A stretch of 64,000 nt of DNA from Alistipes sp. (lineage in GTDB: Bacteria > Bacteroidota > Bacteroidia > Bacteroidales > Rikenellaceae): contig JAGBEH010000008.1 in assembly GCA_017937125.1 (NCBI GenBank), positions 62,001 through 126,000 of the forward strand, given 5' to 3'. The notes beneath the pieces are model-generated. The model had not been told where the DNA came from, did no database searches, and saw only the letters and a program-made list of their open reading frames with translations. Position 1 is the stretch's first letter; each line of letters opens with the position of its first letter. Made by a program: the position numbers and the translations under genes. Shown here in pieces: positions 1-64,000 of this stretch.

Positions 1-3000
1 GGGCGTATTTTCATAGAACAGCACCATCGTTCCCGTCTTCAAAATGCACCTCAACGGATAGCCGTTTTCGTCGGATTGGGGGATAAGATCAGGACGGGTA
101 GTTTTGTCGGCACTCGTTTTGAAATACTGCGCCGCTTCGATATTGTTTACCAGCTCGAACGTACGTTTTGTTTTACCTTTATTGTCCGTGCCCTCATATA
201 TCGCCATACAGTAGTTTCCGTCATTGACTACATGGTAATCGCGTTTATACTCTTTTGCGGAGGTGTCGCGATGTGGTTTTAGGTGTATCGGACTTGTAAC
301 TGTTGGAGCGAATATCCTGACTTTGCGAATAGGTATTCTCTTCTCCTCATTCATCCATATTGTGTGTTTCGTAGTGTCTGTCGCTTCCTTGAAACCGAAC
401 TGTGCGATAGCTTCTTTTACCTTTTGCTTGACAACCTCATCCACTATTTTATCCGCATCTTCTTTCGATTGTAACTGGTCGAGCGATTTGCGGACTACAT
501 ATTTTATTTCGTCATTGCGTTCGATAGCTCCGTAAAACGTTTGCTGGTGCAGCGAACCGCGTGCCGTGTCGCCCTGCACGTATTTTATCTCACCGCGTTC
601 GTTGTACTGTATTTTCCCGCGCACACGCAATTTCTTGCGGCTCCGCTTGGGCATATTGTCGGCAGTATGATGCGATATGAGAAGCTCGTCCGCTATCGAC
701 TTGACATCTTCGGTGAATGTCGGCCAAGGTTTGGGGAAGAACGGACGCGAGCCCGACTGCTGCTTTTCGTAATATTCCGTTTCGGCTACGAACTGCGCCC
801 AATCCTGATAGGTCTTACCGCTGATGCAGGCGATGGTTACGGCGTCGATGCAGTGGTGGACGTGGTTTACGCGGGCCTTCTTTTCAAATTCGTTCTGCAA
901 ACCCCAAGCCTTGCGCAAATCGGCTGTCGTTGTGCCTTTTACGATGTAAATTTTTTCGAAAACGGTTTTCAGATAGAGCCTTGCATAACGTCCGATGATG
1001 CCTGTGTCTACTTTCTGACGGTTGCTGAACCCTTCGGGAACCTCCGTAATCATAAATCGTTCGCATTTGCCCTTCAAATAATCGCGCCGCATCGTCAGTC
1101 GATGCCGTTTCTGTATCATCGCGTCTTTAATCTCTTTCGTGGAGAAATCGCCTTTGGTTTTGTTTATTTGCTTCTCCAACTCCTTGATCTCTTCCTCCCA
1201 GCCGAGAGCCTCTATCCGAGCCTTTATTTCGTCATAATTCGACAGTTCCGACGGGAGCTTGTCGCGTTTTACTGTGCGGTTGAACAACAAGTCGCACAAT
1301 GTCTTGTTCATCTGTGAATTGTCGCCGCCTCGCGCACGCGGTACGGTATGTTCTATGTCGAACTTCGGCGACGCGCCTAAAAAGTCGCAGATGCAGATGT
1401 TCTGGCCAGTGTAAAGACATTTGTGCTCCTGTTCTTTCCACAGTTTGTATTTCAGTATGTCATCTTCGGTCGGTTCAATCTCTTTGCTGCATTGTTCCGA
1501 ATAGAGTTTTCGTATTTCGTCCGCATAATCTTTGTGTTGTTTCTCGTTTTCGCGCTGTATCTGTTCTATCGCGCGACGCATATTGGCAGTATTGAGTTCG
1601 CGGGCAAATTCGATATTTACTTTTGTGAATTTGTCGATTTTACCCTCTTTCAGGAGTCGGTTCACGAGTGCGCGCAGACGGAACAGCGCACGCATTGCCA
1701 TAGGGTTGCGGATAGATGACGTGAACGGCGAGCCGAGTTGCAATATGCCGTTTGCATCGGGTTCGGCATCCTTGTATGTCTCTATCATCGACGGATGATA
1801 AAGCTTGCGGTCGGCTATCTGCTTGTCGGTCAGTCCGCAATCTCGCAGGCAGTTGCGTACAGCCCGTTTTTTCGTGTCGAACTTGTCGTAAGGATTACGT
1901 CGGTATTCAGCAATAGCGCGCGTTACACTCTCCTCTATCAACGCTCTGCGAGCATCATCGTTCCATATCTCTTTCGGTACGACCGCCGACATATTGGCCA
2001 AAAATACCGCTTCATCGTAACGGTATCCGCGGCGCAGATAAGGCAGCATCTTGTCGATAGCATTGAGACTCAATGCCGCATAGTCTTGCGGAATGCGGAT
2101 TTTAACGAATTTGGAAGCCTGCTCGTCGGTGAGTTGCAGGTTCTTCTCTGCCCATTCGCGCAGTTTGTCATCATCGGCGAACGAGAACAGTACGTGCCAT
2201 ATGTCATTCACTATCTGTGCTTCGGTCTTGCCGTCGGATTTAGTGTACAGACAATGTATTTCCTGCTGCCAGTCGTCCCCGAATATGCCTTTCAGCGCCG
2301 CTGTTACGGGACATCCCGATACGGACTGCGACATGCGGTAATTGAACCGATATGCTGCTTCGCAACGGTCGTCCTTGTAGGCGTAGCATCCCGCTTTTCT
2401 GCCGGCTATTGCTTTGGCGATATCTTCGAAGTCGAAATGGTCTTTATTGCGGTAGAACAACGACAGTATTTTCTCGACCTCCTCATTCGTCAACGGACGA
2501 TAGTCGTTGTCGCGGGGCGACTTTACTCGGATGTTGTTTATGAATGAGAGCATTCGGAACTCCTCGAAACGCGGATGCGAAATCGGGCATCTCGGTTTTT
2601 TCTTCTCGAACGTACATTTGCCGACCGACCCTTTCTGCGATTTCAGATCACGCTGGAAGAATATTGCGCGATGCAGCGCTTTTCGCAACTCCTCGGGCAG
2701 ATTTTGCCGAGCGCATATCGCGTTGAACTCGGCGAGATAATGTTCGTTCCGCGCAGTGTATCTTTTACGGATTTTTTCTTTCCGACGATATAAATCGTAG
2801 AAGTACAGACCTAAATAGTCGTATCCGCCCTCCGACATTTCTGCCGTCAGCTCCTTGATGTTTTGTTTTACGGTTCCATCCTCGCTTTCATTGCCGCGAT
2901 CCTTGCGGTTGCTCAGAAAACCGCGCCGTTGGGCAAGATGATAAAATGCGCGACCGAGAGCATAACGCTCTTTTTTATTGCCGAAATCGAGTTTTTCGGT

Positions 3001-3387
3001 CAATGCACGGTACCTGTCGCGGTAGGGATTGTCGTCTGTCGCTTCGTCCGTGCGCTGCCACGCAAGAAAATCTTCGTCGAGCGGATATCGCTTTTTCGCT
3101 TTCCACTCATCGAGCTGCTTGTCGGTCAGCTGCGGACACATATCGTAACGAGCCAACACTTTCAGCAGCTCGATTTTGCGCAACCGACGTCTGAAATACA
3201 TACGGCGCAAAGCTCGGGCATCGGTGCGTTTTTTCACCATCGGCTCTTCGCCCGATTGAGTACGGTTTACGCCCTCCTGAAAGATATCTACGCCTTTATC
3301 GAGCAAACGGTATTCCTCGTTATTCGTTTTGTCAATGATAGCCCAACCTATCGAAGATGTCCCCAAATCCAATCCCAATGTTTTCAT
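1..3387 (-). CDS. cas9: CRISPR-associated endonuclease Cas9, type II-C (3' end beyond window)
   Basis: RNA-guided DNA endonuclease of a CRISPR-Cas system. The first 1129 residues are visible and open to the window edge. RuvC-I begins at residue 5 (GLDLGTSSIGWA, catalytic D7). An Arg-rich bridge helix lies near 57-73. A type II-C REC block (QRRGF..NRK at 153-162, FFQRDLKSQKG..GKC at 243-258) follows. RuvC-II is IEFARE (E593), HNH is DIEH (H680, with N690, N694 and N703 in the usual pattern), and RuvC-III is HHCIDA (H845, D848). All catalytic residues are present, so the nuclease looks active. The PAM-interacting end lies outside the window. Bacteroidetes Cas9 proteins are commonly about 1400 residues, so roughly a fifth is missing. 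Composition is more A+T-rich than the neighbours, which fits transfer. cas1, cas2 and the array should lie to the left. Confidence 0.97.
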   Translation of the reverse strand, partial: MKTLGLDLGTSSIGWAIIDKTNNEEYRLLDKGVDIFQEGVNRTQSGEEPMVKKRTDARALRRMYFRRRLRKIELLKVLARYDMCPQLTDKQLDEWKAKKRYPLDEDFLAWQRTDEATDDNPYRDRYRALTEKLDFGNKKERYALGRAFYHLAQRRGFLSNRKDRGNESEDGTVKQNIKELTAEMSEGGYDYLGLYFYDLYRRKEKIRKRYTARNEHYLAEFNAICARQNLPEELRKALHRAIFFQRDLKSQKGSVGKCTFEKKKPRCPISHPRFEEFRMLSFINNIRVKSPRDNDYRPLTNEEVEKILSLFYRNKDHFDFEDIAKAIAGRKAGCYAYKDDRCEAAYRFNYRMSQSVSGCPVTAALKGIFGDDWQQEIHCLYTKSDGKTEAQIVNDIWHVLFSFADDDKLREWAEKNLQLTDEQASKFVKIRIPQDYAALSLNAIDKMLPYLRRGYRYDEAVFLANMSAVVPKEIWNDDARRALIEESVTRAIAEYRRNPYDKFDTKKRAVRNCLRDCGLTDKQIADRKLYHPSMIETYKDAEPDANGILQLGSPFTSSIRNPMAMRALFRLRALVNRLLKEGKIDKFTKVNIEFARELNTANMRRAIEQIQRENEKQHKDYADEIRKLYSEQCSKEIEPTEDDILKYKLWKEQEHKCLYTGQNICICDFLGASPKFDIEHTVPRARGGDNSQMNKTLCDLLFNRTVKRDKLPSELSNYDEIKARIEALGWEEEIKELEKQINKTKGDFSTKEIKDAMIQKRHRLTMRRDYLKGKCERFMITEVPEGFSNRQKVDTGIIGRYARLYLKTVFEKIYIVKGTTTADLRKAWGLQNEFEKKARVNHVHHCIDAVTIACISGKTYQDWAQFVAETEYYEKQQSGSRPFFPKPWPTFTEDVKSIADELLISHHTADNMPKRSRKKLRVRGKIQYNERGEIKYVQGDTARGSLHQQTFYGAIERNDEIKYVVRKSLDQLQSKEDADKIVDEVVKQKVKEAIAQFGFKEATDTTKHTIWMNEEKRIPIRKVRIFAPTVTSPIHLKPHRDTSAKEYKRDYHVVNDGNYCMAIYEGTDNKGKTKRTFELVNNIEAAQYFKTSADKTTRPDLIPQSDENGYPLRCILKTGTMVLFYENTP

Positions 3388-3424
3388 ATTTTCTCGGATG
3401 TTTTTTGTAAAAATAACGAAAACA

Positions 3425-3456
3425 TTTGTAAATATGAAATTTTCGGGTTATATTTG
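3425..3456 (+). promoter_or_regulatory. Promoter of the tracrRNA
   Basis: TTTG at 3425-3428 and TATATTTG at 3449-3456 are separated by 20 nt. This is an exact match to the Bacteroidetes primary sigma factor promoter. It points away from cas9 and would start transcription near 3461-3463. Confidence 0.8.
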
Positions 3457-3461
3457 TACTC

Positions 3462-3548
3462 GTAAGTATTCTACATCTTACCACAATAAGGCTATATGCC
3501 GAAGGTTTTAACACCTATTTCCCCCGCGTACTCCGTGGGGGTATTTTT
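3462..3548 (+). ncRNA. tracrRNA of the type II-C CRISPR system
   Basis: The short transcription unit lies divergent to cas9, between an exact promoter and a strong terminator. The 5' part (about 3462-3487) would be the anti-repeat. It is followed by the ACAATAAGGC core seen in Neisseria and other type II tracrRNAs. Then come a small hairpin (GGC 3490-3492 with GCC 3498-3500), a second one (AGGT 3503-3506 with ACCT 3513-3516) and the terminator hairpin. The reverse complement of the anti-repeat predicts a CRISPR repeat containing TGTGGTAAGATGTAGAAT. The start is inferred from the promoter. The identification rests on position, motif and architecture, since the array is not in the window. Confidence 0.78.
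3521..3548 (+). terminator. Terminator of tracrRNA
   Basis: Stem CCCCCGCG (3521-3528) pairs with CGTGGGGG (3534-3541) around loop TACTC and is followed by a T-rich tail. It probably forms the 3' hairpin of the mature tracrRNA. Confidence 0.85.
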
Positions 3549-3681
3549 ATGCGATTACCGGTCACATCAACCCCTTGCGTTCCAGCACACTGAATCCCGG
3601 CGGCGGCAAAAGCGGCGGAAACTGTTAATAAATTTTTAATAAAACGCCGTGTCGGTGCGAATACGAAAAACGCATTCCGAT

Positions 3682-3689
3682 TACATTTG
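3682..3689 (+). promoter_or_regulatory. Possible -7 element upstream of the lipoprotein at 3804
   Basis: TACATTTG matches the TAnnTTTG element about 115 nt before the lipoprotein start. No TTTG is found at the expected -33 distance, so this is weak. The interval 3549-3803 otherwise shows nothing recognisable. Confidence 0.35.
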
Positions 3690-3803
3690 CGATGATGAAA
3701 ACGGTCCCGAAGCAAGTAGGAAGGATGTTGCAGAAGTTGCGCAAAGGTTCGGTGCCGACAAGCCGTTTTCTATGATTTTTTAACTTTTTAACACAAATCC
3801 ATT

Positions 3804-5859
3804 ATGAAAAAATCTCTCTGGAAAAGCAGCTGGCTGCTTCTGACGGCCGTTCTCGCATTCATCGGCTGCAAGGACGACACCACCGATTCACCTACCGTTC
3901 CTACCGTGACGATCACCGAGGAAAGGGCAGCGGGCGAACTGGTAGAATTTACCATAACCGCCAAAGGTGCTGACGAATGCGCCTACATCTTCGATACTGC
4001 CGAGAACATCGGGGGGGGGGAATTTTGACGCCCAGACGATCTTAGCACAAGGCGAAACGGTAGATCTCGCGAGCGAAGATCCCATAGTCAAGGAGATAAA
4101 TCCCGGCACCGAATACGTCGTTTTCGCGGCAGCAAAAAACGCCATCGGATACAGCAAGGTCGAGAAATGCAACCTGAACGTCCCCAATCTCGTGGACGTC
4201 GAAGTCTCGGAAATCACCAAAAGTTCATTCAAATTCACCGTTACGACCGATAACGACCGCGCATACAAATATGTGACGATGCCCACCCCCTACCTCGAGG
4301 AGGTGTATGCCGTGCAGGAAGCCGAGACCGAAGCCGAAAAGAATACGGCCGCAATGCGTTATCTGGCTTGGTACGGATTCAAGGACAACGGTACCAAATC
4401 TTTCACGCATACCGATAACGAGACCTATGTCGATGTAGACGAGGGCGAATATACCCGTGAGCTGATCGCAGGTATGGAATACTCGGTACTGGCCGTAGGT
4501 TACGGTTCCGACGAGAAGTTCGCAGGCAAGGTCGTTGTCAGGAACTTCAAGATGGCCGAGTCGGGCGTATGTACGGGCAACGTGGAATTCAAACTGGCCG
4601 ACAATGCGGCGGGCATCATCAGCGCAAAGACCATATGCACTCCCGACGAAAACGTCCTTTACTACAAAACGCTGCTCATCAAGAAAGCGAATCGCGACGC
4701 ATTCATTCAGGAACACGGACAGGACGGCTATAACTATCAGGTCGCCAATAACGACAACAGCCGCCACCTTACAGAGGCCGACGAATACCTGTGGAAAAAT
4801 CTTTCGGCCGAGACGGAGTATGTGATGAGCATCCTCATCATCGACAAGGACCACAACACCAAATGGGAAGACCACGAATTCGCCACGGCCAAAGCCGACG
4901 AGCAGAGCGCCGACATTACGATCACGGGCACGGTAGGCGATCCTTCGGGTTATTACGATGACTGGAATTCGCTGTCGTTCAACCTCAAGTCGTCGGAGAT
5001 AGTCCTGCCGAGCAAATATTTCTTCGGTTATACGTCATTAGTAACATACCTGATGAACCGAGGGCTTACTCTGGAAGAGGTAATCGACCAATACGGCGAG
5101 TCGTTCAGCCAGTGGAACCTCAACCAAATCAACGGCGACAACGGCCTTAACGCCAATTTCACCGAGACGCTCAAACCCGACGTAGCATATACGTATGCCG
5201 TAGCACTTACCAATGCCAACGGCAAAGTGGGCATAAAATCTATGGAGCTGCGCACGGCCAAGCGCGTCGTAGAGCCGCTTTCGCAATCGCCGCTCTTCGA
5301 GGAACTGGCAGGCGTATGGGCAGTCGTAGTCCCCATTCAGGAGTGGGATTCCGACGCGGGAGAATACAAGAACTACGAATACAAGTTCGACGTTACGATA
5401 GGTAACGACGCCGAGTTCGGCGAGCTCTGCCGCTCTTACAACTGGCTTATGTGCAAGGGCTGGGCAGGTCTCCCGTACAAGAGCGCCGACGATCTGCGCA
5501 ACGATCCCGCAAACGACGGCTATTATAAGGAAGTTCCCGAAAACCTCTTCTACAACTTCGGTCCTAAGTGGTTCTTCGAAATCGACGCCGACGGCAATGT
5601 TACCGTACCGACCAAATCGTACGTTCCCTCGCTTATGAACTACGAGGAGGATGCTCCCGGTGCACGTCTGGCATCGGTCAGCACCTACATCGGATCCGAC
5701 TCTCTGCCCGTGGAGGTTTCGGCGGACAAGAACACCATCACCATCAAACCTTACACCGGCGGCTATTCGGGTCCCGCTTACCTGATGCTGGTAGACGAAG
5801 GTTCGTATATGGCTCCGAGCGCTAAAACGTGCGGCGACATCGTGCTGACACGCAAATAA
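3804..5859 (+). CDS. Surface lipoprotein, frameshifted at a poly-G tract (phase-off, or sequencing error)
   Basis: ATG at 3804 opens a lipoprotein signal (hydrophobic segment then FIGC, lipidated C22). The reading frame hits TGA at 4026 just after a run of ten G. With nine G the frame continues as GGGNFDAQ to 5859, giving about 684 residues. The mature part looks like a string of fibronectin-III-like beta domains (repeated phrases such as PGTEYVVFAA, GMEYSVLA and ETEYVMS). It ends in a lipocalin-like domain starting near LAGVWAVV. It is predicted to be outer-membrane anchored and surface exposed, as are other Bacteroidales lipoproteins of this design. The ligand is unknown. The downstream piece alone could be translated only from an internal start that lacks a signal peptide. 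The neighbour at 6197 has the same C-terminal design and its own poly-G tract. Confidence 0.8.
4011..4020 (+). repeat. Poly-G tract (10 G) in a lipoprotein coding sequence
   Basis: Ten consecutive G residues encode Gly-Gly-Gly early in the mature lipoprotein. Ten put the gene out of frame; nine or twelve would restore it. The downstream bases AATTTT also follow the tract at 18298-18307. Confidence 0.9.
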
Positions 5860-5884
5860 TCACGCTCTTTTGCAACAAACAGGC

Positions 5885-5917
5885 GATGCGCCCTCCGACG
5901 GAGGGCGCATCCTTTTT
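5885..5917 (+). terminator. Terminator after the first lipoprotein
   Basis: A 12-bp stem, GATGCGCCCTCC (5885-5896) with GGAGGGCGCATC (5900-5911), is followed by CTTTTT. Confidence 0.9.
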
Positions 5918-6134
5918 CCGTACGGCCGCAACTCCGCATACGCCGCAACGGTCGGGAACGACGATTCCCGCGAAAACATCGCTTTCCGCATATTCGTCCG
6001 CAACATCGCCCCGAGAAATGCAGGCACCCTGAAAATCAGTGCCGCAGGGCACTGCAAGGCTGTTTCCCGAAGATGTCGAACGGTCTGCAAGCCGTTGGCC
6101 GACAATTATTTCTCGATTTTTTTCAGTCGATTTT

Positions 6135-6165
6135 TTTGGAGGGGGGGGGAAGTTTCATATATTTG
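6135..6165 (+). promoter_or_regulatory. Promoter with a poly-G spacer, upstream of the fimbrillin-like lipoprotein
   Basis: TTTG (6135-6138) and TATATTTG (6158-6165) are 19 nt apart. Nine of those 19 bases are an uninterrupted G run. Other complete promoters in this window have spacers of 19 or 20, so the present length should be active. A change of a few G would move it out of range. The rest of 5918-6134 shows no other element. Confidence 0.8.
6141..6149 (+). repeat. Poly-G tract (9 G) between promoter elements
   Basis: Nine consecutive G residues lie entirely inside the spacer between the -33 and -7 elements. Slippage here would change spacer length and hence transcription of the lipoprotein gene at 6197. 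Confidence 0.9.
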
Positions 6166-6196
6166 CAGGTGAAATACACCCTAAACAAACAATTGT

Positions 6197-8602
6197 ATGA
6201 AAAAAATCGAATTACTCAATGCAGTGACGGCTGCCGCTATGCTGATGGGCGCCGCCGCACTGTCGGGCTGTACGGCGGGCGACGAGACGCCCGATTCCGA
6301 ACAGCAAGGTGAAAAAATCACGATCCAGGCGACGACCGAAGCCCGTACATACCTGAACGGCAACCGTACGATGCTCGGTAACAACGGCAATGTACTGTGG
6401 ACGGCAGGCGACAAGTTCCTAATATACGGGGCGACGGCCGCAGGCCAGGTAGCTCCGGCGGAATTCGCACTCACCGACGGTGCGAATACGACATCCGCAT
6501 CCTTTACGGGCTATGCCCCCGCAAGCGATTGCTCTTCGTTCGCGGCAGTTTACGGCGGCGACAGATCATCCGCGGTTTTCGCGTCCGGAGCGGTCGAGAG
6601 CGTAAATTTCGTGCATATGGCGATTCAGGATTATGTGGCCGGAGGTTTCGCACCCGGGGTCAATCCTATGATAGCAGTGACGGACGACCTTTCGCAGGAG
6701 CTGGCGTTCCGCAACGTATGCGGAATACTCGAACTCTGCATCACGGGCGACAAGACGGTCTCCGAGATACGCGTCGATGCCCCGAATATGCAAATATCGG
6801 GATCCGTAAGCGTCACGCCGAACAATATGGAATGGACGGGAGGTCCCGAAGATAATAAGTATACGAGTATCTGGCTCTCCGAAATCAACGAGCGGCTCGA
6901 CCCGACCAAAGCCAAGCCGTTCGACATAGTTATGCTTCCGGGCACATACGAAAACCTCACGATAACCATCGTCAATACCGACGGCTCGCAGTGCACCAGG
7001 ACCGCAGCGTCGCCCATCGTCATCGAACGCAGCGCAATCACGCCCGTCGATGGTCTGACGGACGAAGCGAACGCATTGGTTTCCGTCAGCATAGACGAAG
7101 CGTCCTCCAACTGGCACGATATCGTCGTCGATATAACGAAATCGGACGAATGTTCGAGGTTCGTATATATGTGGGGCACCGATTCCTACATAGCCGACTG
7201 GCAGGCGACCAATCCCGATGCAAGCGATGCCGATATGATATTCGCGGTCGGCAGCGAATACACGAGCAATCAGCGTTTCCGATACGACACACTCAATTTC
7301 AACGGCGAGTCATACCACTTTTTTGCCATAGGATTCGATGCGGACGGCAATATGGGCGACATAACAAGTTGCAGTTTCACGCCGCAATTCCCCTATGACG
7401 ATAACCTGAATGTGACACTGGCCGCCGAGAAAGTCACGTCCGACTCCGCAACGATAGCTATCGATGCACGGGGCGACGGCATTTCGGTCGTCAATCTGAG
7501 CATATACAAACGCACGGTACTGGATGCCAATCCCGAATGGCTGATAGTACAGACCGTTGCCTTCAATGCCCAAGCGGCGATAGGCTATGTCGAAGGAGAG
7601 AATATGCAGCACACTTTCAACGAACTGCTGCCGAACACCGAATACGTGGTATTGTGTATCGCGCGGAACGATGCGGATACGAAGATCTCGCATATGGCGC
7701 AAACATTCGTCACCACGGAAGCGCGTACCGTAAGTACGGCCTCCATATCCTTCGAGACAACGACAGTGGAAGATTATCAGGCCTCGTTCTCGATGACCTG
7801 TTCGGACAACGCCGTGCAGTACAAGGCCGCCAATGTGACGAAAGCCGCATATGAATCATACGGTTCTTCACTCGCCGACATAATAAACCGCGACATTACC
7901 GCAAGGGATATTCCCGCCGATCGTACCCTGACATTGACGAACCTCAGCCCCGAGACCGAATACGTACTCGCGGCCATAGCGTTGGATGCCGACGGGAACT
8001 ACGGCCAGCTCAGTGCTTTGCATTATACCACCACAGCAATCATCCCCGGGCCCGACAGCGAAGAGTACCGCCGATTCATCGGCACCTGGAATATGCAATA
8101 CGACAATCTGTGGTCGGCGGAATATACTCCCACGTTTACGGTAACCATAGCCGAGGATGTGGTAGGCAAAACATATCGTGTAAGCGGATTGGCGCCGAGG
8201 GGCGAAACCGAAGCAGCCCATATGGACGATACCGTAACGGCAAAATTCATCAACGGCAACATATGCTTAGAGGCGGGCAGCGAGATAGCGGATAACGGCG
8301 ACTATGCAAGTCAGAACTATTCGTTCGTATTCACCGTATATCGTCCGAACGGCGACGGCCAATACGGATTGTCTCTCAGCGACAGTCTCGTAGGACGATA
8401 TGTAGACGGATCGATAGTGTTCTCGCAGGACAAAGGCTACATATTGTATATTTTCAATTCGCAGACCGGCAACGGAATGGGGTATTTCGGCGATTTCGGT
8501 GCCCCCGGCAATATCCGTCTTACGAAAGCGACGAGCGGGTCCGCATCGACCTCGACCGAACCGTTCGTGCGCAAGGACATATTGACACCGATATGGAGAT
8601 AA
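6197..8602 (+). CDS. Fimbrillin-like surface lipoprotein with fibronectin-III-like repeats
   Basis: 801 residues. The N-terminus is a lipoprotein signal with lipobox LSGC (C25). Residues about 35-280 resemble the fimbrillin-like fold common in Bacteroidales (polar beta strands, VLWTAGDKFLIYG near 60). Two or three beta-sandwich repeats follow (NTEYVVLCIARN near 480, ETEYVLAAIALD near 590). The C-terminal domain begins near GTWNMQYD (about 630) and resembles the lipocalin-like domain ending the lipoprotein at 3804. It is predicted to be anchored in the outer membrane and surface exposed. An adhesin or stalk role is inference. It is a single-gene unit with its own terminator. Expression may switch through the poly-G promoter spacer at 6141-6149. 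Confidence 0.85.
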   Translation: MKKIELLNAVTAAAMLMGAAALSGCTAGDETPDSEQQGEKITIQATTEARTYLNGNRTMLGNNGNVLWTAGDKFLIYGATAAGQVAPAEFALTDGANTTSASFTGYAPASDCSSFAAVYGGDRSSAVFASGAVESVNFVHMAIQDYVAGGFAPGVNPMIAVTDDLSQELAFRNVCGILELCITGDKTVSEIRVDAPNMQISGSVSVTPNNMEWTGGPEDNKYTSIWLSEINERLDPTKAKPFDIVMLPGTYENLTITIVNTDGSQCTRTAASPIVIERSAITPVDGLTDEANALVSVSIDEASSNWHDIVVDITKSDECSRFVYMWGTDSYIADWQATNPDASDADMIFAVGSEYTSNQRFRYDTLNFNGESYHFFAIGFDADGNMGDITSCSFTPQFPYDDNLNVTLAAEKVTSDSATIAIDARGDGISVVNLSIYKRTVLDANPEWLIVQTVAFNAQAAIGYVEGENMQHTFNELLPNTEYVVLCIARNDADTKISHMAQTFVTTEARTVSTASISFETTTVEDYQASFSMTCSDNAVQYKAANVTKAAYESYGSSLADIINRDITARDIPADRTLTLTNLSPETEYVLAAIALDADGNYGQLSALHYTTTAIIPGPDSEEYRRFIGTWNMQYDNLWSAEYTPTFTVTIAEDVVGKTYRVSGLAPRGETEAAHMDDTVTAKFINGNICLEAGSEIADNGDYASQNYSFVFTVYRPNGDGQYGLSLSDSLVGRYVDGSIVFSQDKGYILYIFNSQTGNGMGYFGDFGAPGNIRLTKATSGSASTSTEPFVRKDILTPIWR

Positions 8603-8655
8603 CGGCGGTTTCGGCCGCACGGCGATAAATCCGTATCGCAATATACGAAACCTAT

Positions 8656-8688
8656 AAAAGGCGGGTGTTTTCGAACACCCGCCTTTTT
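8656..8688. terminator. Bidirectional terminator between convergent genes
   Basis: AAAAGGCGGGTGTT pairs with AACACCCGCCTTTT around a TTCG loop, with A-runs and T-runs on the two sides. It can serve the lipoprotein (plus) and the DUF3127 gene (minus). Confidence 0.88.
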
Positions 8689-8800
8689 ATTCGTCGCGGC
8701 CGCAGACGCACTCGCAGCAGGATTGCCGTCGCCGAAATTCGGAGCGGCCGACGCATCCGCAAGCACCCCGCAAATATGTACTGCAGAGAACTGTCCTGAA

Positions 8801-9172
8801 TCAGAACGGCAGGTCGTCCACCTCCGAAGCGCCGCCAGCTGCATAAGACGGCTCGCTCTCGACGGGAGGTACATCGGGCATAGGAGGCATCGCGGGCGCC
8901 GCTTCCGCCGTCTTCGGCTGTATTCGCCAGGCACGGACATCGGTGTACCAGCGTCCGTTGAATTCGCGCGACTCGATATTCACCGATACCGTGCAGGTCA
9001 TACCCTCGCGCAGCATCGCGACATCGCTCTCCTTGTTGAAGAACGTAACGCATATCTTGCGCGAAAACTCCTGCGGCAGTTCGAATATAACATCCTGGCG
9101 CTTCCACTCTCCGCGAGCCGACGTACCGCTCGTAGGCGGCATTATCTTGTAAACTACACCTTCGAATTCCAT
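8801..9172 (-). CDS. DUF3127 family protein
   Basis: 123 residues, matching the Bacteroidetes DUF3127 family from the pattern MEFEGVVYKIMP, then EWKRQDVIFELPQEF, CVTFFN and a Trp-rich strand (WYTDVRAWRI). The fold is predicted to be OB-like. After a Pro/Ala-rich linker (about 95-115) the protein ends in an acidic tail DDLPF. That tail closely mimics the DDIPF tail of single-stranded DNA-binding protein, which recruits partners. A role in nucleic-acid binding is therefore plausible but unproven. It is a single gene with a promoter at 9193-9224. Confidence 0.8.
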   Translation of the reverse strand: MEFEGVVYKIMPPTSGTSARGEWKRQDVIFELPQEFSRKICVTFFNKESDVAMLREGMTCTVSVNIESREFNGRWYTDVRAWRIQPKTAEAAPAMPPMPDVPPVESEPSYAAGGASEVDDLPF

Positions 9173-9192
9173 ACTTCAAAACTTTTATTGCA

Positions 9193-9224
9193 CAAATGTA
9201 ATAAAAATCCCCTAAAGCGTCAAT
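9193..9224 (-). promoter_or_regulatory. Promoter of the DUF3127 gene
   Basis: On the minus strand, TACATTTG (9200-9193) is preceded after 20 nt by ATTG (9224-9221), one mismatch from the -33 consensus. It overlaps the 3' end of the TonB receptor gene. Confidence 0.55.
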
Positions 9225-11521
9225 TTAATTCCGACGAAACAGGTTCGCGGCAGTGCGGGACCGTAAATATAGGCCGAATCCTTCGCCGCCCCGAAATCGA
9301 GGTCGCGCTGATAGGAGTCGAATATGTTCTTAATGCCGGCGCTTATTTCGAGGTCGATGACCTTGGTCAGCGGTATCGAATATGCCGCCTTGATGCCGAA
9401 ATCCCAGAACGACGGGGTCGTAGTCTGCGTATCGACAGGCAGAATACCCGCATTGTGCTGCACCAGCATCGGCCCCGTAAAGGTTCCGAAAACGGATGCC
9501 TTCAGCCTGCGGACTATATCGAACGTCGAAGTCATATATCCGTAATGGTCGGGCGAACGGAACATCCTTCGCTGGGGTGCGACGTCGTCGGACCAGCGTT
9601 CGGGCTTTTTATAACGGCTGCGCTGGAACGTATAGCCCACCTGAATCTCGAATATATTGCGGATGCCCAACTTCAACTCCGCAGTAACTCCGCCCACGGT
9701 AGCTCCCGACGCATTGCGGCGCTCGCGAATGACGGTACCGCTCTCCTCGTCCTCGCCTACCTTCTCCAACGTGAACACATCGTTGAGAACGGTGTAGAAC
9801 CCTTCGACGAGGAGGTTCGTCTGCAACCGCCCGAAAGAGCGGTACAGGTCGGCAGAGGCACTGACGCTGTGGGAGTATTCGGGTTTCAGGTCGGATGCCA
9901 GCCGTATGATCGTCACCGTATGGTTGAGTGCGTCGATATGCAGGTCCTCGTTATACGCTTGGGGCGCACGGTAGCCGCTCGAATAGCTCACGCGCAGCCC
10001 TACGGCTTCTATCGGACTGTAACGCACATTCACGCGGGGTGAAAATATCACGCCCTTGATCATATTGTGTTTGTCCAGACGGCCGCCTATCAGGAAATTG
10101 ACCTTCTCGCTCTTCCACTCGTTCTGGAAAAAGAAGCCCGCCGTACGGGTCGTCTGCCTGAGATGGCGCTTGGTAGCCAGATAACGGTCATTCAACGCAT
10201 TATGGGTATATTCCCCGCCGAACGTAAGCTCCGACGGCAGGAACAGCAATTTGCGGAACCCGTAGGTATACTGAGCCCCCGCGACGGCCGTCAGGTCGGA
10301 TGTCGTACCGTAGGCGTCGGGATTCCTGTCGGTGCCGAAATAGCTGTCGCGGTCGATGCCCTGAACCGACGAATAGACGCTCAGGCGATGGCGGCTGTCG
10401 GGCGAGAAGTAATCGAAACGCAAGCCGCCGCCGTCGATTCTGTGATCGAGCTGCTCGCATATGTCGGCCATATGCGGCGCCTGCGAAAGGTTGTTGCCGC
10501 CACGGCGGAACTCGTGCGTATGGTGGTACTCGGCCGTAATTCGCGTGTAGGCCGAGGTCTTGTAATAGGCGCGGAAACCCGCCGTTTCGGAGTTGAGTTT
10601 CGGGATGTCGGTAAAGCCGTCGCCGTTGCGGTCGTACGCATGGCGCTGCTTGATCTGCCCGAAAAGGTACACCCCGACCTTGTTGTCGGCACTGACGAAC
10701 GAACCGTTGAGTGCGGTATTGAAATCGGGAGTGGTGCCTCCTATGAGATTGGTAGTATTGGAGAGCGACAACGAGTTGCGCAGCGGATCCTTGGTAATTA
10801 TGTTCACGACGCCGCCTATGGCGTTGGAACCGAAAAGCGCCGAACCGCCGCCGCGGATGACCTCCACCCTTTCGACCATAGCTACGGGCAGCTGGTCGAG
10901 ACCGTAGACGGCGGCGAGCGACGAGAATATCGGGCGGCTGTCCAGCAGTATCTGCGAATAGTGCCCTTCCAGCCCGTTGATACGCAGCTGCATAGTTCCG
11001 CAATTGCCGCAATTGTTCTCTACGCGCAGCCCCGACTGGAAATTCATCGACTCCGAAAGGTTGGACGATGCGGTAGATTCGAAAAGTTTTTTGGACATTA
11101 CGTTCACGACCGTAGCGGTCTGCTTGCGGTTGGTTTCGTTGCGCGTGGCGGATACGACCACCTCGTCCACCATCTTCGAATCTTCCTCGAGGGTGAAGTT
11201 GATCTCAATGTTCTGCCCCGCAACGGCATCTACGACCTGCGACACATTTTTATAGCCCACCGAAGAGGCTTCGACGGTCCACCTACCCACGGGCAGGTTC
11301 TTCAGGAAATAATGTCCCGTAGCATCGGTTACGCAACCTATGGTCGTACCGTCGATGCTGATCGTAACATAGGGAATATGTTCTTCCGTTCGCGCGTCGA
11401 TCACGTGTCCGTAGACATTTGCGTCGCTCGACGGTTTGTTATTGTCGGTATATGTCGCCGCAGTCGCATATCCCGCAAGCAGAGACATCGACAGCAGCGA
11501 CCGAATGAATTTGTATTTCAT
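9212..11521 (-). CDS. TonB-dependent outer-membrane receptor
   Basis: 769 residues. After a signal peptide (about 1-22) there is a carboxypeptidase-regulatory-like domain (about 35-112), then a TonB-box-like stretch DEVVVSATR (119-127). The plug domain (about 130-250) ends in the typical RGGGSALFGSNAIGG motif, and a 22-strand barrel runs to the C-terminus, which ends in an aromatic-rich strand. The plug carries a CGNCG motif (171-175), which suggests a thiol or metal site. It imports a ligand across the outer membrane using TonB energy. The substrate is not shown by sequence. The upstream His-rich membrane protein suggests a metal or metal chelate (inference). The start follows directly from the signal peptide. 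The gap to the upstream gene is 76 nt and contains two hairpins. Confidence 0.9.
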   Translation of the reverse strand: MKYKFIRSLLSMSLLAGYATAATYTDNNKPSSDANVYGHVIDARTEEHIPYVTISIDGTTIGCVTDATGHYFLKNLPVGRWTVEASSVGYKNVSQVVDAVAGQNIEINFTLEEDSKMVDEVVVSATRNETNRKQTATVVNVMSKKLFESTASSNLSESMNFQSGLRVENNCGNCGTMQLRINGLEGHYSQILLDSRPIFSSLAAVYGLDQLPVAMVERVEVIRGGGSALFGSNAIGGVVNIITKDPLRNSLSLSNTTNLIGGTTPDFNTALNGSFVSADNKVGVYLFGQIKQRHAYDRNGDGFTDIPKLNSETAGFRAYYKTSAYTRITAEYHHTHEFRRGGNNLSQAPHMADICEQLDHRIDGGGLRFDYFSPDSRHRLSVYSSVQGIDRDSYFGTDRNPDAYGTTSDLTAVAGAQYTYGFRKLLFLPSELTFGGEYTHNALNDRYLATKRHLRQTTRTAGFFFQNEWKSEKVNFLIGGRLDKHNMIKGVIFSPRVNVRYSPIEAVGLRVSYSSGYRAPQAYNEDLHIDALNHTVTIIRLASDLKPEYSHSVSASADLYRSFGRLQTNLLVEGFYTVLNDVFTLEKVGEDEESGTVIRERRNASGATVGGVTAELKLGIRNIFEIQVGYTFQRSRYKKPERWSDDVAPQRRMFRSPDHYGYMTSTFDIVRRLKASVFGTFTGPMLVQHNAGILPVDTQTTTPSFWDFGIKAAYSIPLTKVIDLEISAGIKNIFDSYQRDLDFGAAKDSAYIYGPALPRTCFVGIKLTL

Positions 11522-11562
11522 CGATTTATCGTTAAGTTCGGATTGGAAAAATCAGTAACGGA

Positions 11563-11597
11563 CCTCCGCCTTGCGGAGGCCGACGCTTCGCAGCGTC
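11563..11597 (-). other. Paired hairpins between the His-rich gene and the TonB receptor
   Basis: CCTCCGC/GCGGAGG (11563-11579) and GACGCT/AGCGTC (about 11582-11597) form two adjacent stem-loops in the intergenic mRNA. Neither is followed by a T-run in the gene direction, so they look like mRNA structure rather than a terminator. Confidence 0.55.
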
Positions 11598-11954
11598 CTA
11601 CATAACCGATCGAAGCGCCGGCGGCGCCCTTAACGACAATAAGCTGTATTCGACATTGTTTTTTCGGCTCGACGAAACGGGAGCGAAGATGAAACGGCGG
11701 CAGACCGGTATGACCAACGATACTCCCGCCGATACGGCCGCAGCCACCAAATACGACAGGAACGATATGGTCTGCATCTGTCCCGCCGAATGGGTGTGCG
11801 AAGCCGAAGAGCCCGTAAACGGATGCGAATGGACGATGCGCACACCGTCCACTTCGTGCATATGTGCGAAAAAGGTAATGGTACACCAGTACCACGAAAA
11901 CAGCACGGCTAATGCCGCCGCTGCGATACGCATATTCCGTTTACCGCTAACCAT
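11598..11954 (-). CDS. Small membrane protein with three HxH motifs, partner of the TonB receptor
   Basis: 118 residues with two hydrophobic segments (about 9-30 and 63-85). The loop between them contains HMH (31-33), HSH (42-44) and HTH (53-55). These three His pairs are spaced exactly 11 residues apart, which looks like metal binding. The loop is probably periplasmic. The gene sits directly before the TonB receptor and after the L31 type B gene. Together that suggests transition-metal handling (zinc or copper). No family name is recognised with certainty. The start may instead be the ATG seven codons further in (11933), because a -7 promoter element lies only 7 nt before the first ATG. Confidence 0.65.
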   Translation of the reverse strand: MVSGKRNMRIAAAALAVLFSWYWCTITFFAHMHEVDGVRIVHSHPFTGSSASHTHSAGQMQTISFLSYLVAAAVSAGVSLVIPVCRRFIFAPVSSSRKNNVEYSLLSLRAPPALRSVM

Positions 11955-11961
11955 CCGGTTG

Positions 11962-11969
11962 CAAAGTTA
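11962..11969 (-). promoter_or_regulatory. -7 element before the His-rich gene
   Basis: TAACTTTG on the minus strand lies 7 nt before ATG 11954. No good -33 element is present. It implies either a leaderless mRNA or use of the second ATG. Confidence 0.45.
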
Positions 11970-11980
11970 TAAAAATTCAC

Positions 11981-12009
11981 AAAAAAAGGAACTCTTGCGA
12001 GTTCCTTTT
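11981..12009 (-). terminator. Terminator of rpmE2
   Basis: Stem GGAACTC/GAGTTCC with a four-base loop, extended by A-T pairs and followed on the minus strand by seven T. Confidence 0.88.
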
Positions 12010-12027
12010 CCAACTGCGAAACACAAA

Positions 12028-12294
12028 TTATTTCGCATTTTTCTTATCGTAACGTTTTGCGTAACGGCTCATAAACTTATCCACACGACCGGCGGTGTCT
12101 ACCAACTTCATCTTACCTGTGTAGAACGGGTGAGACGTGTTGGAAATTTCCATCTTATACACGGGATAGGTTTCGCCGTTCACCTCGATGGTCTCTTTTG
12201 TCGAAACGGCGGACCTGCACAAAAACACGTGGTCATTCGACATATCCTTGAATGCCACCAAACGATAATTCTCCGGATGAATACCCTGTTTCAT
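12028..12294 (-). CDS. rpmE2: 50S ribosomal protein L31 type B
   Basis: 88 residues. It matches type B L31 (MKQGIHPENYRLVAFKDM start; SHPFYTGK near 53-60; VDKFMSRY near 71). The zinc-ribbon CxxC pairs of type A are absent, with only one Cys at position 26. Type B L31 is the zinc-independent form, which Zur controls in several bacteria. The protein bridges the ribosomal subunits at the 30S head. Its neighbourhood beside a putative metal-uptake pair is suggestive. A terminator separates them, however, and type B is also the common form in Bacteroidetes. Confidence 0.96.
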   Translation of the reverse strand: MKQGIHPENYRLVAFKDMSNDHVFLCRSAVSTKETIEVNGETYPVYKMEISNTSHPFYTGKMKLVDTAGRVDKFMSRYAKRYDKKNAK

Positions 12295-12383
12295 TTCGTT
12301 CGTTTTGTTAAATTAAGTACTTAATATCGGCGCGAAGATAATCATTTTTTTTCAATCCGCAACGCCCGTCGCCAAAAAAGTCG

Positions 12384-12413
12384 AAAAAAGGCCGCATCTT
12401 CGGATGCGGCCTT
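12384..12413 (-). terminator. Terminator of rplS
   Basis: An 11-bp stem AAGGCCGCATC/GATGCGGCCTT with TTCG-type loop is followed on the minus strand by a T-run. Confidence 0.9.
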
Positions 12414-12417
12414 GCGT

Positions 12418-12795
12418 TTAGTCCTTGTTCGTAACCATTCTCTTCTCCTTGATGCGGGCTTTCTTACCCGTCAGGCTGCGCAGATAATAGATACGTGCAC
12501 GGCGTACGACACCGATCTTATTGACCTCGATCTTGTCGATATGAGGAGAATAAAGCGGGAAAATACGCTCGACACCCACGCCGTTCGAAATCTTGCGGAT
12601 AGTGAACATCTTGGTTTTGCCCGACCCCTTGATCTGGATAACCACGCCGCGGAAGCTCTGCAAGCGCTCCTTGTTACCCTCGACGATCTTGTAGGTTACG
12701 GTGATCGTGTCACCTGCTTTGAACGAGGGCACGTCGGCATCCGTTTTGGGCCACATCTGCTCGTTCACGAACTTAATGATTGAATCTTTGTTCAT
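12418..12795 (-). CDS. rplS: 50S ribosomal protein L19
   Basis: 125 residues and full length. L19 hallmarks: [16 protein letters not shown] near 25-40, [10 protein letters not shown] near 44-53, and the C-terminal [20 protein letters not shown]. It lies at the 30S-50S interface. The gene stands alone, with an exact promoter about 160 nt upstream, so the mRNA has a long leader of about 150 nt. Confidence 0.98.
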
Positions 12796-12950
12796 TGTGT
12801 TGCAACAATTTTTCGTTATCCGTTCAACATTATCGCTGCGCTTCGACTACCATACGCACACATTGGTCCGCAATCCCGCCGCGACACGGTCCGAAACCGA
12901 ACCCATACGCGCGGCAACCGTCTCCGCACCCAATATAAGAGGTTGATACG
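12796..12950 (-). other. Long 5' leader of rplS mRNA
   Basis: The exact promoter at 12956-12986 predicts transcription from near 12949, leaving about 150 nt before the L19 start. Such leaders of ribosomal protein genes often bind the protein product (known autoregulation). No named leader motif is recognised here. The remaining 12987-13250 shows no gene or element. Confidence 0.45.
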
Positions 12951-12955
12951 GGCTG

Positions 12956-12986
12956 CAAATATAGTAAAAATCGGATTATCGGCAAA
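12956..12986 (-). promoter_or_regulatory. Promoter of rplS
   Basis: On the minus strand TTTG (12986-12983) and TATATTTG (12963-12956) are separated by 19 nt, an exact consensus match. Confidence 0.82.
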
Positions 12987-13250
12987 ATAAGCGCGATTTT
13001 TTTGAAAGAAATACATCCCGCGTTTGCACCCGTCCGCTCCGACGGCCCTTTTCCGCAGCCGCTTGGCGGGATACCCTCGGCAAAACCGCACTACGTGTCC
13101 CGTCTCACACGAACCGAAAATCAAACCTTTTCGACAAACCGAATGCAGAGCAGAACTTGGGCCGACTATGCCGAGCGGGAAAGCGGCAAAAAACAAACGG
13201 GACGACAACGCATCGGGCATCATCGAGAATATGGCGCAGGGCGGAAAGCG

Positions 13251-13288
13251 GCAAAAAAAATAAACGGGACAACAATCGTTGTCCCGTT
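13251..13288 (-). terminator. Terminator of rpsT
   Basis: An 11-bp stem AACGGGACAAC/GTTGTCCCGTT (13263-13288) is followed on the minus strand by a long T-rich run. Confidence 0.9.
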
Positions 13289-13344
13289 CGTACCGTCGAT
13301 GCCTGCGCCGACCGAACGACAGTCGGCCCGACTTCTTCCGCCCG

Positions 13345-13596
13345 CTACAGAGCGTTTACGTGAAGCTGGATAGCACCCTTGAGGTTCGCCGCCTTGTTCT
13401 TGTGGATGATGTTCTCTTTTGCGAGCTTGTCCAACATAGCGGTAACCTTCGGCAGCAAAGCCTCTGCCGCACTCTTCTCCGACGTATTGCGGAGAGCCTT
13501 CACGGCATTGCGTGCCGTCTTGTGATAAAGACGGTTATGCGCACGCTTGGTTACGGTCTGGCGAATTCTCTTCTTCGATGACTTATGATTTGCCAT
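13345..13596 (-). CDS. rpsT: 30S ribosomal protein S20
   Basis: 83 residues with the S20 pattern MANHKSSKKRIRQT, an Ala/Lys-rich helical body and the AANLKGAI segment near the end. It binds 16S rRNA early in 30S assembly. No promoter lies between it and the upstream tRNA-Glu, so the two are probably co-transcribed. The 182-nt gap (13597-13778) holds a hairpin, ACGACGA/TCGTCGT near 13646-13667, which may mark processing. Confidence 0.97.
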   Translation of the reverse strand: MANHKSSKKRIRQTVTKRAHNRLYHKTARNAVKALRNTSEKSAAEALLPKVTAMLDKLAKENIIHKNKAANLKGAIQLHVNAL

Positions 13597-13778
13597 AGTT
13601 CCTTTCGGTTTTATTTTTTTAATATTTTATTCCGTTTTCGTTTTCGAATAACGACGACTCCGATCGTCGTATTCCGCAATAAACGGCCGTAGCCGCTTCG
13701 GGATAGGCTCGCGCCCGCTCCGCATTTCCATTGCACCCTTTTACCCGTCGAACGCCGCTTACGCAACGCCCAATCGTG

Positions 13779-13850
13779 TAGCCCATAGGAGAATCGAACT
13801 CCTCTTTCAAGAATGAAAATCTTGCGTCCTAGCCGATAGACGAATGGGCC
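13779..13850 (-). tRNA. tRNA-Glu (anticodon TTC)
   Basis: 72 nt. Read on the minus strand it forms a 7-bp acceptor stem (GGCCCAT/ATGGGCT), a D arm, the anticodon stem CAAGA/TCTTG around loop TTTTCAT (anticodon TTC), and a T arm GAGGA-GTTCGAT-TCTCC type. CCA is not encoded. Confidence 0.95.
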
Positions 13851-13891
13851 TCTACCGCTATCGCACCGTACTTTACGACGCTTTAGCGGGG

Positions 13892-13922
13892 CAAAGATAG
13901 CGCTTTTTTTTCAATTTGCAAT
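13892..13922 (-). promoter_or_regulatory. Promoter of tRNA-Glu (and rpsT)
   Basis: TATCTTTG (13899-13892) on the minus strand, with ATTG (one mismatch) 19 nt upstream at 13922-13919. Confidence 0.6.
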
Positions 13923-13987
13923 CTTTATTGCGAAAAACGTCGATTTTTTCGCGTTTTTTATTCGGGATATCGAACCGAACGACAAAG

Positions 13988-15016
13988 CTACTCTTTGAAA
14001 CCCTGCGCCTTAAGTCTTATGTCGGAACCGTCGGGAGTAACGAGATAAGCTCCCGTATTCTCGGCCGTAACGTGCCCTATGACATCCACGCCGCCCATAC
14101 GCATCACCTTCTCCTGCATAGCCAAAGGCACCGTGAAGAGCAGTTCATAATCTTCGCCGCCGTTCAAAGCCGCGATGACGGGATCGGTGTGCATCTCCTC
14201 GGCCAAAGCCGTCGTCTGTTTGGCGATGGGTATACGGTCGAGATAGATGCGGGCGCCGCACTTCGACGACTTGCATATCTGCATCAGATCGCTCGCAAGG
14301 CCGTCCGAAAGGTCGATCATCGATGTGGGAACTATCCCCTCCTCGGCTAGAGACTCGACGATGTCTTTGCGCGCGCACGGCCTGAGATATTTTTCGAGCA
14401 GATATTCGTACCCGCCGAACTGCGGTTCGGGTTCGGCCACATCCTTCAGCACGCGCTTCTCGCGTTCGAGCAGGTGCAGCCCCATATACGCGGCGCCGAG
14501 ATTTCCCGTAATACATATAAGGTCGTTCTGCTGCGCCCCCGAACGGTAGGCGATACTCTCTTTCTTCGCGCGGCCTACGGCCGTAATACCCACGACGAAA
14601 CCCGTGACGGATGCCGAAATATCGCCTCCCGCCAAATCCGCGCCGAGCTCCCTACAGGCGAACCGCACACCCTCGTAGAACTCTTCGAGCGCCTCCACCG
14701 AGAATTTCGACGACACGCCCAACGAGAGCATTATCTGCCCGGGCAGAGCATTCATCGCGAGGATGTCGCTGACGCCCACGGTTACGGCCTTATAGCCCAA
14801 GTGTTTGAGCGGGAAATAGGTAAGGTCGAAATCGATGCCTTCGAGCATCGTATCGGTCGCGACGAGCAGCGCCTCGCCGCCGCCCGCATCCACAACGGCG
14901 GCATCGTCGCCGACACCGCAGAGAGTAGTCGCATTCGACGGCGCGAAATCGGCCGTCAATCGGTCTATGAGGGCGAACTCGCCCAGTTCGGATATTTCGG
15001 TACGTTTGTTCGGCAT
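13988..15016 (-). CDS. thiL: Thiamine-monophosphate kinase
   Basis: 342 residues. It phosphorylates thiamine monophosphate to thiamine diphosphate, the cofactor form. Family signatures are GVGDDAAVVD (34-43), ATDTMLEGIDF (53-63), the LAGGDIS metal/ATP motif (128-134), and MIDLSDGLASDL in the second half. Length is normal. It starts 10 nt after the GH3 gene stop, so it is probably transcribed from that gene's promoter. No TPP riboswitch-like sequence was noticed upstream. Confidence 0.96.
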   Translation of the reverse strand: MPNKRTEISELGEFALIDRLTADFAPSNATTLCGVGDDAAVVDAGGGEALLVATDTMLEGIDFDLTYFPLKHLGYKAVTVGVSDILAMNALPGQIMLSLGVSSKFSVEALEEFYEGVRFACRELGADLAGGDISASVTGFVVGITAVGRAKKESIAYRSGAQQNDLICITGNLGAAYMGLHLLEREKRVLKDVAEPEPQFGGYEYLLEKYLRPCARKDIVESLAEEGIVPTSMIDLSDGLASDLMQICKSSKCGARIYLDRIPIAKQTTALAEEMHTDPVIAALNGGEDYELLFTVPLAMQEKVMRMGGVDVIGHVTAENTGAYLVTPDGSDIRLKAQGFKE

Positions 15017-15026
15017 AAGGTATAAA

Positions 15027-17375
15027 TTACTTTATAAATATCTCGCCCGTTTCAGGCTTCATCACGTCATTCACGGGCATAAGTTTATCTTTCTTAACCG
15101 TCACCGTACGGCTCAACGGCAACTCTTCCGACGAGAAACCGACCGAAAGGCGATAATCGCCCTTCGACAACTTCCACGCCATATCCTTTTCGCTGAACGA
15201 CGCGAGCGCATCGGCGGCGATACGCATCGTTATCTCGCAGCTCTCGCCTGCCGCGAGCTGCGGCGTCTTGGCATATCCGCGCAACTCTATCGACGGACGG
15301 TCCGTCGCAGGCGACAGTTCGGTGGAATAGAGCTGCACGACCTGCTTCGCGGGGCGCTTGCCCGTGTTTACCACCTTGCACGTTACCACGAAGTCGTCCT
15401 TTACACGCTTCACGTCCATATCCTCCAGTGCGAACGACGTATATGTCAGTCCGTAACCGAACGGATAGGCCGTCTCGACACCGCGCGTGGCGAAATGACG
15501 ATAGCCGACGTATATGTCTTCGGTGTAGTTCGTATAGTCCACATTGGGAATATCATACACCTTGCGCGAGCGGCAGAAGTTTTCGAAAGACTGGTTCACG
15601 CCCGTCTCAGGAACATTTATCGGGAAATTCTGCGACGGCACGTCCGCATACGACACGGGGAAGGTCATAGGCAGGTGACCGCTCGGCGACACCTTGCCCG
15701 AAAGCACGTCGGCGACCGAATTGCCGCCCTCCTGTCCCGGTTCCCAACATACGAGAACGGCATCCGCCTTGTCGCGCCACGAAGCGATCTCCACGGGTCC
15801 GCAAATGTTGAGCACCACTACCACCTTCTTGCCCGCCTTGCGGAACGTCTTGCTCACGGCATTGATAAGTGCGACCTCGGGAATGCGCAGGTTGAAATCG
15901 CGCTCGATATGACGGTCGTAGGCTTCGGCCGAATTGCGGCCTATGGTTATTACAGCTATGTCGGAGCCGTCCACTGCGCTTTCGGCGAGTGCATAAGGAT
16001 CCTGAATCTCATTGGGGCGCAACTCGTAATTGTACCACTTGCGCGGAGCCTTGTGGGGCGCCATACGCTCCGCCTCTCTCTTCATATGGTCGAGATAGGT
16101 AGCATTCAGACGCTCGTTCAGTTCGAAGCCGCAAGCCGTAAGCCCGTCACGGAGATCGACCACATAGGCCTTATTGACATCGCCCGAACCTTTGCCGCCC
16201 GCAATGAACTTGTAGGAGGTAACGCCGAAAAGCGCTATCTTCCCGTTCGCGGCCATAGGCAATGTTCCGCCCTCGTTCTTCAGCAGCACGAAACCTTCGC
16301 TCGCGACTTCGCGGGTAAGACGCGCGTGCGACGCGAGGTCGGGCTTGTTCGTCGGCACATACCCCTGAAAACGCGGGGTGCGTATGACGAGCTGCAAAAT
16401 GCGTCGGACGCATTTGTCGAGATCCTTCTCGTCGAGTTTGCCGCTGCGCACCGCCTCCACGATGGTCGCATATTGCTTATACGTACCTGGCTGGAGCATA
16501 TCGTTGCCCGCCGCGACCTGCGCTACGGGGTCGATGCCGCCGCTCCAGTCCGTCATAACGGCTCCCTCGAAGCCCCATTCGCCGCGAAGGATATCTTCGA
16601 GCAGCCCCTTGTCTTCGGAGGTGTAGCGGCCGTTGATGTAGTTGTACGACGTCATTATCGTCCAAGGCTGCGACTCGCGGACGGCGATCTCGAAATTGCG
16701 CAGATATATCTCGCGCAGGGCGCGTATCGAAATTCGTGCATCGTTGGCCAAACGGTTTATCTCCTGACTGTTCGCGGCGAAGTGTTTGAGCGACGTTCCC
16801 ACGCCGTTGCTCTGAATGCCGTCGATTATCGCGGCAGCGGTCTTGCCAGCCAGCAGCGGGTCTTCGGAGTAATACTCGAAATTACGCCCGCACAACGGGT
16901 TGCGCATAATATTGACACCCGGCGCCAGCAACACGTCCACGCCGTATTCGCGCACCTCGTTGCCGATAGCCCTGCCTACTTCGCGGATTATCTCGTCGTT
17001 CCACGTCGCGCCGAGATGCACGCCTACGGGGAAACCCGTACAATAATAGGTATTGTCGTCATTCTCCCGCTTCGGGCTTATGCGCAGCCCCGCAGGGCCG
17101 TCGGCCAAAACTACGGGAGGAATGCCCAGACGCTCGACGGGATAGGTGGTACCGGCCGCCCCGGGGACTATATTTTTCGTGTACCCCACTTCGCCTGCCG
17201 CCTCGGTATTGTCCCGCATACGGGCGCCGACCACCAAATGCGCCTTTTCCTCGAGGGTCAGCGCCTCGACGATTCGGTCTATGTTGTCGGGCGTCAATTT
17301 CAGCGGCCCGTCGGCGGAAGCCGATACGGTTTGCAGCAAAACGAATGCTGCGGCAAGGGTAAAAATTCTTTTCAT
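15027..17375 (-). CDS. Glycoside hydrolase family 3, beta-glucosidase-like, secreted
   Basis: 782 residues. A signal peptide (about 1-21) precedes the GH3 TIM barrel, which contains NFEYYSEDP (165-173), the KHFAAN motif (197-202) and the nucleophile D276 in VMTDWSGG. The GH3 C-terminal alpha/beta sandwich runs about 350-590. A fibronectin-III-like domain follows (GYGLTYTSF and the later PAKQVVQLY). It hydrolyses terminal non-reducing beta-glycosides in the periplasm; the exact sugar is not predictable. thiL follows at 10 nt. It has an exact promoter in the divergent region shared with adk. Confidence 0.93.
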   Translation of the reverse strand: MKRIFTLAAAFVLLQTVSASADGPLKLTPDNIDRIVEALTLEEKAHLVVGARMRDNTEAAGEVGYTKNIVPGAAGTTYPVERLGIPPVVLADGPAGLRISPKRENDDNTYYCTGFPVGVHLGATWNDEIIREVGRAIGNEVREYGVDVLLAPGVNIMRNPLCGRNFEYYSEDPLLAGKTAAAIIDGIQSNGVGTSLKHFAANSQEINRLANDARISIRALREIYLRNFEIAVRESQPWTIMTSYNYINGRYTSEDKGLLEDILRGEWGFEGAVMTDWSGGIDPVAQVAAGNDMLQPGTYKQYATIVEAVRSGKLDEKDLDKCVRRILQLVIRTPRFQGYVPTNKPDLASHARLTREVASEGFVLLKNEGGTLPMAANGKIALFGVTSYKFIAGGKGSGDVNKAYVVDLRDGLTACGFELNERLNATYLDHMKREAERMAPHKAPRKWYNYELRPNEIQDPYALAESAVDGSDIAVITIGRNSAEAYDRHIERDFNLRIPEVALINAVSKTFRKAGKKVVVVLNICGPVEIASWRDKADAVLVCWEPGQEGGNSVADVLSGKVSPSGHLPMTFPVSYADVPSQNFPINVPETGVNQSFENFCRSRKVYDIPNVDYTNYTEDIYVGYRHFATRGVETAYPFGYGLTYTSFALEDMDVKRVKDDFVVTCKVVNTGKRPAKQVVQLYSTELSPATDRPSIELRGYAKTPQLAAGESCEITMRIAADALASFSEKDMAWKLSKGDYRLSVGFSSEELPLSRTVTVKKDKLMPVNDVMKPETGEIFIK

Positions 17376-17413
17376 TTCGAGGTGTGTTTTAAGTTACGGT
17401 TAGAAAATCCAGT

Positions 17414-17445
17414 CAAAAGTAGTAAAAATCCGCACAACGTACAAA
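17414..17445 (-). promoter_or_regulatory. Promoter of the GH3-thiL operon
   Basis: On the minus strand TTTG (17445-17442) and TACTTTTG (17421-17414) are 20 nt apart, an exact consensus. Confidence 0.8.
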
Positions 17446-17486
17446 TCGGCCGCAAAGCCTCTTGCCTAAAACATAAAACGCGCGAT

Positions 17487-17518
17487 TTTGGGCAATTTAA
17501 TAAAAATCATTATATTTG
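17487..17518 (+). promoter_or_regulatory. Promoter of adk
   Basis: TTTG (17487-17490) and TATATTTG (17511-17518) are 20 nt apart, an exact consensus, 30 nt before the adk start. Confidence 0.85.
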
Positions 17519-17548
17519 TCGTCCGAAGAGTTACCCATATTTAAGTAA

Positions 17549-18121
17549 ATGTTGAATATAGTTTTATTCGGCGCACCCGGGTGCGGCAAGGGCACCCAGG
17601 CGGCAAGACTCAAGGAGAAGTACGGAATAAACCACGTTTCGACGGGCGAGATAATCCGTAACGAGATCAGGAACGGCACGGAGTTGGGACGCAAGGTCGC
17701 ATCCTGCATCGAACGGGGCGAGCTGGCACCGGACGAGGTGGTGATAGACATAATAGCCAACTACGTCGAGGCGAACAAGGAGAGTGCAGGCAACATCTTC
17801 GACGGGTTTCCGCGCACGACGCATCAGGCCGAAAAATTCGACGAGATTCTCGGCGAGCACGGTCTGAAGGTGGATACGATGATATATATGGATGTGCCCG
17901 AGCAGGAACTTGTAGACCGAATACTGCTTCGCGGAAAAGAATCGGGCAGGGCCGACGACGCGTCGGAAGATGTCATCCGCAACCGCATAGCGAACTACCG
18001 CTTACAGACGGAGGTCGTGGCCGACTATTATCAGGCACAGGGGAAATACGCCGCGGTGAACGGGCACGGTTCGATGGACGAGGTGTTCGAACGCATTTGC
18101 AAGGTAATAGACCGCGATTGA
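17549..18121 (+). CDS. adk: Adenylate kinase
   Basis: 190 residues. It interconverts ATP + AMP and two ADP. It has the P-loop GAPGCGKGT (8-16), the AMP-binding region VSTGEIIR (30-37), DGFPRTTHQ (about 84-92) and the lid arginines in DRILLRGKESGRADD. The lid is short, as in the 190-residue class without the zinc-binding insertion. The start is fixed by the beta-strand/P-loop beginning at residue 2. A hairpin without a strong T-run (18166-18189) follows, so some read-through into the small peptide and nuclease genes is possible. Confidence 0.97.
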   Translation: MLNIVLFGAPGCGKGTQAARLKEKYGINHVSTGEIIRNEIRNGTELGRKVASCIERGELAPDEVVIDIIANYVEANKESAGNIFDGFPRTTHQAEKFDEILGEHGLKVDTMIYMDVPEQELVDRILLRGKESGRADDASEDVIRNRIANYRLQTEVVADYYQAQGKYAAVNGHGSMDEVFERICKVIDRD

Positions 18122-18165
18122 CGGAACGCAAGGTGAAGTGTATACCGCATCGGCGGACCTACAAC

Positions 18166-18189
18166 GCTGCCGACAGTAACGTCGGCAGC
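18166..18189 (+). terminator. Possible weak terminator after adk
   Basis: A 9-bp stem GCTGCCGAC/GTCGGCAGC with a six-base loop. It is followed by TTAAG rather than a T-run, so termination would be inefficient. No promoter was found between here and 18266. Confidence 0.4.
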
Positions 18190-18265
18190 TTAAGAAACCG
18201 CGGTAAGCAACAGCAAACAACGCCGCAACAGTGCAAGATACAGACAATTACATAATTCTTATTTT

Positions 18266-18427
18266 ATGAAAACGAGCCTGTTTTCCCCAAAAAATTCGGG
18301 GGGGGGGAATTTTTACTCTCCACCTGGAATCATAGCCGTTGAGACAACAGTAGACAGCGGTTTTGCCGCAAGCGCGGACAACGGGAGCATCGACTCCCTC
18401 GAGAAAGACGATTACGGAAATTTCTAA
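18266..18427 (+). CDS. 53-residue peptide with poly-G-encoded Gly run and acidic tail
   Basis: ATG at 18266 opens 53 codons ending TAA at 18425-18427, only 13 nt before the lipoprotein ATG. The product begins MKTSLFSPKN and has Ser-Gly-Gly-Gly-Asn-Phe encoded by ten consecutive G. It then has a Pro/Val-rich middle (PPGIIAVETTVDSGFAAS) and an acidic end (LEKDDYGNF). The pattern resembles short uncharacterised Bacteroidales peptides with a GFAAS-like motif that precede lipoprotein genes; that similarity is from memory. No function is assigned. The tract is in frame as sequenced. One G more or less would truncate the peptide and break translational coupling to the next gene. Confidence 0.6.
   Translation: MKTSLFSPKNSGGGNFYSPPGIIAVETTVDSGFAASADNGSIDSLEKDDYGNF
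18298..18307 (+). repeat. Poly-G tract (10 G) in the small peptide gene
   Basis: Ten consecutive G residues, flanked by TTC and AATTTTT. The same CGGGGGGGGGGAATTTT core occurs at 4010-4025. Confidence 0.9.
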
Positions 18428-18440
18428 AACCGCGCCTGCT

Positions 18441-21400
18441 ATGAAAAATCTTATACATCTTACAGCTGCCTTATTCGCGGCAGCGACATTCGCCGCCTGC
18501 ACGGACAATCGCGAATCGGATGATATGCCGGTCGCAGGCAGGCAAATCGAACTTACGGCCGTAGCCGTCAATGATGCGACGAGAACCCATCTCGCCGATC
18601 CCGACCAGCCGCTTTCGCCCGTCCTTTGGGACGCAGGCGACGCCGTAGAGCTGATCGAAGTCGGCGGTGCGGCAGCCAACACCTGCACATCCTCGGGCTG
18701 CACGCTCTCGGACGACGCTTCGCGCGCCGTATTCTCATTCTCGCTGCCCGCACGGACCGCTCAATCGTTCACATACCGCGCCGTCTACCCCGCATCGGCA
18801 TTCGTCGGCATCGTCGGCACTTCCGAACTCTCGCTCGTACTGCCGTCGGAGCAGCACCCCGCAGCCGCGTCGTACGACCCTGCCGCCGCACTGATGCTGG
18901 CGACAGACCCCGAAACCTACTACGCACAGCCCGAAGGGTCGAGCCGATCGCTGACACTGCGGTTCGCCCATTTGGTCGCATATGCGCAGATGAAACTGAC
19001 GGGGCTGCCGACCGATAAGGGCGACATCGTCGGCGCAGGCTTCGAAAGCGGCACGGCACCCGTAGCCGGTGCCGTATCGTACGACTGCACCTCCGCGGAC
19101 GACATCGCGCCCGACCTCAAATCGATAAAACTGATTTACGACAAGCCCGTCGCAGCCGCGTCATCGTTCGATGCGTGGTTCGCGGCCGCACCCTGCACGT
19201 TCGCAGCCGACGATATATTTACCGTGACTGTCGAGTTCGCATCAGGAACGACGATCAAACGTACCGTCACCATCCCCCAATCCCGAAACCTCGAATTCAA
19301 ACGAGGTGCGATCTCGACTTTCTCGGTAGATATGAGTGCCGCGACGGCCGAGAATCCCATAACCATCCCCGAGATTCTCGACGGGATATCCTCTGCGGCG
19401 GAAGCGATAGATGCCGACAAGGACCGCGTACTGTATGCCGTAGTCTCGGTAGACGCCGCCAACGGCAACTACACGAGCCGCAACATTATGATACAGACGC
19501 CCGACAGCACCTCGCCCGACAACGGTATGATACTGTTCGGCCCGACATCGGCCAATTACAGGTTCGGCGACATGCTGCGCATCACGCTGCCCAGAAACAC
19601 GGCCAAGCGCGTGAACTACAACAATAACGGCCAGCTCGAAATAACGGGAGTGACCGACGGCAATATCGAAGTGCTCGGGAACCGCGCAATAAAGCCCGTC
19701 GAGATCGAAGCATCGCAAATGATACGCTATCACGGGATGCTCGTCACGCTCAAGGACGTCAGCTCGCCCGCCGATGGCGGCACGTGGTGCACGAATTACG
19801 ACGGCAAGCACTACTTCACCGCACCCGACGGAAGCAGCTTTATGGTCTTCGTCAAGAAAAACGCCGCGGCATTCGCAAACAAGACATTCTTCGGAGCGCG
19901 CGGGCCGATAACGGGATACGTCTCGATATTCAGCAACTCGCCCCAGCTGTGCCCCAACACGATAGAAGACGTCGCGGCATTCGCCGAGGAGCCGAAGCCC
20001 GAACCCGCGGACTATATATACTACGAGAACTTCGACGGCAATATGTCGTATCCGTCGGGAACGTGGGCCGACAGCAACACCACGTGGCGCCACCCGCAGG
20101 GAACGGGCGCTGCGGAGGTATCATATCTGTCCCGCAGCGTGCAGATACGCAACAACACGCCCCAGTCGTCAGGTTACGACGGAGCGTCGGGCAACTATTA
20201 TGCGCATTTTTACGGGACAGTGGGATATTTCATATCAGCCGAGAACATCGCGCTCGAAAGCGGGCAGGTGAACCTGCGCCTGACATTCGGCTGCAATTTC
20301 ATCTCCGACGGCGTAACGATTACGGTCAGCTCGCCCGACAGGAGCGCGGAAATCGCATACACGGGCACGACGAGCAACGGCACTTGGGGGCAGGGATATG
20401 CAGAGTTCACCCTCGCCAAACCCGTCGAAAAGCTGTCGATAAAGTTCGCCAACAATTCGACGAACATCCAGAAATTAGACGATATAAAGCTCGAAGCGAT
20501 TTCGACGCCGAGCAGTCAGGTAATAGACCTTTCGCCCGTTGCGTACAATTACAAATGGGCTGAGATTCCGACCGTAAACGTCTCCAACTCCGACTGGAAG
20601 CAGGTTACGCACTGGACGACGACGGTCGTCTCCAAAAAGCGCGTGCGCAATTTCACGTCATACTACGACACCCGCCGCCACTGCCCGATGTGGGTGGCGC
20701 ACACCCTCCACGAATGCTATCGCGAAGGCTCGGGACGCTCCTCGACCTCGTCGTGGCGCCCCGATCCGAACCTGACGAACGGGGAGCAGTCGATAATATA
20801 CGCGTGGTCGAGCGAATATGCGGGATACGAATACTGGACGAACAGTGTCCTCACGTCGCTCGGACGCTCCGACACGTGGACACGCGGGCATATGCTTATG
20901 TCCAACTACCGCCCCGGAGCCGAAGAGGAGATAAACCTGCAAACGTTCTACTCGACCAACATAGCGCCCCAAGGTTTCGACGCATTCGATGCACTGTGGA
21001 TTCAGGCCGAATCCAACGCATTGAAATACCAATGCGCCGACACGCTCTACTACGTATCGGGATGCTATTTCGCCAATGAGAACTGGAAAGAGTACGATGC
21101 AAGCAACTGGGGCAGTCTATCGCCCGAATCGAAAGAGTGCGTCGTGCCTACGCATTTCTACAAAGTGCTGCTGCGCACGAAGGCGGGAAACACGGGCAAA
21201 CCTGTTCAGGAGTGTTCGGCGGACGAGTTGCAGGCCGTAGGAATATGGTTCGAGCACGCCGAAAAAGACCCCGTCGAGGGGGCGACTACCGACGAGACCA
21301 AGTGGCCGCTTACGTCGGCGCATCTCTGCTCCGTCGCCGAAATCGAGGAACGGACGGGACACGAATTCACATTCTTCCCCGAAGTGCCCGCAGCCGTAAA

Positions 21401-21446
21401 ACAGTCGTTCTCGCTCTCCGACTGGTCGGAGCTGGTCAGCCAATAA
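18441..21446 (+). CDS. Multidomain surface lipoprotein with C-terminal DNA/RNA non-specific endonuclease domain
   Basis: About 1001 residues from the ATG with a lipoprotein signal (ATFAAC, C20); longer upstream extensions lack a signal. Domains in order are: a fimbrillin-like N-terminus (about 35-295), an OB-like DUF5689-type domain (about 300-505), a beta-sandwich with FDG and a C-terminal IKLEA strand (about 520-690), and a DNA/RNA non-specific endonuclease-like domain (about 700-1001). In the last, RGH is at 815-817 and Asn 840 sits in TNIAPQ, as in the family. The usual Asp before RGH is Thr (TRGH). It is probably an exported nuclease anchored at the outer membrane, degrading extracellular nucleic acid. 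Activity is uncertain because of that change. It is coupled to the small peptide gene 13 nt upstream. Confidence 0.85.
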   Translation: MKNLIHLTAALFAAATFAACTDNRESDDMPVAGRQIELTAVAVNDATRTHLADPDQPLSPVLWDAGDAVELIEVGGAAANTCTSSGCTLSDDASRAVFSFSLPARTAQSFTYRAVYPASAFVGIVGTSELSLVLPSEQHPAAASYDPAAALMLATDPETYYAQPEGSSRSLTLRFAHLVAYAQMKLTGLPTDKGDIVGAGFESGTAPVAGAVSYDCTSADDIAPDLKSIKLIYDKPVAAASSFDAWFAAAPCTFAADDIFTVTVEFASGTTIKRTVTIPQSRNLEFKRGAISTFSVDMSAATAENPITIPEILDGISSAAEAIDADKDRVLYAVVSVDAANGNYTSRNIMIQTPDSTSPDNGMILFGPTSANYRFGDMLRITLPRNTAKRVNYNNNGQLEITGVTDGNIEVLGNRAIKPVEIEASQMIRYHGMLVTLKDVSSPADGGTWCTNYDGKHYFTAPDGSSFMVFVKKNAAAFANKTFFGARGPITGYVSIFSNSPQLCPNTIEDVAAFAEEPKPEPADYIYYENFDGNMSYPSGTWADSNTTWRHPQGTGAAEVSYLSRSVQIRNNTPQSSGYDGASGNYYAHFYGTVGYFISAENIALESGQVNLRLTFGCNFISDGVTITVSSPDRSAEIAYTGTTSNGTWGQGYAEFTLAKPVEKLSIKFANNSTNIQKLDDIKLEAISTPSSQVIDLSPVAYNYKWAEIPTVNVSNSDWKQVTHWTTTVVSKKRVRNFTSYYDTRRHCPMWVAHTLHECYREGSGRSSTSSWRPDPNLTNGEQSIIYAWSSEYAGYEYWTNSVLTSLGRSDTWTRGHMLMSNYRPGAEEEINLQTFYSTNIAPQGFDAFDALWIQAESNALKYQCADTLYYVSGCYFANENWKEYDASNWGSLSPESKECVVPTHFYKVLLRTKAGNTGKPVQECSADELQAVGIWFEHAEKDPVEGATTDETKWPLTSAHLCSVAEIEERTGHEFTFFPEVPAAVKQSFSLSDWSELVSQ

Positions 21447-21469
21447 CGCGACCGAGCGCAAATATTGCG

Positions 21470-21501
21470 AAGCCGTTCTCTTTTCCGAGAACGGCTTTTT
21501 T
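21470..21501 (+). terminator. Terminator of the nuclease lipoprotein
   Basis: Stem AAGCCGTTCTC/GAGAACGGCTT around TTTTCC, followed by a T-run. Confidence 0.9.
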
Positions 21502-21570
21502 CGTGTTTCGTGATGTCGCCACGCCTTGTCGCTGCCTACCGTCTCCTCCCGCCCAACCTTATCGCGATCC

Positions 21571-21700
21571 TCTTCTCCGCTCTTCTCCGCTCTTCTCCGC
21601 TCTTCTCCGCTCTTCTCCGCTCTTCTCCGCTCTTCTCCGCTCTCCTCCGCTCTTCTCCGCTCTCCTCCGCTCTTCTCCGCTCTCCTCCGCTCTTCTCGCC
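21571..21700. repeat. 10-bp tandem repeat array (about 12-13 units)
   Basis: Unit TCTTCTCCGC repeats head to tail from 21571. Units 8, 10 and 12 are TCTCCTCCGC, and the last (21691-21700) is degenerate. The array is all pyrimidine apart from one G per unit. It sits in a roughly 320-bp pyrimidine-rich strip (21530-21850) between a terminator and the rpsF promoter. No gene is supported in 21502-21884. Confidence 0.93.
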
Positions 21701-21884
21701 CCTGTTTCGCGCCCTTCCCGTCGCCCGCATCCGCCCCGCCGCGCTCCTTGCTCTACCCTTCGCCATCTCCCGTCCTCGCTCCTGCCGGCCTTGTCGCTAT
21801 CTCCTCTACCCTGCATCGCACCCGCTCCACCCGCCGCCCTCTCGCCATATTATTCGACCCGAACCGCAAAATATTTCGCCGTTT

Positions 21885-21916
21885 TTTCGTCATTTCGAGA
21901 AATATGGCTATATTTG
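21885..21916 (+). promoter_or_regulatory. Promoter of rpsF-rpsR-rplI
   Basis: TATATTTG (21909-21916) with TTTC (one mismatch) 20 nt upstream, 40 nt before rpsF. Confidence 0.65.
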
Positions 21917-21956
21917 CAACCCGTTTATGCGGGAAAATTAAAACAATTAAAACATT

Positions 21957-22304
21957 ATGAACAATTACGAAACCGTTTTCATTGTCACTCCGGTTCTCTC
22001 GGATGCTCAGGTTCAGGAGGTTTGTGACAAATTCCAAGGCGTTATCACCGAGAACGGCGGTCAGATCGTAAATGCGGAGAACTGGGGTTTGAAAAAACTC
22101 GCTTATCCCATCCAGAAGAAGACCACCGGTTTCTACTTCCTCGTAGAGTTCACGGGTGAGGGCAGCATCATCGACACGCTCGAAACGCAGTACCGTCGCG
22201 ACGAGCGCATCATTCGTTTCTTAACTTTCAAACAGGACAAGTTCGCTGTCGAGTATTCGGCAAAACGTCGTGCGAAACTTGCAGGCAAAACACAGGAGGA
22301 GTAA
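21957..22304 (+). CDS. rpsF: 30S ribosomal protein S6
   Basis: 115 residues. S6 pattern: [16 protein letters not shown] start, [17 protein letters not shown] near 43-59 and [12 protein letters not shown] near 80-91. S6 pairs with S18 on the 30S platform. It is the first gene of rpsF-rpsR-rplI, an order conserved widely; no ssb or priB lies between S6 and S18. The next start is 3 nt away. Confidence 0.97.
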
Positions 22305-22307
22305 ACT

Positions 22308-22589
22308 ATGGCACAGGAAAACAATGCACAGGCAGGCGAACTCCGATACCTCAACCCCGTATCGGTAGACGTCAAGAAGAAGAAATACTGCCGCTTCAAG
22401 AAGCTCGGCATCAAGTACGTAGACTACAAGGACGGCGAATTCCTGAAGAAGTTCCTCAACGAGCAGGGCAAAATTCTGCCCCGCCGTCTGACGGGTACTT
22501 CGCAGAAGTATCAGAAGAAGGTGGCTCAGGCCGTAAAGCGTGCGCGTCACCTCGCAATTCTGCCTTTCGTAACTGACTGTATGAAATAA
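22308..22589 (+). CDS. rpsR: 30S ribosomal protein S18
   Basis: 93 residues, with the S18 core [57 protein letters not shown] read in segments. It binds with S6 to 16S rRNA. It has a slightly long acidic N-terminal extension, as is common in Bacteroidetes. Confidence 0.97.
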
Positions 22590-22601
22590 GGAGGAGATAT
22601 T

Positions 22602-23042
22602 ATGGAAGTTATTTTGATCAAGGACATCGAAAATTTGGGTTACGCGAACGACATCGTGAACGTAAAACCCGGTTATGCGAATAACTACCTGATACCTCAG
22701 GGCTTCGCAAAGGCGGCTACCGCTTCGGCGAAGAAAGTTTTGGCAGAGAATCTGAAGCAGCGCGCTCACAAGGACGCCAAAATCCTCGCAGACGCACAGG
22801 CTTTGGCAGAGACCATCGCCAATCTCCCGCTCTCGTTCACGGTTAAGGCCGAAGAGGGCAAGATTTTCGGCGCCGTTACGTCGGCCGACGTTGCCGAGGC
22901 TTTGGCGGCGAAGGGCGTAAACGTAGATCGCAAGAACATCTCGGTCGAGGCTATCAAGACCGTAGGCGAGTACGAAGCTGTCGTAAAACTCCACCGCGAG
23001 GTGAAGGCAACGGTGAAGCTCTCGGTTGCAGCTGAGGAGTAA
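22602..23042 (+). CDS. rplI: 50S ribosomal protein L9
   Basis: 146 residues. The N-terminal domain carries MEVILIKDIENLGYANDIV and GYANNYLIPQGFA. A long connecting helix (about 40-75) leads to the C-terminal rRNA-binding domain (GKIFGAVTSADVAEAL near 85-100). It is last in the operon, 12 nt after rpsR. Confidence 0.97.
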   Translation: MEVILIKDIENLGYANDIVNVKPGYANNYLIPQGFAKAATASAKKVLAENLKQRAHKDAKILADAQALAETIANLPLSFTVKAEEGKIFGAVTSADVAEALAAKGVNVDRKNISVEAIKTVGEYEAVVKLHREVKATVKLSVAAEE

Positions 23043-23060
23043 TTCATCTTACGAATATCA

Positions 23061-23100
23061 AACACGGTTCGAACCCTTTCGGTTCGAACCGTGTTTTTTT
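23061..23100 (+). terminator. Terminator of rpsF-rpsR-rplI
   Basis: A 15-bp perfect stem AACACGGTTCGAACC/GGTTCGAACCGTGTT around CTTTC, followed by T5 or more. Confidence 0.93.
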
Positions 23101-23170
23101 ACGACATATCACATCGGAGCAAGGTCCGATCAGAGCTTGGAGAGAGGTCGGCAACCGTAATCCTGCGGGC

Positions 23171-24547
23171 TTAACGGCTGCGCCGAGTGCAAATTCGGCC
23201 GGACAAATAGCAGACGACGATTACCGTACATGCCGAAAGTTCCGCGGCGGGAATGGCGAGCCACAATCCCGATATACCTGCCACGCGCGGCAGCAGGACG
23301 AAGCTCGGCACGAGGAAGATCACACCTCGCAGTAAGGTATAAAACGTCGAAACGAATGCCCTTTCGATACTTTGGTAATAACCTATGAAAGCGATGTTCA
23401 CAGCGAAAAACAGTGCGCACGACGCAAACAACGGCAACCCATCGACAGCAAGAGAATATGCCGCCTCATACGGAGACAAAAACAGACGGACGATATGCTC
23501 CGCGCCGAGCCACAGGCAGACCGACACCGACACTCCGCACACGGCGGCCGTAATCAACGATATGTGCAGAGCCTTGCCGACACGGTCGGTAAGATGCGCG
23601 CCGTAATTGAAACTTATGATAGGCTGCGCCGACTGCGCCACGGCGTTGCTTATCGAAAAGACTATCGGGAACAGATAGCACGCTACGGCAAATGCCGCCA
23701 CCCCCGCCTCGCCGAGCATAGAGATGAACATACGGTTGCCCGTAAGCATCATAATGCTCATCGCCAGCTCCGTCAGGAACGTCGCGAATCCGATCTTGAC
23801 CATATATCCCGTATTGCGCAACGTCAGCAACAGCGAGGTCAATGTCAATTTCAGTCTGTAGAATCCGAGCGTTACGGAAAACCGCATAAAATATACGATA
23901 ATCAGCAACGCGCCGATGCCGCAGGCTATGGAGGTAGCCAGCGCCGCCCCCATAACGCCCCACCCCAACGGGAATACCATATACCAGTCGAGCACTATAT
24001 TGGCAACGGCGGCGATAATCTGAATGCACATAGCGTATTTCGGAGACCCGTCCAGACGGATGAGCATCATACCGACGCACTCGACGAATACGAAAAGCAT
24101 CGAAGGCAGCAGCCACAGCATATAGCTCACGGCATCGCTTTCGAGCCGGGCGCTGCACCCCAATGCGCCGACCGTTTGTCTCGGAAATGCGAAACATACG
24201 ACGCAAACGGCCCCGATGAGCAGCAGTCCCGCGACAAATGCCTGCGTGGTAATGATGCAGGCGGCTTTCGTCTTGTTCTCCGACAGACGTATGCTCGCTA
24301 TAACCGAGGCGCCTATGCCGAACATAAGTCCGATGCCTGTAGCTATCATATACAGCGGAGCGACAATATTCACTGCGGCGATTCCGTCGGCACCCACACC
24401 GCGGCCGACGAAGATCCCGTCGATAATCGTCAAAGCCGAGTTGAACACCATTCCGACAAGTGTCGGGAAAAACAGCGCCCTGAACAACGGTCCTATTTTA
24501 CCGTCTGCGAAATCGATACTGTCCCTGTCGAGATTCCTCGCCTTCAT
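23171..24547 (-). CDS. MATE family multidrug/cation efflux transporter
   Basis: 458 residues with about 12 hydrophobic segments in two similar halves. The N-terminal half has FFPTLVGMVFNSALTIIDGIFVGRGVGADGIAAVN, read in segments, and the second half starts near IGFATFLTELAMS. Both fit the MepA-like MATE class. MATE transporters export drugs or metabolites using a Na+ or H+ gradient. The substrate is unknown. The gene is divergent from an AraC-type regulator 140 nt away, which is likely its controller (inference). Confidence 0.92.
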   Translation of the reverse strand: MKARNLDRDSIDFADGKIGPLFRALFFPTLVGMVFNSALTIIDGIFVGRGVGADGIAAVNIVAPLYMIATGIGLMFGIGASVIASIRLSENKTKAACIITTQAFVAGLLLIGAVCVVCFAFPRQTVGALGCSARLESDAVSYMLWLLPSMLFVFVECVGMMLIRLDGSPKYAMCIQIIAAVANIVLDWYMVFPLGWGVMGAALATSIACGIGALLIIVYFMRFSVTLGFYRLKLTLTSLLLTLRNTGYMVKIGFATFLTELAMSIMMLTGNRMFISMLGEAGVAAFAVACYLFPIVFSISNAVAQSAQPIISFNYGAHLTDRVGKALHISLITAAVCGVSVSVCLWLGAEHIVRLFLSPYEAAYSLAVDGLPLFASCALFFAVNIAFIGYYQSIERAFVSTFYTLLRGVIFLVPSFVLLPRVAGISGLWLAIPAAELSACTVIVVCYLSGRICTRRSR

Positions 24548-24576
24548 ATTCCTATCGTATTACCTAACAGCGAGTG

Positions 24577-24584
24577 CAAATTTA
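24577..24584 (-). promoter_or_regulatory. -7 element of the MATE gene
   Basis: TAAATTTG on the minus strand, 29 nt before the MATE start; no matching -33 element is seen. Confidence 0.4.
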
Positions 24585-24671
24585 GGAAGCGGAGACGACA
24601 CATTACAGTATTTTTTCGGTCGGAAACGGTACTTTTCGATACGAAAAACTGTCGGAAAGGAGAAAAAGTCC

Positions 24672-24679
24672 TAATTTTG
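24672..24679 (+). promoter_or_regulatory. -7 element of the AraC-type gene
   Basis: TAATTTTG ends 8 nt before the ATG at 24688, so transcription would start at or very near the start codon. No -33 match is present, which is common for activator-dependent promoters. Confidence 0.45.
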
Positions 24680-24687
24680 CAGACGAT

Positions 24688-25524
24688 ATGGAAACGGCTC
24701 AGCACAAAGAATCGACAGGAACTTCCGACTGGCACGAATATGTCGGACGCACCATCCGCACCGACGGACTGCTGCTGTCGCTGTGTACGGACGGAAAGGC
24801 GGCGGTGTCGGTAAATATGCAGAAGGTATCTTTCCGCAAAGGAGATCTGCTGGTACTGACATCGGACGTGTATTTCTCGGTCTCGGAGGTTTCGGAATGT
24901 TTCTCCACACGATATGCGTCCCTGTCGGAGGAGAACATCGAGACGGCATATTATATGATTACCAGCGCATATGTCTGGGATTACCTCCATTACCACCCCA
25001 TATTGCGGCTGTCGCAGTCGCAACGCAAACTCGTAATCGGATGGATGGACCAGATGAAGTGGATACTTGCGAATATCTTCGGGTTCAACCGCACCGTACT
25101 CATCAACAACAACGTTTACCACCTGTTCATCGCAATCGATACCGAGCTGTCCTATGCGGACGGCGAAGCGACGCCGAAACGCAAGGACAGGGCGTGGGAG
25201 ATCACCAGCCAGTTCTGGTCGCTGCTGACAAAACACTCGTTGCGCGAACGTTCCGTCAAGTTCTATGCGGATGCCCTGTGCATAACCCCCGACTATCTGT
25301 ACAAGGCCTGCCGCCGCGCATACGGCGAGTCGCCCAAAGCACTCATAGACAAACAGCTCACGGTAGAAATAAAGACATACCTCACCAACACGCAGCTGTC
25401 GGTTGCGGACATCGCGGACAGTCTCCGTTTCGAAGACGCCTCCTATCTGTGCCGCTTCTTCCGTCGGATGACGGGATACTCGCCTATAGAGTTCCGCAAC
25501 GGTATCGAAAAAAAGCAGGGTTGA
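24688..25524 (+). CDS. AraC family transcriptional regulator
   Basis: 278 residues. A cupin-like sensing part occupies about 20-110. The C-terminal double helix-turn-helix (about 180-275) has the family pattern YADALCITPDYLYKACRRAYGESP, then VADIADSLRFEDASYLCRFFRRMTGYSPIEFR, read in segments. It is divergent from the MATE transporter and is therefore its probable regulator. Its 3' end overlaps the terminator of the convergent GH3 gene. Confidence 0.9.
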   Translation: METAQHKESTGTSDWHEYVGRTIRTDGLLLSLCTDGKAAVSVNMQKVSFRKGDLLVLTSDVYFSVSEVSECFSTRYASLSEENIETAYYMITSAYVWDYLHYHPILRLSQSQRKLVIGWMDQMKWILANIFGFNRTVLINNNVYHLFIAIDTELSYADGEATPKRKDRAWEITSQFWSLLTKHSLRERSVKFYADALCITPDYLYKACRRAYGESPKALIDKQLTVEIKTYLTNTQLSVADIADSLRFEDASYLCRFFRRMTGYSPIEFRNGIEKKQG

Positions 25525-25544
25525 TTTTCGGAAATCAACCCTGC
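25508..25544 (-). terminator. Terminator of the second GH3 gene
   Basis: A 13-bp stem GCAGGGTTGATTT/AAATCAACCCTGC (25515-25544) is followed on the minus strand by a long T-run. The T-run and stem lie within the last codons of the AraC gene. Confidence 0.88.
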
Positions 25545-25633
25545 CGCAACATCCGTAGTTTCGGAGACTTAGCTTTCACGATGCAGCTGCGACGGCACGA
25601 ACTGCCGAGTTGCACCGTATGTTTTCCGAAGAC

Positions 25634-27883
25634 CTATTTCACGGTAAACATCCCCTGCAACTCAGCATTCGAGTCGTGGCCTGCCCACACATGGAAATCG
25701 CCTGCCTCCTGCGCGAACTTCATATCGCGGCGGCAGAAAGCCATATCCTCGGGACGTATAACGAACTCCACGGTCTTCGACTCGCCCGCCTTGAGGAATA
25801 CCCTTTCGAACCCTTTCAGTTCGCGCACGGGGCGCGTGGTGCTCGCAACGAGATCTCGAATATAGAGCTGCACCACCTCGGCACCGTCCCTCTTTCCGCT
25901 GTTGGTCACCTTCACGCTGACCTTCACGGGTTCTCCCACCGCGACCTCAGGGGTCAGCACCTTCAGGTCCGAATAATCGAAAGTCGTATAACTCAATCCG
26001 TAACCGAAGCAGTAGCGCGGCTCGTTGGGTGTAAACATATAACGCGAAAGATACTTGGCGCGGCTCGCAGGATCGAGCATCGGACGACCCGTACGCTTCA
26101 TATTGTAATGCACGGGCACCTGGCCGATATTGAGCGGGAATGTCATCGACAGGCGTCCCGACGGGTTGAAATCGCCCGACACCACGTCCGCCAGCGCCTT
26201 GCCCGCCATAGTACCCGCATGCCACGTCAGCAATACGGCATCCGCCTTTTCGGTCTCGTAGCCTATGTCCATCGGACGCCCCGTAACCAGCAAGACGACA
26301 ACGGGTTTGCCCGTCGCCGCCACGGCATCGAGCAGATCGCGCTGCGCCTGCGGCACCTCTATCGAGGTAAGGCTCGTCGCCTCGCCGCTGCACTTGCTCG
26401 GAAGTCCGAGAGTCAGCAGCACGACATCGGCGTCGCGTGCCGCGGCGACAGCCGCATCCGCTCCACCCTCTATGGCAGCAAAAGGCTTGCAGCCCTCGCT
26501 GAACGACACGTTCTCACGACCGAAACGCTCCTGCAAACCCGCGAGGAAAGTCACGGCACGCGAGCTTTCACCGTATCCGCGCCAAGCGCCCAACATCTCG
26601 TCGCCCGAGTTCCCGTAAGGTCCTATCAAAGCGATACGCTCCGTACCGTTCAGCGGCAGGATGTCGTCGTTATTCTGCAACAGCACCATAGACTTGCGCG
26701 CCGCATCGCGGGCGACTTCCATATTTTCAGGGAGATAAAACTCGTTTTCGCGCGCCTTGCCTCCGTAACGGAACGGATCGTCGAAAAGTCCCAGACGGAA
26801 CTTAACGGCCAGCACCTCGCGGCACAACATATCTATCGTCTTCTCGGAAATACGCTTCTCGCGCACTAACTCCTCGCCGTACTTGATGAAGTCGGAATCG
26901 ACCATATCCATATTCACGTGGGCATCCATCGCCAGTGCCGCAGCCTCCTTGCCGTCGGCCGCCACCCCGTGTTCGACCATCTCGTGCACGGCATTATAAT
27001 CGGTAACCACGAAGCCCTTGAAGCCGAGTTCGTCGCGCAGGACCGTCTGCAACAGCCACTTGTTACCCGTTGCGGGTATGGCGTCGAAATCGTTGAACGA
27101 TGACATAACCGTCGCGGCACCTGCCTCGACGGCGGCACGGTACGGCGGCAGATAACGGTCGCGGAACATACGTTCGGACATATCGACCGTATGGTAATCG
27201 CGGCCTGCCTGCGGAGCGCCGTATGCCGCAAAGTGCTTTACGCAGGCAATAATCGTGGACTTGTCCGCCAAGTCATCGCCCTGATAGCCGTGCACCATAG
27301 CGCGCGCTATGGCCGAGCCGAGGTAGGGATCTTCGCCCGACCCTTCCGAAACACGCCCCCAGCGCGGGTCGGTACTGATGTCGCACATAGGCGAGAAGGT
27401 CCACGCTATACCGTAAGCCGCAGATTCGGCGGCCGCTATGCGTGCCGACTTCTCTATGACATCCATATCCCACGACGAGGAGAGTCCGAGATTTTCGGGG
27501 AAGACGATTCGGCAGCCGTGAATAATATCCTTACCGAACAGCAGCGGAATGCCGAGACGCGAACTGTCTACCGCAATACGCTGATAACGCGTAATATCTT
27601 CGGATTTGCGGACGCTGAGCAAAGAGCCGCAGCAACCTTCGCGAATAAAATCCTCGACGACCATAGGTTCGCCCGAAGGGCCCGTCACGGTTCCCGTCGA
27701 GGGGCGTAATTGCGTAAGCTGCCCGAGTTTTTCGCGCAAAGTCATCTTCTTCATCAAAGTCTCGACACGACGCGCAATCTCCTTTTCCGAGACCTTGCCG
27801 TCATCAGATTTCGGAGCTGCCGACAAAGGATAGCAAAGGCACACGATTGCAGACAGCAGCACGGTTTTCAAAAAAAGCTTCAT
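25634..27883 (-). CDS. bglX: Glycoside hydrolase family 3, BglX-like periplasmic beta-glucosidase
   Basis: 749 residues from the ATG that begins a signal peptide (MKLFLKTVLLSAIVCL). An ATG eight codons upstream lacks one. GH3 motifs: LLFGKDIIHG (114-123), PRWGRVSEGSGEDPYL (173-188), KHFAAYG (216-222) and nucleophile D295 in VVTDYNAV. A C-terminal sandwich and fibronectin-III-like domain follow. The pattern is that of BglX, cleaving beta-glucosides or related short oligosaccharides in the periplasm. It is monocistronic, with its own exact promoter and terminator. Confidence 0.94.
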   Translation of the reverse strand: MKLFLKTVLLSAIVCLCYPLSAAPKSDDGKVSEKEIARRVETLMKKMTLREKLGQLTQLRPSTGTVTGPSGEPMVVEDFIREGCCGSLLSVRKSEDITRYQRIAVDSSRLGIPLLFGKDIIHGCRIVFPENLGLSSSWDMDVIEKSARIAAAESAAYGIAWTFSPMCDISTDPRWGRVSEGSGEDPYLGSAIARAMVHGYQGDDLADKSTIIACVKHFAAYGAPQAGRDYHTVDMSERMFRDRYLPPYRAAVEAGAATVMSSFNDFDAIPATGNKWLLQTVLRDELGFKGFVVTDYNAVHEMVEHGVAADGKEAAALAMDAHVNMDMVDSDFIKYGEELVREKRISEKTIDMLCREVLAVKFRLGLFDDPFRYGGKARENEFYLPENMEVARDAARKSMVLLQNNDDILPLNGTERIALIGPYGNSGDEMLGAWRGYGESSRAVTFLAGLQERFGRENVSFSEGCKPFAAIEGGADAAVAAARDADVVLLTLGLPSKCSGEATSLTSIEVPQAQRDLLDAVAATGKPVVVLLVTGRPMDIGYETEKADAVLLTWHAGTMAGKALADVVSGDFNPSGRLSMTFPLNIGQVPVHYNMKRTGRPMLDPASRAKYLSRYMFTPNEPRYCFGYGLSYTTFDYSDLKVLTPEVAVGEPVKVSVKVTNSGKRDGAEVVQLYIRDLVASTTRPVRELKGFERVFLKAGESKTVEFVIRPEDMAFCRRDMKFAQEAGDFHVWAGHDSNAELQGMFTVK

Positions 27884-27930
27884 CGAAATTGAATTTAAGT
27901 TTGGCATTTATACGTTACCTTAAGTTTCTA

Positions 27931-27962
27931 CAAAGATAGTTCAAAACGGCATAATCGTCAAA
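27931..27962 (-). promoter_or_regulatory. Promoter of the bglX-like gene
   Basis: On the minus strand TTTG (27962-27959) and TATCTTTG (27938-27931) are 20 nt apart, an exact consensus. Confidence 0.82.
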
Positions 27963-27971
27963 AACGGGATG

Positions 27972-28011
27972 AAAAAAGCGGGACCGACGACAAAATGCCA
28001 TACGGTCCCGC
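27972..28011 (-). terminator. Terminator of the V-type ATPase operon
   Basis: Stem GCGGGACCG/CGGTCCCGC with a 16-base loop, followed on the minus strand by six T. Confidence 0.82.
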
Positions 28012-28032
28012 CCTGTTCGAAAACGGCGGTCG

Positions 28033-28503
<471 letters not shown>

Positions 28504-28512
28504 TTATTGTTA

Positions 28513-30348
28513 TTATTGATTTGATTTTTCGTTCTTGCGCAGAGGATCGAACTGACGCATAGACATTTCGAAACCTGCATTCTTGTAAAACTCCACAAAC
28601 GTCAGACGCATAGGATGCACGAACGACGAAATGGTGGACATAAAGAGGTTGATGCCGTGTCCGATAAGCAGTATCGGCAGCATTATCAGTATCTTCACGA
28701 CGATATTCGCCCCGTCGGGTACGAAACCCTCCGCCAGCGAGTTGAAGACCAACGCCAGCACGCCGCCCGACAAGCCTATGGCGAACAGACGGATGTAGGA
28801 GAGTACGTCGCTCAGAATACCCGTAATATTATTATAGGTATCCCACAATCCCGAGCCGAAATTGACGAAGATGTTCCTGTTCGGCGAGTTGAAGAAGAGC
28901 ATCAATACCGCACCGATGCCCAACGCCGCATAGAACGCGGGCGAGGAGGCGGTGAAGAAGGGTATCACCCACGCCTCGTCGAGCATAGGCAGACCCGCCG
29001 CAAGGCAGGCCGAAGCAACGACGATGAACCACCCGAGCGTCGAGAGCGCATAGCGGAAACCTACGGTAGACGACAGCAGGACGATCTTCAGTATCATACC
29101 GAACAGTATCTGCACGATGCCGATAGCCAGAGCGATAGAGAAGAATTTGTTCTGGAAGTCGAAGAAATGGACCGACGGGAAATATTCCGCGAGGTTCATT
29201 CCGAAGAAAGAGCCGCAGAAACCGCCGAAAAGTATCGTAGCGACGGCACACATAGTGGCGAACCACGATGCCTGCTTCATCGCGGGCGTCTTGCTCTTTT
29301 TCAGCATCACCAGCCCGAGTATCAGCAATATGAGACCGTAACCCGCATCGTTAAGGCAAATTCCGAAGAAAAGCATATAAAACGGCGCGAAGAACGGCGT
29401 AAGGTCTATGGTGCCGTACTTCGGCAGGGCGTACATATTGCCGACGAACTCGAAGATGCGGGCGAAGCGGTTGTTCTTCAGCTTCACTGGCGTATCGTCC
29501 TCGGGCGTCGGGTCACTCTTGATATATACCACATCGGGATATTCGTCGAGCAGGGCATCGACTCTTTCGGAGGTCTCGCTCTCGGCCCAGCCCTCCATTA
29601 CGAGCAACGTTCCGTCGGCTTCGGGTTTGGCCGTAGCCGTAACCTTTACGCCTTGCAGACGCTCTTTCAGAGCTGCCGTTTCGGCCTCGATGACATCCGC
29701 CGAGTCCGCACAGCGCGACATAACAGCGTACAGTTCGCACAGCTTCGCATCGCGGGCCGCAATCTCCGACTCGGCGCCCGCAGCATCCGTCTGCGGCATC
29801 TTTATCTCCATAGCGTCGATAGCCGCCTCGGCATTCGGCTCGGTTATCACCACGAAACGGACTATCCCGTCCGCATCGTCTATCACAGCGATGTTATAGG
29901 CCTCGTTCCACTGCTCGGCATTCTTGTCGAACACGCTCTTCGTGGCCGTGAAAAAGCGAAGGACGATGCCTTTCTCGGCAAGCTCCGCAACCGCGGCGGC
30001 CGAAAAGTCACCCCAGCCGCGCCACTCGTCGGCTATTTTCGCAAAACCGGCCTTCTCGGCCTTTATGTCAGCGATCTTCTGCGCCGTGTCGGTGTAGGCG
30101 GAGAATACGTCGGTGCCTTTTTCGAAAGGTTCGCCCGCAGTATACTCCTCGCTTGCACGGAACTGACGCAAAGCCTCCTCGGCTTTCAGATGCGCATCTA
30201 TATCGGCCAGCAACTGACGATCGTTATCGGCAGGCTCCCAACCCGTCGTGGTGATGTCCACCAATCCGAGTTCGCGCAGACGTTCGATAAAATCCCCGCT
30301 TCGCCCCGCATAGAGGACAAAGTCGTATTTTGTCATTTTCGCTATCAT
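28513..30348 (-). CDS. ntpI: V/A-type ATPase subunit I (a subunit, stator and ion channel)
   Basis: 611 residues. The soluble N-terminal half (about 1-300) is rich in charged and coiled segments. The C-terminal half has about seven to eight membrane helices. Segments such as YGTIDLTPFFAPFYMLFFGICLNDAGYGL and ILSDVLSYIRLFAIGLSGG, read in pieces, are typical of subunit I; the second holds the channel Arg. It connects the peripheral stalks to the membrane ring. It overlaps subunit D by 4 nt (ATGA). Confidence 0.95.
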   Translation of the reverse strand: MIAKMTKYDFVLYAGRSGDFIERLRELGLVDITTTGWEPADNDRQLLADIDAHLKAEEALRQFRASEEYTAGEPFEKGTDVFSAYTDTAQKIADIKAEKAGFAKIADEWRGWGDFSAAAVAELAEKGIVLRFFTATKSVFDKNAEQWNEAYNIAVIDDADGIVRFVVITEPNAEAAIDAMEIKMPQTDAAGAESEIAARDAKLCELYAVMSRCADSADVIEAETAALKERLQGVKVTATAKPEADGTLLVMEGWAESETSERVDALLDEYPDVVYIKSDPTPEDDTPVKLKNNRFARIFEFVGNMYALPKYGTIDLTPFFAPFYMLFFGICLNDAGYGLILLILGLVMLKKSKTPAMKQASWFATMCAVATILFGGFCGSFFGMNLAEYFPSVHFFDFQNKFFSIALAIGIVQILFGMILKIVLLSSTVGFRYALSTLGWFIVVASACLAAGLPMLDEAWVIPFFTASSPAFYAALGIGAVLMLFFNSPNRNIFVNFGSGLWDTYNNITGILSDVLSYIRLFAIGLSGGVLALVFNSLAEGFVPDGANIVVKILIMLPILLIGHGINLFMSTISSFVHPMRLTFVEFYKNAGFEMSMRQFDPLRKNEKSNQ

Positions 30349-30953
30349 AACATAGACCCCTCCGCAGCCTCCTGTTGTCGGGTTTTTACAATCTTCTGGG
30401 CGGATTTGGAGAGGTTCTCCTCATCCTCCATAAAGCGTTTGATCTTGCGTATGGCATCCTCGTACCCCGGAATCTGCACCTTTTCGTAAAGATTGACCTT
30501 CTGCGTAGTCTTGCGCCGCGCATAGTCGAGCAGTTCCATACGACGGTCGCAGACCTCGCTGTTGATGCCCAGTTCGGCCAGCTCCTTGAGGATACGCACT
30601 CCGTCGGAGAACCACAGAGGCGAAGAGAAGGCGTCGAACGGCTTCTCCTCGAAGCGTATCCCCTCGAGTACGGGGATTCTCACGCCCGCGATCTTCTGCG
30701 TCGCCAGCTCGACATCGGCTACGCGCAGCAGCGTCGGGTCGAACTCGCCCCACAGAGCGACCATATAGTCGTACTCGCCGATCGCACGGTCGAGACGCTC
30801 ACGGTACTCACGGGCGGCATTCTTCGCCCTCTTGACCTCGGAACGCAACGCACTCTCCTTGCTTTTTATGGTCGGAAGCGCATTGCGGCGCATCTTGAGC
30901 TGCTTGCCGAGTTCGCCGAGCGAAGTCTTGTTATATTGAAACTTTATAGCCAT
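30345..30953 (-). CDS. ntpD: V/A-type ATPase subunit D (central shaft)
   Basis: 202 residues, mostly two long helices predicted to form the antiparallel coiled-coil shaft. The family start is MAIKFQYNKTSLGELGKQLKMR, with KTTQKVNLYEKVQIP near 150-165. It rotates within the A3B3 head. It lies 6 nt after subunit B and overlaps subunit I. Confidence 0.93.
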   Translation of the reverse strand: MAIKFQYNKTSLGELGKQLKMRRNALPTIKSKESALRSEVKRAKNAAREYRERLDRAIGEYDYMVALWGEFDPTLLRVADVELATQKIAGVRIPVLEGIRFEEKPFDAFSSPLWFSDGVRILKELAELGINSEVCDRRMELLDYARRKTTQKVNLYEKVQIPGYEDAIRKIKRFMEDEENLSKSAQKIVKTRQQEAAEGSML

Positions 30954-30959
30954 AAAGAA

Positions 30960-32279
30960 TTATGCTTTCCAGTACTTTTCGATAAGTTCGGCCTTGATTG
31001 CGACCTCCTCCTTGGTAAAGTATTCGGCGAAGAGCTTCCAAGCCGTATCGAGCATCTGCTCGATGTCGATATTGACGTCTATCGAGAGCAGCTTCTCGGA
31101 GTAGTCGTGCGCGAACTTCAACGCACGCTCGTCGTAGTCCGAAAGGTCGAAACCGTTCTCTAACTTCGTCTTGGCATTGGCCGCATCGGCATACAGGCGC
31201 ACGCAGGCATTCATGACCTGAGGATGGTCCTCGCGGGTCTTCTTGCCGATAACCAGCTGTTTCAGTCGCGACAGCGAACGGAACGGATCGACGATGACCT
31301 TACCCGTATCGGTATCGTTGCGCAGGAACAGCTGTCCCTCGGTGATATAACCCGTATTATCGGGAATGGCGTGGGTAATATCGCCGCCCGAAAGGGTCGT
31401 AACGGCGATAATCGTAATCGAACCGCCGTTAGGCAGCTGCACCGCCTTCTCGTAGATCTTGGCCAAATCGGAATAGAGCGAGCCCGGCATCGAGTCCTTG
31501 GACGGAATCTGGTCCATACGGTTCGAGACGATGGCCAGCGCATCGGCATAAAGCGTCATATCCGTAAGGAGCACGAGCACCTTCTCGCCCTTGTCTACGG
31601 CAAAATACTCGGCTGCCGTAAGCGCCATATCGGGTACGAGCAGACGCTCCACGGGAGGATTCTCGGTAGTATTCACGAACGAGACGATGCGGTCGAGCGC
31701 ACCCGCATTCTCGAACACCTGCTTGAAGTAGAGGAAGTCGTCGTTGGTCAGACCCATACCTCCCAATATGATCTTGTCGGCCTTGGCACGCAGCGCCACA
31801 TTGGCCATAACGGCATTGTAGGGCTGGTCGGGGTCGGCGAAGAACGGGATTTTCTGGCCCGAGACGATGGTATTGTTGAGGTCGATGCCCGCAATACCCG
31901 TAGCGATGAGTTCCGACGGCTGCTTGCGCTTGAAGGGATTGACGGTCGGGCCGCCGATCTCGCGCGACTCGCCCTCGATCTGCTCGCCGCCTTCGAGCGG
32001 TTCGCCGTAAGCGTTGAAAAAGCGTCCCGCGAGGTTGTCGGAAACCTTCAGTTTCGGCGGTTCGCCGTGGAATACGACCTCCGAATCCGTCTGAAGGCCT
32101 TCGGTGCCGGCGAATACCTGAAGCGTCACGTTCTCGCCCATAATCTTCACGACCTGCGCCAGTTTGCCGCCGACGGTAGCCAGTTCGTCGTTACCCACAC
32201 CCGAAGCCCGCAGCGTTACGGTCGCTTTGGTGATATTGTCGATTTTAGTATATATTTTCTGAAATGCACGTGTTGTCAT
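30960..32279 (-). CDS. ntpB: V/A-type ATPase subunit B (non-catalytic)
   Basis: 439 residues. It lacks a P-loop, as expected for the regulatory head subunit. Signature stretches are GLTNDDFLYFKQVFENAG, PDMALTAAEYFAVDKGEKVLVLLTDMTLYADAL and IPSKDSMPGSLYSDLAKIYEKA, read in segments. It alternates with subunit A in the hexameric head. It is 8 nt downstream of subunit A. Confidence 0.97.
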   Translation of the reverse strand: MTTRAFQKIYTKIDNITKATVTLRASGVGNDELATVGGKLAQVVKIMGENVTLQVFAGTEGLQTDSEVVFHGEPPKLKVSDNLAGRFFNAYGEPLEGGEQIEGESREIGGPTVNPFKRKQPSELIATGIAGIDLNNTIVSGQKIPFFADPDQPYNAVMANVALRAKADKIILGGMGLTNDDFLYFKQVFENAGALDRIVSFVNTTENPPVERLLVPDMALTAAEYFAVDKGEKVLVLLTDMTLYADALAIVSNRMDQIPSKDSMPGSLYSDLAKIYEKAVQLPNGGSITIIAVTTLSGGDITHAIPDNTGYITEGQLFLRNDTDTGKVIVDPFRSLSRLKQLVIGKKTREDHPQVMNACVRLYADAANAKTKLENGFDLSDYDERALKFAHDYSEKLLSIDVNIDIEQMLDTAWKLFAEYFTKEEVAIKAELIEKYWKA

Positions 32280-32287
32280 AAGGCGTA

Positions 32288-34045
32288 TTATTTTACAGCT
32301 TTATCGTTTACGACTTTCTCTATCTGACCCTTGTAGTCGTTGAACTTGTCGGAGTTCCACTCCGAGTAGTTCATCTGACGGAACAGGTTGATCAGGGATT
32401 TGAAGAACTGCGAGCACTCCTCGAAGTCGTTGAATTCGAAATCCCTGTGGCAGATGTCGATCACCATCTTGTACATCATCTTCTGACGGTCGAGCGGACA
32501 GTTGGCGTCGATCTCGTCGAACGCGTCCTGCTGGAGGATGACGAAGTCGATGAGTTCGCCCTTCCAGAAACGCTCGTGATACTCCATAGGCACGCCGTCG
32601 TCGCCCAGAATGTTTATCTGGTCATTGGCCTCCTTGCCGCGCTGCACGATGGTCTTGCCTTCGTAAACGAGGTCTACCCAGTCCTTCTCGATATGGCCGT
32701 CGAGATACTCGCGGATTTCGGGATACTCCAGATACTTGGAATAGGAGTCGATGGGATCGATAGCGGGATAGCGCTTCGAGTCGGCACGCCCCTGCGAGAG
32801 GGCATAGAAACAGCGCGCCGCCTTCTTGGTGGATTCCGTAACCGGCTCCTTGAGGTTACCGCCCGCAGGCGACACCGTACCGAGGAAGGTCACCGAACCC
32901 GTCGAGCCGTTGTTGAGCCTGACCAGTCCCGCGCGCGAATAGAAATTCGAGATGATTGCCGAAAGGTCCATAGGGAACGCATCCTGACCGGGAAGTTCCT
33001 CTAGACGGTTGGACATTTCGCGCAGAGCCTGCGCCCAGCGCGACGTAGAGTCGGCCATAACCAGCACCTTCAGACCCATAGAGCGGTAATACTCGCCGAT
33101 GGTCATACCCGTGTACACCGACGCCTCGCGCGCCGCAACGGGCATATTCGACGTGTTGCATATGATTATGGTACGCTCCATAAGCTTGTGTCCCGTACGC
33201 GGGTCTACCAGCTCGGGGAACTCGGCGAAAATCTCCACCACCTCGTTGGCACGCTCGCCGCAGGCCACGATGATGATGACATCGGCATCGGCCTGTTTCG
33301 AAATGGCGTGCTGGAGCACCGTCTTGCCCGCACCGAAAGGTCCGGGGATGAAACCCGTACCGCCCTCGGCCAGCGGGTTGAACGTATCGATGGCGCGGAC
33401 GCCCGTCTCCATAACACGATAGGGGCGCGGCTTCTCGTCGTAGCAGCGTACGGCCTGCTTCACGGGCCACTTCTGCACCATAGTGATATCGTAGTCGTTG
33501 CCGTCGGCGTCGGTAACCACCGCAATCGTATCGGTTACCTTGTACTGCCCCGCCTCGGCGACGCTCTTCACCGTATAGCTGCCCGTCATAATGAACGGCA
33601 CCATAATCTTGTGGGCCACCCACTGCTCCTGCACTTCGCCCAGCCACGACGCGGCCGTAACCTTGTCGCCCGCGGCAGCCAGAGGCTTGAAATCCCATAG
33701 GCGTTCGAAATCGATCGGTTCGGTTATCGAACCGCGGTTGATGAACAGACCGTCCATCTTCTCGAGATCGTTCTGCAAACCGTCGTAATTGCGCGAAAGA
33801 AGACCCGGAGCGAGCGTCGCCTCGAGCATATGTCCCTCGAATTCGACCTTGTCCCCGACCTTCAGACCGCGTGTACTGTCGTACACCTGCACATAGGCAT
33901 CGTCGCCTATAACCTTGATGACCTCCGCCATCATCTTGGTATCGCCGCAGTGAACGAAACATATCTCGTTCTGACCGACAGCGCCGTCGGCCTGGGCGAT
34001 AACGATGTTAGCGATGATACCTTTTACACGTCCTGTAGTTTTCAT
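32288..34045 (-). CDS. ntpA: V/A-type ATPase subunit A (catalytic)
   Basis: 585 residues. The Walker A motif GPFGAGKT is at 235-242, the Walker B-like [14 protein letters not shown] follows, and the archaeal-type non-homologous insertion occupies about 110-200. It hydrolyses or synthesises ATP in the peripheral head. The start directly follows the DUF2764 gene by 12 nt. Confidence 0.98.
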
Positions 34046-34057
34046 ATATAATGTTTT

Positions 34058-34888
34058 TTACTTTATCAAATCCTTGCCGTCGAGATCGGCCAGCAGCCTC
34101 TCGAACATCTCGCGGCCGCGAGCCGCATCGAGCAGACTCCAGCGTGCCGTCATATTGATCTTGACCAGATAGGCCATAATCGCATCTATGTCGAAATAGT
34201 CGAATGTCGAAAGTTCATCGGCCTCGGCCCAACGTATGAGGTCTATCCTGCGCTCCTTTTCGAGCAGGTTACGTTCGTCGTTCACGGCCGCTATTACGGC
34301 ATCGACATACTCGAATTCGCCGCGCAGACCGAAATCGGCCGCCGAACTGCGGTGCAACTGCTCCACGGCATCTCCGCCGCCGACCGTAACCCCCTCCGTC
34401 GGACGGGATTCGGCACGGGCCACGGCCGCCGCCGATATGTTGCGCAGCGTACGGTCGAACTCCGACCATTCGCGCAGGAATCGGCTGCCCGCTTTCGCGC
34501 ACTCTTCGTAATAGGCTTCGTACAGCGCCTTTTCGAACCGTCCGTTCACATCCACCGTCTCGGCATCCTCGCCCTCGGGGTTCGCAAACGCCCGCAGCAC
34601 GGCGGCGATACGCGACGGCAGACGACGCGCAGGCTTGGCGTACTCCTCTTCGAGCTCCTCGCGCGAAAGGTTGCCCAGCGGATTGAATGCCCGACTCCCG
34701 TTGCGGAGGTTCACGATATTCTCGCAATCGTAGGCGGTATAGAGCAGGCGTACGTCGGCGGCATCGGAAGAGTTCAGCTCGGCGAGTATCTCCCCGACAA
34801 TGGCTTTCGCATCGAAACCTTTGGCATCGGTGTCGAGCGCGTACTCCTTCAATCCGGCTACGAGAGCGTAATAATTCTTGCCGAACAT
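34058..34888 (-). CDS. DUF2764 family protein of the V-type ATPase operon
   Basis: 276 residues, predicted largely helical. Pattern MFGKNYYALVAGLKEY and YDCENIVNLRNG with FNPLGNLSREELEEEYA matches DUF2764, found in Bacteroidetes and spirochaete V-type ATPase operons. No recognisable subunit C, F or G gene lies in this operon. The size and helical character therefore make it a candidate for the subunit C/d-like coupling role (inference). It sits between E and A with gaps of 6 and 12 nt. Confidence 0.82.
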   Translation of the reverse strand: MFGKNYYALVAGLKEYALDTDAKGFDAKAIVGEILAELNSSDAADVRLLYTAYDCENIVNLRNGSRAFNPLGNLSREELEEEYAKPARRLPSRIAAVLRAFANPEGEDAETVDVNGRFEKALYEAYYEECAKAGSRFLREWSEFDRTLRNISAAAVARAESRPTEGVTVGGGDAVEQLHRSSAADFGLRGEFEYVDAVIAAVNDERNLLEKERRIDLIRWAEADELSTFDYFDIDAIMAYLVKINMTARWSLLDAARGREMFERLLADLDGKDLIK

Positions 34889-34894
34889 AATGCG

Positions 34895-35509
34895 TTACGC
34901 CTTATAAAGCATTTCGGAAACCTTATCCCTCAGATACTCCTTCAGAAGGGCATCGAAACTCTCGTCGGAGAACGAGATGTAATAGCCGCCGTTCTTGGCG
35001 CCCACCTTGAAGCCGTTCTTCACGCCTGCGGAATAGCCCACTTCGATGCCTGCGGCGAGCAGCTCCTTGGCGCTATGCTCGAAAGCGGCATCGAATTCGG
35101 CGCGGCGGCTCTCGGGCAACAGCGCCTTGAGTTCGATCTTCGCCGCGTCCCTGCCGTTCCAGTTGCGAGCCACCTCCAAAAGCATATCCTTTATGAACGC
35201 CGCATCGAGCGATGCGCCCTTCACGGCATCGGACGTGCTCTTGGCGATAATCATATCGGCGATTTCGGATTTGATCTTCGCTACGGCCTGTTTTCCCGCA
35301 AGGGAGATCTCGGTCATAGTGTTCTTCTCGACGTCCTCGGCCTTGCGTTCGGCGTTTTTCACGATATTCTCCGCCTCGGACTTGGCCTCGGACAGAATGC
35401 GTGCCGCCTCGGCCTTGGCTTCGGCAACCAGACGCTCGCCTTCGGCGCGTCCTTTTTCAAGCCCCTCGCCGTAAAGTTTCTCGGTCAGTTCCTGAAGTTT
35501 GTTTCCCAT
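34895..35509 (-). CDS. ntpE: V/A-type ATPase subunit E (peripheral stalk)
   Basis: 204 residues from ATG 35509 (MGNKLQELTEKLY). Extensions upstream of this cross the promoter. Residues about 8-90 are an Ala/Glu/Lys-rich coiled coil, followed by a globular C-terminus that contacts the head. It is the first gene of the operon. Subunit E usually pairs with a G/H subunit, but none is visible here. Confidence 0.92.
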   Translation of the reverse strand: MGNKLQELTEKLYGEGLEKGRAEGERLVAEAKAEAARILSEAKSEAENIVKNAERKAEDVEKNTMTEISLAGKQAVAKIKSEIADMIIAKSTSDAVKGASLDAAFIKDMLLEVARNWNGRDAAKIELKALLPESRRAEFDAAFEHSAKELLAAGIEVGYSAGVKNGFKVGAKNGGYYISFSDESFDALLKEYLRDKVSEMLYKA

Positions 35510-35565
35510 AGTTTCGTAAATTTTATATTGAATTTTATCGATTTCCCTTGTCTGCAATAACGTTG

Positions 35566-35596
35566 CAAATATACTAAAATTCCCTCTATCCGCAAA
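35566..35596 (-). promoter_or_regulatory. Promoter of the V-type ATPase operon
   Basis: On the minus strand TTTG (35596-35593) and TATATTTG (35573-35566) are 19 nt apart, an exact consensus, about 57 nt before subunit E. Its -33 end overlaps the T-run of the preceding terminator. Confidence 0.85.
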
Positions 35597-35633
35597 AATA
35601 AAAGTCCGCAATCGACTACAATCGCGGACTTTT
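35594..35633 (-). terminator. Terminator of the DUF4301 gene
   Basis: Stem AAAGTCCGC (35601-35609) with GCGGACTTT (35624-35632), followed on the minus strand by a T-rich run. Confidence 0.8.
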
Positions 35634-35664
35634 GGAACACGCATTTCGGCGGCATTTTCCTGCT

Positions 35665-37101
35665 TCACCCCCTATGCTGCGGGCGCAACAAATCCTGCAC
35701 GACTTTTACGGGCGAGAACGTAGATATCGGGACATCGACGAAAACGGTAGTCCAATCGGCCATAGCACCGTTCCACAGCCCCGGCAACTCCTGCGCCCGC
35801 AACTCGCGGCCGCCGCTCGATTTCGACGATATGAAACCCGTCGAAGGGTCGGTATATCGCGTCAGGTCGAACTTCGACCCGTCGGCACGGCGCACACCGC
35901 ACACCAGATCCACGGGATTAAAGTGCGTGGCGTCTTTCATAAGGTACATATCTTCGGGCGCTATCTGGCTCGACTCGGCGATTTGCAGCGTCTGCGTGCC
36001 GTCGGCATTGGCCACCCAAAAAGGACCTCCGCCCGGCTCTCCCTCGTTGCGGACCATACCGCACACGCGCATCGGGCGGTCGAGCAAACGCTCCAGAAGA
36101 GCGGCATCGTAATCTTCGGGCAGGACTATCGACAGCTCCTCCCCGACGAAACGGGCGACTTCTTCCTTATCGGCCCTGCCGCCTCGCAGGGCGGCGAGAT
36201 GTTCGGCCGCAGCCCGCTGCAATTCGATGAGCACCCCTGCAAGAGCCTTCTTATACAGGACCGTATCCCCCTTGCGGGCATCGGTCGTAACGTTATCGAT
36301 GTTCTTGATGAATATTATGTCGGCATCTATCTCATTCAGATTCTCTATGAGGGCACCGTGTCCCGCGGGGCGAAACAGCAGCCCTCCGTCATCGGTGCGG
36401 AAAGGGGTGTTGTCGGGATTGACGGCAATGGTGTCGGTAGACGCTTTCTGCTCCGAGAACGAGATGTCGTATTTCACGCCGAAACGCCGCTCGTACATCG
36501 GCAGCTTCTCCTTCAGCAGGCTCTCGAAGCCCGCGCGATGCTCAGGGGATACCGTGAAATGAATTCTCACCGCACCCTGCGAAGCGGCATACATAGCCCC
36601 CTCGACGAGATGCTCCTCGACAGCCTTGCGGGCACCTTCCGGATAGGCGTGGAAAGTAACGAGTCCCTTGGGTTTCGAGCCGTAATCCAGTCCGTCGTTC
36701 ACAATGGCATCGACCTTGGCACGGTCGTCGGCATCGGAAGGCAGCACCTTCTCCAGTTCGGGCCAGAATGCGAATTCGGACAGATGCTCCAGCAGCAGAT
36801 CGATGCCCTTGCCGCGCTTGCCGTCATTGACGAACCCGAACAGCTCCTTGAACATTCGCGTAGCGGCACCCGATGCCGGCACGAACTTCACGATTTTCAA
36901 CCCCTCGGCCTCCCGTTCATACAGTTCGACGGCACGGTGCATCCTCTCCTCGGAAAGGCGCAATATGCCCCTCTCGGGCGATGCGGCGGCAACCGCCTTC
37001 AACGGGGGAAACCCGCATCGGAAATTCTCTATCTGGCGTTCCGCCTGCCCGACGGTCAGGCCGTGGGCCATTATCTGCGACTTATCTTTCTCGGTAAACA
37101 T
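35665..37101 (-). CDS. DUF4301 family protein
   Basis: 478 residues from ATG 37101 (MFTEKDKSQI). An ATG 21 nt upstream overlaps the -7 promoter element, so it cannot be the start of the same mRNA. Motifs include FVPASGAATRMFKELF near 71-86, HGALIENLNEIDADIIFIKNIDNV, and a C-terminal LPGLWNGAMADWTTVFV, read in segments. The family is restricted mainly to Bacteroidetes and has no assigned function. The GAATRMF-type loop and the later acidic block recall nucleotidyltransferase-like folds, but that is speculative. Confidence 0.85.
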   Translation of the reverse strand: MFTEKDKSQIMAHGLTVGQAERQIENFRCGFPPLKAVAAASPERGILRLSEERMHRAVELYEREAEGLKIVKFVPASGAATRMFKELFGFVNDGKRGKGIDLLLEHLSEFAFWPELEKVLPSDADDRAKVDAIVNDGLDYGSKPKGLVTFHAYPEGARKAVEEHLVEGAMYAASQGAVRIHFTVSPEHRAGFESLLKEKLPMYERRFGVKYDISFSEQKASTDTIAVNPDNTPFRTDDGGLLFRPAGHGALIENLNEIDADIIFIKNIDNVTTDARKGDTVLYKKALAGVLIELQRAAAEHLAALRGGRADKEEVARFVGEELSIVLPEDYDAALLERLLDRPMRVCGMVRNEGEPGGGPFWVANADGTQTLQIAESSQIAPEDMYLMKDATHFNPVDLVCGVRRADGSKFDLTRYTDPSTGFISSKSSGGRELRAQELPGLWNGAMADWTTVFVDVPISTFSPVKVVQDLLRPQHRG

Positions 37102-37119
37102 AATTCGATAAATATTTCC

Positions 37120-37127
37120 CAAAGGTA
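37120..37127 (-). promoter_or_regulatory. -7 element of the DUF4301 gene
   Basis: TACCTTTG on the minus strand, 18 nt before ATG 37101. A -33 element is not evident. Confidence 0.5.
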
Positions 37128-37140
37128 AGAAAATAATTCC

Positions 37141-37148
37141 TAACTTTG
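37141..37148 (+). promoter_or_regulatory. -7 element of murB
   Basis: TAACTTTG ends 5 nt before the murB ATG, which predicts a leaderless or almost leaderless mRNA. Confidence 0.5.
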
Positions 37149-37153
37149 CGACA

Positions 37154-38164
37154 ATGATCAGAAGTTTTGAAAATGCCGATTTGCGGGAGCGGAACAGCTT
37201 TCGGGCGGCACAACGTGCGGCGCGTCTGGCAGAATACGATTCGGCGGCCGAACTGCCGGAAGTATTCGAGCGCTACGGTATGCCGCAGTGGACCGTTTTG
37301 AGCGGCGGCAACAACATACTCTTCACCCGCGATTTCGACGGGCTGCTGCTGACACCCTGCGGCAAAACGATAACCGTCGCGGCCGAAAACGACGAAATGG
37401 CAATCGTCCGCGTCGATGCAGGCGTGGAATGGGACGATTTCGTCCGCTGGGCGACGGACCGCGGACTCTGGGGCATAGAAAACCTGTCCCTCATTCCGGG
37501 GAAAGTCGGTGCCGCACCCGTACAGAACATAGGCGCCTACGGGGTCGAGGTCAAGGATTCCGTCGTGGATGTCGAGATGTTCGTTCCCGACGCCTGCAAA
37601 TATGCCGTTCTGGCAGCCGAGCACTGCGCGTTCGGCTACCGTGAAAGCGTCTTCAAGCACACGCTGCGCAACAAGGTGGTAATAACGACCGTCGAGTTCA
37701 GACTATACAAATCGCCGCGGCCGATACTCGCATACGGGAATCTCGCCCGCGAGGTGGAAGCCCGCGGAGGGGCAACCCTCGCGAACATACGCGAAGCCGT
37801 ATGCGACATACGGCGCGCCAAGCTCCCCGACCCTGCGGTGACGGGCAATGCGGGCAGTTTCTTCAAGAACCCGATAGTGGACACGGCCGTTGCCGAACGC
37901 CTGCGCGAACGCTATCCCGAAATGCCGCTCTATGCCGTCCCAGAGGAGGGGAAAGTGAAACTCGCGGCGGGCTGGCTCATCGACAAGGCGGGGCTCAAAG
38001 GCTTCCGCGAAGGCAATGTGGGCGTTCACGACACCCAGGCACTCGTTCTGGTGAATCTCGGCGGCGCCACAGGCGGCGAAATCGCGGCTTTCGCAGACAA
38101 AATACGGCAGAGGGTCGAAGACGAATTCGGCATCGGGATAGATACTGAAGTAAACATATTGTGA
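37154..38164 (+). CDS. murB: UDP-N-acetylenolpyruvoylglucosamine reductase
   Basis: 336 residues. This FAD enzyme makes UDP-MurNAc, the second committed step of peptidoglycan synthesis. Motifs: LSGGNNILF (about 49-57), IPGKVGAAPVQNIGAYGVE (about 114-132), GNAGSFFKNP (about 233-242) and a C-terminal Glu region. The length and YGVE-type loop fit the type I form. It is first in a long plus-strand run and overlaps tilS by 4 nt if GTG is used there. Confidence 0.96.
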   Translation: MIRSFENADLRERNSFRAAQRAARLAEYDSAAELPEVFERYGMPQWTVLSGGNNILFTRDFDGLLLTPCGKTITVAAENDEMAIVRVDAGVEWDDFVRWATDRGLWGIENLSLIPGKVGAAPVQNIGAYGVEVKDSVVDVEMFVPDACKYAVLAAEHCAFGYRESVFKHTLRNKVVITTVEFRLYKSPRPILAYGNLAREVEARGGATLANIREAVCDIRRAKLPDPAVTGNAGSFFKNPIVDTAVAERLRERYPEMPLYAVPEEGKVKLAAGWLIDKAGLKGFREGNVGVHDTQALVLVNLGGATGGEIAAFADKIRQRVEDEFGIGIDTEVNIL

Positions 38165-39525
38165 CAATGGTTCCACACGACAGACAACTCGTAGACCGTT
38201 TTCAACAATACATTCGCGAAAACGGACTCTTCACCCGCGAAGACAAGATCCTGCTGACCGTTTCGGGCGGCGTGGATTCTATGGTTATGCTCTCCCTGTT
38301 CGCCCGCTGCGGCTACGACATAGGCATCGCCCACTGCAATTTCCAGCTGCGCGGCGCCGAAAGCGACGAGGACGAGACGGTCGTGGCCGAAGAGGCCGCG
38401 AAATACGGCGTAGTCTGCTACAACCGACGATTCGAGACCGCGGCGGAGATGGAGCGTACGGGCGATTCTATGGAGATGACGGCGCGCCGCCTGCGTTACG
38501 CGTGGTTCTATGAGCTGTGCGCCGAGCACGGCTACACCGCAATAGCCGTCGCGCACCACATAGACGACTCGATAGAGACGTTCTTCATCAACCTGCTGCG
38601 CGGCACGGGACTGCGCGGGCTGACGGGCATCAACAACCAGTTCGGCAAGGTGGTGCGGCCGATGATGTTCGCCACGCGCAAGGAGATCACCGAGTACGCC
38701 GTGGCCAACCGCATACCCTACCGCGAAGACTCGTCGAACCGCTCGACCAAATATCTGCGCAACAAGATACGCCTCGGTCTGGTCCCGATGATCCGCGAGA
38801 TAAACCCCAAGTTCACGATGCTGATGCGAGGGAACATCGACCACCTGACGGATGCCCAGCTCTTCATATCGCACGCCATAGATATGATACGCAAGACCGC
38901 CATCGACGAGCGGGACGGGACGTATACGCTGCACCTCGACCGCATCGACGGGGGATTTCCGATGAACTTCGTCATATACGAGCTGCTGAACTCCTCGTTC
39001 GGGTTCAAAAGCGACGTAACGGGACAGCTGTGCAAGGCTCTCGAGGAGGGGCGGTCGAACAAACGCTTCTACTCGAAGGAGTATGTGGCCTACATCGAAC
39101 GCGGCGACGTAGTAATAGCCCCCGTTTCCGAAGACGACGACTGCGAGACGACGGTCGAGGCCGATGCGCTCCGCTCTTATTGCGGCAATTCCGTCCTGTT
39201 TTTCGAACGCACGGACATCGATCTCATAAAGAACTTCGGAGTTCCCGAGAACACGGCGCAGGTCGATGCCGACAAGCTGAAATATCCGCTGACCCTGCGG
39301 CGCTGGCGCAGCGGCGACAGGTTCATACCTTTCGGGATGAGCGGATACAAAAAGGTCAGCGACTTTCTGACCGACTGCAAGGCCACGGCGCTGGAGCGCA
39401 AGCGCCAGTTCGTACTGGTCTCGGGCGGCGATATCGTATGGCTCGTAGGGCGCCGCATAGACGACCGCTACCGTCTGACATCCGAAACGGAAAATGTCCT
39501 GAGAATAACGCGCGAAATCTTATAA
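38161..39525 (+). CDS. tilS: tRNA(Ile)-lysidine synthase
   Basis: 454 residues. It modifies C34 of tRNA-Ile(CAU) with lysine, using ATP. The PP-loop SGGVDS is at 35-40, followed by HCNFQLRGAESDED (about 60-73) and AVAHHIDDSIETFFINLLRG read in segments. A TilS C-terminal domain (about 370-450) is present. It may start at GTG 38161, overlapping murB (GTGA), or at ATG 38167. Confidence 0.95.
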   Translation: MTMVPHDRQLVDRFQQYIRENGLFTREDKILLTVSGGVDSMVMLSLFARCGYDIGIAHCNFQLRGAESDEDETVVAEEAAKYGVVCYNRRFETAAEMERTGDSMEMTARRLRYAWFYELCAEHGYTAIAVAHHIDDSIETFFINLLRGTGLRGLTGINNQFGKVVRPMMFATRKEITEYAVANRIPYREDSSNRSTKYLRNKIRLGLVPMIREINPKFTMLMRGNIDHLTDAQLFISHAIDMIRKTAIDERDGTYTLHLDRIDGGFPMNFVIYELLNSSFGFKSDVTGQLCKALEEGRSNKRFYSKEYVAYIERGDVVIAPVSEDDDCETTVEADALRSYCGNSVLFFERTDIDLIKNFGVPENTAQVDADKLKYPLTLRRWRSGDRFIPFGMSGYKKVSDFLTDCKATALERKRQFVLVSGGDIVWLVGRRIDDRYRLTSETENVLRITREIL

Positions 39526-39532
39526 CCGCGAT

Positions 39533-40603
39533 ATGGCAAAGAGTACGATACGCTTCAAGGATTCGGTCGCGGAATTCGACCGCATTTCGAAACAGACGGC
39601 CGCCCGCAAGTTCGCGCCCGTCTACCTGCTGATGGGCGAAGAGTCGTATTTCATCGACCGCCTGTGCGAACAGCTTGCCGCAACCGTGCTGAACGAGGCC
39701 GAACGCTCGTTCAACCAGATAACCCTCTACGGCAAGGACAGCGACGCGGGTACGGTGGTCAATTTCTGCCGCCAGATGCCGATGATGGGCAGTTACGAGG
39801 TCATCATACTCAAGGAAGCCCAGCAACTGCGCGACCTCGACAAGCTGTCGCTCTACACCTCCAAGCCCTCGGCCACGACCGTTCTGGTAATATGCCATAA
39901 GGAGAAGAATCTCGACAAGCGCTCGTCGCTCTACAAAAGCATAGCCGACAAGGGCGTCGTATTCGAATCGGTACGCCCGCGCGACTACGAAATAGGGCCG
40001 TGGCTGTCGGACTTCATAGCGCAAAAAGGATGCTCGATAAGCTCCAAAGCGCTGTCGATGCTCACGGACCACCTCGGCACCGACATCTCGAAAATATCGA
40101 ACGAGCTGACCAAGCTGCTCGTCTCGCTGCCCGAGGGCACGAAGCAGATAACCGACGCGCATATCGAGGAGAATGTCGGCATATCCAAGGATTTCAACAA
40201 TTTCGAGTTATGCAAGGCAGTGGCGGCCAAAGATATGAAGCGCTCGCTGACCATAGCCGAGCATTTCGCCCGCAACCCGAAGGACAACCCGCTGCTGGTC
40301 ACGATTCTCGCGCTGTTCGGACAGTTCCGCGAGATATTCATCATAAATTACCTGCGCTGGCAGTCGCGGCGCAAGCAGGTGCCGTTCCCGAGCGATGCGG
40401 AGTTGATGCGCATAGTGAAGACCAACAACATATATGCGTTAGGCGAGCTGAAACAGAACTCGGCGCAGTGGCCCAACACCAAAGTATTCAACATTCTGGG
40501 GCTTCTGCGCGAATACGATGCCAAGAGCAAGGGCGTGAATGCGGGCGGCGCGACCGAGGGCGAACTGCTGCGCGAGCTGCTGCTTAAAATATTCATGCAA
40601 TGA
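39533..40603 (+). CDS. holA: DNA polymerase III subunit delta
   Basis: 356 residues. It is the clamp-loader subunit that opens the beta clamp. The N-terminal AAA+ domain starts at FAPVYLLMGEESYFIDRL (about 27-44), the degenerate sensor region follows, and the helical C-terminal domain is DNPLLVTILALFGQFREIF-like. It lacks Walker A, as expected for delta. It ends in an ATGA overlap with the next gene. Confidence 0.92.
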   Translation: MAKSTIRFKDSVAEFDRISKQTAARKFAPVYLLMGEESYFIDRLCEQLAATVLNEAERSFNQITLYGKDSDAGTVVNFCRQMPMMGSYEVIILKEAQQLRDLDKLSLYTSKPSATTVLVICHKEKNLDKRSSLYKSIADKGVVFESVRPRDYEIGPWLSDFIAQKGCSISSKALSMLTDHLGTDISKISNELTKLLVSLPEGTKQITDAHIEENVGISKDFNNFELCKAVAAKDMKRSLTIAEHFARNPKDNPLLVTILALFGQFREIFIINYLRWQSRRKQVPFPSDAELMRIVKTNNIYALGELKQNSAQWPNTKVFNILGLLREYDAKSKGVNAGGATEGELLRELLLKIFMQ

Positions 40604-41352
40604 AATCGCTCCCCTGCTGCATAGACGGCCGCCGAGCCGACCTCGGCGAGTATCCGGACGGATTGTACGTATATCAGGACATCCGCACCGAGGGGCATCG
40701 TCCGCTGAACCTCCCGCGACACATATTCTACCTTCAGGACGCCGCCCGCGAACTGTTCGGCACAGTTCCCGACATCGACGAGCGGACGCTCGAAGCATCC
40801 GTATCGAGTCTGTTGAAAGAAAACGATTACCCGTCGGCTATGCCGTCGCACATCACGTTGCGCCATTACCTCTCGGGGCAGACGGTAATCGCGGCACGCG
40901 AGACCTCGCCCTACCGACGTATGACTATGCGCACGATATTCCCTGCGGCCGCCGTAATAGACTATGACATCCCGTTCTCGGCGCAGCCGTCCTCTTTGCG
41001 AGAGGCGGCACGCGGGACGGCCGCACTGCGTGCCGCCGCTGCGGGCGCGGGGACCGTTTTGCAGCGCACATCCTCGGGCTGCATCGCGGCTGCGGACGAC
41101 GCCCGCCCCTTCGCGGTGGTCGGGCGGGAGATAATAATGCCCGACACGCTGCCGTCCGTGTGGTCGGAGATTGCCGTGGCGGCCGTCCGCAAGGCAGGCT
41201 TCGCACCGGTGACGGAGACGATAACCGACGAGCTGCTCGCCCGTGCCGACGAACTGTTCTACGTAGACCACAGAGGCCTTACGGCCGTATCGCGCTGCGG
41301 CGGACGGGCATATATGCACATAATCGCCGAACGCGTAGGCGAAAACCTGTAA
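40600..41352 (+). CDS. Class IV aminotransferase-fold protein, catalytic lysine not evident
   Basis: 250 residues. The C-terminal half follows the fold-type IV PLP enzyme layout: a strand-turn with VLQRTSSGCIAA, a helix WSEIAVAAVRKAGFAPVTETIT, then ADELFYVDHRGLTAVSRCGGRAY. These mimic the ADEvf..t..gi.pV pattern of branched-chain or D-amino-acid aminotransferases and aminodeoxychorismate lyase. The segment where the PLP lysine should be (about 130-150) is Ala/Arg-rich without Lys, so it may be inactive or changed in function. It is coupled to holA by ATGA. Confidence 0.55.
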   Translation: MKSLPCCIDGRRADLGEYPDGLYVYQDIRTEGHRPLNLPRHIFYLQDAARELFGTVPDIDERTLEASVSSLLKENDYPSAMPSHITLRHYLSGQTVIAARETSPYRRMTMRTIFPAAAVIDYDIPFSAQPSSLREAARGTAALRAAAAGAGTVLQRTSSGCIAAADDARPFAVVGREIIMPDTLPSVWSEIAVAAVRKAGFAPVTETITDELLARADELFYVDHRGLTAVSRCGGRAYMHIIAERVGENL

Positions 41353-41431
41353 AGCCGATTTTCTCGAAAATATATAACCCGCCACGATTTTCACGGCCTA
41401 TTTTTACGTACCTACGTTAAAATAACAGGCT

Positions 41432-42016
41432 ATGAAAAAATTTCTCTTTATCTATGCACTCTGCGCGACTGCACTCGCCGCGTGGGGGCTGCGTTTCGTC
41501 GCAGAGACGAGACGTCTCGAAAACAACCAGACGGCGCTGTGCGAGGAGATCGCACGCTATCGGACCGAGCTGGACGAAGAAGCCGCCTCGGTCAGAGCCT
41601 TACGGCTGCGATGCGAAGAGTACCGCAAACTGCGCGGCGAAGATGCCAGACGCATCCGCGAGCTCGGCATACGAATACGCAGGCTCGAAAGCACCGCCTT
41701 GACGGCGACCGAAACCCGTACGGAATTGCAGACGATAATCCGCGACACCGTCATACGGCATGATACGCTGCGGGTTTTCCACTGGAGCGACCGATGGGTT
41801 CGTGTGGACGGACGCATACTCCGCGACTCCGTGGAGTGCTCCGTCGAGAGCAGGGACACCCTTCGGCAGATAGTCCACCGCATTCCGCGCCGCTTCCTGT
41901 TCATACGATACGGCACCAAAGGAATACGGCAGGAGATAATATGCTCGAACCCGCATACGAAGATCGCATATTCGGAATACATCGAGCTGGAACGCCGCGG
42001 GAAACGCAAAAAATAG
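41432..42016 (+). CDS. Hypothetical membrane-anchored coiled-coil protein (DUF6549-like)
   Basis: 194 residues. One N-terminal hydrophobic segment (about 4-20) precedes an Arg/Glu-rich coiled coil (about 25-90). A conserved-looking core follows: RDTVIRHDTLRVF, DSVECSVESRDTL and a C-terminal SNPHTKI (about 168-174). The layout resembles DUF6549 proteins of Bacteroidetes, often seen near phage or mobile genes; this similarity is from memory. No phage genes are near. Function unknown. Confidence 0.55.
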   Translation: MKKFLFIYALCATALAAWGLRFVAETRRLENNQTALCEEIARYRTELDEEAASVRALRLRCEEYRKLRGEDARRIRELGIRIRRLESTALTATETRTELQTIIRDTVIRHDTLRVFHWSDRWVRVDGRILRDSVECSVESRDTLRQIVHRIPRRFLFIRYGTKGIRQEIICSNPHTKIAYSEYIELERRGKRKK

Positions 42017-42047
42017 CCCCGATCAACCGGTTATTGCAAATTATTTC

Positions 42048-42055
42048 TATCTTTG
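42048..42055 (+). promoter_or_regulatory. -7 element of coaD
   Basis: TATCTTTG ends 4 nt before the coaD ATG, predicting a leaderless transcript. No -33 match. Confidence 0.5.
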
Positions 42056-42059
42056 CCGT

Positions 42060-42536
42060 ATGGAGCATATAAATACGGTAGTTTTTCCAGGGTCGTTCGA
42101 CCCTTTCACCCGCGGGCATGCGGCTGTGGTCGAGGAGGCCTTGCGCATATTCGACAAGGTGGTGATAGGCATCGGCGACAATGTATCCAAAAACGGACTT
42201 ATGCCTATAGAGAAGCGTATGGAGCTGATACGCGACCTCTATGCCGACAATCCCCGTGTCGAAGCGGACATATACGCCTCACTGACGGGCGACTTCGCGC
42301 GTAAGCAGGGCGCCCGCGCCATAGTGCGCGGCGTGCGTACGGGATACGACATAGAGTACGAGCAGAATATGGCCGCGATAAACAAACGTCTCTACCCCGA
42401 CATCACGACGGTAATACTCTGTACACCGGCCGAATTATCGCACATATCGTCGAGCGTCGTGCGCGAGCTGCTGTCGTTCGGCCGCAATGTGGATGAATTT
42501 ATGCCCCGAGGAGTGGACATTTACAAATATTTATAG
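42060..42536 (+). CDS. coaD: Phosphopantetheine adenylyltransferase
   Basis: 158 residues. It converts 4'-phosphopantetheine and ATP to dephospho-CoA. The nucleotidyltransferase motif [11 protein letters not shown] is at 10-20 and the [10 protein letters not shown]-type motif is near 126-135. The start is set by the short strand before PGSFDP. It lies 8 nt before lpxD. Confidence 0.97.
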
Positions 42537-42544
42537 AATCAAAT

Positions 42545-43564
42545 ATGGAATTTACAGCGGAGATGATCGCAGGGCTGCTTCAGGGCGAAGTCGTCGGCGA
42601 CAAAAATACCAAGGTACATACCGTATCCTCGATAGAGGACGGCAAAGAGGGGGCGCTCGCATATCTCGCGAACCCTAAATACGAACCGTTCATATACACG
42701 ACGAAAGCGTCGATAGTCCTCGTAAGCAAGGATTTCCGACCCAAAGAGGAGGTGGGCGCAACGCTCATCAGAGTAGCTGACGTAGGCGCCTGCATAGTGC
42801 AGCTGCTGGCGGCATATGATGCCGCACGCCCCCAGAAGACGGGCATAAGCGCGAAGTGTTCGATTTCGGAGAAAGCGACCGTAGGCGCGAACTGCTACGT
42901 AGGCGATTTCGCCGTAATCGAAGCAGGGGCTGTAATAGGCGACAACGTGAAGATATACCCGCAATGCTACATAGGCGACGGCGCGGTCATAGGCGACGGT
43001 ACGAAAATATACGCAGGGGTGAAAATCTACGAGGGCTGCCGCATAGGCCGCAACTGCATAATCCACGCGGGGGCCGTAATAGGCGCCGACGGCTTCGGAT
43101 TCGCGCCCAATGCGCAGGGAGGCTTCGACAAGATTCCGCAGTTGGGCAATGTGATAATAGAGGACGACGTGGAGATAGGCGCCAACACCTGCATCGACAG
43201 GGCCAAAACCGACTCGACGATAATACGCCGCGGCGTCAAGCTCGACAACCTGATACAGATAGGGCACAACGTACAGATCGGGGCCAACACCGTTTCGTCG
43301 GCGCAGACGGGCATCGCGGGCACTTCGAAGGTGGGCAGCAACTGTTTCCTTGCGGGGCAGGTCGGCATCGCGGACCACGTAACCGTCGGCGACCGCGTGA
43401 AGATAGGCTCGAAGAGCGGCATCGACAAGAATGTCCCCGACGACGAGGTACGTATGGGTTACCCCGCGTTGCCGGGGCTGTCGTTCCACCGCTCGTCGGC
43501 CGTATACAAACGACTGCCCGAATTGGAACGCCGCGTGAACGAGTTGGAGAAAAAGATGCGGTAG
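42545..43564 (+). CDS. lpxD: UDP-3-O-acylglucosamine N-acyltransferase
   Basis: 339 residues. It adds the second hydroxyacyl chain in lipid A synthesis. An N-terminal uridine-binding domain (about 1-100) precedes a left-handed beta helix of hexapeptide repeats (about 100-310). The catalytic His is in [11 protein letters not shown]-terminal helical tail ([15 protein letters not shown]) closes the trimer. It presumably shares the coaD transcript. Confidence 0.96.
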
Positions 43565-43567
43565 CGG

Positions 43568-44215
43568 ATGTCCGACGGGGGGAAATATCGGATTATGGGC
43601 ATCGACCCCGGTACGAATTATATGGGGTACGGCGTACTCGAGGTCGAGGGCAGGCTCGTGCGCTCGATAGTGTTGGGCGACATCGACCTGCACAAGACGG
43701 ACGATCCGTACGAGAAGCTGCGATATATTTTCCGGCGTGTCTGTGCATTGATCGAGGAGTACGGGCCGAGCGAAGTGGCGCTCGAATCGCCGTTTTTCGG
43801 CGAAAATGTCCAAAGTATGCTCAAGCTCGGCCGCGCGCAGGGCGTAGCTATGGCAGCGGCATTGAGCCACGACCGCCCCGTATTCGAATATGCCCCCACG
43901 CGCATAAAGCAGGCGATAACGGGCATCGGCTCGGCATCCAAAGAGCAGGTGGCGGCGATAATCCGCCGTCTGCTGAAGATATCGGACACTCCGCGCAGGC
44001 TCGATGCTACGGACGGTATGGCAGTTGCATTATGTCACTTCTTCATAACGACGAGCCCGCTGAACGACGCTATGGGTGAGGAGCGCATAAAGGGTCTCGG
44101 GGGCGACAAGAAGGCCGCCAAACGCGGCAGCTCCTCGTGGGAGAAGTTCCTGCGCGAGAACCCCGACAGAGAGATAAAACGGAATACGAACAATAAAAAA
44201 CTGACGGATTTATGA
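43568..44215 (+). CDS. ruvC: Crossover junction endodeoxyribonuclease RuvC
   Basis: 215 residues. It resolves Holliday junctions. The catalytic D13 is in MGIDPGTN, the second acid in EVALESPFFG (about 75-83), with the C-terminal catalytic HxxD-like region DATDGMAVALCH (about 147-158). A basic C-terminal tail of about 40 residues is longer than in E. coli. An alternative ATG is at 43595. It overlaps the next gene by 4 nt. Confidence 0.95.
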   Translation: MSDGGKYRIMGIDPGTNYMGYGVLEVEGRLVRSIVLGDIDLHKTDDPYEKLRYIFRRVCALIEEYGPSEVALESPFFGENVQSMLKLGRAQGVAMAAALSHDRPVFEYAPTRIKQAITGIGSASKEQVAAIIRRLLKISDTPRRLDATDGMAVALCHFFITTSPLNDAMGEERIKGLGGDKKAAKRGSSSWEKFLRENPDREIKRNTNNKKLTDL

Positions 44216-45279
44216 AAAGAATTATGATCGCCCTGCTTTCGATCGCCGCGTTATGCGGTTGTCGGGGCGTAAGCTACAACATCAAAGGAACGTTGTCGCA
44301 GGACATCGGCGGCGAAGTCTATCTCATCTCGGCCGACAGCGACCGTGCGACGCTCGCCTCGGCAAAAATCAACCCCGACGACGGCTCGTTCTCGATCAAA
44401 GGCAAGGTGGACGAACCTATGCTGGCAATCCTTACCGACGACAACGAGAACCCGATAACGGCGCTGTTCATCGAAAGCGGCAAAATAACCGTCGCCTACG
44501 ATGAAGAGCACAACGACTACAACCCTTCGGGAACGGTATCTAACGACAATTTCGTGGCGGCCAACGAACGTCTGAACGAGTTGCAGAGACGATTCTACGA
44601 GAAATCGCAAGCAGGGTTCGAGCAGGAGGAGGACCAGCAGAAACTTATAGACGAGTACAATGCGGCGGTCAAGGATATTATCGACCGGAATCAGGACAAC
44701 CTGCTCGGAGCGTATTTCTTCGCGCGCATCGAGAGCAGCAGTCTCGAGCCTGCCGAAATCCGCGAGCGCATAGCCAAGTTTCCCAAGAAGCTGCGCGAGA
44801 CCAAGATGCTCAGGGAGCTCGACGAATATGCGATAAACTGCGCCAAAACCGACATAGGCCAACCCTACATCGAGATTGCGGCCAAGGACGACGACGATGC
44901 GACGGTTACGCTGTCGTCCCTCGTAGGCGACGGCAAATGGGTGCTCGTCGATTTCTGGGCCACGTGGTGCGGGCCTTGCCGCGGTGAGATACCCTATCTC
45001 AAGGCCGCTTACGGGAAATATGCCGACAAGGGGCTGGTAATTTACGGCGTATCGCTCGACAACGACATCGAAGGCTGGAAGGATTTCATCGAAGAGAACG
45101 AAATGACGTGGATAAACGTACTCGGCATCGACGAAGACAAGGAGAGTCCCGCGGCCGACGCATATGCCGTAAGGTCGATACCGACCAATTTCCTTATCTC
45201 GCCCGACGGCAAAATCGCATACAAGAACCTGCGCGGAGAGAATATCGAGAATACGCTTTCGGAGATATTTGCAGAATAG
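44212..45279 (+). CDS. TlpA-like thioredoxin-fold lipoprotein with DUF4369 domain
   Basis: 355 residues. Lipoprotein signal (C17). The N-terminal DUF4369-type beta domain occupies about 20-120, then a helical linker. The C-terminal thioredoxin domain has WCGPC at 252-256 and the cis-Pro loop RSIPTNFL. It is probably an envelope thiol-disulfide reductase, perhaps for cytochrome or protein maturation. The architecture is common in Bacteroidetes. It is the last gene of the plus-strand run. Confidence 0.9.
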   Translation: MKRIMIALLSIAALCGCRGVSYNIKGTLSQDIGGEVYLISADSDRATLASAKINPDDGSFSIKGKVDEPMLAILTDDNENPITALFIESGKITVAYDEEHNDYNPSGTVSNDNFVAANERLNELQRRFYEKSQAGFEQEEDQQKLIDEYNAAVKDIIDRNQDNLLGAYFFARIESSSLEPAEIRERIAKFPKKLRETKMLRELDEYAINCAKTDIGQPYIEIAAKDDDDATVTLSSLVGDGKWVLVDFWATWCGPCRGEIPYLKAAYGKYADKGLVIYGVSLDNDIEGWKDFIEENEMTWINVLGIDEDKESPAADAYAVRSIPTNFLISPDGKIAYKNLRGENIENTLSEIFAE

Positions 45280-45364
45280 CCGTTGATACTCAGATTATTG
45301 ACATCACGACCTCGTACGACGGCATAAAGCGGATGCAATTTATTTGCAATTTTTACCCCGAAAA

Positions 45365-45396
45365 TTTGCGAGTAACCGAAAAATAGACTACATTTG
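45365..45396 (+). promoter_or_regulatory. Promoter of tRNA-Arg
   Basis: TTTG (45365-45368) and TACATTTG (45389-45396) are 20 nt apart, an exact consensus. Confidence 0.85.
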
Positions 45397-45408
45397 CATT
45401 CGCAATTC

Positions 45409-45482
45409 GGCACCGTAGCTTAATTGAATAGAGCATCTGACTACGGATCAGAAGGTTACAGGTTTGAGTCCTGTCGGTGTCA
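45409..45482 (+). tRNA. tRNA-Arg (anticodon ACG)
   Basis: 74 nt. Acceptor stem GGCACCG/CGGTGTC, anticodon stem TCTGA/TCAGA around loop CTACGGA (anticodon ACG), T arm ACAGG-TTTGAGT-CCTGT. CCA is not encoded. Confidence 0.95.
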
Positions 45483-45485
45483 CAC

Positions 45486-45514
45486 AGAAAGAGAGCCTTA
45501 CAGGTTCTCTTTCT
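45486..45514 (+). terminator. Hairpin after tRNA-Arg, probable terminator
   Basis: AGAAAGAGAGCC pairs with GGTTCTCTTTCT around TTACA with one G-T pair, followed by TTGCGTTTTA. It starts 4 nt after the tRNA. Confidence 0.6.
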
Positions 45515-45656
45515 TGCGTTTTAGGGCGATGGTCTTGCGCGGGAAGAGGGAGCCTTACGAATGAAGAGAGTGCCTTGCATTTATGGCGAGTGGGAACGGC
45601 GCCTTGCGAGTGGCGAGAGTGAGGCGATTGTCTTGCGCGGGAAAAGAGCGTCTTGC
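45497..45656. repeat. Degenerate short-repeat region with eight CTTRC motifs
   Basis: CTTGC or CTTAC starts at 45497, 45513, 45534, 45554, 45574, 45603, 45632 and 45652, mostly about 20 or 29 nt apart, in a G/A-rich background. A longer imperfect copy pair (GTCTTGCGCGGGAA) lies near 45532 and 45630. No coding potential is seen. Confidence 0.55.
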
Positions 45657-45780
45657 GTGTAGAACGGACTTGACTTTCATTTGCGGCGGTCGTCAAGAGA
45701 GACCCCGCCTTTTTATAGGTTCGAAATATTCGGCGGGATTTACGGCAAACTATCTCTGCCGTGCATAAGGTATTTCTTTA

Positions 45781-45930
45781 TAGAAGACTGTCGGCTCGGC
45801 AGGCGCTTGCGGATAAGCGCGTATACTGCCACAATCCGTGGCAGGTTAAATATGTAAACGAGACTTGCCTCACCCAGCGCCCCTCCTCAGGGAGTGACTT
45901 TCGGTGAAACCCGCAGGGCAGCAGGGCATT
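45781..45930. other. Structured intergenic region, candidate non-coding RNA
   Basis: Several hairpins follow each other: GCGCTT/AAGCGC (45803-45820), CTGCCAC/GTGGCAG (45826-45844) and CTCC/GGAG (45883-45894). A tandem GCAGGGCA pair follows (45913-45928). No family, promoter or strand could be assigned. Known riboswitch, 6S, SRP and RNase P signatures were looked for by eye without success. Confidence 0.35.
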
Positions 45931-45980
45931 GGAAGAACGTCAGTGCAAAATCGTATATAATTGCCTAAAGTTTATAATAG

Positions 45981-46898
45981 TTATTCTATATTCGGTGTCT
46001 GCTTGATAAGACTTAGGATATATTCGAGATTTTTCGTGTCGGACACAAAAATCTCATAATCGCCATTTCCCCAATGGCCTATGTTCGACACGTCTCGGGC
46101 TATTTTTTTCGGATCATCCAGTCTCCCCGTCTTGACATTGATATAGATTTTCAATTTGGAGTTCTGAATTTCAATATCGGTAATGTTTCTGTTATCTTTC
46201 TTAAATGCTATATATTGCTTTTGCGGTTTGACCTCTATGCCTTCAACCAAATTAAGAATAGCGGAACGGAAACGCGAATACAATTCGGCGATATTGTCCG
46301 GTTTACCGTTGAGAGCATCGTCTTCCGTATACACTTTGATCTCTTTCGCCACATTCTCCACCTCTTTGCTCTTTTGGGCAATCGGCTTAAAACTTACCGC
46401 ATTCTTGCTTTTCTTAATGGGCGTAACGGCAATCGTCCCATTCTCGAATTGTTTGACGGTCCATAATTCTATGGACAGATCTTTGAAATTCGTTGCACCT
46501 ATCTGAATATCGGTAAAGTCGGTCGAAACGAATGCCACCCGCGATTGCGACCAATCCACATCCTGACGTCTCAATTTCCTGTTCAAGGATTCATTGTATT
46601 CGACTATGAACTCCGCCCGGTTTTGCAGCATCAGGTTCAGGTATGTTATACCTTGGTCGAAGACACTGACATTTCGATCCCGCTTATATTCAATGATTAT
46701 AAATGCATTGATTTGTGGGTCGAAAGCAAGGGTGTCGATACGTTTATCCTTAATCTGGAATTCGGATTTTACAAATTCCAGATTCATAACGGTCGGGAGA
46801 TTCTGCTCGAACAATTTCTGAATCTCTTTTTCCAACTTAAACGGTTTCTCCTTAACTTGGGAAACGACATTGCCGTTTCCGATTTTGTACAGTATCAT
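45981..46898 (-). CDS. PD-(D/E)XK nuclease-like protein with DUF5655-type C-terminal domain
   Basis: 305 residues. The N-terminal half has the nuclease core arrangement: RIDTLAFD (D55), then IIIEYK (E70, K72), then a Gln in FDQGITYL (Q82). This fits a PD-(D/E)XK endonuclease fold of the NucS/DUF91 kind. The C-terminal part (about 200-305), with KKIARDVSNIGHWGNGDYEIFV, resembles DUF5655, a domain found with such nucleases. It probably binds or cuts DNA; a defence or repair role is inference. The gene is markedly more A+T-rich than its neighbours, stands alone between a tRNA-side repeat region and efp, and is likely acquired. Confidence 0.75.
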   Translation of the reverse strand: MILYKIGNGNVVSQVKEKPFKLEKEIQKLFEQNLPTVMNLEFVKSEFQIKDKRIDTLAFDPQINAFIIIEYKRDRNVSVFDQGITYLNLMLQNRAEFIVEYNESLNRKLRRQDVDWSQSRVAFVSTDFTDIQIGATNFKDLSIELWTVKQFENGTIAVTPIKKSKNAVSFKPIAQKSKEVENVAKEIKVYTEDDALNGKPDNIAELYSRFRSAILNLVEGIEVKPQKQYIAFKKDNRNITDIEIQNSKLKIYINVKTGRLDDPKKIARDVSNIGHWGNGDYEIFVSDTKNLEYILSLIKQTPNIE

Positions 46899-46918
46899 AT
46901 CGACTCCTCCTATTTTTA

Positions 46919-46949
46919 CAAAAATAATAATTTATCCCGAATTATCAAA
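46919..46949 (-). promoter_or_regulatory. Promoter of the PD-(D/E)XK gene
   Basis: On the minus strand TTTG (46949-46946) and TATTTTTG (46926-46919) are 19 nt apart, an exact consensus. The stretch 46950-47166 shows no gene or other element that can be supported. Confidence 0.8.
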
Positions 46950-47166
46950 TACCGTTCTTCGGTCGGGACGGATTTAGCCCGACTCCACCGACATACGGGT
47001 TCCGCTCCCCATAGGCACAAACGCAAAACCGTAACGAACGCATATCCGAAACAGACGGACAATATGGCCCGACAATACATTTTCGAGGACCGTCCAAAAC
47101 ACATCGAGACGAGTTACATCCCGCAGCCCCGAAAGCTCGCGGAACAACACCCGTGCGGAGTATCGC

Positions 47167-47204
47167 AAAAAAAATCTGCCGACCTGAAAATCGGCAGATT
47201 TTTT
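47167..47204. terminator. Bidirectional terminator downstream of efp
   Basis: A 12-bp stem AAAATCTGCCGA/TCGGCAGATTTT (47171-47202) with A-run and T-run on its two sides. It lies about 135 nt after the efp stop. Confidence 0.8.
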
Positions 47205-47340
47205 CGATTACAAAGACATTTGCGGAATCGTCGTCCGATGCGCGGAGCGCGACGCCGACCGTACTTTGCATCCCGTGTCGGACCGCTTTGCGGCGAACAG
47301 GCCCGAAAGCCGTATGCGCCCGCTGCGGCCGCCCGAGAAT

Positions 47341-47913
47341 TTACTTTATACGCTCATAGTATTCGCGGGTACGGGTATCGACACGGATCTTGTCGCCCGT
47401 ATTGATAAACAACGGCACCTTGATGGTAGCTCCCGTATTCACCGTCGCAGGCTTCAGAGAGTTGGTAGACGCCGTATCGCCCTTGATACCCGGCTCGGTG
47501 TATGTGACCTCCATATCCACAATCGGCGGCAGCTCGGCCGAAAGCACGACCTCCTTGTCGGTGTGGAACATAACCTCGACGATTTGGCCGTCGGCCATCA
47601 GGTCGTAGTTGTTGATGAGGTTCTTGTCGATGTTGATCTCCTCGAAAGTCTCGCAGTGCATAAAGTGGGCGCCCAAATCATCCTCGTAGGTGAACTGATA
47701 GGGGCGACGCTCGACGCGCACCTGCTCGATCTTCTGGCTTACGGACGAAAAAGTGTTTTCGAGAACTCGCCCGTTCTCGAGATTCTTGAGCTTCGAGCGG
47801 ACGAATGCCGGGCCCTTGCCCGGTTTGCAGTGCTGGAAATCGACAACGAGAAAAGTCTTGCCGTCCATTTCGATGCACATACCGATTTTAATATCAGCGG
47901 CTGTAATAGTCAT
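47341..47913 (-). CDS. efp: Translation elongation factor P
   Basis: 190 residues with three beta-barrel domains. It relieves ribosome stalling at polyproline. The domain I tip loop reads CKPGKGPAF, with a Lys at the position modified in many bacteria. Domain III ends in GDKIRVDTRTREYYERIK, the typical EF-P C-terminus. No modification genes are adjacent. Confidence 0.97.
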   Translation of the reverse strand: MTITAADIKIGMCIEMDGKTFLVVDFQHCKPGKGPAFVRSKLKNLENGRVLENTFSSVSQKIEQVRVERRPYQFTYEDDLGAHFMHCETFEEINIDKNLINNYDLMADGQIVEVMFHTDKEVVLSAELPPIVDMEVTYTEPGIKGDTASTNSLKPATVNTGATIKVPLFINTGDKIRVDTRTREYYERIK

Positions 47914-47953
47914 AAATAATTATATATTTTGGTGTTTTATCGAAATTTCGATG

Positions 47954-47961
47954 CAAAAATA
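47954..47961 (-). promoter_or_regulatory. -7 element of efp
   Basis: TATTTTTG on the minus strand, 40 nt before the start; no clear -33 match. Confidence 0.45.
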
Positions 47962-48016
47962 CAAAAAAGTATCGAAACCGCGCAGATTAACGCAAAAAAT
48001 CGCAAAACCGTCACCG

Positions 48017-50101
48017 TCAATCCAATCGGACATCGATAGAGGCACCCTCGCGGATATTGTGGACGGCAGGGCGTTTCCCGCGCTGCGCGACCGTCACGCG
48101 CAACCGTCCCGCCCCGATGCGCTCCACTTCGATATCGAAGTCGGAATCGAAGGCTTTAATGCGACGCAGCGCCATTACGTTCCATTTCGACGGCATTCGG
48201 GGTGTCAAATCGAAACGCCGCAGCCCCGTGGGGCGAATGCCGAACATACCCTCGGTAAATACGCGGCAATACAGCCCGCATTCGGCTGAAAGATGGCTGC
48301 AACCTCCCTCGGGATATGCTTCGACGGGATACGGAACGTGGTCGCCGAGCAAACGGCGCACGGAATAGTTCTCGAGATGGGGCTGCGCACGGTCGGCAAA
48401 CCCTGCGATATACGCACCCCGCAAGGCATAGAGAGTGGCCCTGTCCCAGAATGTCGCCGAGCCCTGTTCGGTGAGGATACCGTCGTCGGTCATCATTTCG
48501 GGACCGAAAAGGGCGTCCACGGTCTGCTCCGCACGGTCGAAAATACCCGCAATCAACGGCATACATATCCACGACCGCAGCAAGGTATTCCCATCGTAGT
48601 AGCGGTAGGTGTCGTATCCGCAGACACGGGCGCCGAAATACCGCTCGATGACGTCGCGCATACGTTCCGTTTCACGCTCGTAAGACGCCAGCAGCTTACG
48701 GTCGGCGCCGATCTCCCGACCTAACATTACGGCCGAAATCAGCGCATCGTAGTAGAGCGTCGAGGTACACAGGTTGGCATCGCCCGACGGGAACCGCTCT
48801 TCGAGTTCGTCCGTATCGGAGGCTATGGCGCCGTCGGCATTGCTCTGCCGCCGCGTGAACTCCAGACACCACTCTATAAGCGGCCACAATTCTTCGGCCA
48901 CGGCACGCCTGCCGCTCGCCAGCGCATAACGCGCCGCACCGTATGCCACCATCGTACCGTCGCCGCGATCGCCTTTCCACGAAAAGGCATCGTCGCCCTC
49001 GGCGATAATCGAGCTCGGCAGCGGCCGCCCCTCGTCGTTCATATAGCGCGCAAAGTGGCGGAACGTATTCATCGAAGCCGAGTCGGCCTTGCCGTATCCC
49101 GTAAACGGAAAAAACGGATTGATATACTCGGCCTCGTCGTTGGTCCACATCGCCGCATAGAACCGCTCGCCGCCGGGCGAGTGCATAAGTCCGCCCTTGG
49201 TGCGGAAGATGCTCTCGGAGCCGCGAATCTTGGCATAGCGGAACGCCGTATTAAGGACACTGTCGGGCGTCTCCAACAGCAGGGAGGCATCGACAGCTTC
49301 GGCTATGAACGCCTTGCGTGCCGCATATTCGGCCGCGACGTCTACATCCGACGGCGACTCCGAAGTACGGTACGCCCGATACACGGCCGCGAACTCAGCC
49401 GTCTGTCCCGATTCGAGACGATAGGTGCCGCACCCGTCCGTATCGCAACGCACGACATAACTGCCGTCCACCCCTTTCGACGCATCCGTGGTTATCACAC
49501 GTGAATATTCGGGAATGAAGAGCGTCACCTCCCTGTCCGAAAGATTCCTTATCTCGAAACACTCGCATACCGCGGGCAGCGCAGCGGATGCGAAGTATGT
49601 ACGCCGCACCGCAATCCGCGGATTGCGCGGGCGAACGCGTTTCTCCCACAGGCGGTCGTGCTTGGCTATGAACTCGGAGCATACGCTGAACGCTCCGTCG
49701 ATCTCAACCTTTTCGACACGCTCGTCCGAGAGCGGGAATCCGTTCACGCATACGGCAGCCAGAGGGTCCGACGCGAAACAGTGGGACAGCGACGCGTGGG
49801 TATCATTGGGCAGTGTACGCAACATAGGAAACACAATCGTACGCTCGGCGATGAAGCCGTACTGCGGGTCCACGCCCCAACGCAGCACGGTCGATACCTG
49901 CTCGCCGCTCATCTCCATATGGTCGTAATGGGGAATGAAGGTCTCGGCTACGGTCATCGTCAAAGATTTGCCGCCGTCGGTAATCTTCCAACGGGGCGCG
50001 GCGGCCGAGGCCGACATCGCGGAAACGGCAGAAAAAAGACATACCGCAGCCGCACATACCGTAGCGCAGACATACGGACGGCGACTGACGCACGACGGCA
50101 T
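48017..50101 (-). CDS. Six-hairpin glycosidase-like secreted protein
   Basis: 694 residues from ATG 50101, which overlaps the upstream deacetylase stop (ATGA); an ATG nine codons earlier is less likely. A signal peptide (about 1-35) is followed by a beta-sandwich (about 40-260), then a predicted (alpha/alpha)6 barrel (about 270-600) containing MWTNDEAEYINPFFPFTGY, SWKGDRGDGTMVAYG and PSGDANLCTSTLYY, read in segments. A C-terminal beta region follows. This is the layout of six-hairpin glycosidases (GH63, GH65, GH95-like superfamily). The exact family and substrate are not recognised. Confidence 0.7.
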   Translation of the reverse strand: MPSCVSRRPYVCATVCAAAVCLFSAVSAMSASAAAPRWKITDGGKSLTMTVAETFIPHYDHMEMSGEQVSTVLRWGVDPQYGFIAERTIVFPMLRTLPNDTHASLSHCFASDPLAAVCVNGFPLSDERVEKVEIDGAFSVCSEFIAKHDRLWEKRVRPRNPRIAVRRTYFASAALPAVCECFEIRNLSDREVTLFIPEYSRVITTDASKGVDGSYVVRCDTDGCGTYRLESGQTAEFAAVYRAYRTSESPSDVDVAAEYAARKAFIAEAVDASLLLETPDSVLNTAFRYAKIRGSESIFRTKGGLMHSPGGERFYAAMWTNDEAEYINPFFPFTGYGKADSASMNTFRHFARYMNDEGRPLPSSIIAEGDDAFSWKGDRGDGTMVAYGAARYALASGRRAVAEELWPLIEWCLEFTRRQSNADGAIASDTDELEERFPSGDANLCTSTLYYDALISAVMLGREIGADRKLLASYERETERMRDVIERYFGARVCGYDTYRYYDGNTLLRSWICMPLIAGIFDRAEQTVDALFGPEMMTDDGILTEQGSATFWDRATLYALRGAYIAGFADRAQPHLENYSVRRLLGDHVPYPVEAYPEGGCSHLSAECGLYCRVFTEGMFGIRPTGLRRFDLTPRMPSKWNVMALRRIKAFDSDFDIEVERIGAGRLRVTVAQRGKRPAVHNIREGASIDVRLD

Positions 50102-50712
50102 CACAACTCTATCGCCTTGCATTTCCATCCCTTTTTCTTAATGAATTCCAGCGTGCGCGGAAGCGCATAGCTCATATTTCTGAACGATTTCTCGCTGTCG
50201 TGGAAAACGACTATCGACCCCGCCGTCAGCTCGTCGATGACATTATGCAGGCACTTGCGCGGAGAGAGAAAACGGTTGTAGTCGCGCGAGATTATTGTCC
50301 ACATAACTATTTTGTAGCGTTTGGCCACGGCGCGCATCTGCGACGGCGTGACACGTGCATACGGCGGGCGGAACAGGTCGCTGCACAGGATGTCGTTGGC
50401 GAAATCGACATCCTCGATATAACGTTCCAAAGGCATTCCCCACCCTTTCTGATGCGAATACGTATGATTGCCTATCTTATGCCCCGCCTCCACGATTTTT
50501 CGGTAGAGGTCGGGATAGAGTTCGGCATTCTTGCCGAGGACGAAGAACGTGGCTTTCGCATCGTATTTGTCGAGCGTGGCCAGTATCCACTCGGTGATGC
50601 CGGGCGTCGGGCCGTCGTCGAACGTAAGGAATACGGCCTCGGGATCCCTGATTTCCCACACCGTATCGGAGACGAAGCGTCCGAATAATTTAGGCAAAAA
50701 CTTAAGTCTCAT
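50101..50712 (-). CDS. Polysaccharide deacetylase (CE4, NodB-like)
   Basis: 203 residues. NodB motifs: TFDDGP (30-35; catalytic and metal Asp), HTYSH (about 83-87; metal His pair), RPPYAR (about 115-120) and the later VVFHDS (His). It removes N- or O-acetyl groups from cell-wall or exported glycans. The N-terminus has no clear signal peptide. Translationally coupled to the glycosidase-like gene, it may act in the same glycan pathway (inference). Confidence 0.92.
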   Translation of the reverse strand: MRLKFLPKLFGRFVSDTVWEIRDPEAVFLTFDDGPTPGITEWILATLDKYDAKATFFVLGKNAELYPDLYRKIVEAGHKIGNHTYSHQKGWGMPLERYIEDVDFANDILCSDLFRPPYARVTPSQMRAVAKRYKIVMWTIISRDYNRFLSPRKCLHNVIDELTAGSIVVFHDSEKSFRNMSYALPRTLEFIKKKGWKCKAIEL

Positions 50713-50735
50713 AACCCGAATAATTGCTTTTCAGG

Positions 50736-50743
50736 CAAATGTA
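50736..50743 (-). promoter_or_regulatory. -7 element of the deacetylase-glycosidase operon
   Basis: TACATTTG on the minus strand, 23 nt before ATG 50712; no -33 match. Confidence 0.45.
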
Positions 50744-50761
50744 GTCATTTTTAGCCATAAA

Positions 50762-50793
50762 TTTCCGTATCCGGCGAATAATATTTATATTTG
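50762..50793 (+). promoter_or_regulatory. Promoter of the DUF4837 gene
   Basis: TATATTTG (50786-50793) with TTTC (one mismatch) 20 nt upstream. Confidence 0.6.
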
Positions 50794-50823
50794 CGAAAAC
50801 GGGATAACCTACAAACGAGACAT

Positions 50824-51879
50824 ATGAAAAAGATCACGAACACCGCCGCGGCAATCGCCGTTGCCGTCATCGCCGCTTTCGCGAGCGGATGCGACGCTTT
50901 CCATAAGTTGTCGAACGAGCGCGCCAACACCGCGCAGGGCACTCCGTACGAACTCATAGTAGTCTGCAACACCGCAGTCTGGGACGGGGCCGCAGGCGAC
51001 ACGCTGCGCGCCATACTGCGACAGCCCGTGCCCGCAATCAACCAGACGGAGCCGCTGTTCGACGTAATGCGCGTAACGCCCGACGGGTTCAAGAATGTCA
51101 TAACCCGCCACCGCAACATACTGAAAGTGCTGGAAGATCCGGCCGTCGAGCCTGCCATAGGCGTACAGTACGACGTTGCGGCACATCCCCAGACGGTGAT
51201 ACTGATACAGGGGCCCGACGAACGCTCGTTGGCAGATTACATATCCGAGAACCGCGACAACCTGCTTTACGTGCTCGAGAAATCGGAGCGCGACCGCACC
51301 CTGGAATTCGCCGCCAAGCACTCGGAAAAGGCGCTCAACGAAGCCATACGCAACGAATTCGGCATCACGATGAAGGTACCCAAGGGGTACACCCTGCGGA
51401 ATCGCCGCGACGATTTCATCTGGGCATCCTACGAGCTGCCGATGGCAAGTCAGGGATTCTTCATATACTCGTATCCCTACGACGGGCCGAAATCGCTCTC
51501 GCCCGAGGCCCTCACCGCAGCCCGCAACAAGTTCGCGGCTCTGATACCCGGACCCTCGGACGGCTCGTATATGACCACGTTCTCAGAATATGCACCCGAC
51601 CACCGCGCCATACGGATCGGCGGACGTCTGTGGATAGAGATGCGCGGATTATGGGATGTCGCCAACGACTTTATGGGCGGTCCGTTCGTCAGCTACTCCA
51701 CCGTGGATACCGCGACGAACCGCGTAGTGACGCTCGACTGCTATGTATATTCGCCCAAGAACGGCAAGCGCAACTATCTGCGGGCGCTCGAGCACTTAGT
51801 GTATCTCATAGATTTCCCGCAGGACGGGGCGAAGGCGGCGGCGGAGAAAACCGCATCGCCCGAACCGCAGGCGAATTAG
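50824..51879 (+). CDS. DUF4837 family lipoprotein
   Basis: 351 residues from ATG 50824, the start of a lipoprotein signal (FASGC, C23). Residues about 40-340 match the Bacteroidetes DUF4837 pattern: GTPYELIVVCNTAVWDG, LFDVMRVTP, NRRDDFIWASYELP and a C-terminal RNYLRALEHLVY. The function of the family is unknown. It is predicted to be lipid-anchored in the envelope. It converges on the outer-membrane barrel gene with a 15-nt gap. Confidence 0.85.
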   Translation: MKKITNTAAAIAVAVIAAFASGCDAFHKLSNERANTAQGTPYELIVVCNTAVWDGAAGDTLRAILRQPVPAINQTEPLFDVMRVTPDGFKNVITRHRNILKVLEDPAVEPAIGVQYDVAAHPQTVILIQGPDERSLADYISENRDNLLYVLEKSERDRTLEFAAKHSEKALNEAIRNEFGITMKVPKGYTLRNRRDDFIWASYELPMASQGFFIYSYPYDGPKSLSPEALTAARNKFAALIPGPSDGSYMTTFSEYAPDHRAIRIGGRLWIEMRGLWDVANDFMGGPFVSYSTVDTATNRVVTLDCYVYSPKNGKRNYLRALEHLVYLIDFPQDGAKAAAEKTASPEPQAN

Positions 51880-51894
51880 CCCGTATCCGAAATA

Positions 51895-52512
51895 TCAGAA
51901 CAGGAAGCCCGCGGAAAGGCTCCAGCGTATGTGTCGGCCGACCGAAACCCGTTTCGTCTCGCCGTGGGAGGTCATCATATTTGCCGTCGAGGCTTTCGGG
52001 TAGCCCGTAATGCGCGCATCGATGATAAATCTGCGTATATTGACGCCGACGCCGCCCATAATGCCTACGTCGGAATCGTTGAACTTGACTTTCAGCAGTG
52101 TCGGAGCATTGCTTTTCTCGCTGTGCGCCACACGAAAGGCCACGCCGCCGAACAGACGCACGGGACCTGCATTCAGACCTATCTCCAACGGTATTTCGAT
52201 ACGGTTGGCGTGTATCTTCACGTCGCGCCGACCGACACCGCTCTCGGAATACAGGAACCCGTATCCCGTACGGCTGAACTCGAACTCGGTCTGCAAATGC
52301 AGATGACGCGTTATGTTCAGGCGTCCGACCAATGCGGTTTCGAATCCAGCCTTGGTGTTTCCGTGCAGTACGGAACCGCGCGTAAAGACCGCATTGCCCA
52401 TAGAGTAATCGACGAGATTGACACCCGCACGGATACCGAACCTGAAACGCTGCGCATATGAGGACATACATATGCACAAGAGCAAAAACAGAGTAAAAAA
52501 TATTCTTTTCAT
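51895..52512 (-). CDS. Outer-membrane beta-barrel (PorT-like) protein
   Basis: 205 residues from ATG 52512, the start of a signal peptide (MKRIFFTLFLLLCICMSSYAQ). The mature part is alternating strands with FRFGIRAGVNLVDY at the N-terminus and a C-terminal aromatic strand ending GFLF. This fits the small porin-like/PorT barrel family (about eight strands). The specific role is unknown. Confidence 0.8.
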   Translation of the reverse strand: MKRIFFTLFLLLCICMSSYAQRFRFGIRAGVNLVDYSMGNAVFTRGSVLHGNTKAGFETALVGRLNITRHLHLQTEFEFSRTGYGFLYSESGVGRRDVKIHANRIEIPLEIGLNAGPVRLFGGVAFRVAHSEKSNAPTLLKVKFNDSDVGIMGGVGVNIRRFIIDARITGYPKASTANMMTSHGETKRVSVGRHIRWSLSAGFLF

Positions 52513-52682
52513 AGACGGATAATTACGGTTAATGCCATACGGCACGGGAGGCGGCGCAACATCCGTGCCACCCGACCGCAGTATAATCGCGTCCGTACGA
52601 CACATTTTACGATACGTATCTTACAAGGCAGGCGCACCCGCGCACATGACGCGCACGCGAGCTCAAATTTTCGACCGAAAAG

Positions 52683-52713
52683 TTTGGTTATCGGGAAAAA
52701 ATCACTATCTTTG
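52683..52713 (+). promoter_or_regulatory. Promoter of greA
   Basis: TTTG (52683-52686) and TATCTTTG (52706-52713) are 19 nt apart, an exact consensus, 74 nt before greA. Confidence 0.85.
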
Positions 52714-52787
52714 CAATAGTAACATTTTGGGATTCCGATTTCTTGACGGGGAGTCGGAGTTCTTAATTTTTTTGTGTAAATTAAATT

Positions 52788-53264
52788 ATGGCAAAAGAGA
52801 TTATTTACCTGACGGCAGAGGGTTACAAGAAGCTGAAAGACGATCTCGACCATATGCGTTCGGTCGAGCGTCCCGCAATCTCGGCGGCTATTGCCGAAGC
52901 ACGCGACAAGGGAGACCTGTCGGAGAATGCGGAGTACGATGCAGCACGCGAAGCACAAGGCATTCTCGAGATGCGCATAGCCAAACTCGAAGATACGCTC
53001 GCGAATGCGCGCATAATAGACGAGTCCAAAATCGACAAGAGCAGAGTTCAGATACTCAGCAAGGTAACGCTTCTGAACCACAACAACGGCAAAGAGGTGT
53101 GCTATACCATCGTCTCCGAAAACGAGGCGAACCTGCGCGAAGGCAAGCTCGCGATCGGCACCCCCATAGCCAAAGCGCTGCTCGGCAAAAAGGCGGGAGA
53201 TGTCGTCGAAGTGACCGTACCCGCAGGCGTACTGAAGTTCGAAATAAAGGATATTTCGATATAA
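52788..53264 (+). CDS. greA: Transcription elongation factor GreA
   Basis: 158 residues. An N-terminal coiled coil (about 1-75) carries the acidic tip in DKGDLSENAEYDAAREAQ, read in part. A C-terminal FKBP-like domain has PIAKALLGKKAGDVVEV. It stimulates RNA cleavage by backtracked RNA polymerase. It is monocistronic. Confidence 0.97.
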   Translation: MAKEIIYLTAEGYKKLKDDLDHMRSVERPAISAAIAEARDKGDLSENAEYDAAREAQGILEMRIAKLEDTLANARIIDESKIDKSRVQILSKVTLLNHNNGKEVCYTIVSENEANLREGKLAIGTPIAKALLGKKAGDVVEVTVPAGVLKFEIKDISI

Positions 53265-53276
53265 TCCGTACGGTGC

Positions 53277-53318
53277 AAAAAAACGCCCCCGCTGCATAAT
53301 GCAGCGGGGGCGTTTTTT
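53277..53318. terminator. Bidirectional terminator between greA and mdh
   Basis: A GC-rich stem ACGCCCCCGCTGCA/TGCAGCGGGGGCGT with A-run before and T-run after, usable from both convergent genes. Confidence 0.92.
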
Positions 53319-53338
53319 CAATCGCAGGCGACGTCGGT

Positions 53339-54280
53339 TCAGATCGCCTTGATTTCGTGCAGGATATTGTTCACCTTGCGGACAGCGGCAGCCGATGCCT
53401 CGAACTTCTCGCTCTCCTCCTTGGTGAGGTCGATCTTGACGATCTTCTCGATACCCTTCTTGCCGATGATTGCGGGAACGCCGATGCAGATGTCATTCTG
53501 GCCGTACTCGCCCTCGAGATAGCAGCTGCAAGGGATCATACGCTTCTGGTCTTTGAGTATCGACTCTACGACCGACGACGAAGCGGCACCCGGTGCATAC
53601 CAGGCCGACGTTCCGAGCAGACCCGTAAGGGTGGCTCCGCCTACCATAGTATCGGCAGCGACCTGCTCCAGTTTCTTTTTCGACAGGAACTGGGTTACGG
53701 GCACGCCCTTTATGGTAGCTTTCGTAACGAGCGGTATCATCGTAGTATCGCCGTGACCACCGATAACCATACCCTCGATGTCGTGGATATTGGCACCCGA
53801 CGCCTTCGACAGATAGCAGCGGAAACGCGACGAGTCGAGCGCACCGCCCATACCGATGATGCGGTTTTTGGGTAGCCCCGTAGCCTTGAGCGTAAGGTAG
53901 GTCATCGTATCCATCGGGTTCGAAACGATAAGGAAGATAGCCTTGGGCGAATACTTGATAACGCTCTCGACGACGCTCTTCACGATATTGGCGTTGGTGC
54001 CTATCAGCTCCTCGCGCGTCATACCCGGTTTGCGGGGAATACCCGAAGTGATGATAACGACATCCGAGTTGGCGCTCTTCTTATAATCGTTGGTCACACC
54101 GACAAGTTTCGTCTTGAAATCCATCGTGGCCGATGCCTGGAACATATCGAGCATCTTACCCTCGGAGAGGCCTTCCTTGATGTCGAGCAACACGATCTCG
54201 TCCGCAACTTCGCGGATTGCCATTACCTGCGCACAGGTAGCACCTACGGCACCTGCGCCTACAACTGTAACTTTTGACAT
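53339..54280 (-). CDS. mdh: Malate dehydrogenase
   Basis: 313 residues, LDH-like MDH class. It has the NAD-binding VVGAGAVGATCAQ (5-17), DVVIITSGIPRKPGMTREEL (substrate Arg residues in the mobile loop), VSNPMDTMTYL, and the catalytic His in MVIGGHGDTTM. It interconverts malate and oxaloacetate. gcvH ends 43 nt upstream on the same strand, so the two may be co-transcribed. Confidence 0.97.
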   Translation of the reverse strand: MSKVTVVGAGAVGATCAQVMAIREVADEIVLLDIKEGLSEGKMLDMFQASATMDFKTKLVGVTNDYKKSANSDVVIITSGIPRKPGMTREELIGTNANIVKSVVESVIKYSPKAIFLIVSNPMDTMTYLTLKATGLPKNRIIGMGGALDSSRFRCYLSKASGANIHDIEGMVIGGHGDTTMIPLVTKATIKGVPVTQFLSKKKLEQVAADTMVGGATLTGLLGTSAWYAPGAASSSVVESILKDQKRMIPCSCYLEGEYGQNDICIGVPAIIGKKGIEKIVKIDLTKEESEKFEASAAAVRKVNNILHEIKAI

Positions 54281-54323
54281 AATATTTGTTTTTTAAGCAT
54301 TGAAAATCCTCGTTCCGTTATGC

Positions 54324-54701
54324 CTATCCTATGAGTTCGGCATACTGTTCGGCTGTCAGCAGGGCGTCGTATTCCGACGGCTCGGCGATTTTGACCTTCA
54401 CCAGCCATCCCTCGCCGTACGGGTCCTTGTTCACGAGCGACGAATCGGCGTCCACCGCTTCGTTCATCTCGACGATCTCACCGCCCATAGGCAGGAAAGC
54501 GTCGCTCACGGTCTTCACCGCCTCGATGGTCCCGAAGACGTCGCCCGCAGCGAGCGTCTCGCCCACGGTAGGTACGTCGATGAAAACGATGTCGCCCAAC
54601 TGGCTCTGGGCAAAGTCGGTAATGCCGACATATGCAAATCCGCCCTCTATACGGCACCATTCGTGGTCGTTAGAGTACTTCAAGTTCGAAGGTACGTTCA
54701 T
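54324..54701 (-). CDS. gcvH: Glycine cleavage system H protein
   Basis: 125 residues. The lipoyl-carrying Lys is in [11 protein letters not shown] (about 58-68). [10 protein letters not shown] near the start and [10 protein letters not shown] near the end are typical. It shuttles aminomethyl groups in glycine cleavage. The other gcv genes are not in the window. Confidence 0.96.
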
Positions 54702-54735
54702 AAACTGTGATTTTAATTATTCTCTGTTCGCAATG

Positions 54736-54743
54736 CAAATATA
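54736..54743 (-). promoter_or_regulatory. -7 element of gcvH
   Basis: TATATTTG on the minus strand, 34 nt before the gcvH start; no -33 match. Confidence 0.5.
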
Positions 54744-54774
54744 ACCTTTATTTGCGAAACGGATACATTTTCTG

Positions 54775-55497
54775 TTATTTTTTTAACACATATTCTATCT
54801 CTTTGAAAGCATACGTCTCCGTATGCCCGTCGGAATGCTCCACGACCAACCGCCCCGAAGGTTCCGTACCGCGTATAACTCCCTCGAAACGAGAGCCGTC
54901 GGGCAAAGCATACGTATGCAGCTCGTCGCGGCGGTAGAGATACTCGGCATAACGGTTCTGCAATCTTCGTACCTCACCAGCGTGCAAAGACGCATACAGC
55001 CGCATAATTTTACCGTGAAAATGTTCGAGCACCTCGCGGCGGTCGAACGTACGTCCCGTTTCGGCCTTCATAGAGGTGGGGTTTGGCAGCGACGGATCGA
55101 ACTCCGTGCGGTTTACGTTGATGCCTATGCCTATGATCGTACGGGCGAGATTGTCGCCCGAGATATTGTGTTCGATAAGCACGCCCGTAATCTTGCGGTC
55201 GCCGACATATATGTCGTTCGTCCACTTTATCGAGGCCGCGATACCGTAGTCGGCAAGCGTCGCGACCAAGGCGAGGGCCGTTATCTGCAAAATCGAAAAC
55301 TGTTCGTCCACGGCGACGAATGTCGGTTCGAGCACCAGCGAGAACGTCAGGTCCAACCCCTCGCCGCTCGACCACTTGTGCCCCCTTTGGCCGCGGCCGG
55401 CCGTCTGCCGCTCGGCGCATATGATGTCTCCCTCGACATAGCGGCGGTCGCGCGCATCGTCGTTTGTAGAGGTTGTCTCTTCGAGAAAGTAAAACAT
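54775..55497 (-). CDS. birA: Biotin--[acetyl-CoA-carboxylase] ligase
   Basis: 240 residues from ATG 55497 (MFYFLEETTSTNDDA); upstream codons overlap dapD. Biotin/AMP loop AERQTAGRGQRGHKWSS (about 31-47), IKWTNDIYVGDRKITGVLIE read in part, and GIGINVN. There is no N-terminal DNA-binding domain, so it is a ligase only and not a repressor. It starts 4 nt after the dapD stop. Confidence 0.94.
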   Translation of the reverse strand: MFYFLEETTSTNDDARDRRYVEGDIICAERQTAGRGQRGHKWSSGEGLDLTFSLVLEPTFVAVDEQFSILQITALALVATLADYGIAASIKWTNDIYVGDRKITGVLIEHNISGDNLARTIIGIGINVNRTEFDPSLPNPTSMKAETGRTFDRREVLEHFHGKIMRLYASLHAGEVRRLQNRYAEYLYRRDELHTYALPDGSRFEGVIRGTEPSGRLVVEHSDGHTETYAFKEIEYVLKK

Positions 55498-55501
55498 AGC
55501 C

Positions 55502-56329
55502 TTACACCGAAACGCCGAAATCGCGCAGGGCATCGTTCAGCGATGTTTTCTTGTCGGTAGACTCCTTGCGTCGGCCGATAATCAGGGCGCACGAAACTCC
55601 GTATTCGCCTGCGGGGAACTTCTTCATATAACTGCCCGGGATGACCACCGAGCGTGCGGGAACGTAACCGCGATACTCCTTCGGTTCGTCGCCCGTAACG
55701 TCGATGATGTGCGTCGAGCCCGTAATCACGACATTCGAGCCGAGCACCGCCTCGCGGCATACGTGCGCGCCCTCGACGACTATCGAGCGCGAGCCTATGA
55801 AGCAGTTGTCCTCGATGATGACGGGCGCAGCCTGCACGGGCTCCAGTACGCCGCCGATGCCGACACCGCCGCTCAGATGCACGTGCCTGCCTATCTGGGC
55901 ACACGAGCCCACCGTAGCCCACGTATCGACCATAGTCCCCGTATCGACATAGGCTCCTATATTAACATACGACGGCATAAGTATGGCGCCCGAGGCTATA
56001 TATGCGCCGTAACGCGCCACGGCATTGGGAACCACGCGCACACCCAACTGCTCGAAATCGTGCTTGAGATCTATCTTGTCGTACCATTCGAGTTCGCCGC
56101 CGCGAACCGTGCGCATCTTCTGTATGGGGAAGTACAATATTATCGCCTTCTTGACCCACTCGTTCACGCGCCATTCGCTCTTCTCCTCTTCGACGGGTTC
56201 GGCCGTGCGCAGCGCACCCTTGTCCACCGCCTCGACGACGGCGCGTATCGCCTCCTTCGTCGCGGCATCGGCAAGCAGTTCGCGGTTCTCCCACGCCTGC
56301 TCGACGATATTTTTCAAATCTTCGTACAT
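55502..56329 (-). CDS. dapD: 2,3,4,5-tetrahydropyridine-2,6-dicarboxylate N-succinyltransferase
   Basis: 275 residues. It is a left-handed beta-helix acyltransferase of the lysine/diaminopimelate pathway. Motifs: ELEWYDKIDLKHDFE (about 84-98), RYGAYIASGAILMPSYVNIGAYVD, and HLSGGVGIGGVLEPVQAAPVIIED, read in segments. It is upstream of birA in one operon. lysC in the same window feeds the same pathway. Confidence 0.96.
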   Translation of the reverse strand: MYEDLKNIVEQAWENRELLADAATKEAIRAVVEAVDKGALRTAEPVEEEKSEWRVNEWVKKAIILYFPIQKMRTVRGGELEWYDKIDLKHDFEQLGVRVVPNAVARYGAYIASGAILMPSYVNIGAYVDTGTMVDTWATVGSCAQIGRHVHLSGGVGIGGVLEPVQAAPVIIEDNCFIGSRSIVVEGAHVCREAVLGSNVVITGSTHIIDVTGDEPKEYRGYVPARSVVIPGSYMKKFPAGEYGVSCALIIGRRKESTDKKTSLNDALRDFGVSV

Positions 56330-56351
56330 AATTCTTTCCGTTTTCGACTTT

Positions 56352-56381
56352 CAAAGTTACGGAAAAATTCGTACACGAGAC
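56352..56381 (-). promoter_or_regulatory. Promoter of dapD-birA
   Basis: TAACTTTG (56359-56352) on the minus strand, 22 nt before dapD. A one-mismatch -33 (TGTG type) is about 21 nt upstream. Confidence 0.45.
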
Positions 56382-56497
56382 ACATACATCGCTTTTTAAT
56401 TGTCGCGAACGGCCCGAGTCTGCCCGCCCGACAAGCGCGGAGGTTTGGGTGTGTCGAAAAAAAGACGTAAATGTCGTATATAATTACCAAAAATACA

Positions 56498-56505
56498 TAC
56501 CTTTG
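56498..56505 (+). promoter_or_regulatory. -7 element of the first LRR lipoprotein gene
   Basis: TACCTTTG lies 22 nt before ATG 56528 and 43 nt before ATG 56549; no -33 match. Confidence 0.45.
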
Positions 56506-56527
56506 TAAATCATAAACCCACGGCCTT

Positions 56528-57343
56528 ATGTTTCACATCGACGAACGGATGCGCACCGTCAAGAATATCATCATCGTTACCGCCGTCATCCTATCCATTG
56601 CAGGGTGCCGAAAAGGCGACGACAGTTCGGAGACGAACCCGAATAATAAGATATATTACACCACAACCGACGGACTATGGCCGATATCGACAGCCCCTTC
56701 CACCCTCGGCTCTAATATGATATCCGATACCTACGAGAACGGACAGGGCATTATGACATTTCTCGGACCCGTCATATGGTTGGGCGACCACTCTTTTGCC
56801 AATACGACCCGTCTTAAAACCATAACCATTCCGAGCAGCGTACGGCAAATCGGCTACAATCCTTTCGCATATTGCGACAACCTTTCGGATTTTTACGGAA
56901 AATTCTCCTCTTCCGACAACCGATGCCTGATACAGGACGGTACTCTCAAAAGTTTCGCACCTGCCGAAATGACGGTATATTCAGTTCCCGCAGGGGTAAC
57001 GGTTATCGGCAAGCACGCATTTATCAATAATACGCTCAACGAAATAGACATTCCTGACAGCGTAACCGAAATCGAATCGGAGGCCTTTCGCTCCAGCATC
57101 AACAACATCATACGAATAAATATAGGTAAGGGCATTACGAAGATAGGAAACTATGCTCTCTATTGCGGGACATACCATTGTTACGTCTATTGTAAGGCTG
57201 CCGTACCGCCTGTCGCGGAAGGGAATTTATTCTATGACTGCGACAAGATTACCGTATATGTGCCGAGAGAGTCGGTCGAAGCATACAAGGCGGCAAGCGG
57301 ATGGGACCAATATGCCGAAAATATTTTCGGATACGATTTTTAA
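56528..57343 (+). CDS. BspA-type leucine-rich repeat lipoprotein
   Basis: 271 residues, or 264 if ATG 56549 is used (that start gives a tighter lipoprotein signal, SIAGC). The mature part has LRR_5/BspA-like repeats: SFANTTRLKTITIPSSVRQIGYNPFAYCDNL, AFINNTLNEIDIPDSVTEIESEAF, and INIGKGITKIGNYAL, read in segments. It ends with a VPRESVEAYKAASGW cap. It is surface-exposed by analogy to BspA proteins, which bind host or bacterial surfaces. It shares the phrase TYENGQG with the following gene, so the two are paralogues. Confidence 0.85.
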   Translation: MFHIDERMRTVKNIIIVTAVILSIAGCRKGDDSSETNPNNKIYYTTTDGLWPISTAPSTLGSNMISDTYENGQGIMTFLGPVIWLGDHSFANTTRLKTITIPSSVRQIGYNPFAYCDNLSDFYGKFSSSDNRCLIQDGTLKSFAPAEMTVYSVPAGVTVIGKHAFINNTLNEIDIPDSVTEIESEAFRSSINNIIRINIGKGITKIGNYALYCGTYHCYVYCKAAVPPVAEGNLFYDCDKITVYVPRESVEAYKAASGWDQYAENIFGYDF

Positions 57344-57455
57344 CAGAATGAAATAAATAAAAAAACGTAACTATTCGACCCGTCGGACGTATCGCCGAGT
57401 GCGGTTGCACTTCGTCGGAGGCAACAGAATATCCGTCATTCAAAACAATATACAC

Positions 57456-58109
57456 GTGAAAAGATTTTTGCTGTTTGCGGCAGTTGCGACAATGTTCACT
57501 GCCTGTACGGAAAATACGTCAGACGACAATGCAGGCATTCAGAGTATAAACCCGCTCGGAACTCCTCCTGCCAACGCTGTCTACTATACGACATTAAATG
57601 ATCAAGCGATCGAACTCGGCGATAATTTCGATGCCGAGATCGTATCCAATACCTACGAAAACGGTCAAGGGACAATCATTTTCGACAATAACATCACCGC
57701 AATCGGATACAAAGCATTTATCAGATGCTACAATTTAACGAACGTAGCACTGCCGAACGATGTTACCACAATCGGAATCTGTGCATTTAGGGACTGTTTC
57801 AGTCTGAGAAGCATCAACATTCCCGAGAGTATCACGTCGATCGGAGATTATGCATTCTGTAATTGCGATGGTTTGAAAAAGATTACCATACCGGAAAAAG
57901 TTACATCGATCGGAATCGGAGCGTTCTCCGACTGCAACAGACTGACGAGCATCTATTGCAAGGCAAAGACACCGCCGAGCAGTGTTTCATTGGGTATTTT
58001 AGACTATTGGGTACGATGGATTACTTTGTATGTCCCTACAGGTTGCAAGGCGGCATACGAGGACAGCGATTGGCGAGGTGCAAAGGAGATAATAGAAACG
58101 GACTTCTAA
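57456..58109 (+). CDS. BspA-type leucine-rich repeat lipoprotein, paralogue
   Basis: 217 residues from GTG 57456, which starts a clean lipoprotein signal (KRFLLFAAVATMFTAC, C17). An in-frame ATG 57 nt upstream has no signal. LRR_5 repeats: AIGYKAFIRCYNLTNVALPNDV, TIGICAFRDCFSLRSINIPESI, and SIGDYAFCNCDGLKKITIPEKV, read in segments. It has the same C-terminal cap as its neighbour (VPTGCKAAYEDSDW). It lies 112 nt downstream of the paralogue, probably co-transcribed. Confidence 0.82.
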   Translation: MKRFLLFAAVATMFTACTENTSDDNAGIQSINPLGTPPANAVYYTTLNDQAIELGDNFDAEIVSNTYENGQGTIIFDNNITAIGYKAFIRCYNLTNVALPNDVTTIGICAFRDCFSLRSINIPESITSIGDYAFCNCDGLKKITIPEKVTSIGIGAFSDCNRLTSIYCKAKTPPSSVSLGILDYWVRWITLYVPTGCKAAYEDSDWRGAKEIIETDF

Positions 58110-58172
58110 TCCCGACCGACCCGACGGCCGACGGTATCGATCACCGAAAGCGTTTCCGCAGCCGAAAAAACG

Positions 58173-58201
58173 AAGGAGTTGTATAAACGCAACTCCTTTT
58201 T
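58173..58201 (+). terminator. Terminator of the LRR lipoprotein pair
   Basis: Stem AAGGAGTTG/CAACTCCTT with an eight-base loop and a T-run. Confidence 0.85.
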
Positions 58202-58235
58202 CGTCGGCAATCGCAAGAGTGACGGTATTTTTTCA

Positions 58236-58243
58236 TAACTTTG
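58236..58243 (+). promoter_or_regulatory. -7 element upstream of the prolyl oligopeptidase gene
   Basis: TAACTTTG about 190 nt before the start; no -33 match. If used, the mRNA leader would include the palindrome at 58307-58330. Confidence 0.35.
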
Positions 58244-58306
58244 TCCGACGGTTTTGCAATTCGCAGAGTTGCGCGAGCCGCAGAAGATGAACGAACGTGA
58301 CGATGG

Positions 58307-58330
58307 GTACCTTTTGCGTGCAAAAGGTAC
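58307..58330. repeat. Intergenic palindrome
   Basis: GTACCTTTTGC and GCAAAAGGTAC form a perfect 11-bp inverted repeat around GT. There is no T-run, so it is not a standard terminator. It resembles a palindromic intergenic element seen in many Bacteroidetes genomes (recollection, not checked). Confidence 0.6.
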
Positions 58331-58432
58331 AAAAGAAAGAATTTCGAGTTCGACCGTAAACTCGCTTCGCCGCCGTAAAAGACAGGGAGCGGCGAAGAAC
58401 TGACGGAAAAATGCAAAAAATTTGAAGAAACG

Positions 58433-60565
58433 ATGAAAAAGAGATTGTATTACACGGCGGTTGCGGTTGTCGCGGCCGCGACATTCACCGATTGCAGCAA
58501 CGTTATGAAGATAAAACATTTGCCATATCCCGACGCCGAGCGCACAGACGTCTCGGACAACTATTTCGGAACCGTCGTAGCCGACCCCTACCGTTGGCTC
58601 GAAGACGACAACTCCGAAGCTACGGCCGCGTGGGTCGCAGCCGAGAACGCCGTAACGAACGACTATCTGTCGCAGATACCCTTCCGCGACGCCATAAAGG
58701 AGCGACTTACCGAGTTATGGAATTTCCCCAAAGAGAGCGCCCCGACAAAGAAGGGCGACTGGCTCTACTTCTCGAAAAACGACGGACTGCAAAACCAGTC
58801 GGTAATCTACCGCCGCAAGTCGGCCGACGATGCTCCCGAAGTATTCCTCGACCCCAACAAACTTTCGGACGACGGCACCGTGGCGCTTGCCGCGATGTCT
58901 TTCTCGAAAGACGGTCGGTATTTCGCCTACGCAACAGCGGCATCGGGTTCGGACTGGGTGGAAATCCGCGTGATGGATGCCGAGAACAAAAAGCTGTTGG
59001 ACGACAAAATCGAATGGGTGAAATTTTCGGGCGCAACGTGGGCTCCCGACGGCAAAGGGTTCTATTACAGCGCATACGACGCGCCTAAAGCGGGCGTCTA
59101 CTCGTCGAAAAACGAGTTCCAGAAAGTATATTACCACAAATTGGGAACTGCACAGAGCGCCGACGAACTCGTCTACGCCGATCCGAAACACCCGCTGCGT
59201 TACTTCCACGCTTGGCAGAGCGACGACGGCCGCTGGATTTTCGTATCGTCGTCCGAAGGGACGTCGGGTGCGGAGATACTCTACAAGCGCAGCGGCGACC
59301 GCGATTTCAAGGTGCTGCTCAAGGGCTTCGACTACGATTACGGGATAGTCGAGTGCGAGAACGACAAGCTGTACGTAATGACGAACGAAGGGGCGGAAAA
59401 CTACAAGCTCATATCCGTAGACCTGCTCGACCCGTCGAAACGTACGGACATTATCGCCGAGAATGCCGACAACCTGCTCGAAGGCGTCGGTTCGGCGGGC
59501 GGCTGTCTCACGGCCATATACCTCGAAGACGCGCAGAACAAGGTCTACCAATTCGATATGGATGGCAACCTCCTGCGCGAGGTGGAACTGCCGGGTATCG
59601 GCACCGTCAGCGGTTTCGGCGGCGAAAAGGAGGATACCGAACTCTACTACTCGATTACGACGTTCACCGCTCCGACGGCGATATACCGTTTCGACGTAAA
59701 GAGCGGCAAATCGGAACTCTACCTGCGCCCCGAAGTCGCATTCGACCCCGATGATTTCACCACCGAGCAGATATTCTTCGAGAGCAAGGACGGCACGCGC
59801 GTGCCGATGTTCGTTTCGTACAAAAAAGGCCTGAAACTCAACGGCAAGAACCCCTGCTATCTCTACGGATACGGCGGTTTCCAGATAAATCTGACCCCTT
59901 CGTTCAACCCCTCGTCGATAATGTTTATGGAGCAGGGCGGCGTCTACGTATTCGTTACGCTGCGCGGCGGACTCGAATACGGCGAAAAGTGGCACAAGGC
60001 GGGTATGCTCGCCAACAAACAGAACGTCTTCGACGACTTCATTGCGGCGGCGGAGTATCTTATCGACCATAAATATACGTCGAGCAGCAAGCTCGCCATT
60101 GCGGGCGGTTCGAACGGCGGCCTGCTGGTAGGCGCCTGCGAGGTGCAGCGCCCCGACCTCTATGCCGTCTGCCTGCCTGCGGTAGGCGTTATGGATATGC
60201 TGCGCTACCACAAGTTCACCATCGGCTGGGGCTGGGTCGTGGAGTACGGTTCGAGCGACGACGAGGAGCAGTTCGAATATATATATAAGTACTCGCCGCT
60301 GCACAACATCAAAGAGGGCGTATCGTATCCCGCGACGCTCGTAACGACCGCCGACCACGACGACCGTGTAGTTCCCGCGCATTCGTTCAAGTTCGCGGCG
60401 ACGATGCAACACGCGCAGGCGGGCGATGCCCCGATACTTATCCGCATCGATACCAAAGCGGGACACGGAGCGGGCAAGCCGACCTCGAAGCGCATAGAAG
60501 AGGCTGCGGACACCTACGCATTCCTTTTCCAAAACACGAATACGCCGTACAAACCCGTAAAATAG
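58433..60565 (+). CDS. Prolyl oligopeptidase family serine peptidase (S9A)
   Basis: 710 residues. N-terminal export signal (about 1-20) ending in TDCS, an atypical lipobox. A seven-bladed propeller (about 90-450) is followed by the alpha/beta hydrolase domain. Catalytic residues: Ser560 in GGSNGG, Asp643/644 in DHDDRV and His678 in AGHGAGKP. YPDAERTDVSDNYFGTVVADPYRWLED near 30-55, read in segments, is the family start. It cleaves short proline-containing peptides. Next gene is 10 nt away. Confidence 0.95.
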   Translation: MKKRLYYTAVAVVAAATFTDCSNVMKIKHLPYPDAERTDVSDNYFGTVVADPYRWLEDDNSEATAAWVAAENAVTNDYLSQIPFRDAIKERLTELWNFPKESAPTKKGDWLYFSKNDGLQNQSVIYRRKSADDAPEVFLDPNKLSDDGTVALAAMSFSKDGRYFAYATAASGSDWVEIRVMDAENKKLLDDKIEWVKFSGATWAPDGKGFYYSAYDAPKAGVYSSKNEFQKVYYHKLGTAQSADELVYADPKHPLRYFHAWQSDDGRWIFVSSSEGTSGAEILYKRSGDRDFKVLLKGFDYDYGIVECENDKLYVMTNEGAENYKLISVDLLDPSKRTDIIAENADNLLEGVGSAGGCLTAIYLEDAQNKVYQFDMDGNLLREVELPGIGTVSGFGGEKEDTELYYSITTFTAPTAIYRFDVKSGKSELYLRPEVAFDPDDFTTEQIFFESKDGTRVPMFVSYKKGLKLNGKNPCYLYGYGGFQINLTPSFNPSSIMFMEQGGVYVFVTLRGGLEYGEKWHKAGMLANKQNVFDDFIAAAEYLIDHKYTSSSKLAIAGGSNGGLLVGACEVQRPDLYAVCLPAVGVMDMLRYHKFTIGWGWVVEYGSSDDEEQFEYIYKYSPLHNIKEGVSYPATLVTTADHDDRVVPAHSFKFAATMQHAQAGDAPILIRIDTKAGHGAGKPTSKRIEEAADTYAFLFQNTNTPYKPVK

Positions 60566-60575
60566 CTGCTCCGAT

Positions 60576-61859
60576 ATGAAAGTATACAAATTCGGCGGCG
60601 CATCGGTAAAGGATGCGGCAGGCGTACGCAATCTGCGCTCGATAGTAAGCGATGAAGACGGGCTGTTCGTCATCGTCTCGGCGATGGGCAAGACGACCAA
60701 TGCGCTCGAACGCATATTCGAAGGGGTGCAGAAAGGCGACACCGAAGCCACGGGCAGGCATATCGCGGAGTTGCGCGAGTACCACAACCGCATAATAGAA
60801 GACCTGTATCGCGAACCGCATCGTATCGAAGCGGTGGATGCGATGTTCGAAGAGCTCGAAACCCTGACCTCCGACGGGATATGCGAGACGAGCGCCGCCG
60901 ACCGCAGATACCGCAGCGAAGATGCCGAGTTATGGTATGACCGCATAGTGTCGTACGGCGAGTTGGTCTCGACGCTGATAATCTCGGACTATCTGAACCG
61001 TTCGGGCATAAAGAACGAGTGGATAGATATGCGCCGCTGCATAATAACGCAGCAGCGGCACAAGGATGCGGCCGTCGATCTCGAAGCGTCGGCACCGCTG
61101 CTTCGCCATATCGTCGAAAGTTCCGACAAACACGCATTCATCGGTCAGGGATTCATCGGCAGTGCCCCCGACGGCACCGTCACCACGCTCGGCCGCGAAG
61201 GCTCGGACTACTCGGCAGCCGTAGCCGCATACATTCTCGATGCCGAATCGATGTCGGTCTGGAAAGACGTGGACGGGGTGCTGAATGCCGACCCCAAGAT
61301 ATTCCCCGACGCGCGGCATATTCCCGAATTGAGGTATCTCGACGCCATAGAACTCGCATACAGCGGTGCGCAGATCATCCACCCCAAAACCATACAGCCG
61401 CTTCAGAACAAGAACATCCCGCTCTATGTCCGCCCGTTCGGCGACAAGCGCAAGGCGGGGACCGTCATCCGCGCTTCGATGGCGCGAATAGACATACCGA
61501 TACTCATTCTCAAGCGCGATATGGTATTGCTGAACATACGCCCGCGCGACTTCTCGTTCGTGCTCGAAGAGCGCTTCGCCGAGATATTCGCGCTTCTGGC
61601 GCAGTATCGCATAAAGAGCCATCTCGTCCACAACTCGGCGGTCAATCTGAGCCTGTGCATCGACAACTCGTGGCATATCGACGAGGCGATGAAAGCACTG
61701 CGCGAGGATGGATTCGACGTTATGCGCATAGACAATATGGAGCTGCTGACGATTCGCGGCTATACGCCCGAACTGCTCGACCGTTACGCATCGGGCGACG
61801 ACGTATATGTACGGCAATCGACGCAATCGACCCTGCGCATCGTCCGCAAAGCGAAATAA
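60576..61859 (+). CDS. lysC: Aspartate kinase
   Basis: 427 residues, monofunctional. The kinase motif KFGGASV is at 5-11. TLGREGSDYSAAVAA and MSVWKDVDGVLNADPK sit in the kinase domain. C-terminal ACT-like domains begin near IPILILKRDMVLL. It catalyses the first step from aspartate to lysine, threonine and methionine. The ACT part suggests amino-acid feedback. It is co-directional with the peptidase gene and convergent with the DUF4435 gene. Confidence 0.95.
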   Translation: MKVYKFGGASVKDAAGVRNLRSIVSDEDGLFVIVSAMGKTTNALERIFEGVQKGDTEATGRHIAELREYHNRIIEDLYREPHRIEAVDAMFEELETLTSDGICETSAADRRYRSEDAELWYDRIVSYGELVSTLIISDYLNRSGIKNEWIDMRRCIITQQRHKDAAVDLEASAPLLRHIVESSDKHAFIGQGFIGSAPDGTVTTLGREGSDYSAAVAAYILDAESMSVWKDVDGVLNADPKIFPDARHIPELRYLDAIELAYSGAQIIHPKTIQPLQNKNIPLYVRPFGDKRKAGTVIRASMARIDIPILILKRDMVLLNIRPRDFSFVLEERFAEIFALLAQYRIKSHLVHNSAVNLSLCIDNSWHIDEAMKALREDGFDVMRIDNMELLTIRGYTPELLDRYASGDDVYVRQSTQSTLRIVRKAK

Positions 61860-61880
61860 CACGACATACCGGCAGATATG

Positions 61881-61919
61881 CGGGACGGATTCGGGCTATC
61901 GGCCGACGAATCCGTCCCG
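61881..61919. other. Inverted repeat in the lysC/DUF4435 convergent region
   Basis: CGGGACGGATTCG (61881-61893) pairs with CGAATCCGTCCCG (61907-61919). It has no T-run and overlaps the last codons of the DUF4435 gene. It may act as a weak transcription stop for both genes. Confidence 0.5.
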
Positions 61920-62972
61920 TTCGCTGCCGCCCGCCCGCATTACGGTCACCGTATGTTCGATATAATGCTCTATGTCGAGACTCAAACGCTTGTACAACGG
62001 GCAGGTCGTATAGTTTTCGTTGTCCAGCAGCACGTCGCGTATCGACCGCAGCGAATTGTTGTAGTTGTTGATCTCGTCGCGCAGGGCAACACCCTCCTTC
62101 GACGAGGTGTTTATGCGCGACTGCGAGAGCCTGCGCAGCTTGTCGCACACATCGTTCAGCAACACCATAACCACGTTGTCCATAAGCGTATGTCCGTGCA
62201 TATACAGGTATGTCTGCTCGGGCACGACATTCTTGGCGGCAAGCAGATAGCGGCCGAAATCCTCCACCTTGCCGCGCATCTGCGGGAATTTGCGCCTCAA
62301 CTGCTCGAGACGCGCCGATACGTGTTTGGCAAGCCACTCTATGGTGCGCCTGCCGTTATTCTCTATGTCGAGATAGCCGAGCCGCACCGTATTGCGGAAA
62401 TCGGCGAGCGGCAGTATATGCTCCGAAGACATCTGCGCCGAGCAGGCATACCACAAAAAGACGGGATATATAGTCTTCGAATACAGCTCCATAAATTCCA
62501 CGAAATCGAATATGCGCGTATCGTTCTTCGTAGCCTTCACGCAGACGTTATGCAGCGACGGCGAATAGCACAGATAGTTCTCGGTAGCATAGGCGTAAGT
62601 GTGGAACATATAACGCGACCCGTTCACCGAACGCGACTGCTCGGTAAGATCGCCGAAGAGATAGTCGAAATCGGAATCCACGCACAGCAGCTTGCGGTCC
62701 GAGGAAGCGGGGATCATCGACATCAGCACCTTTTTGCCCTTCGGCAGATCGTTGCGCATAGGCACCGAAATCTCGAAGCGCAGGAACGGGTTACGGAAAT
62801 GGTCGAAAATACCTCGCCAGAAAGCAACATCCTCATAACCTTCGACATACACGTTCACAAGCTGCTGCGTACCGACATACGGCAGCGGCTGCGGCAGCGC
62901 TTCCTCGATCGCCGCCCTGCTCTCGGGCCGCGAATCCGCCCCGACGTCTCCCGAATATAATTTCCGTTTCAT
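61896..62972 (-). CDS. DUF4435 domain protein (TOPRIM-like)
   Basis: 358 residues. The N-terminal region VNVYVEGYEDVAFW (about 39-52; Glu) and LLCVDSDFDYLFGD (about 94-107; two Asp) give the acidic pattern of TOPRIM-like DUF4435 proteins. The middle contains HTYAYATENYLCY. Such domains occur with OLD-family or defence-linked ATPases, but no ATPase is adjacent here. Function unknown; nucleic-acid processing is inference. The promoter's -7 element is 7 nt from the ATG. Confidence 0.75.
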   Translation of the reverse strand: MKRKLYSGDVGADSRPESRAAIEEALPQPLPYVGTQQLVNVYVEGYEDVAFWRGIFDHFRNPFLRFEISVPMRNDLPKGKKVLMSMIPASSDRKLLCVDSDFDYLFGDLTEQSRSVNGSRYMFHTYAYATENYLCYSPSLHNVCVKATKNDTRIFDFVEFMELYSKTIYPVFLWYACSAQMSSEHILPLADFRNTVRLGYLDIENNGRRTIEWLAKHVSARLEQLRRKFPQMRGKVEDFGRYLLAAKNVVPEQTYLYMHGHTLMDNVVMVLLNDVCDKLRRLSQSRINTSSKEGVALRDEINNYNNSLRSIRDVLLDNENYTTCPLYKRLSLDIEHYIEHTVTVMRAGGSERDGFVGR

Positions 62973-62979
62973 ACGAAAA

Positions 62980-63010
62980 CAAAGATAGTAAATTACTATC
63001 TTTGCACAAA
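62980..63010 (-). promoter_or_regulatory. Promoter of the DUF4435 gene
   Basis: On the minus strand TTTG (63010-63007) and TATCTTTG (62987-62980) are 19 nt apart, an exact consensus. Transcription would begin almost at ATG 62972. Confidence 0.75.
62997..63004 (+). promoter_or_regulatory. -7 element of the SUI1/YciH gene
   Basis: TATCTTTG on the plus strand, forming an 11-bp inverted repeat with the divergent -7 element at 62980-62987. No plus-strand -33 match. Confidence 0.5.
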
Positions 63011-63057
63011 ATAGTTTTCAACTCCCGAACGTTATCGTTCCGTAACAGAACATTTTT

Positions 63058-63402
63058 ATGGCCAATGACTGGAAGGCGAGGCTCGGTACGGTCTATTCCA
63101 CCGACCCCGATTACGAATACAAGACAGCCGCGGAACCCGAAGTCGAGACGCTGCCGCCGTCGCGTCAGGATCTGCGCATATGGCGCGACTCGAAACAGAG
63201 AGCGGGCAAGGTGGTGACGCTCGTACGCGGATTCGCGGGCAGCGAAGAAGACCTCAAGGAACTCGGACGGCTCGTAAAGAAGAGATGCGGCGTAGGCGGC
63301 TCGGTGAAAGACGGCGAGATAATCATTCAGGGCGACCACCGCGACCGCATAGCAGAGATACTTACCGCAGAGGGCTACCGTTGCAAAAAAGCGGGCAACT
63401 GA
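63058..63402 (+). CDS. SUI1/YciH family translation-initiation-factor-like protein
   Basis: 114 residues. The C-terminal half (about 40-112) is a SUI1 domain: KVVTLVRGFAGSEEDLKELGRLVKKRCGVGGSVKDGEIIIQGDHRDRIAEIL, read in segments, the bacterial YciH/eIF1-like pattern. The N-terminal 40 residues are a variable, acidic extension. It is thought to affect start-site fidelity; its bacterial role is not settled. Confidence 0.93.
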   Translation: MANDWKARLGTVYSTDPDYEYKTAAEPEVETLPPSRQDLRIWRDSKQRAGKVVTLVRGFAGSEEDLKELGRLVKKRCGVGGSVKDGEIIIQGDHRDRIAEILTAEGYRCKKAGN

Positions 63403-63412
63403 CATATCCGAT

Positions 63413-64000
63413 TTGAAACTTCTCGCACGCATAATAGTGGCACTCGGCGCACTCGTCTGCGCAGAGTCGGCATCCGCACAGTTCTACTCGTGGGGGGCCG
63501 ATCCCGCATCGTTGAAATGGCGCAAGATACGCAGCGAGGCCGCGAACATCATCTATCCCGACTCGGTAGAGGGCACAGCGCGCCGCACGCTCTTCTACAT
63601 CGAGACGGTAAGGCCCGACATAGGCTACGGATACCGCCACTCGGCAATGAACATCCCGTTCATACTCCACCCCGAAAATTTCCGCTCGAACGGAATGGTG
63701 ATGTGGCTGCCCAAACGTGTCGAGATACTCACCTCGCCGGCAATCGACGGCTACTCTATGCCGTGGATGAAACAGCTCGTGGCGCACGAATACCGACACG
63801 CCGCACAATACAACAACCTCAACCGGGGCGTCGTGCGCGCCTTGAGCTACGTTCTCGGCGAACAAAGCTCCACAATAGGTCTGCTTTTCCTGCCGCTATG
63901 GTTCATCGAAGGCGACGCCGTACTCTCCGAAACGCAGATGTCGTCGTTCGGACGCGGTATGCAGCCGCGGTTCTCGATGGAATACCGCGCGCTGGGCAAC
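63413..64000 (+). CDS. Secreted peptidase-MA-like metallopeptidase (3' end beyond window)
   Basis: At least 196 residues, open to the right edge. The likely start is TTG at 63413, which begins a signal peptide (KLLARIIVALGALVCA...SASAQ); no in-frame ATG is near. FYSWGADPASLKWRKI follows. The zinc motif is HEYRH, in LVAHEYRHAAQY (about residues 124-135), and a later Glu in WFIEGDAVLSET matches gluzincins. Bacteroidetes homologues of this type usually continue into a beta-propeller (TolB-like) domain, which cannot be seen here. It follows the SUI1 gene by 10 nt. Confidence 0.75.
   Translation, partial: MKLLARIIVALGALVCAESASAQFYSWGADPASLKWRKIRSEAANIIYPDSVEGTARRTLFYIETVRPDIGYGYRHSAMNIPFILHPENFRSNGMVMWLPKRVEILTSPAIDGYSMPWMKQLVAHEYRHAAQYNNLNRGVVRALSYVLGEQSSTIGLLFLPLWFIEGDAVLSETQMSSFGRGMQPRFSMEYRALGN

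Follow-up and report, generated by a model that had tools for sequence, protein, structure and literature searches.

Poly-G tracts in promoter spacers of Alistipes: a candidate slippage switch upstream of a lipoprotein-like gene

The locus upstream of the 6197 gene

The window analysed here is a 64,000-nt stretch of an Alistipes genome (the source genome; 2.16 Mb in 12 contigs), and the features that bear on the gene starting at position 6197 are collected in Table 1. The protein predicted from this gene gave FN3-like (fibronectin type III) matches in Pfam, all of them sub-threshold, and zero matches in NCBIfam. No same-species copy of the locus was found in a DNA query against 60 other genomes, which returned only one match, promoter-sized at 32 nt.

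Table 1. Coordinates of the promoter, tracts and neighbouring features in the window
Feature	Position	Strand	Remarks
G10 tract in N-terminal coding region of preceding lipoprotein gene	4011..4020	+	ATG 3804; downstream frame to 5859; assembled out of frame
Perfect palindrome, 13+13 nt, terminator-like	5885..5911	+	3' of preceding gene; putative terminator
Inverted repeat, left arm TCGATTTTTTTCA	6113..6125	+	13 nt, perfect; from the sequence
-33 element TTTG	6135..6138	+	from the sequence
Promoter spacer, 19 nt	6139..6157	+	non-tract part 10 nt = GA + AAGTTTCA
G9 tract, candidate slippage site	6141..6149	+	arrangement matched in 98/180 Alistipes genomes, source genome included
-7 element TATATTTG	6158..6165	+	from the sequence
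Lipoprotein-like gene, 801 aa (MKKIELL...LSGC), proposed switched gene	6197..8602	+	lipoprotein-signal-like N-terminus
Inverted repeat, right arm	6198..6210	+	13 nt; overlaps start codon
G10 tract inside short leader ORF (ATG 18266)	18298..18307	+	directly 5' of lipoprotein gene

The original prediction had described TTTG and TATATTTG as flanking a 19-nt spacer with a run of nine G, and both the coordinates and the bases proved to be as claimed. The -7 element, which ends 31 nt from the ATG at 6197, agrees with the TAnnTTTG consensus given in the available text of a published description (PMC7366714); with TTTG and TAnnTTTG at the usual spacing the site has the make-up of a Bacteroidota housekeeping promoter, and at 6135–6165 a mononucleotide tract lies between the promoter elements, as in the Neisseria fetA/porA type. 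The further claim, made from ten complete promoters, that promoters in the window have spacers of 19 or 20 nt only was borne out by a scan for TTTG-N15..24-TANNTTTG, which returned 11 sites including that at 6135, six with a spacer of 19 nt and five with one of 20 nt.

Runs of G or C of at least 7 nt are confined in the window to a G10 (4011), a G9 (6141) and a G10 (18298), with none of 7 or 8. Counted as overlapping matches, G9 occurs five times; 100 dinucleotide shuffles averaged 0.14, and none of them reached five.

Recurrence of the arrangement across Alistipes

The genus was searched with the pattern TTTG-N0..12-G8-N0..12-TANNTTTG, which needs at least 8 G and thus leaves shorter tract states outside its reach. 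Matches were found in 98 of 180 Alistipes genomes (source genome included), against two places in all for the reversed pattern in the same 180 genomes; they include a narrow recurrent family, GAAAATTCNN-G8/G9-TAAATTTG. The equivalent C-run pattern matched 12 places in 6/180 genomes, seven of the 12 in one genome. Genome G144 has seven promoters whose spacer, 21 nt long in each, carries C9 in place of G9.

In an all-species scan, the matches listed (120 stretches) placed 27 stretches in Alistipes and other Rikenellaceae, where the spacer was 18–21 nt in 24/29 sites; among the same listed matches this spacing was seen in 11/19 sites from other Bacteroidales, 4/12 from other Bacteroidota and 21/63 from all else.

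Spacer statistics were drawn from 149 Alistipes places among the matches listed (one overlapping row removed), and flank analyses from 143 of these, six having been dropped (five with spacers of 10–15 nt and one overlapping row with 21 nt). An ORF start was found at most 320 nt downstream, by our own rule, for 128 of the 143 tract promoters. Simple tests, run with no matched background, assigned a hydrophobic N-terminus to 119 of the 128 downstream ORFs and a lipobox-like motif to 47. The ORFs form 50 protein clusters, so the arrangement precedes many unrelated genes; these appear to be diverse and, by the simple test used, mostly exported.

Long G-runs are also numerous outside promoters. The source genome has 62 runs of at least 8 G (47 G9, 8 G10, 6 G8 and 1 G11) and only two of exactly G7. 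Across 49 Alistipes genomes, the source genome among them, exact G9 outnumbered exact G7 by 1045 to 307; genome by genome, G9 was the more frequent in 43, equal in three and the less frequent in three. For 32 genomes from other Bacteroidales families the corresponding totals were 95 G9 versus 1119 G7, with G9 larger in 1/32.

The promoter at 6135 is not isolated within its own genome either, being one of five such promoters among the 62 long G-runs: by a hand estimate from the 305 TTTG..TANNTTTG matches in the genome (reversed control 90), only about 0.03 of these runs would be expected inside such a spacer by chance. It is therefore highly improbable that the tracts are a neutral mutational feature, with Alistipes accumulating G9 runs of which some land in promoters by chance, given also the two places found with the reversed pattern against at least 149 with the true one and the 119/128 downstream ORFs with a hydrophobic N-terminus (a figure with no matched background). 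A neutral origin would accord with the prevalence of G9, both genome-wide and for each of the common lengths of the non-G part of the spacer (9, 10 and 12 nt), as in mutational equilibrium, and with several runs in the source genome that by the tests used lie in neither promoter, reading frame nor leader ORF.

The assemblies are mostly metagenomic and homopolymers are error-prone, and some tract promoters come within 150 nt of where a contig ends (L227, L266, L270, L271, L290 and L339 among them), all of which could point to a sequencing or assembly artefact; but the peak at nine G with few runs of seven is seen in Alistipes and is absent from other families, and the isolate record of Alistipes muris DSM 112343 also has a tract promoter, so that we give this explanation almost no weight. 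Lost mismatch repair as the source of instability was ruled out by the presence of MutS_I in 58 of 61 genomes searched, including the source genome.

Promoter spacing, tract length and the proposed switch

Tract-promoter spacers of 18, 19, 20, 21 and other lengths numbered 62, 47, 7, 16 and 17 respectively among the 149 places, with 132/149 in the range 18–21 nt. For tract-free promoters the counts at 18, 19, 20 and 21 nt were 4, 20, 29 and 1 in the source genome (100 of 305 matches listed); 4, 20, 27 and 6 at 79 other Alistipes loci, most of them selected for having a tract or a homologue; and 9, 36, 30 and 1 (147 rows) in G110 and G127, a baseline made up of 150 of 1619 matches listed and of those two genomes alone. 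Tract-free Alistipes promoters thus prefer 19–20 nt, whereas tract promoters mostly have 18, 19 or 21 nt. Taken by protein cluster, the commonest spacer was 18 or 21 nt in 25 clusters and 19 or 20 nt in 21, compared with 25 sites at 18/21 and 162 at 19/20 in the pooled tract-free baseline, which contains chance matches (Fisher p ~2e-8).

The non-G part of the tract spacer measures 9, 10 or 12 nt in 131/149 places and 11 nt in only 2/149. This near absence of an 11-nt part makes a spacer of 20 nt rare with G9, although it is common in tract-free promoters. Whether the non-G part is 9, 10 or 12 nt, G9 is the commonest tract length, and the non-G part could therefore place the usual state of a promoter either inside or just outside the optimum. 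As tract spacers are most often 18 nt long, it is also possible that 18 is functional in itself or that poly-G shifts the optimum.

Tract length was compared between tract promoters that share about 80% identity or more along the 118 nt from the -7 box, which gave 21 pairs; several of these fall into trios, so the 21 are not independent, and what they compare is different species, or like promoters in a single genome, and not members of a population. At the level of the class, tract length does differ between related promoters: the G count is unlike in 11 of the 21 pairs and the same in 10. The spacer is altered in 8 of the 11 differing pairs; in the other three a flank base has also changed and the spacer is kept at 18 nt. 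Among the 10 pairs with the same G count, one has a different spacer through a flanking A. One promoter family has G8 in G120, G9 in G138 and G10 in G061, and G125 and G126 differ by a single G (G9 versus G10). Genome G003 has two promoters that match at every base of the 54 nt upstream and at 98% downstream, with G8 in one and G10 in the other. The near-identical G003 tract promoters L290 and L227 (G8 and G10) precede proteins with the same signal-peptide start and divergent mature parts, and a contig ends about 127 nt from each; this layout points to a promoter cassette that is repeated or recombines.

Homologues of the 6197 protein (E<=1e-10) occur in 53 of the 180 Alistipes genomes, and upstream regions were inspected for 23 of 30 homologue loci (the source genome or its locus being included in each of these counts), with start codons chosen by rule and some of them doubtful. 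A run lies inside the spacer in three of the 22 other regions (G8 with spacer 18, C8 with spacer 20 and C9 with spacer 21) and a C9 lies elsewhere upstream, outside the spacer, in two. The remaining 17, including that of the closest homologue (L233, 39% identical), have no run of at least 7 within 230 nt. The homologue L234 has a related promoter with a spacer of 19 nt and no run.

These comparisons bear on the idea that the G-run is a fixed structural element that determines how strong the promoter is or serves to bind a factor (through A-like DNA geometry, a G-quadruplex or a protein site) and does not switch. Such an element would explain the strand preference (non-template G in 98/180 genomes versus C in 6/180), the recurrence of the narrow promoter family and the preponderance of 18-nt spacers, as if poly-G had moved the optimum, as well as the three of 11 length-differing pairs in which a flank change keeps the spacer. 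We nevertheless consider it unlikely, as a difference in G count alters the spacer in 8/21 similar pairs, two homologues of the 6197 gene have a C-run in the spacer and the related promoter of L234 does without any run; further, the peak at G9 is also seen in coding regions and leader ORFs.

We regard slipped-strand switching of promoter spacing as the probable explanation, within a poly-G phasome that would also touch reading frames (4011 and 18298 in the window). The G9 run would be a hypermutable promoter spacer, lengthened or shortened by one or more G through slipped-strand mispairing at replication; each gain or loss would alter how far apart the -33 and -7 elements stand for the Bacteroidota housekeeping sigma factor that reads them. 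Given the tract-free preference for 19 or 20 nt, the 6197 gene is predicted to be ON at G9 (19 nt) and G10 (20 nt) and weak or OFF at G8 (18 nt) and G11 (21 nt). The original prediction held that gain or loss of a few G should change promoter strength sharply. Adding one G to the 19-nt spacer gives 20 nt, the commonest tract-free spacer listed for the source genome, so that the expectation has to be narrowed to the loss of one G (18 nt) or the gain of two (21 nt) and would not apply to any small change. Its broader proposal of a Neisseria-style slippage switch fits with the position of the tract, the spacer preference, the genus-wide recurrence and the tract-length differences between related promoters, the switching itself being a prediction; slippage as the cause, the switching of expression, its reversibility and surface exposure of the product we infer.

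The closest precedent is the pair of Neisseria genes fetA and porA, for which the available text of PMC5320596 describes repeat tracts that lie between the -10 and -35 promoter elements and alter expression. As in fetA (poly-C) and porA, a mononucleotide run sits between promoter elements; in Neisseria a change in its length affects the spacing and, with it, how an outer-membrane gene is transcribed (PMC5320596). The Alistipes promoter class differs (-33 TTTG and -7 TAnnTTTG), and the arrangement is common to many unrelated genes of one genus; moreover, the expression change is reported for Neisseria and predicted for Alistipes.

Phase variation in gut Bacteroides is treated as recombinase-driven inversion in the accessible parts of two reviews (PMC12632263; PMC11868660), from which slippage in Alistipes would differ. 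The likeness to the invertible promoters of Bacteroides, which belong to the same order, lies in the proposed transcriptional ON/OFF control of surface structures (PMC12632263, as far as its available text goes). Those promoters invert between inverted repeats, whereas 137 of the 138 tract promoters with enough flank for the test (out of 143) have no perfect repeat longer than 9 nt, by which inversion was ruled out as their general mechanism.

The exception is the 6197 site itself, where a perfect 13-nt repeat (Table 1), part of a longer imperfect pair, encloses the promoter and makes inversion a rival at this one site; the original prediction did not mention this repeat. The 72-nt segment 6126–6197 between the arms would then flip, by a mode described for Bacteroides (PMC12632263, available text), and the other 137 promoters tested reach at most 9 nt. 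However, the arms consist mostly of T7/A7, the right arm coincides with the beginning of the coding sequence, and a flip would also take away the start codon; mismatched upstream and downstream pairs reach at least 11 nt about 0.45 times per 138, and no recombinase family was found among the 20 window proteins scanned, a subset of those in the window. The repeat is probably accidental, and inversion of this promoter very unlikely.

For the Bacteroides fragilis capsule, the available text of one paper goes no further than to suggest that slippage might occur at a run of four C (PMC3090145). A search of the open-access literature at the level of titles and the opening parts of abstracts, with subscription papers and preprints outside its scope, found no description of slippage phase variation in Alistipes. 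With the homopolymer contingency loci of Campylobacter and Helicobacter, as these are reported, Alistipes has in common many homopolymer-linked genes per genome; it differs from them in belonging to the Bacteroidota, in having tracts in -33/-7 spacers and in leader ORFs, and in the presence of MutS.

Tracts in reading frames and leader ORFs

The two further poly-G tracts that the original prediction had tied to large lipoprotein loci are real and do lie at such loci, but they are in reading frames and not in promoters (Table 1). In the source genome, 29 run-spanning ORFs of at least 120 aa were found, 27 of them with at least 160 aa outside the window; 20 of the 29, each with an in-frame run at the assembled length, were put through Pfam, of which 13 were matched and seven were not, and some may not be genes. 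Those matched were three SusC-type receptors (TonB plug), a LicD protein, a Polysacc_synt_2 protein, two glycosyltransferases, a sulfatase-domain protein, a sigma-70 family protein of ECF-like size, a TetR regulator, two Mfa-like fimbrillins and a DUF1573 protein. The ORFs at L160, L166, L186, L175, L180, L159, L163 and L188 of the source genome carry a G8/G9 or C9 run in frame, and the domains found in this set are LicD, TetR, sigma-70 family, polysaccharide, glycosyltransferase and SusC-type. A regulator or sigma factor that switched through an in-frame run would switch its whole regulon.

Short leader ORFs directly 5' of lipoprotein genes form a further class, with two members intact at G9 in addition to the window's own from 18266. 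All three (the others at L172, ~2036 (-), and L187, ~2041 (-)) are of about 55 aa with the G-run near the start, and have in common the pattern Y-x-[AS]-P ... E-x-GFA-x-S. It is possible, judging from this layout, that leader-ORF tracts act through translational coupling, as a switch of another kind than the tracts in promoters and coding regions.

Many over-represented tracts are thus tied to surface genes, as in homopolymer contingency loci, with switching predicted only. The poly-G phasome proposed for the genus would act at three places, namely promoter spacers, coding regions and the short leader ORFs before lipoprotein genes. A fuller model, which we offer tentatively as somewhat less likely than not to hold in all its parts, is that in Alistipes, with MutS present, replication holds tracts near nine G, the non-G length of the spacer presets the default state, and promoter, coding and leader tracts are combined. 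A non-G part of 10 nt would give a spacer of 19 nt and a default ON state, as at 6135, and one of 9 or 12 nt a spacer of 18 or 21 nt and a default OFF state one slip from ON.

If this is true, the three kinds of tract would let one cell line of this common gut genus make very many surface combinations without a recombinase. A slippage phasome in Alistipes would by itself make surface-protein expression in these commensals stochastic and would escape surveys based on inverted repeats.

The lipoprotein gene that follows the leader ORF from 18266 starts at an ATG at 18441, has a frame to 21446 and encodes DUF5689 and Endonuclease_NS domains. Shortly 3' of the end of this ORF, at 21570–21697, lies a tandem array of 12.8 copies of a 10-bp unit.
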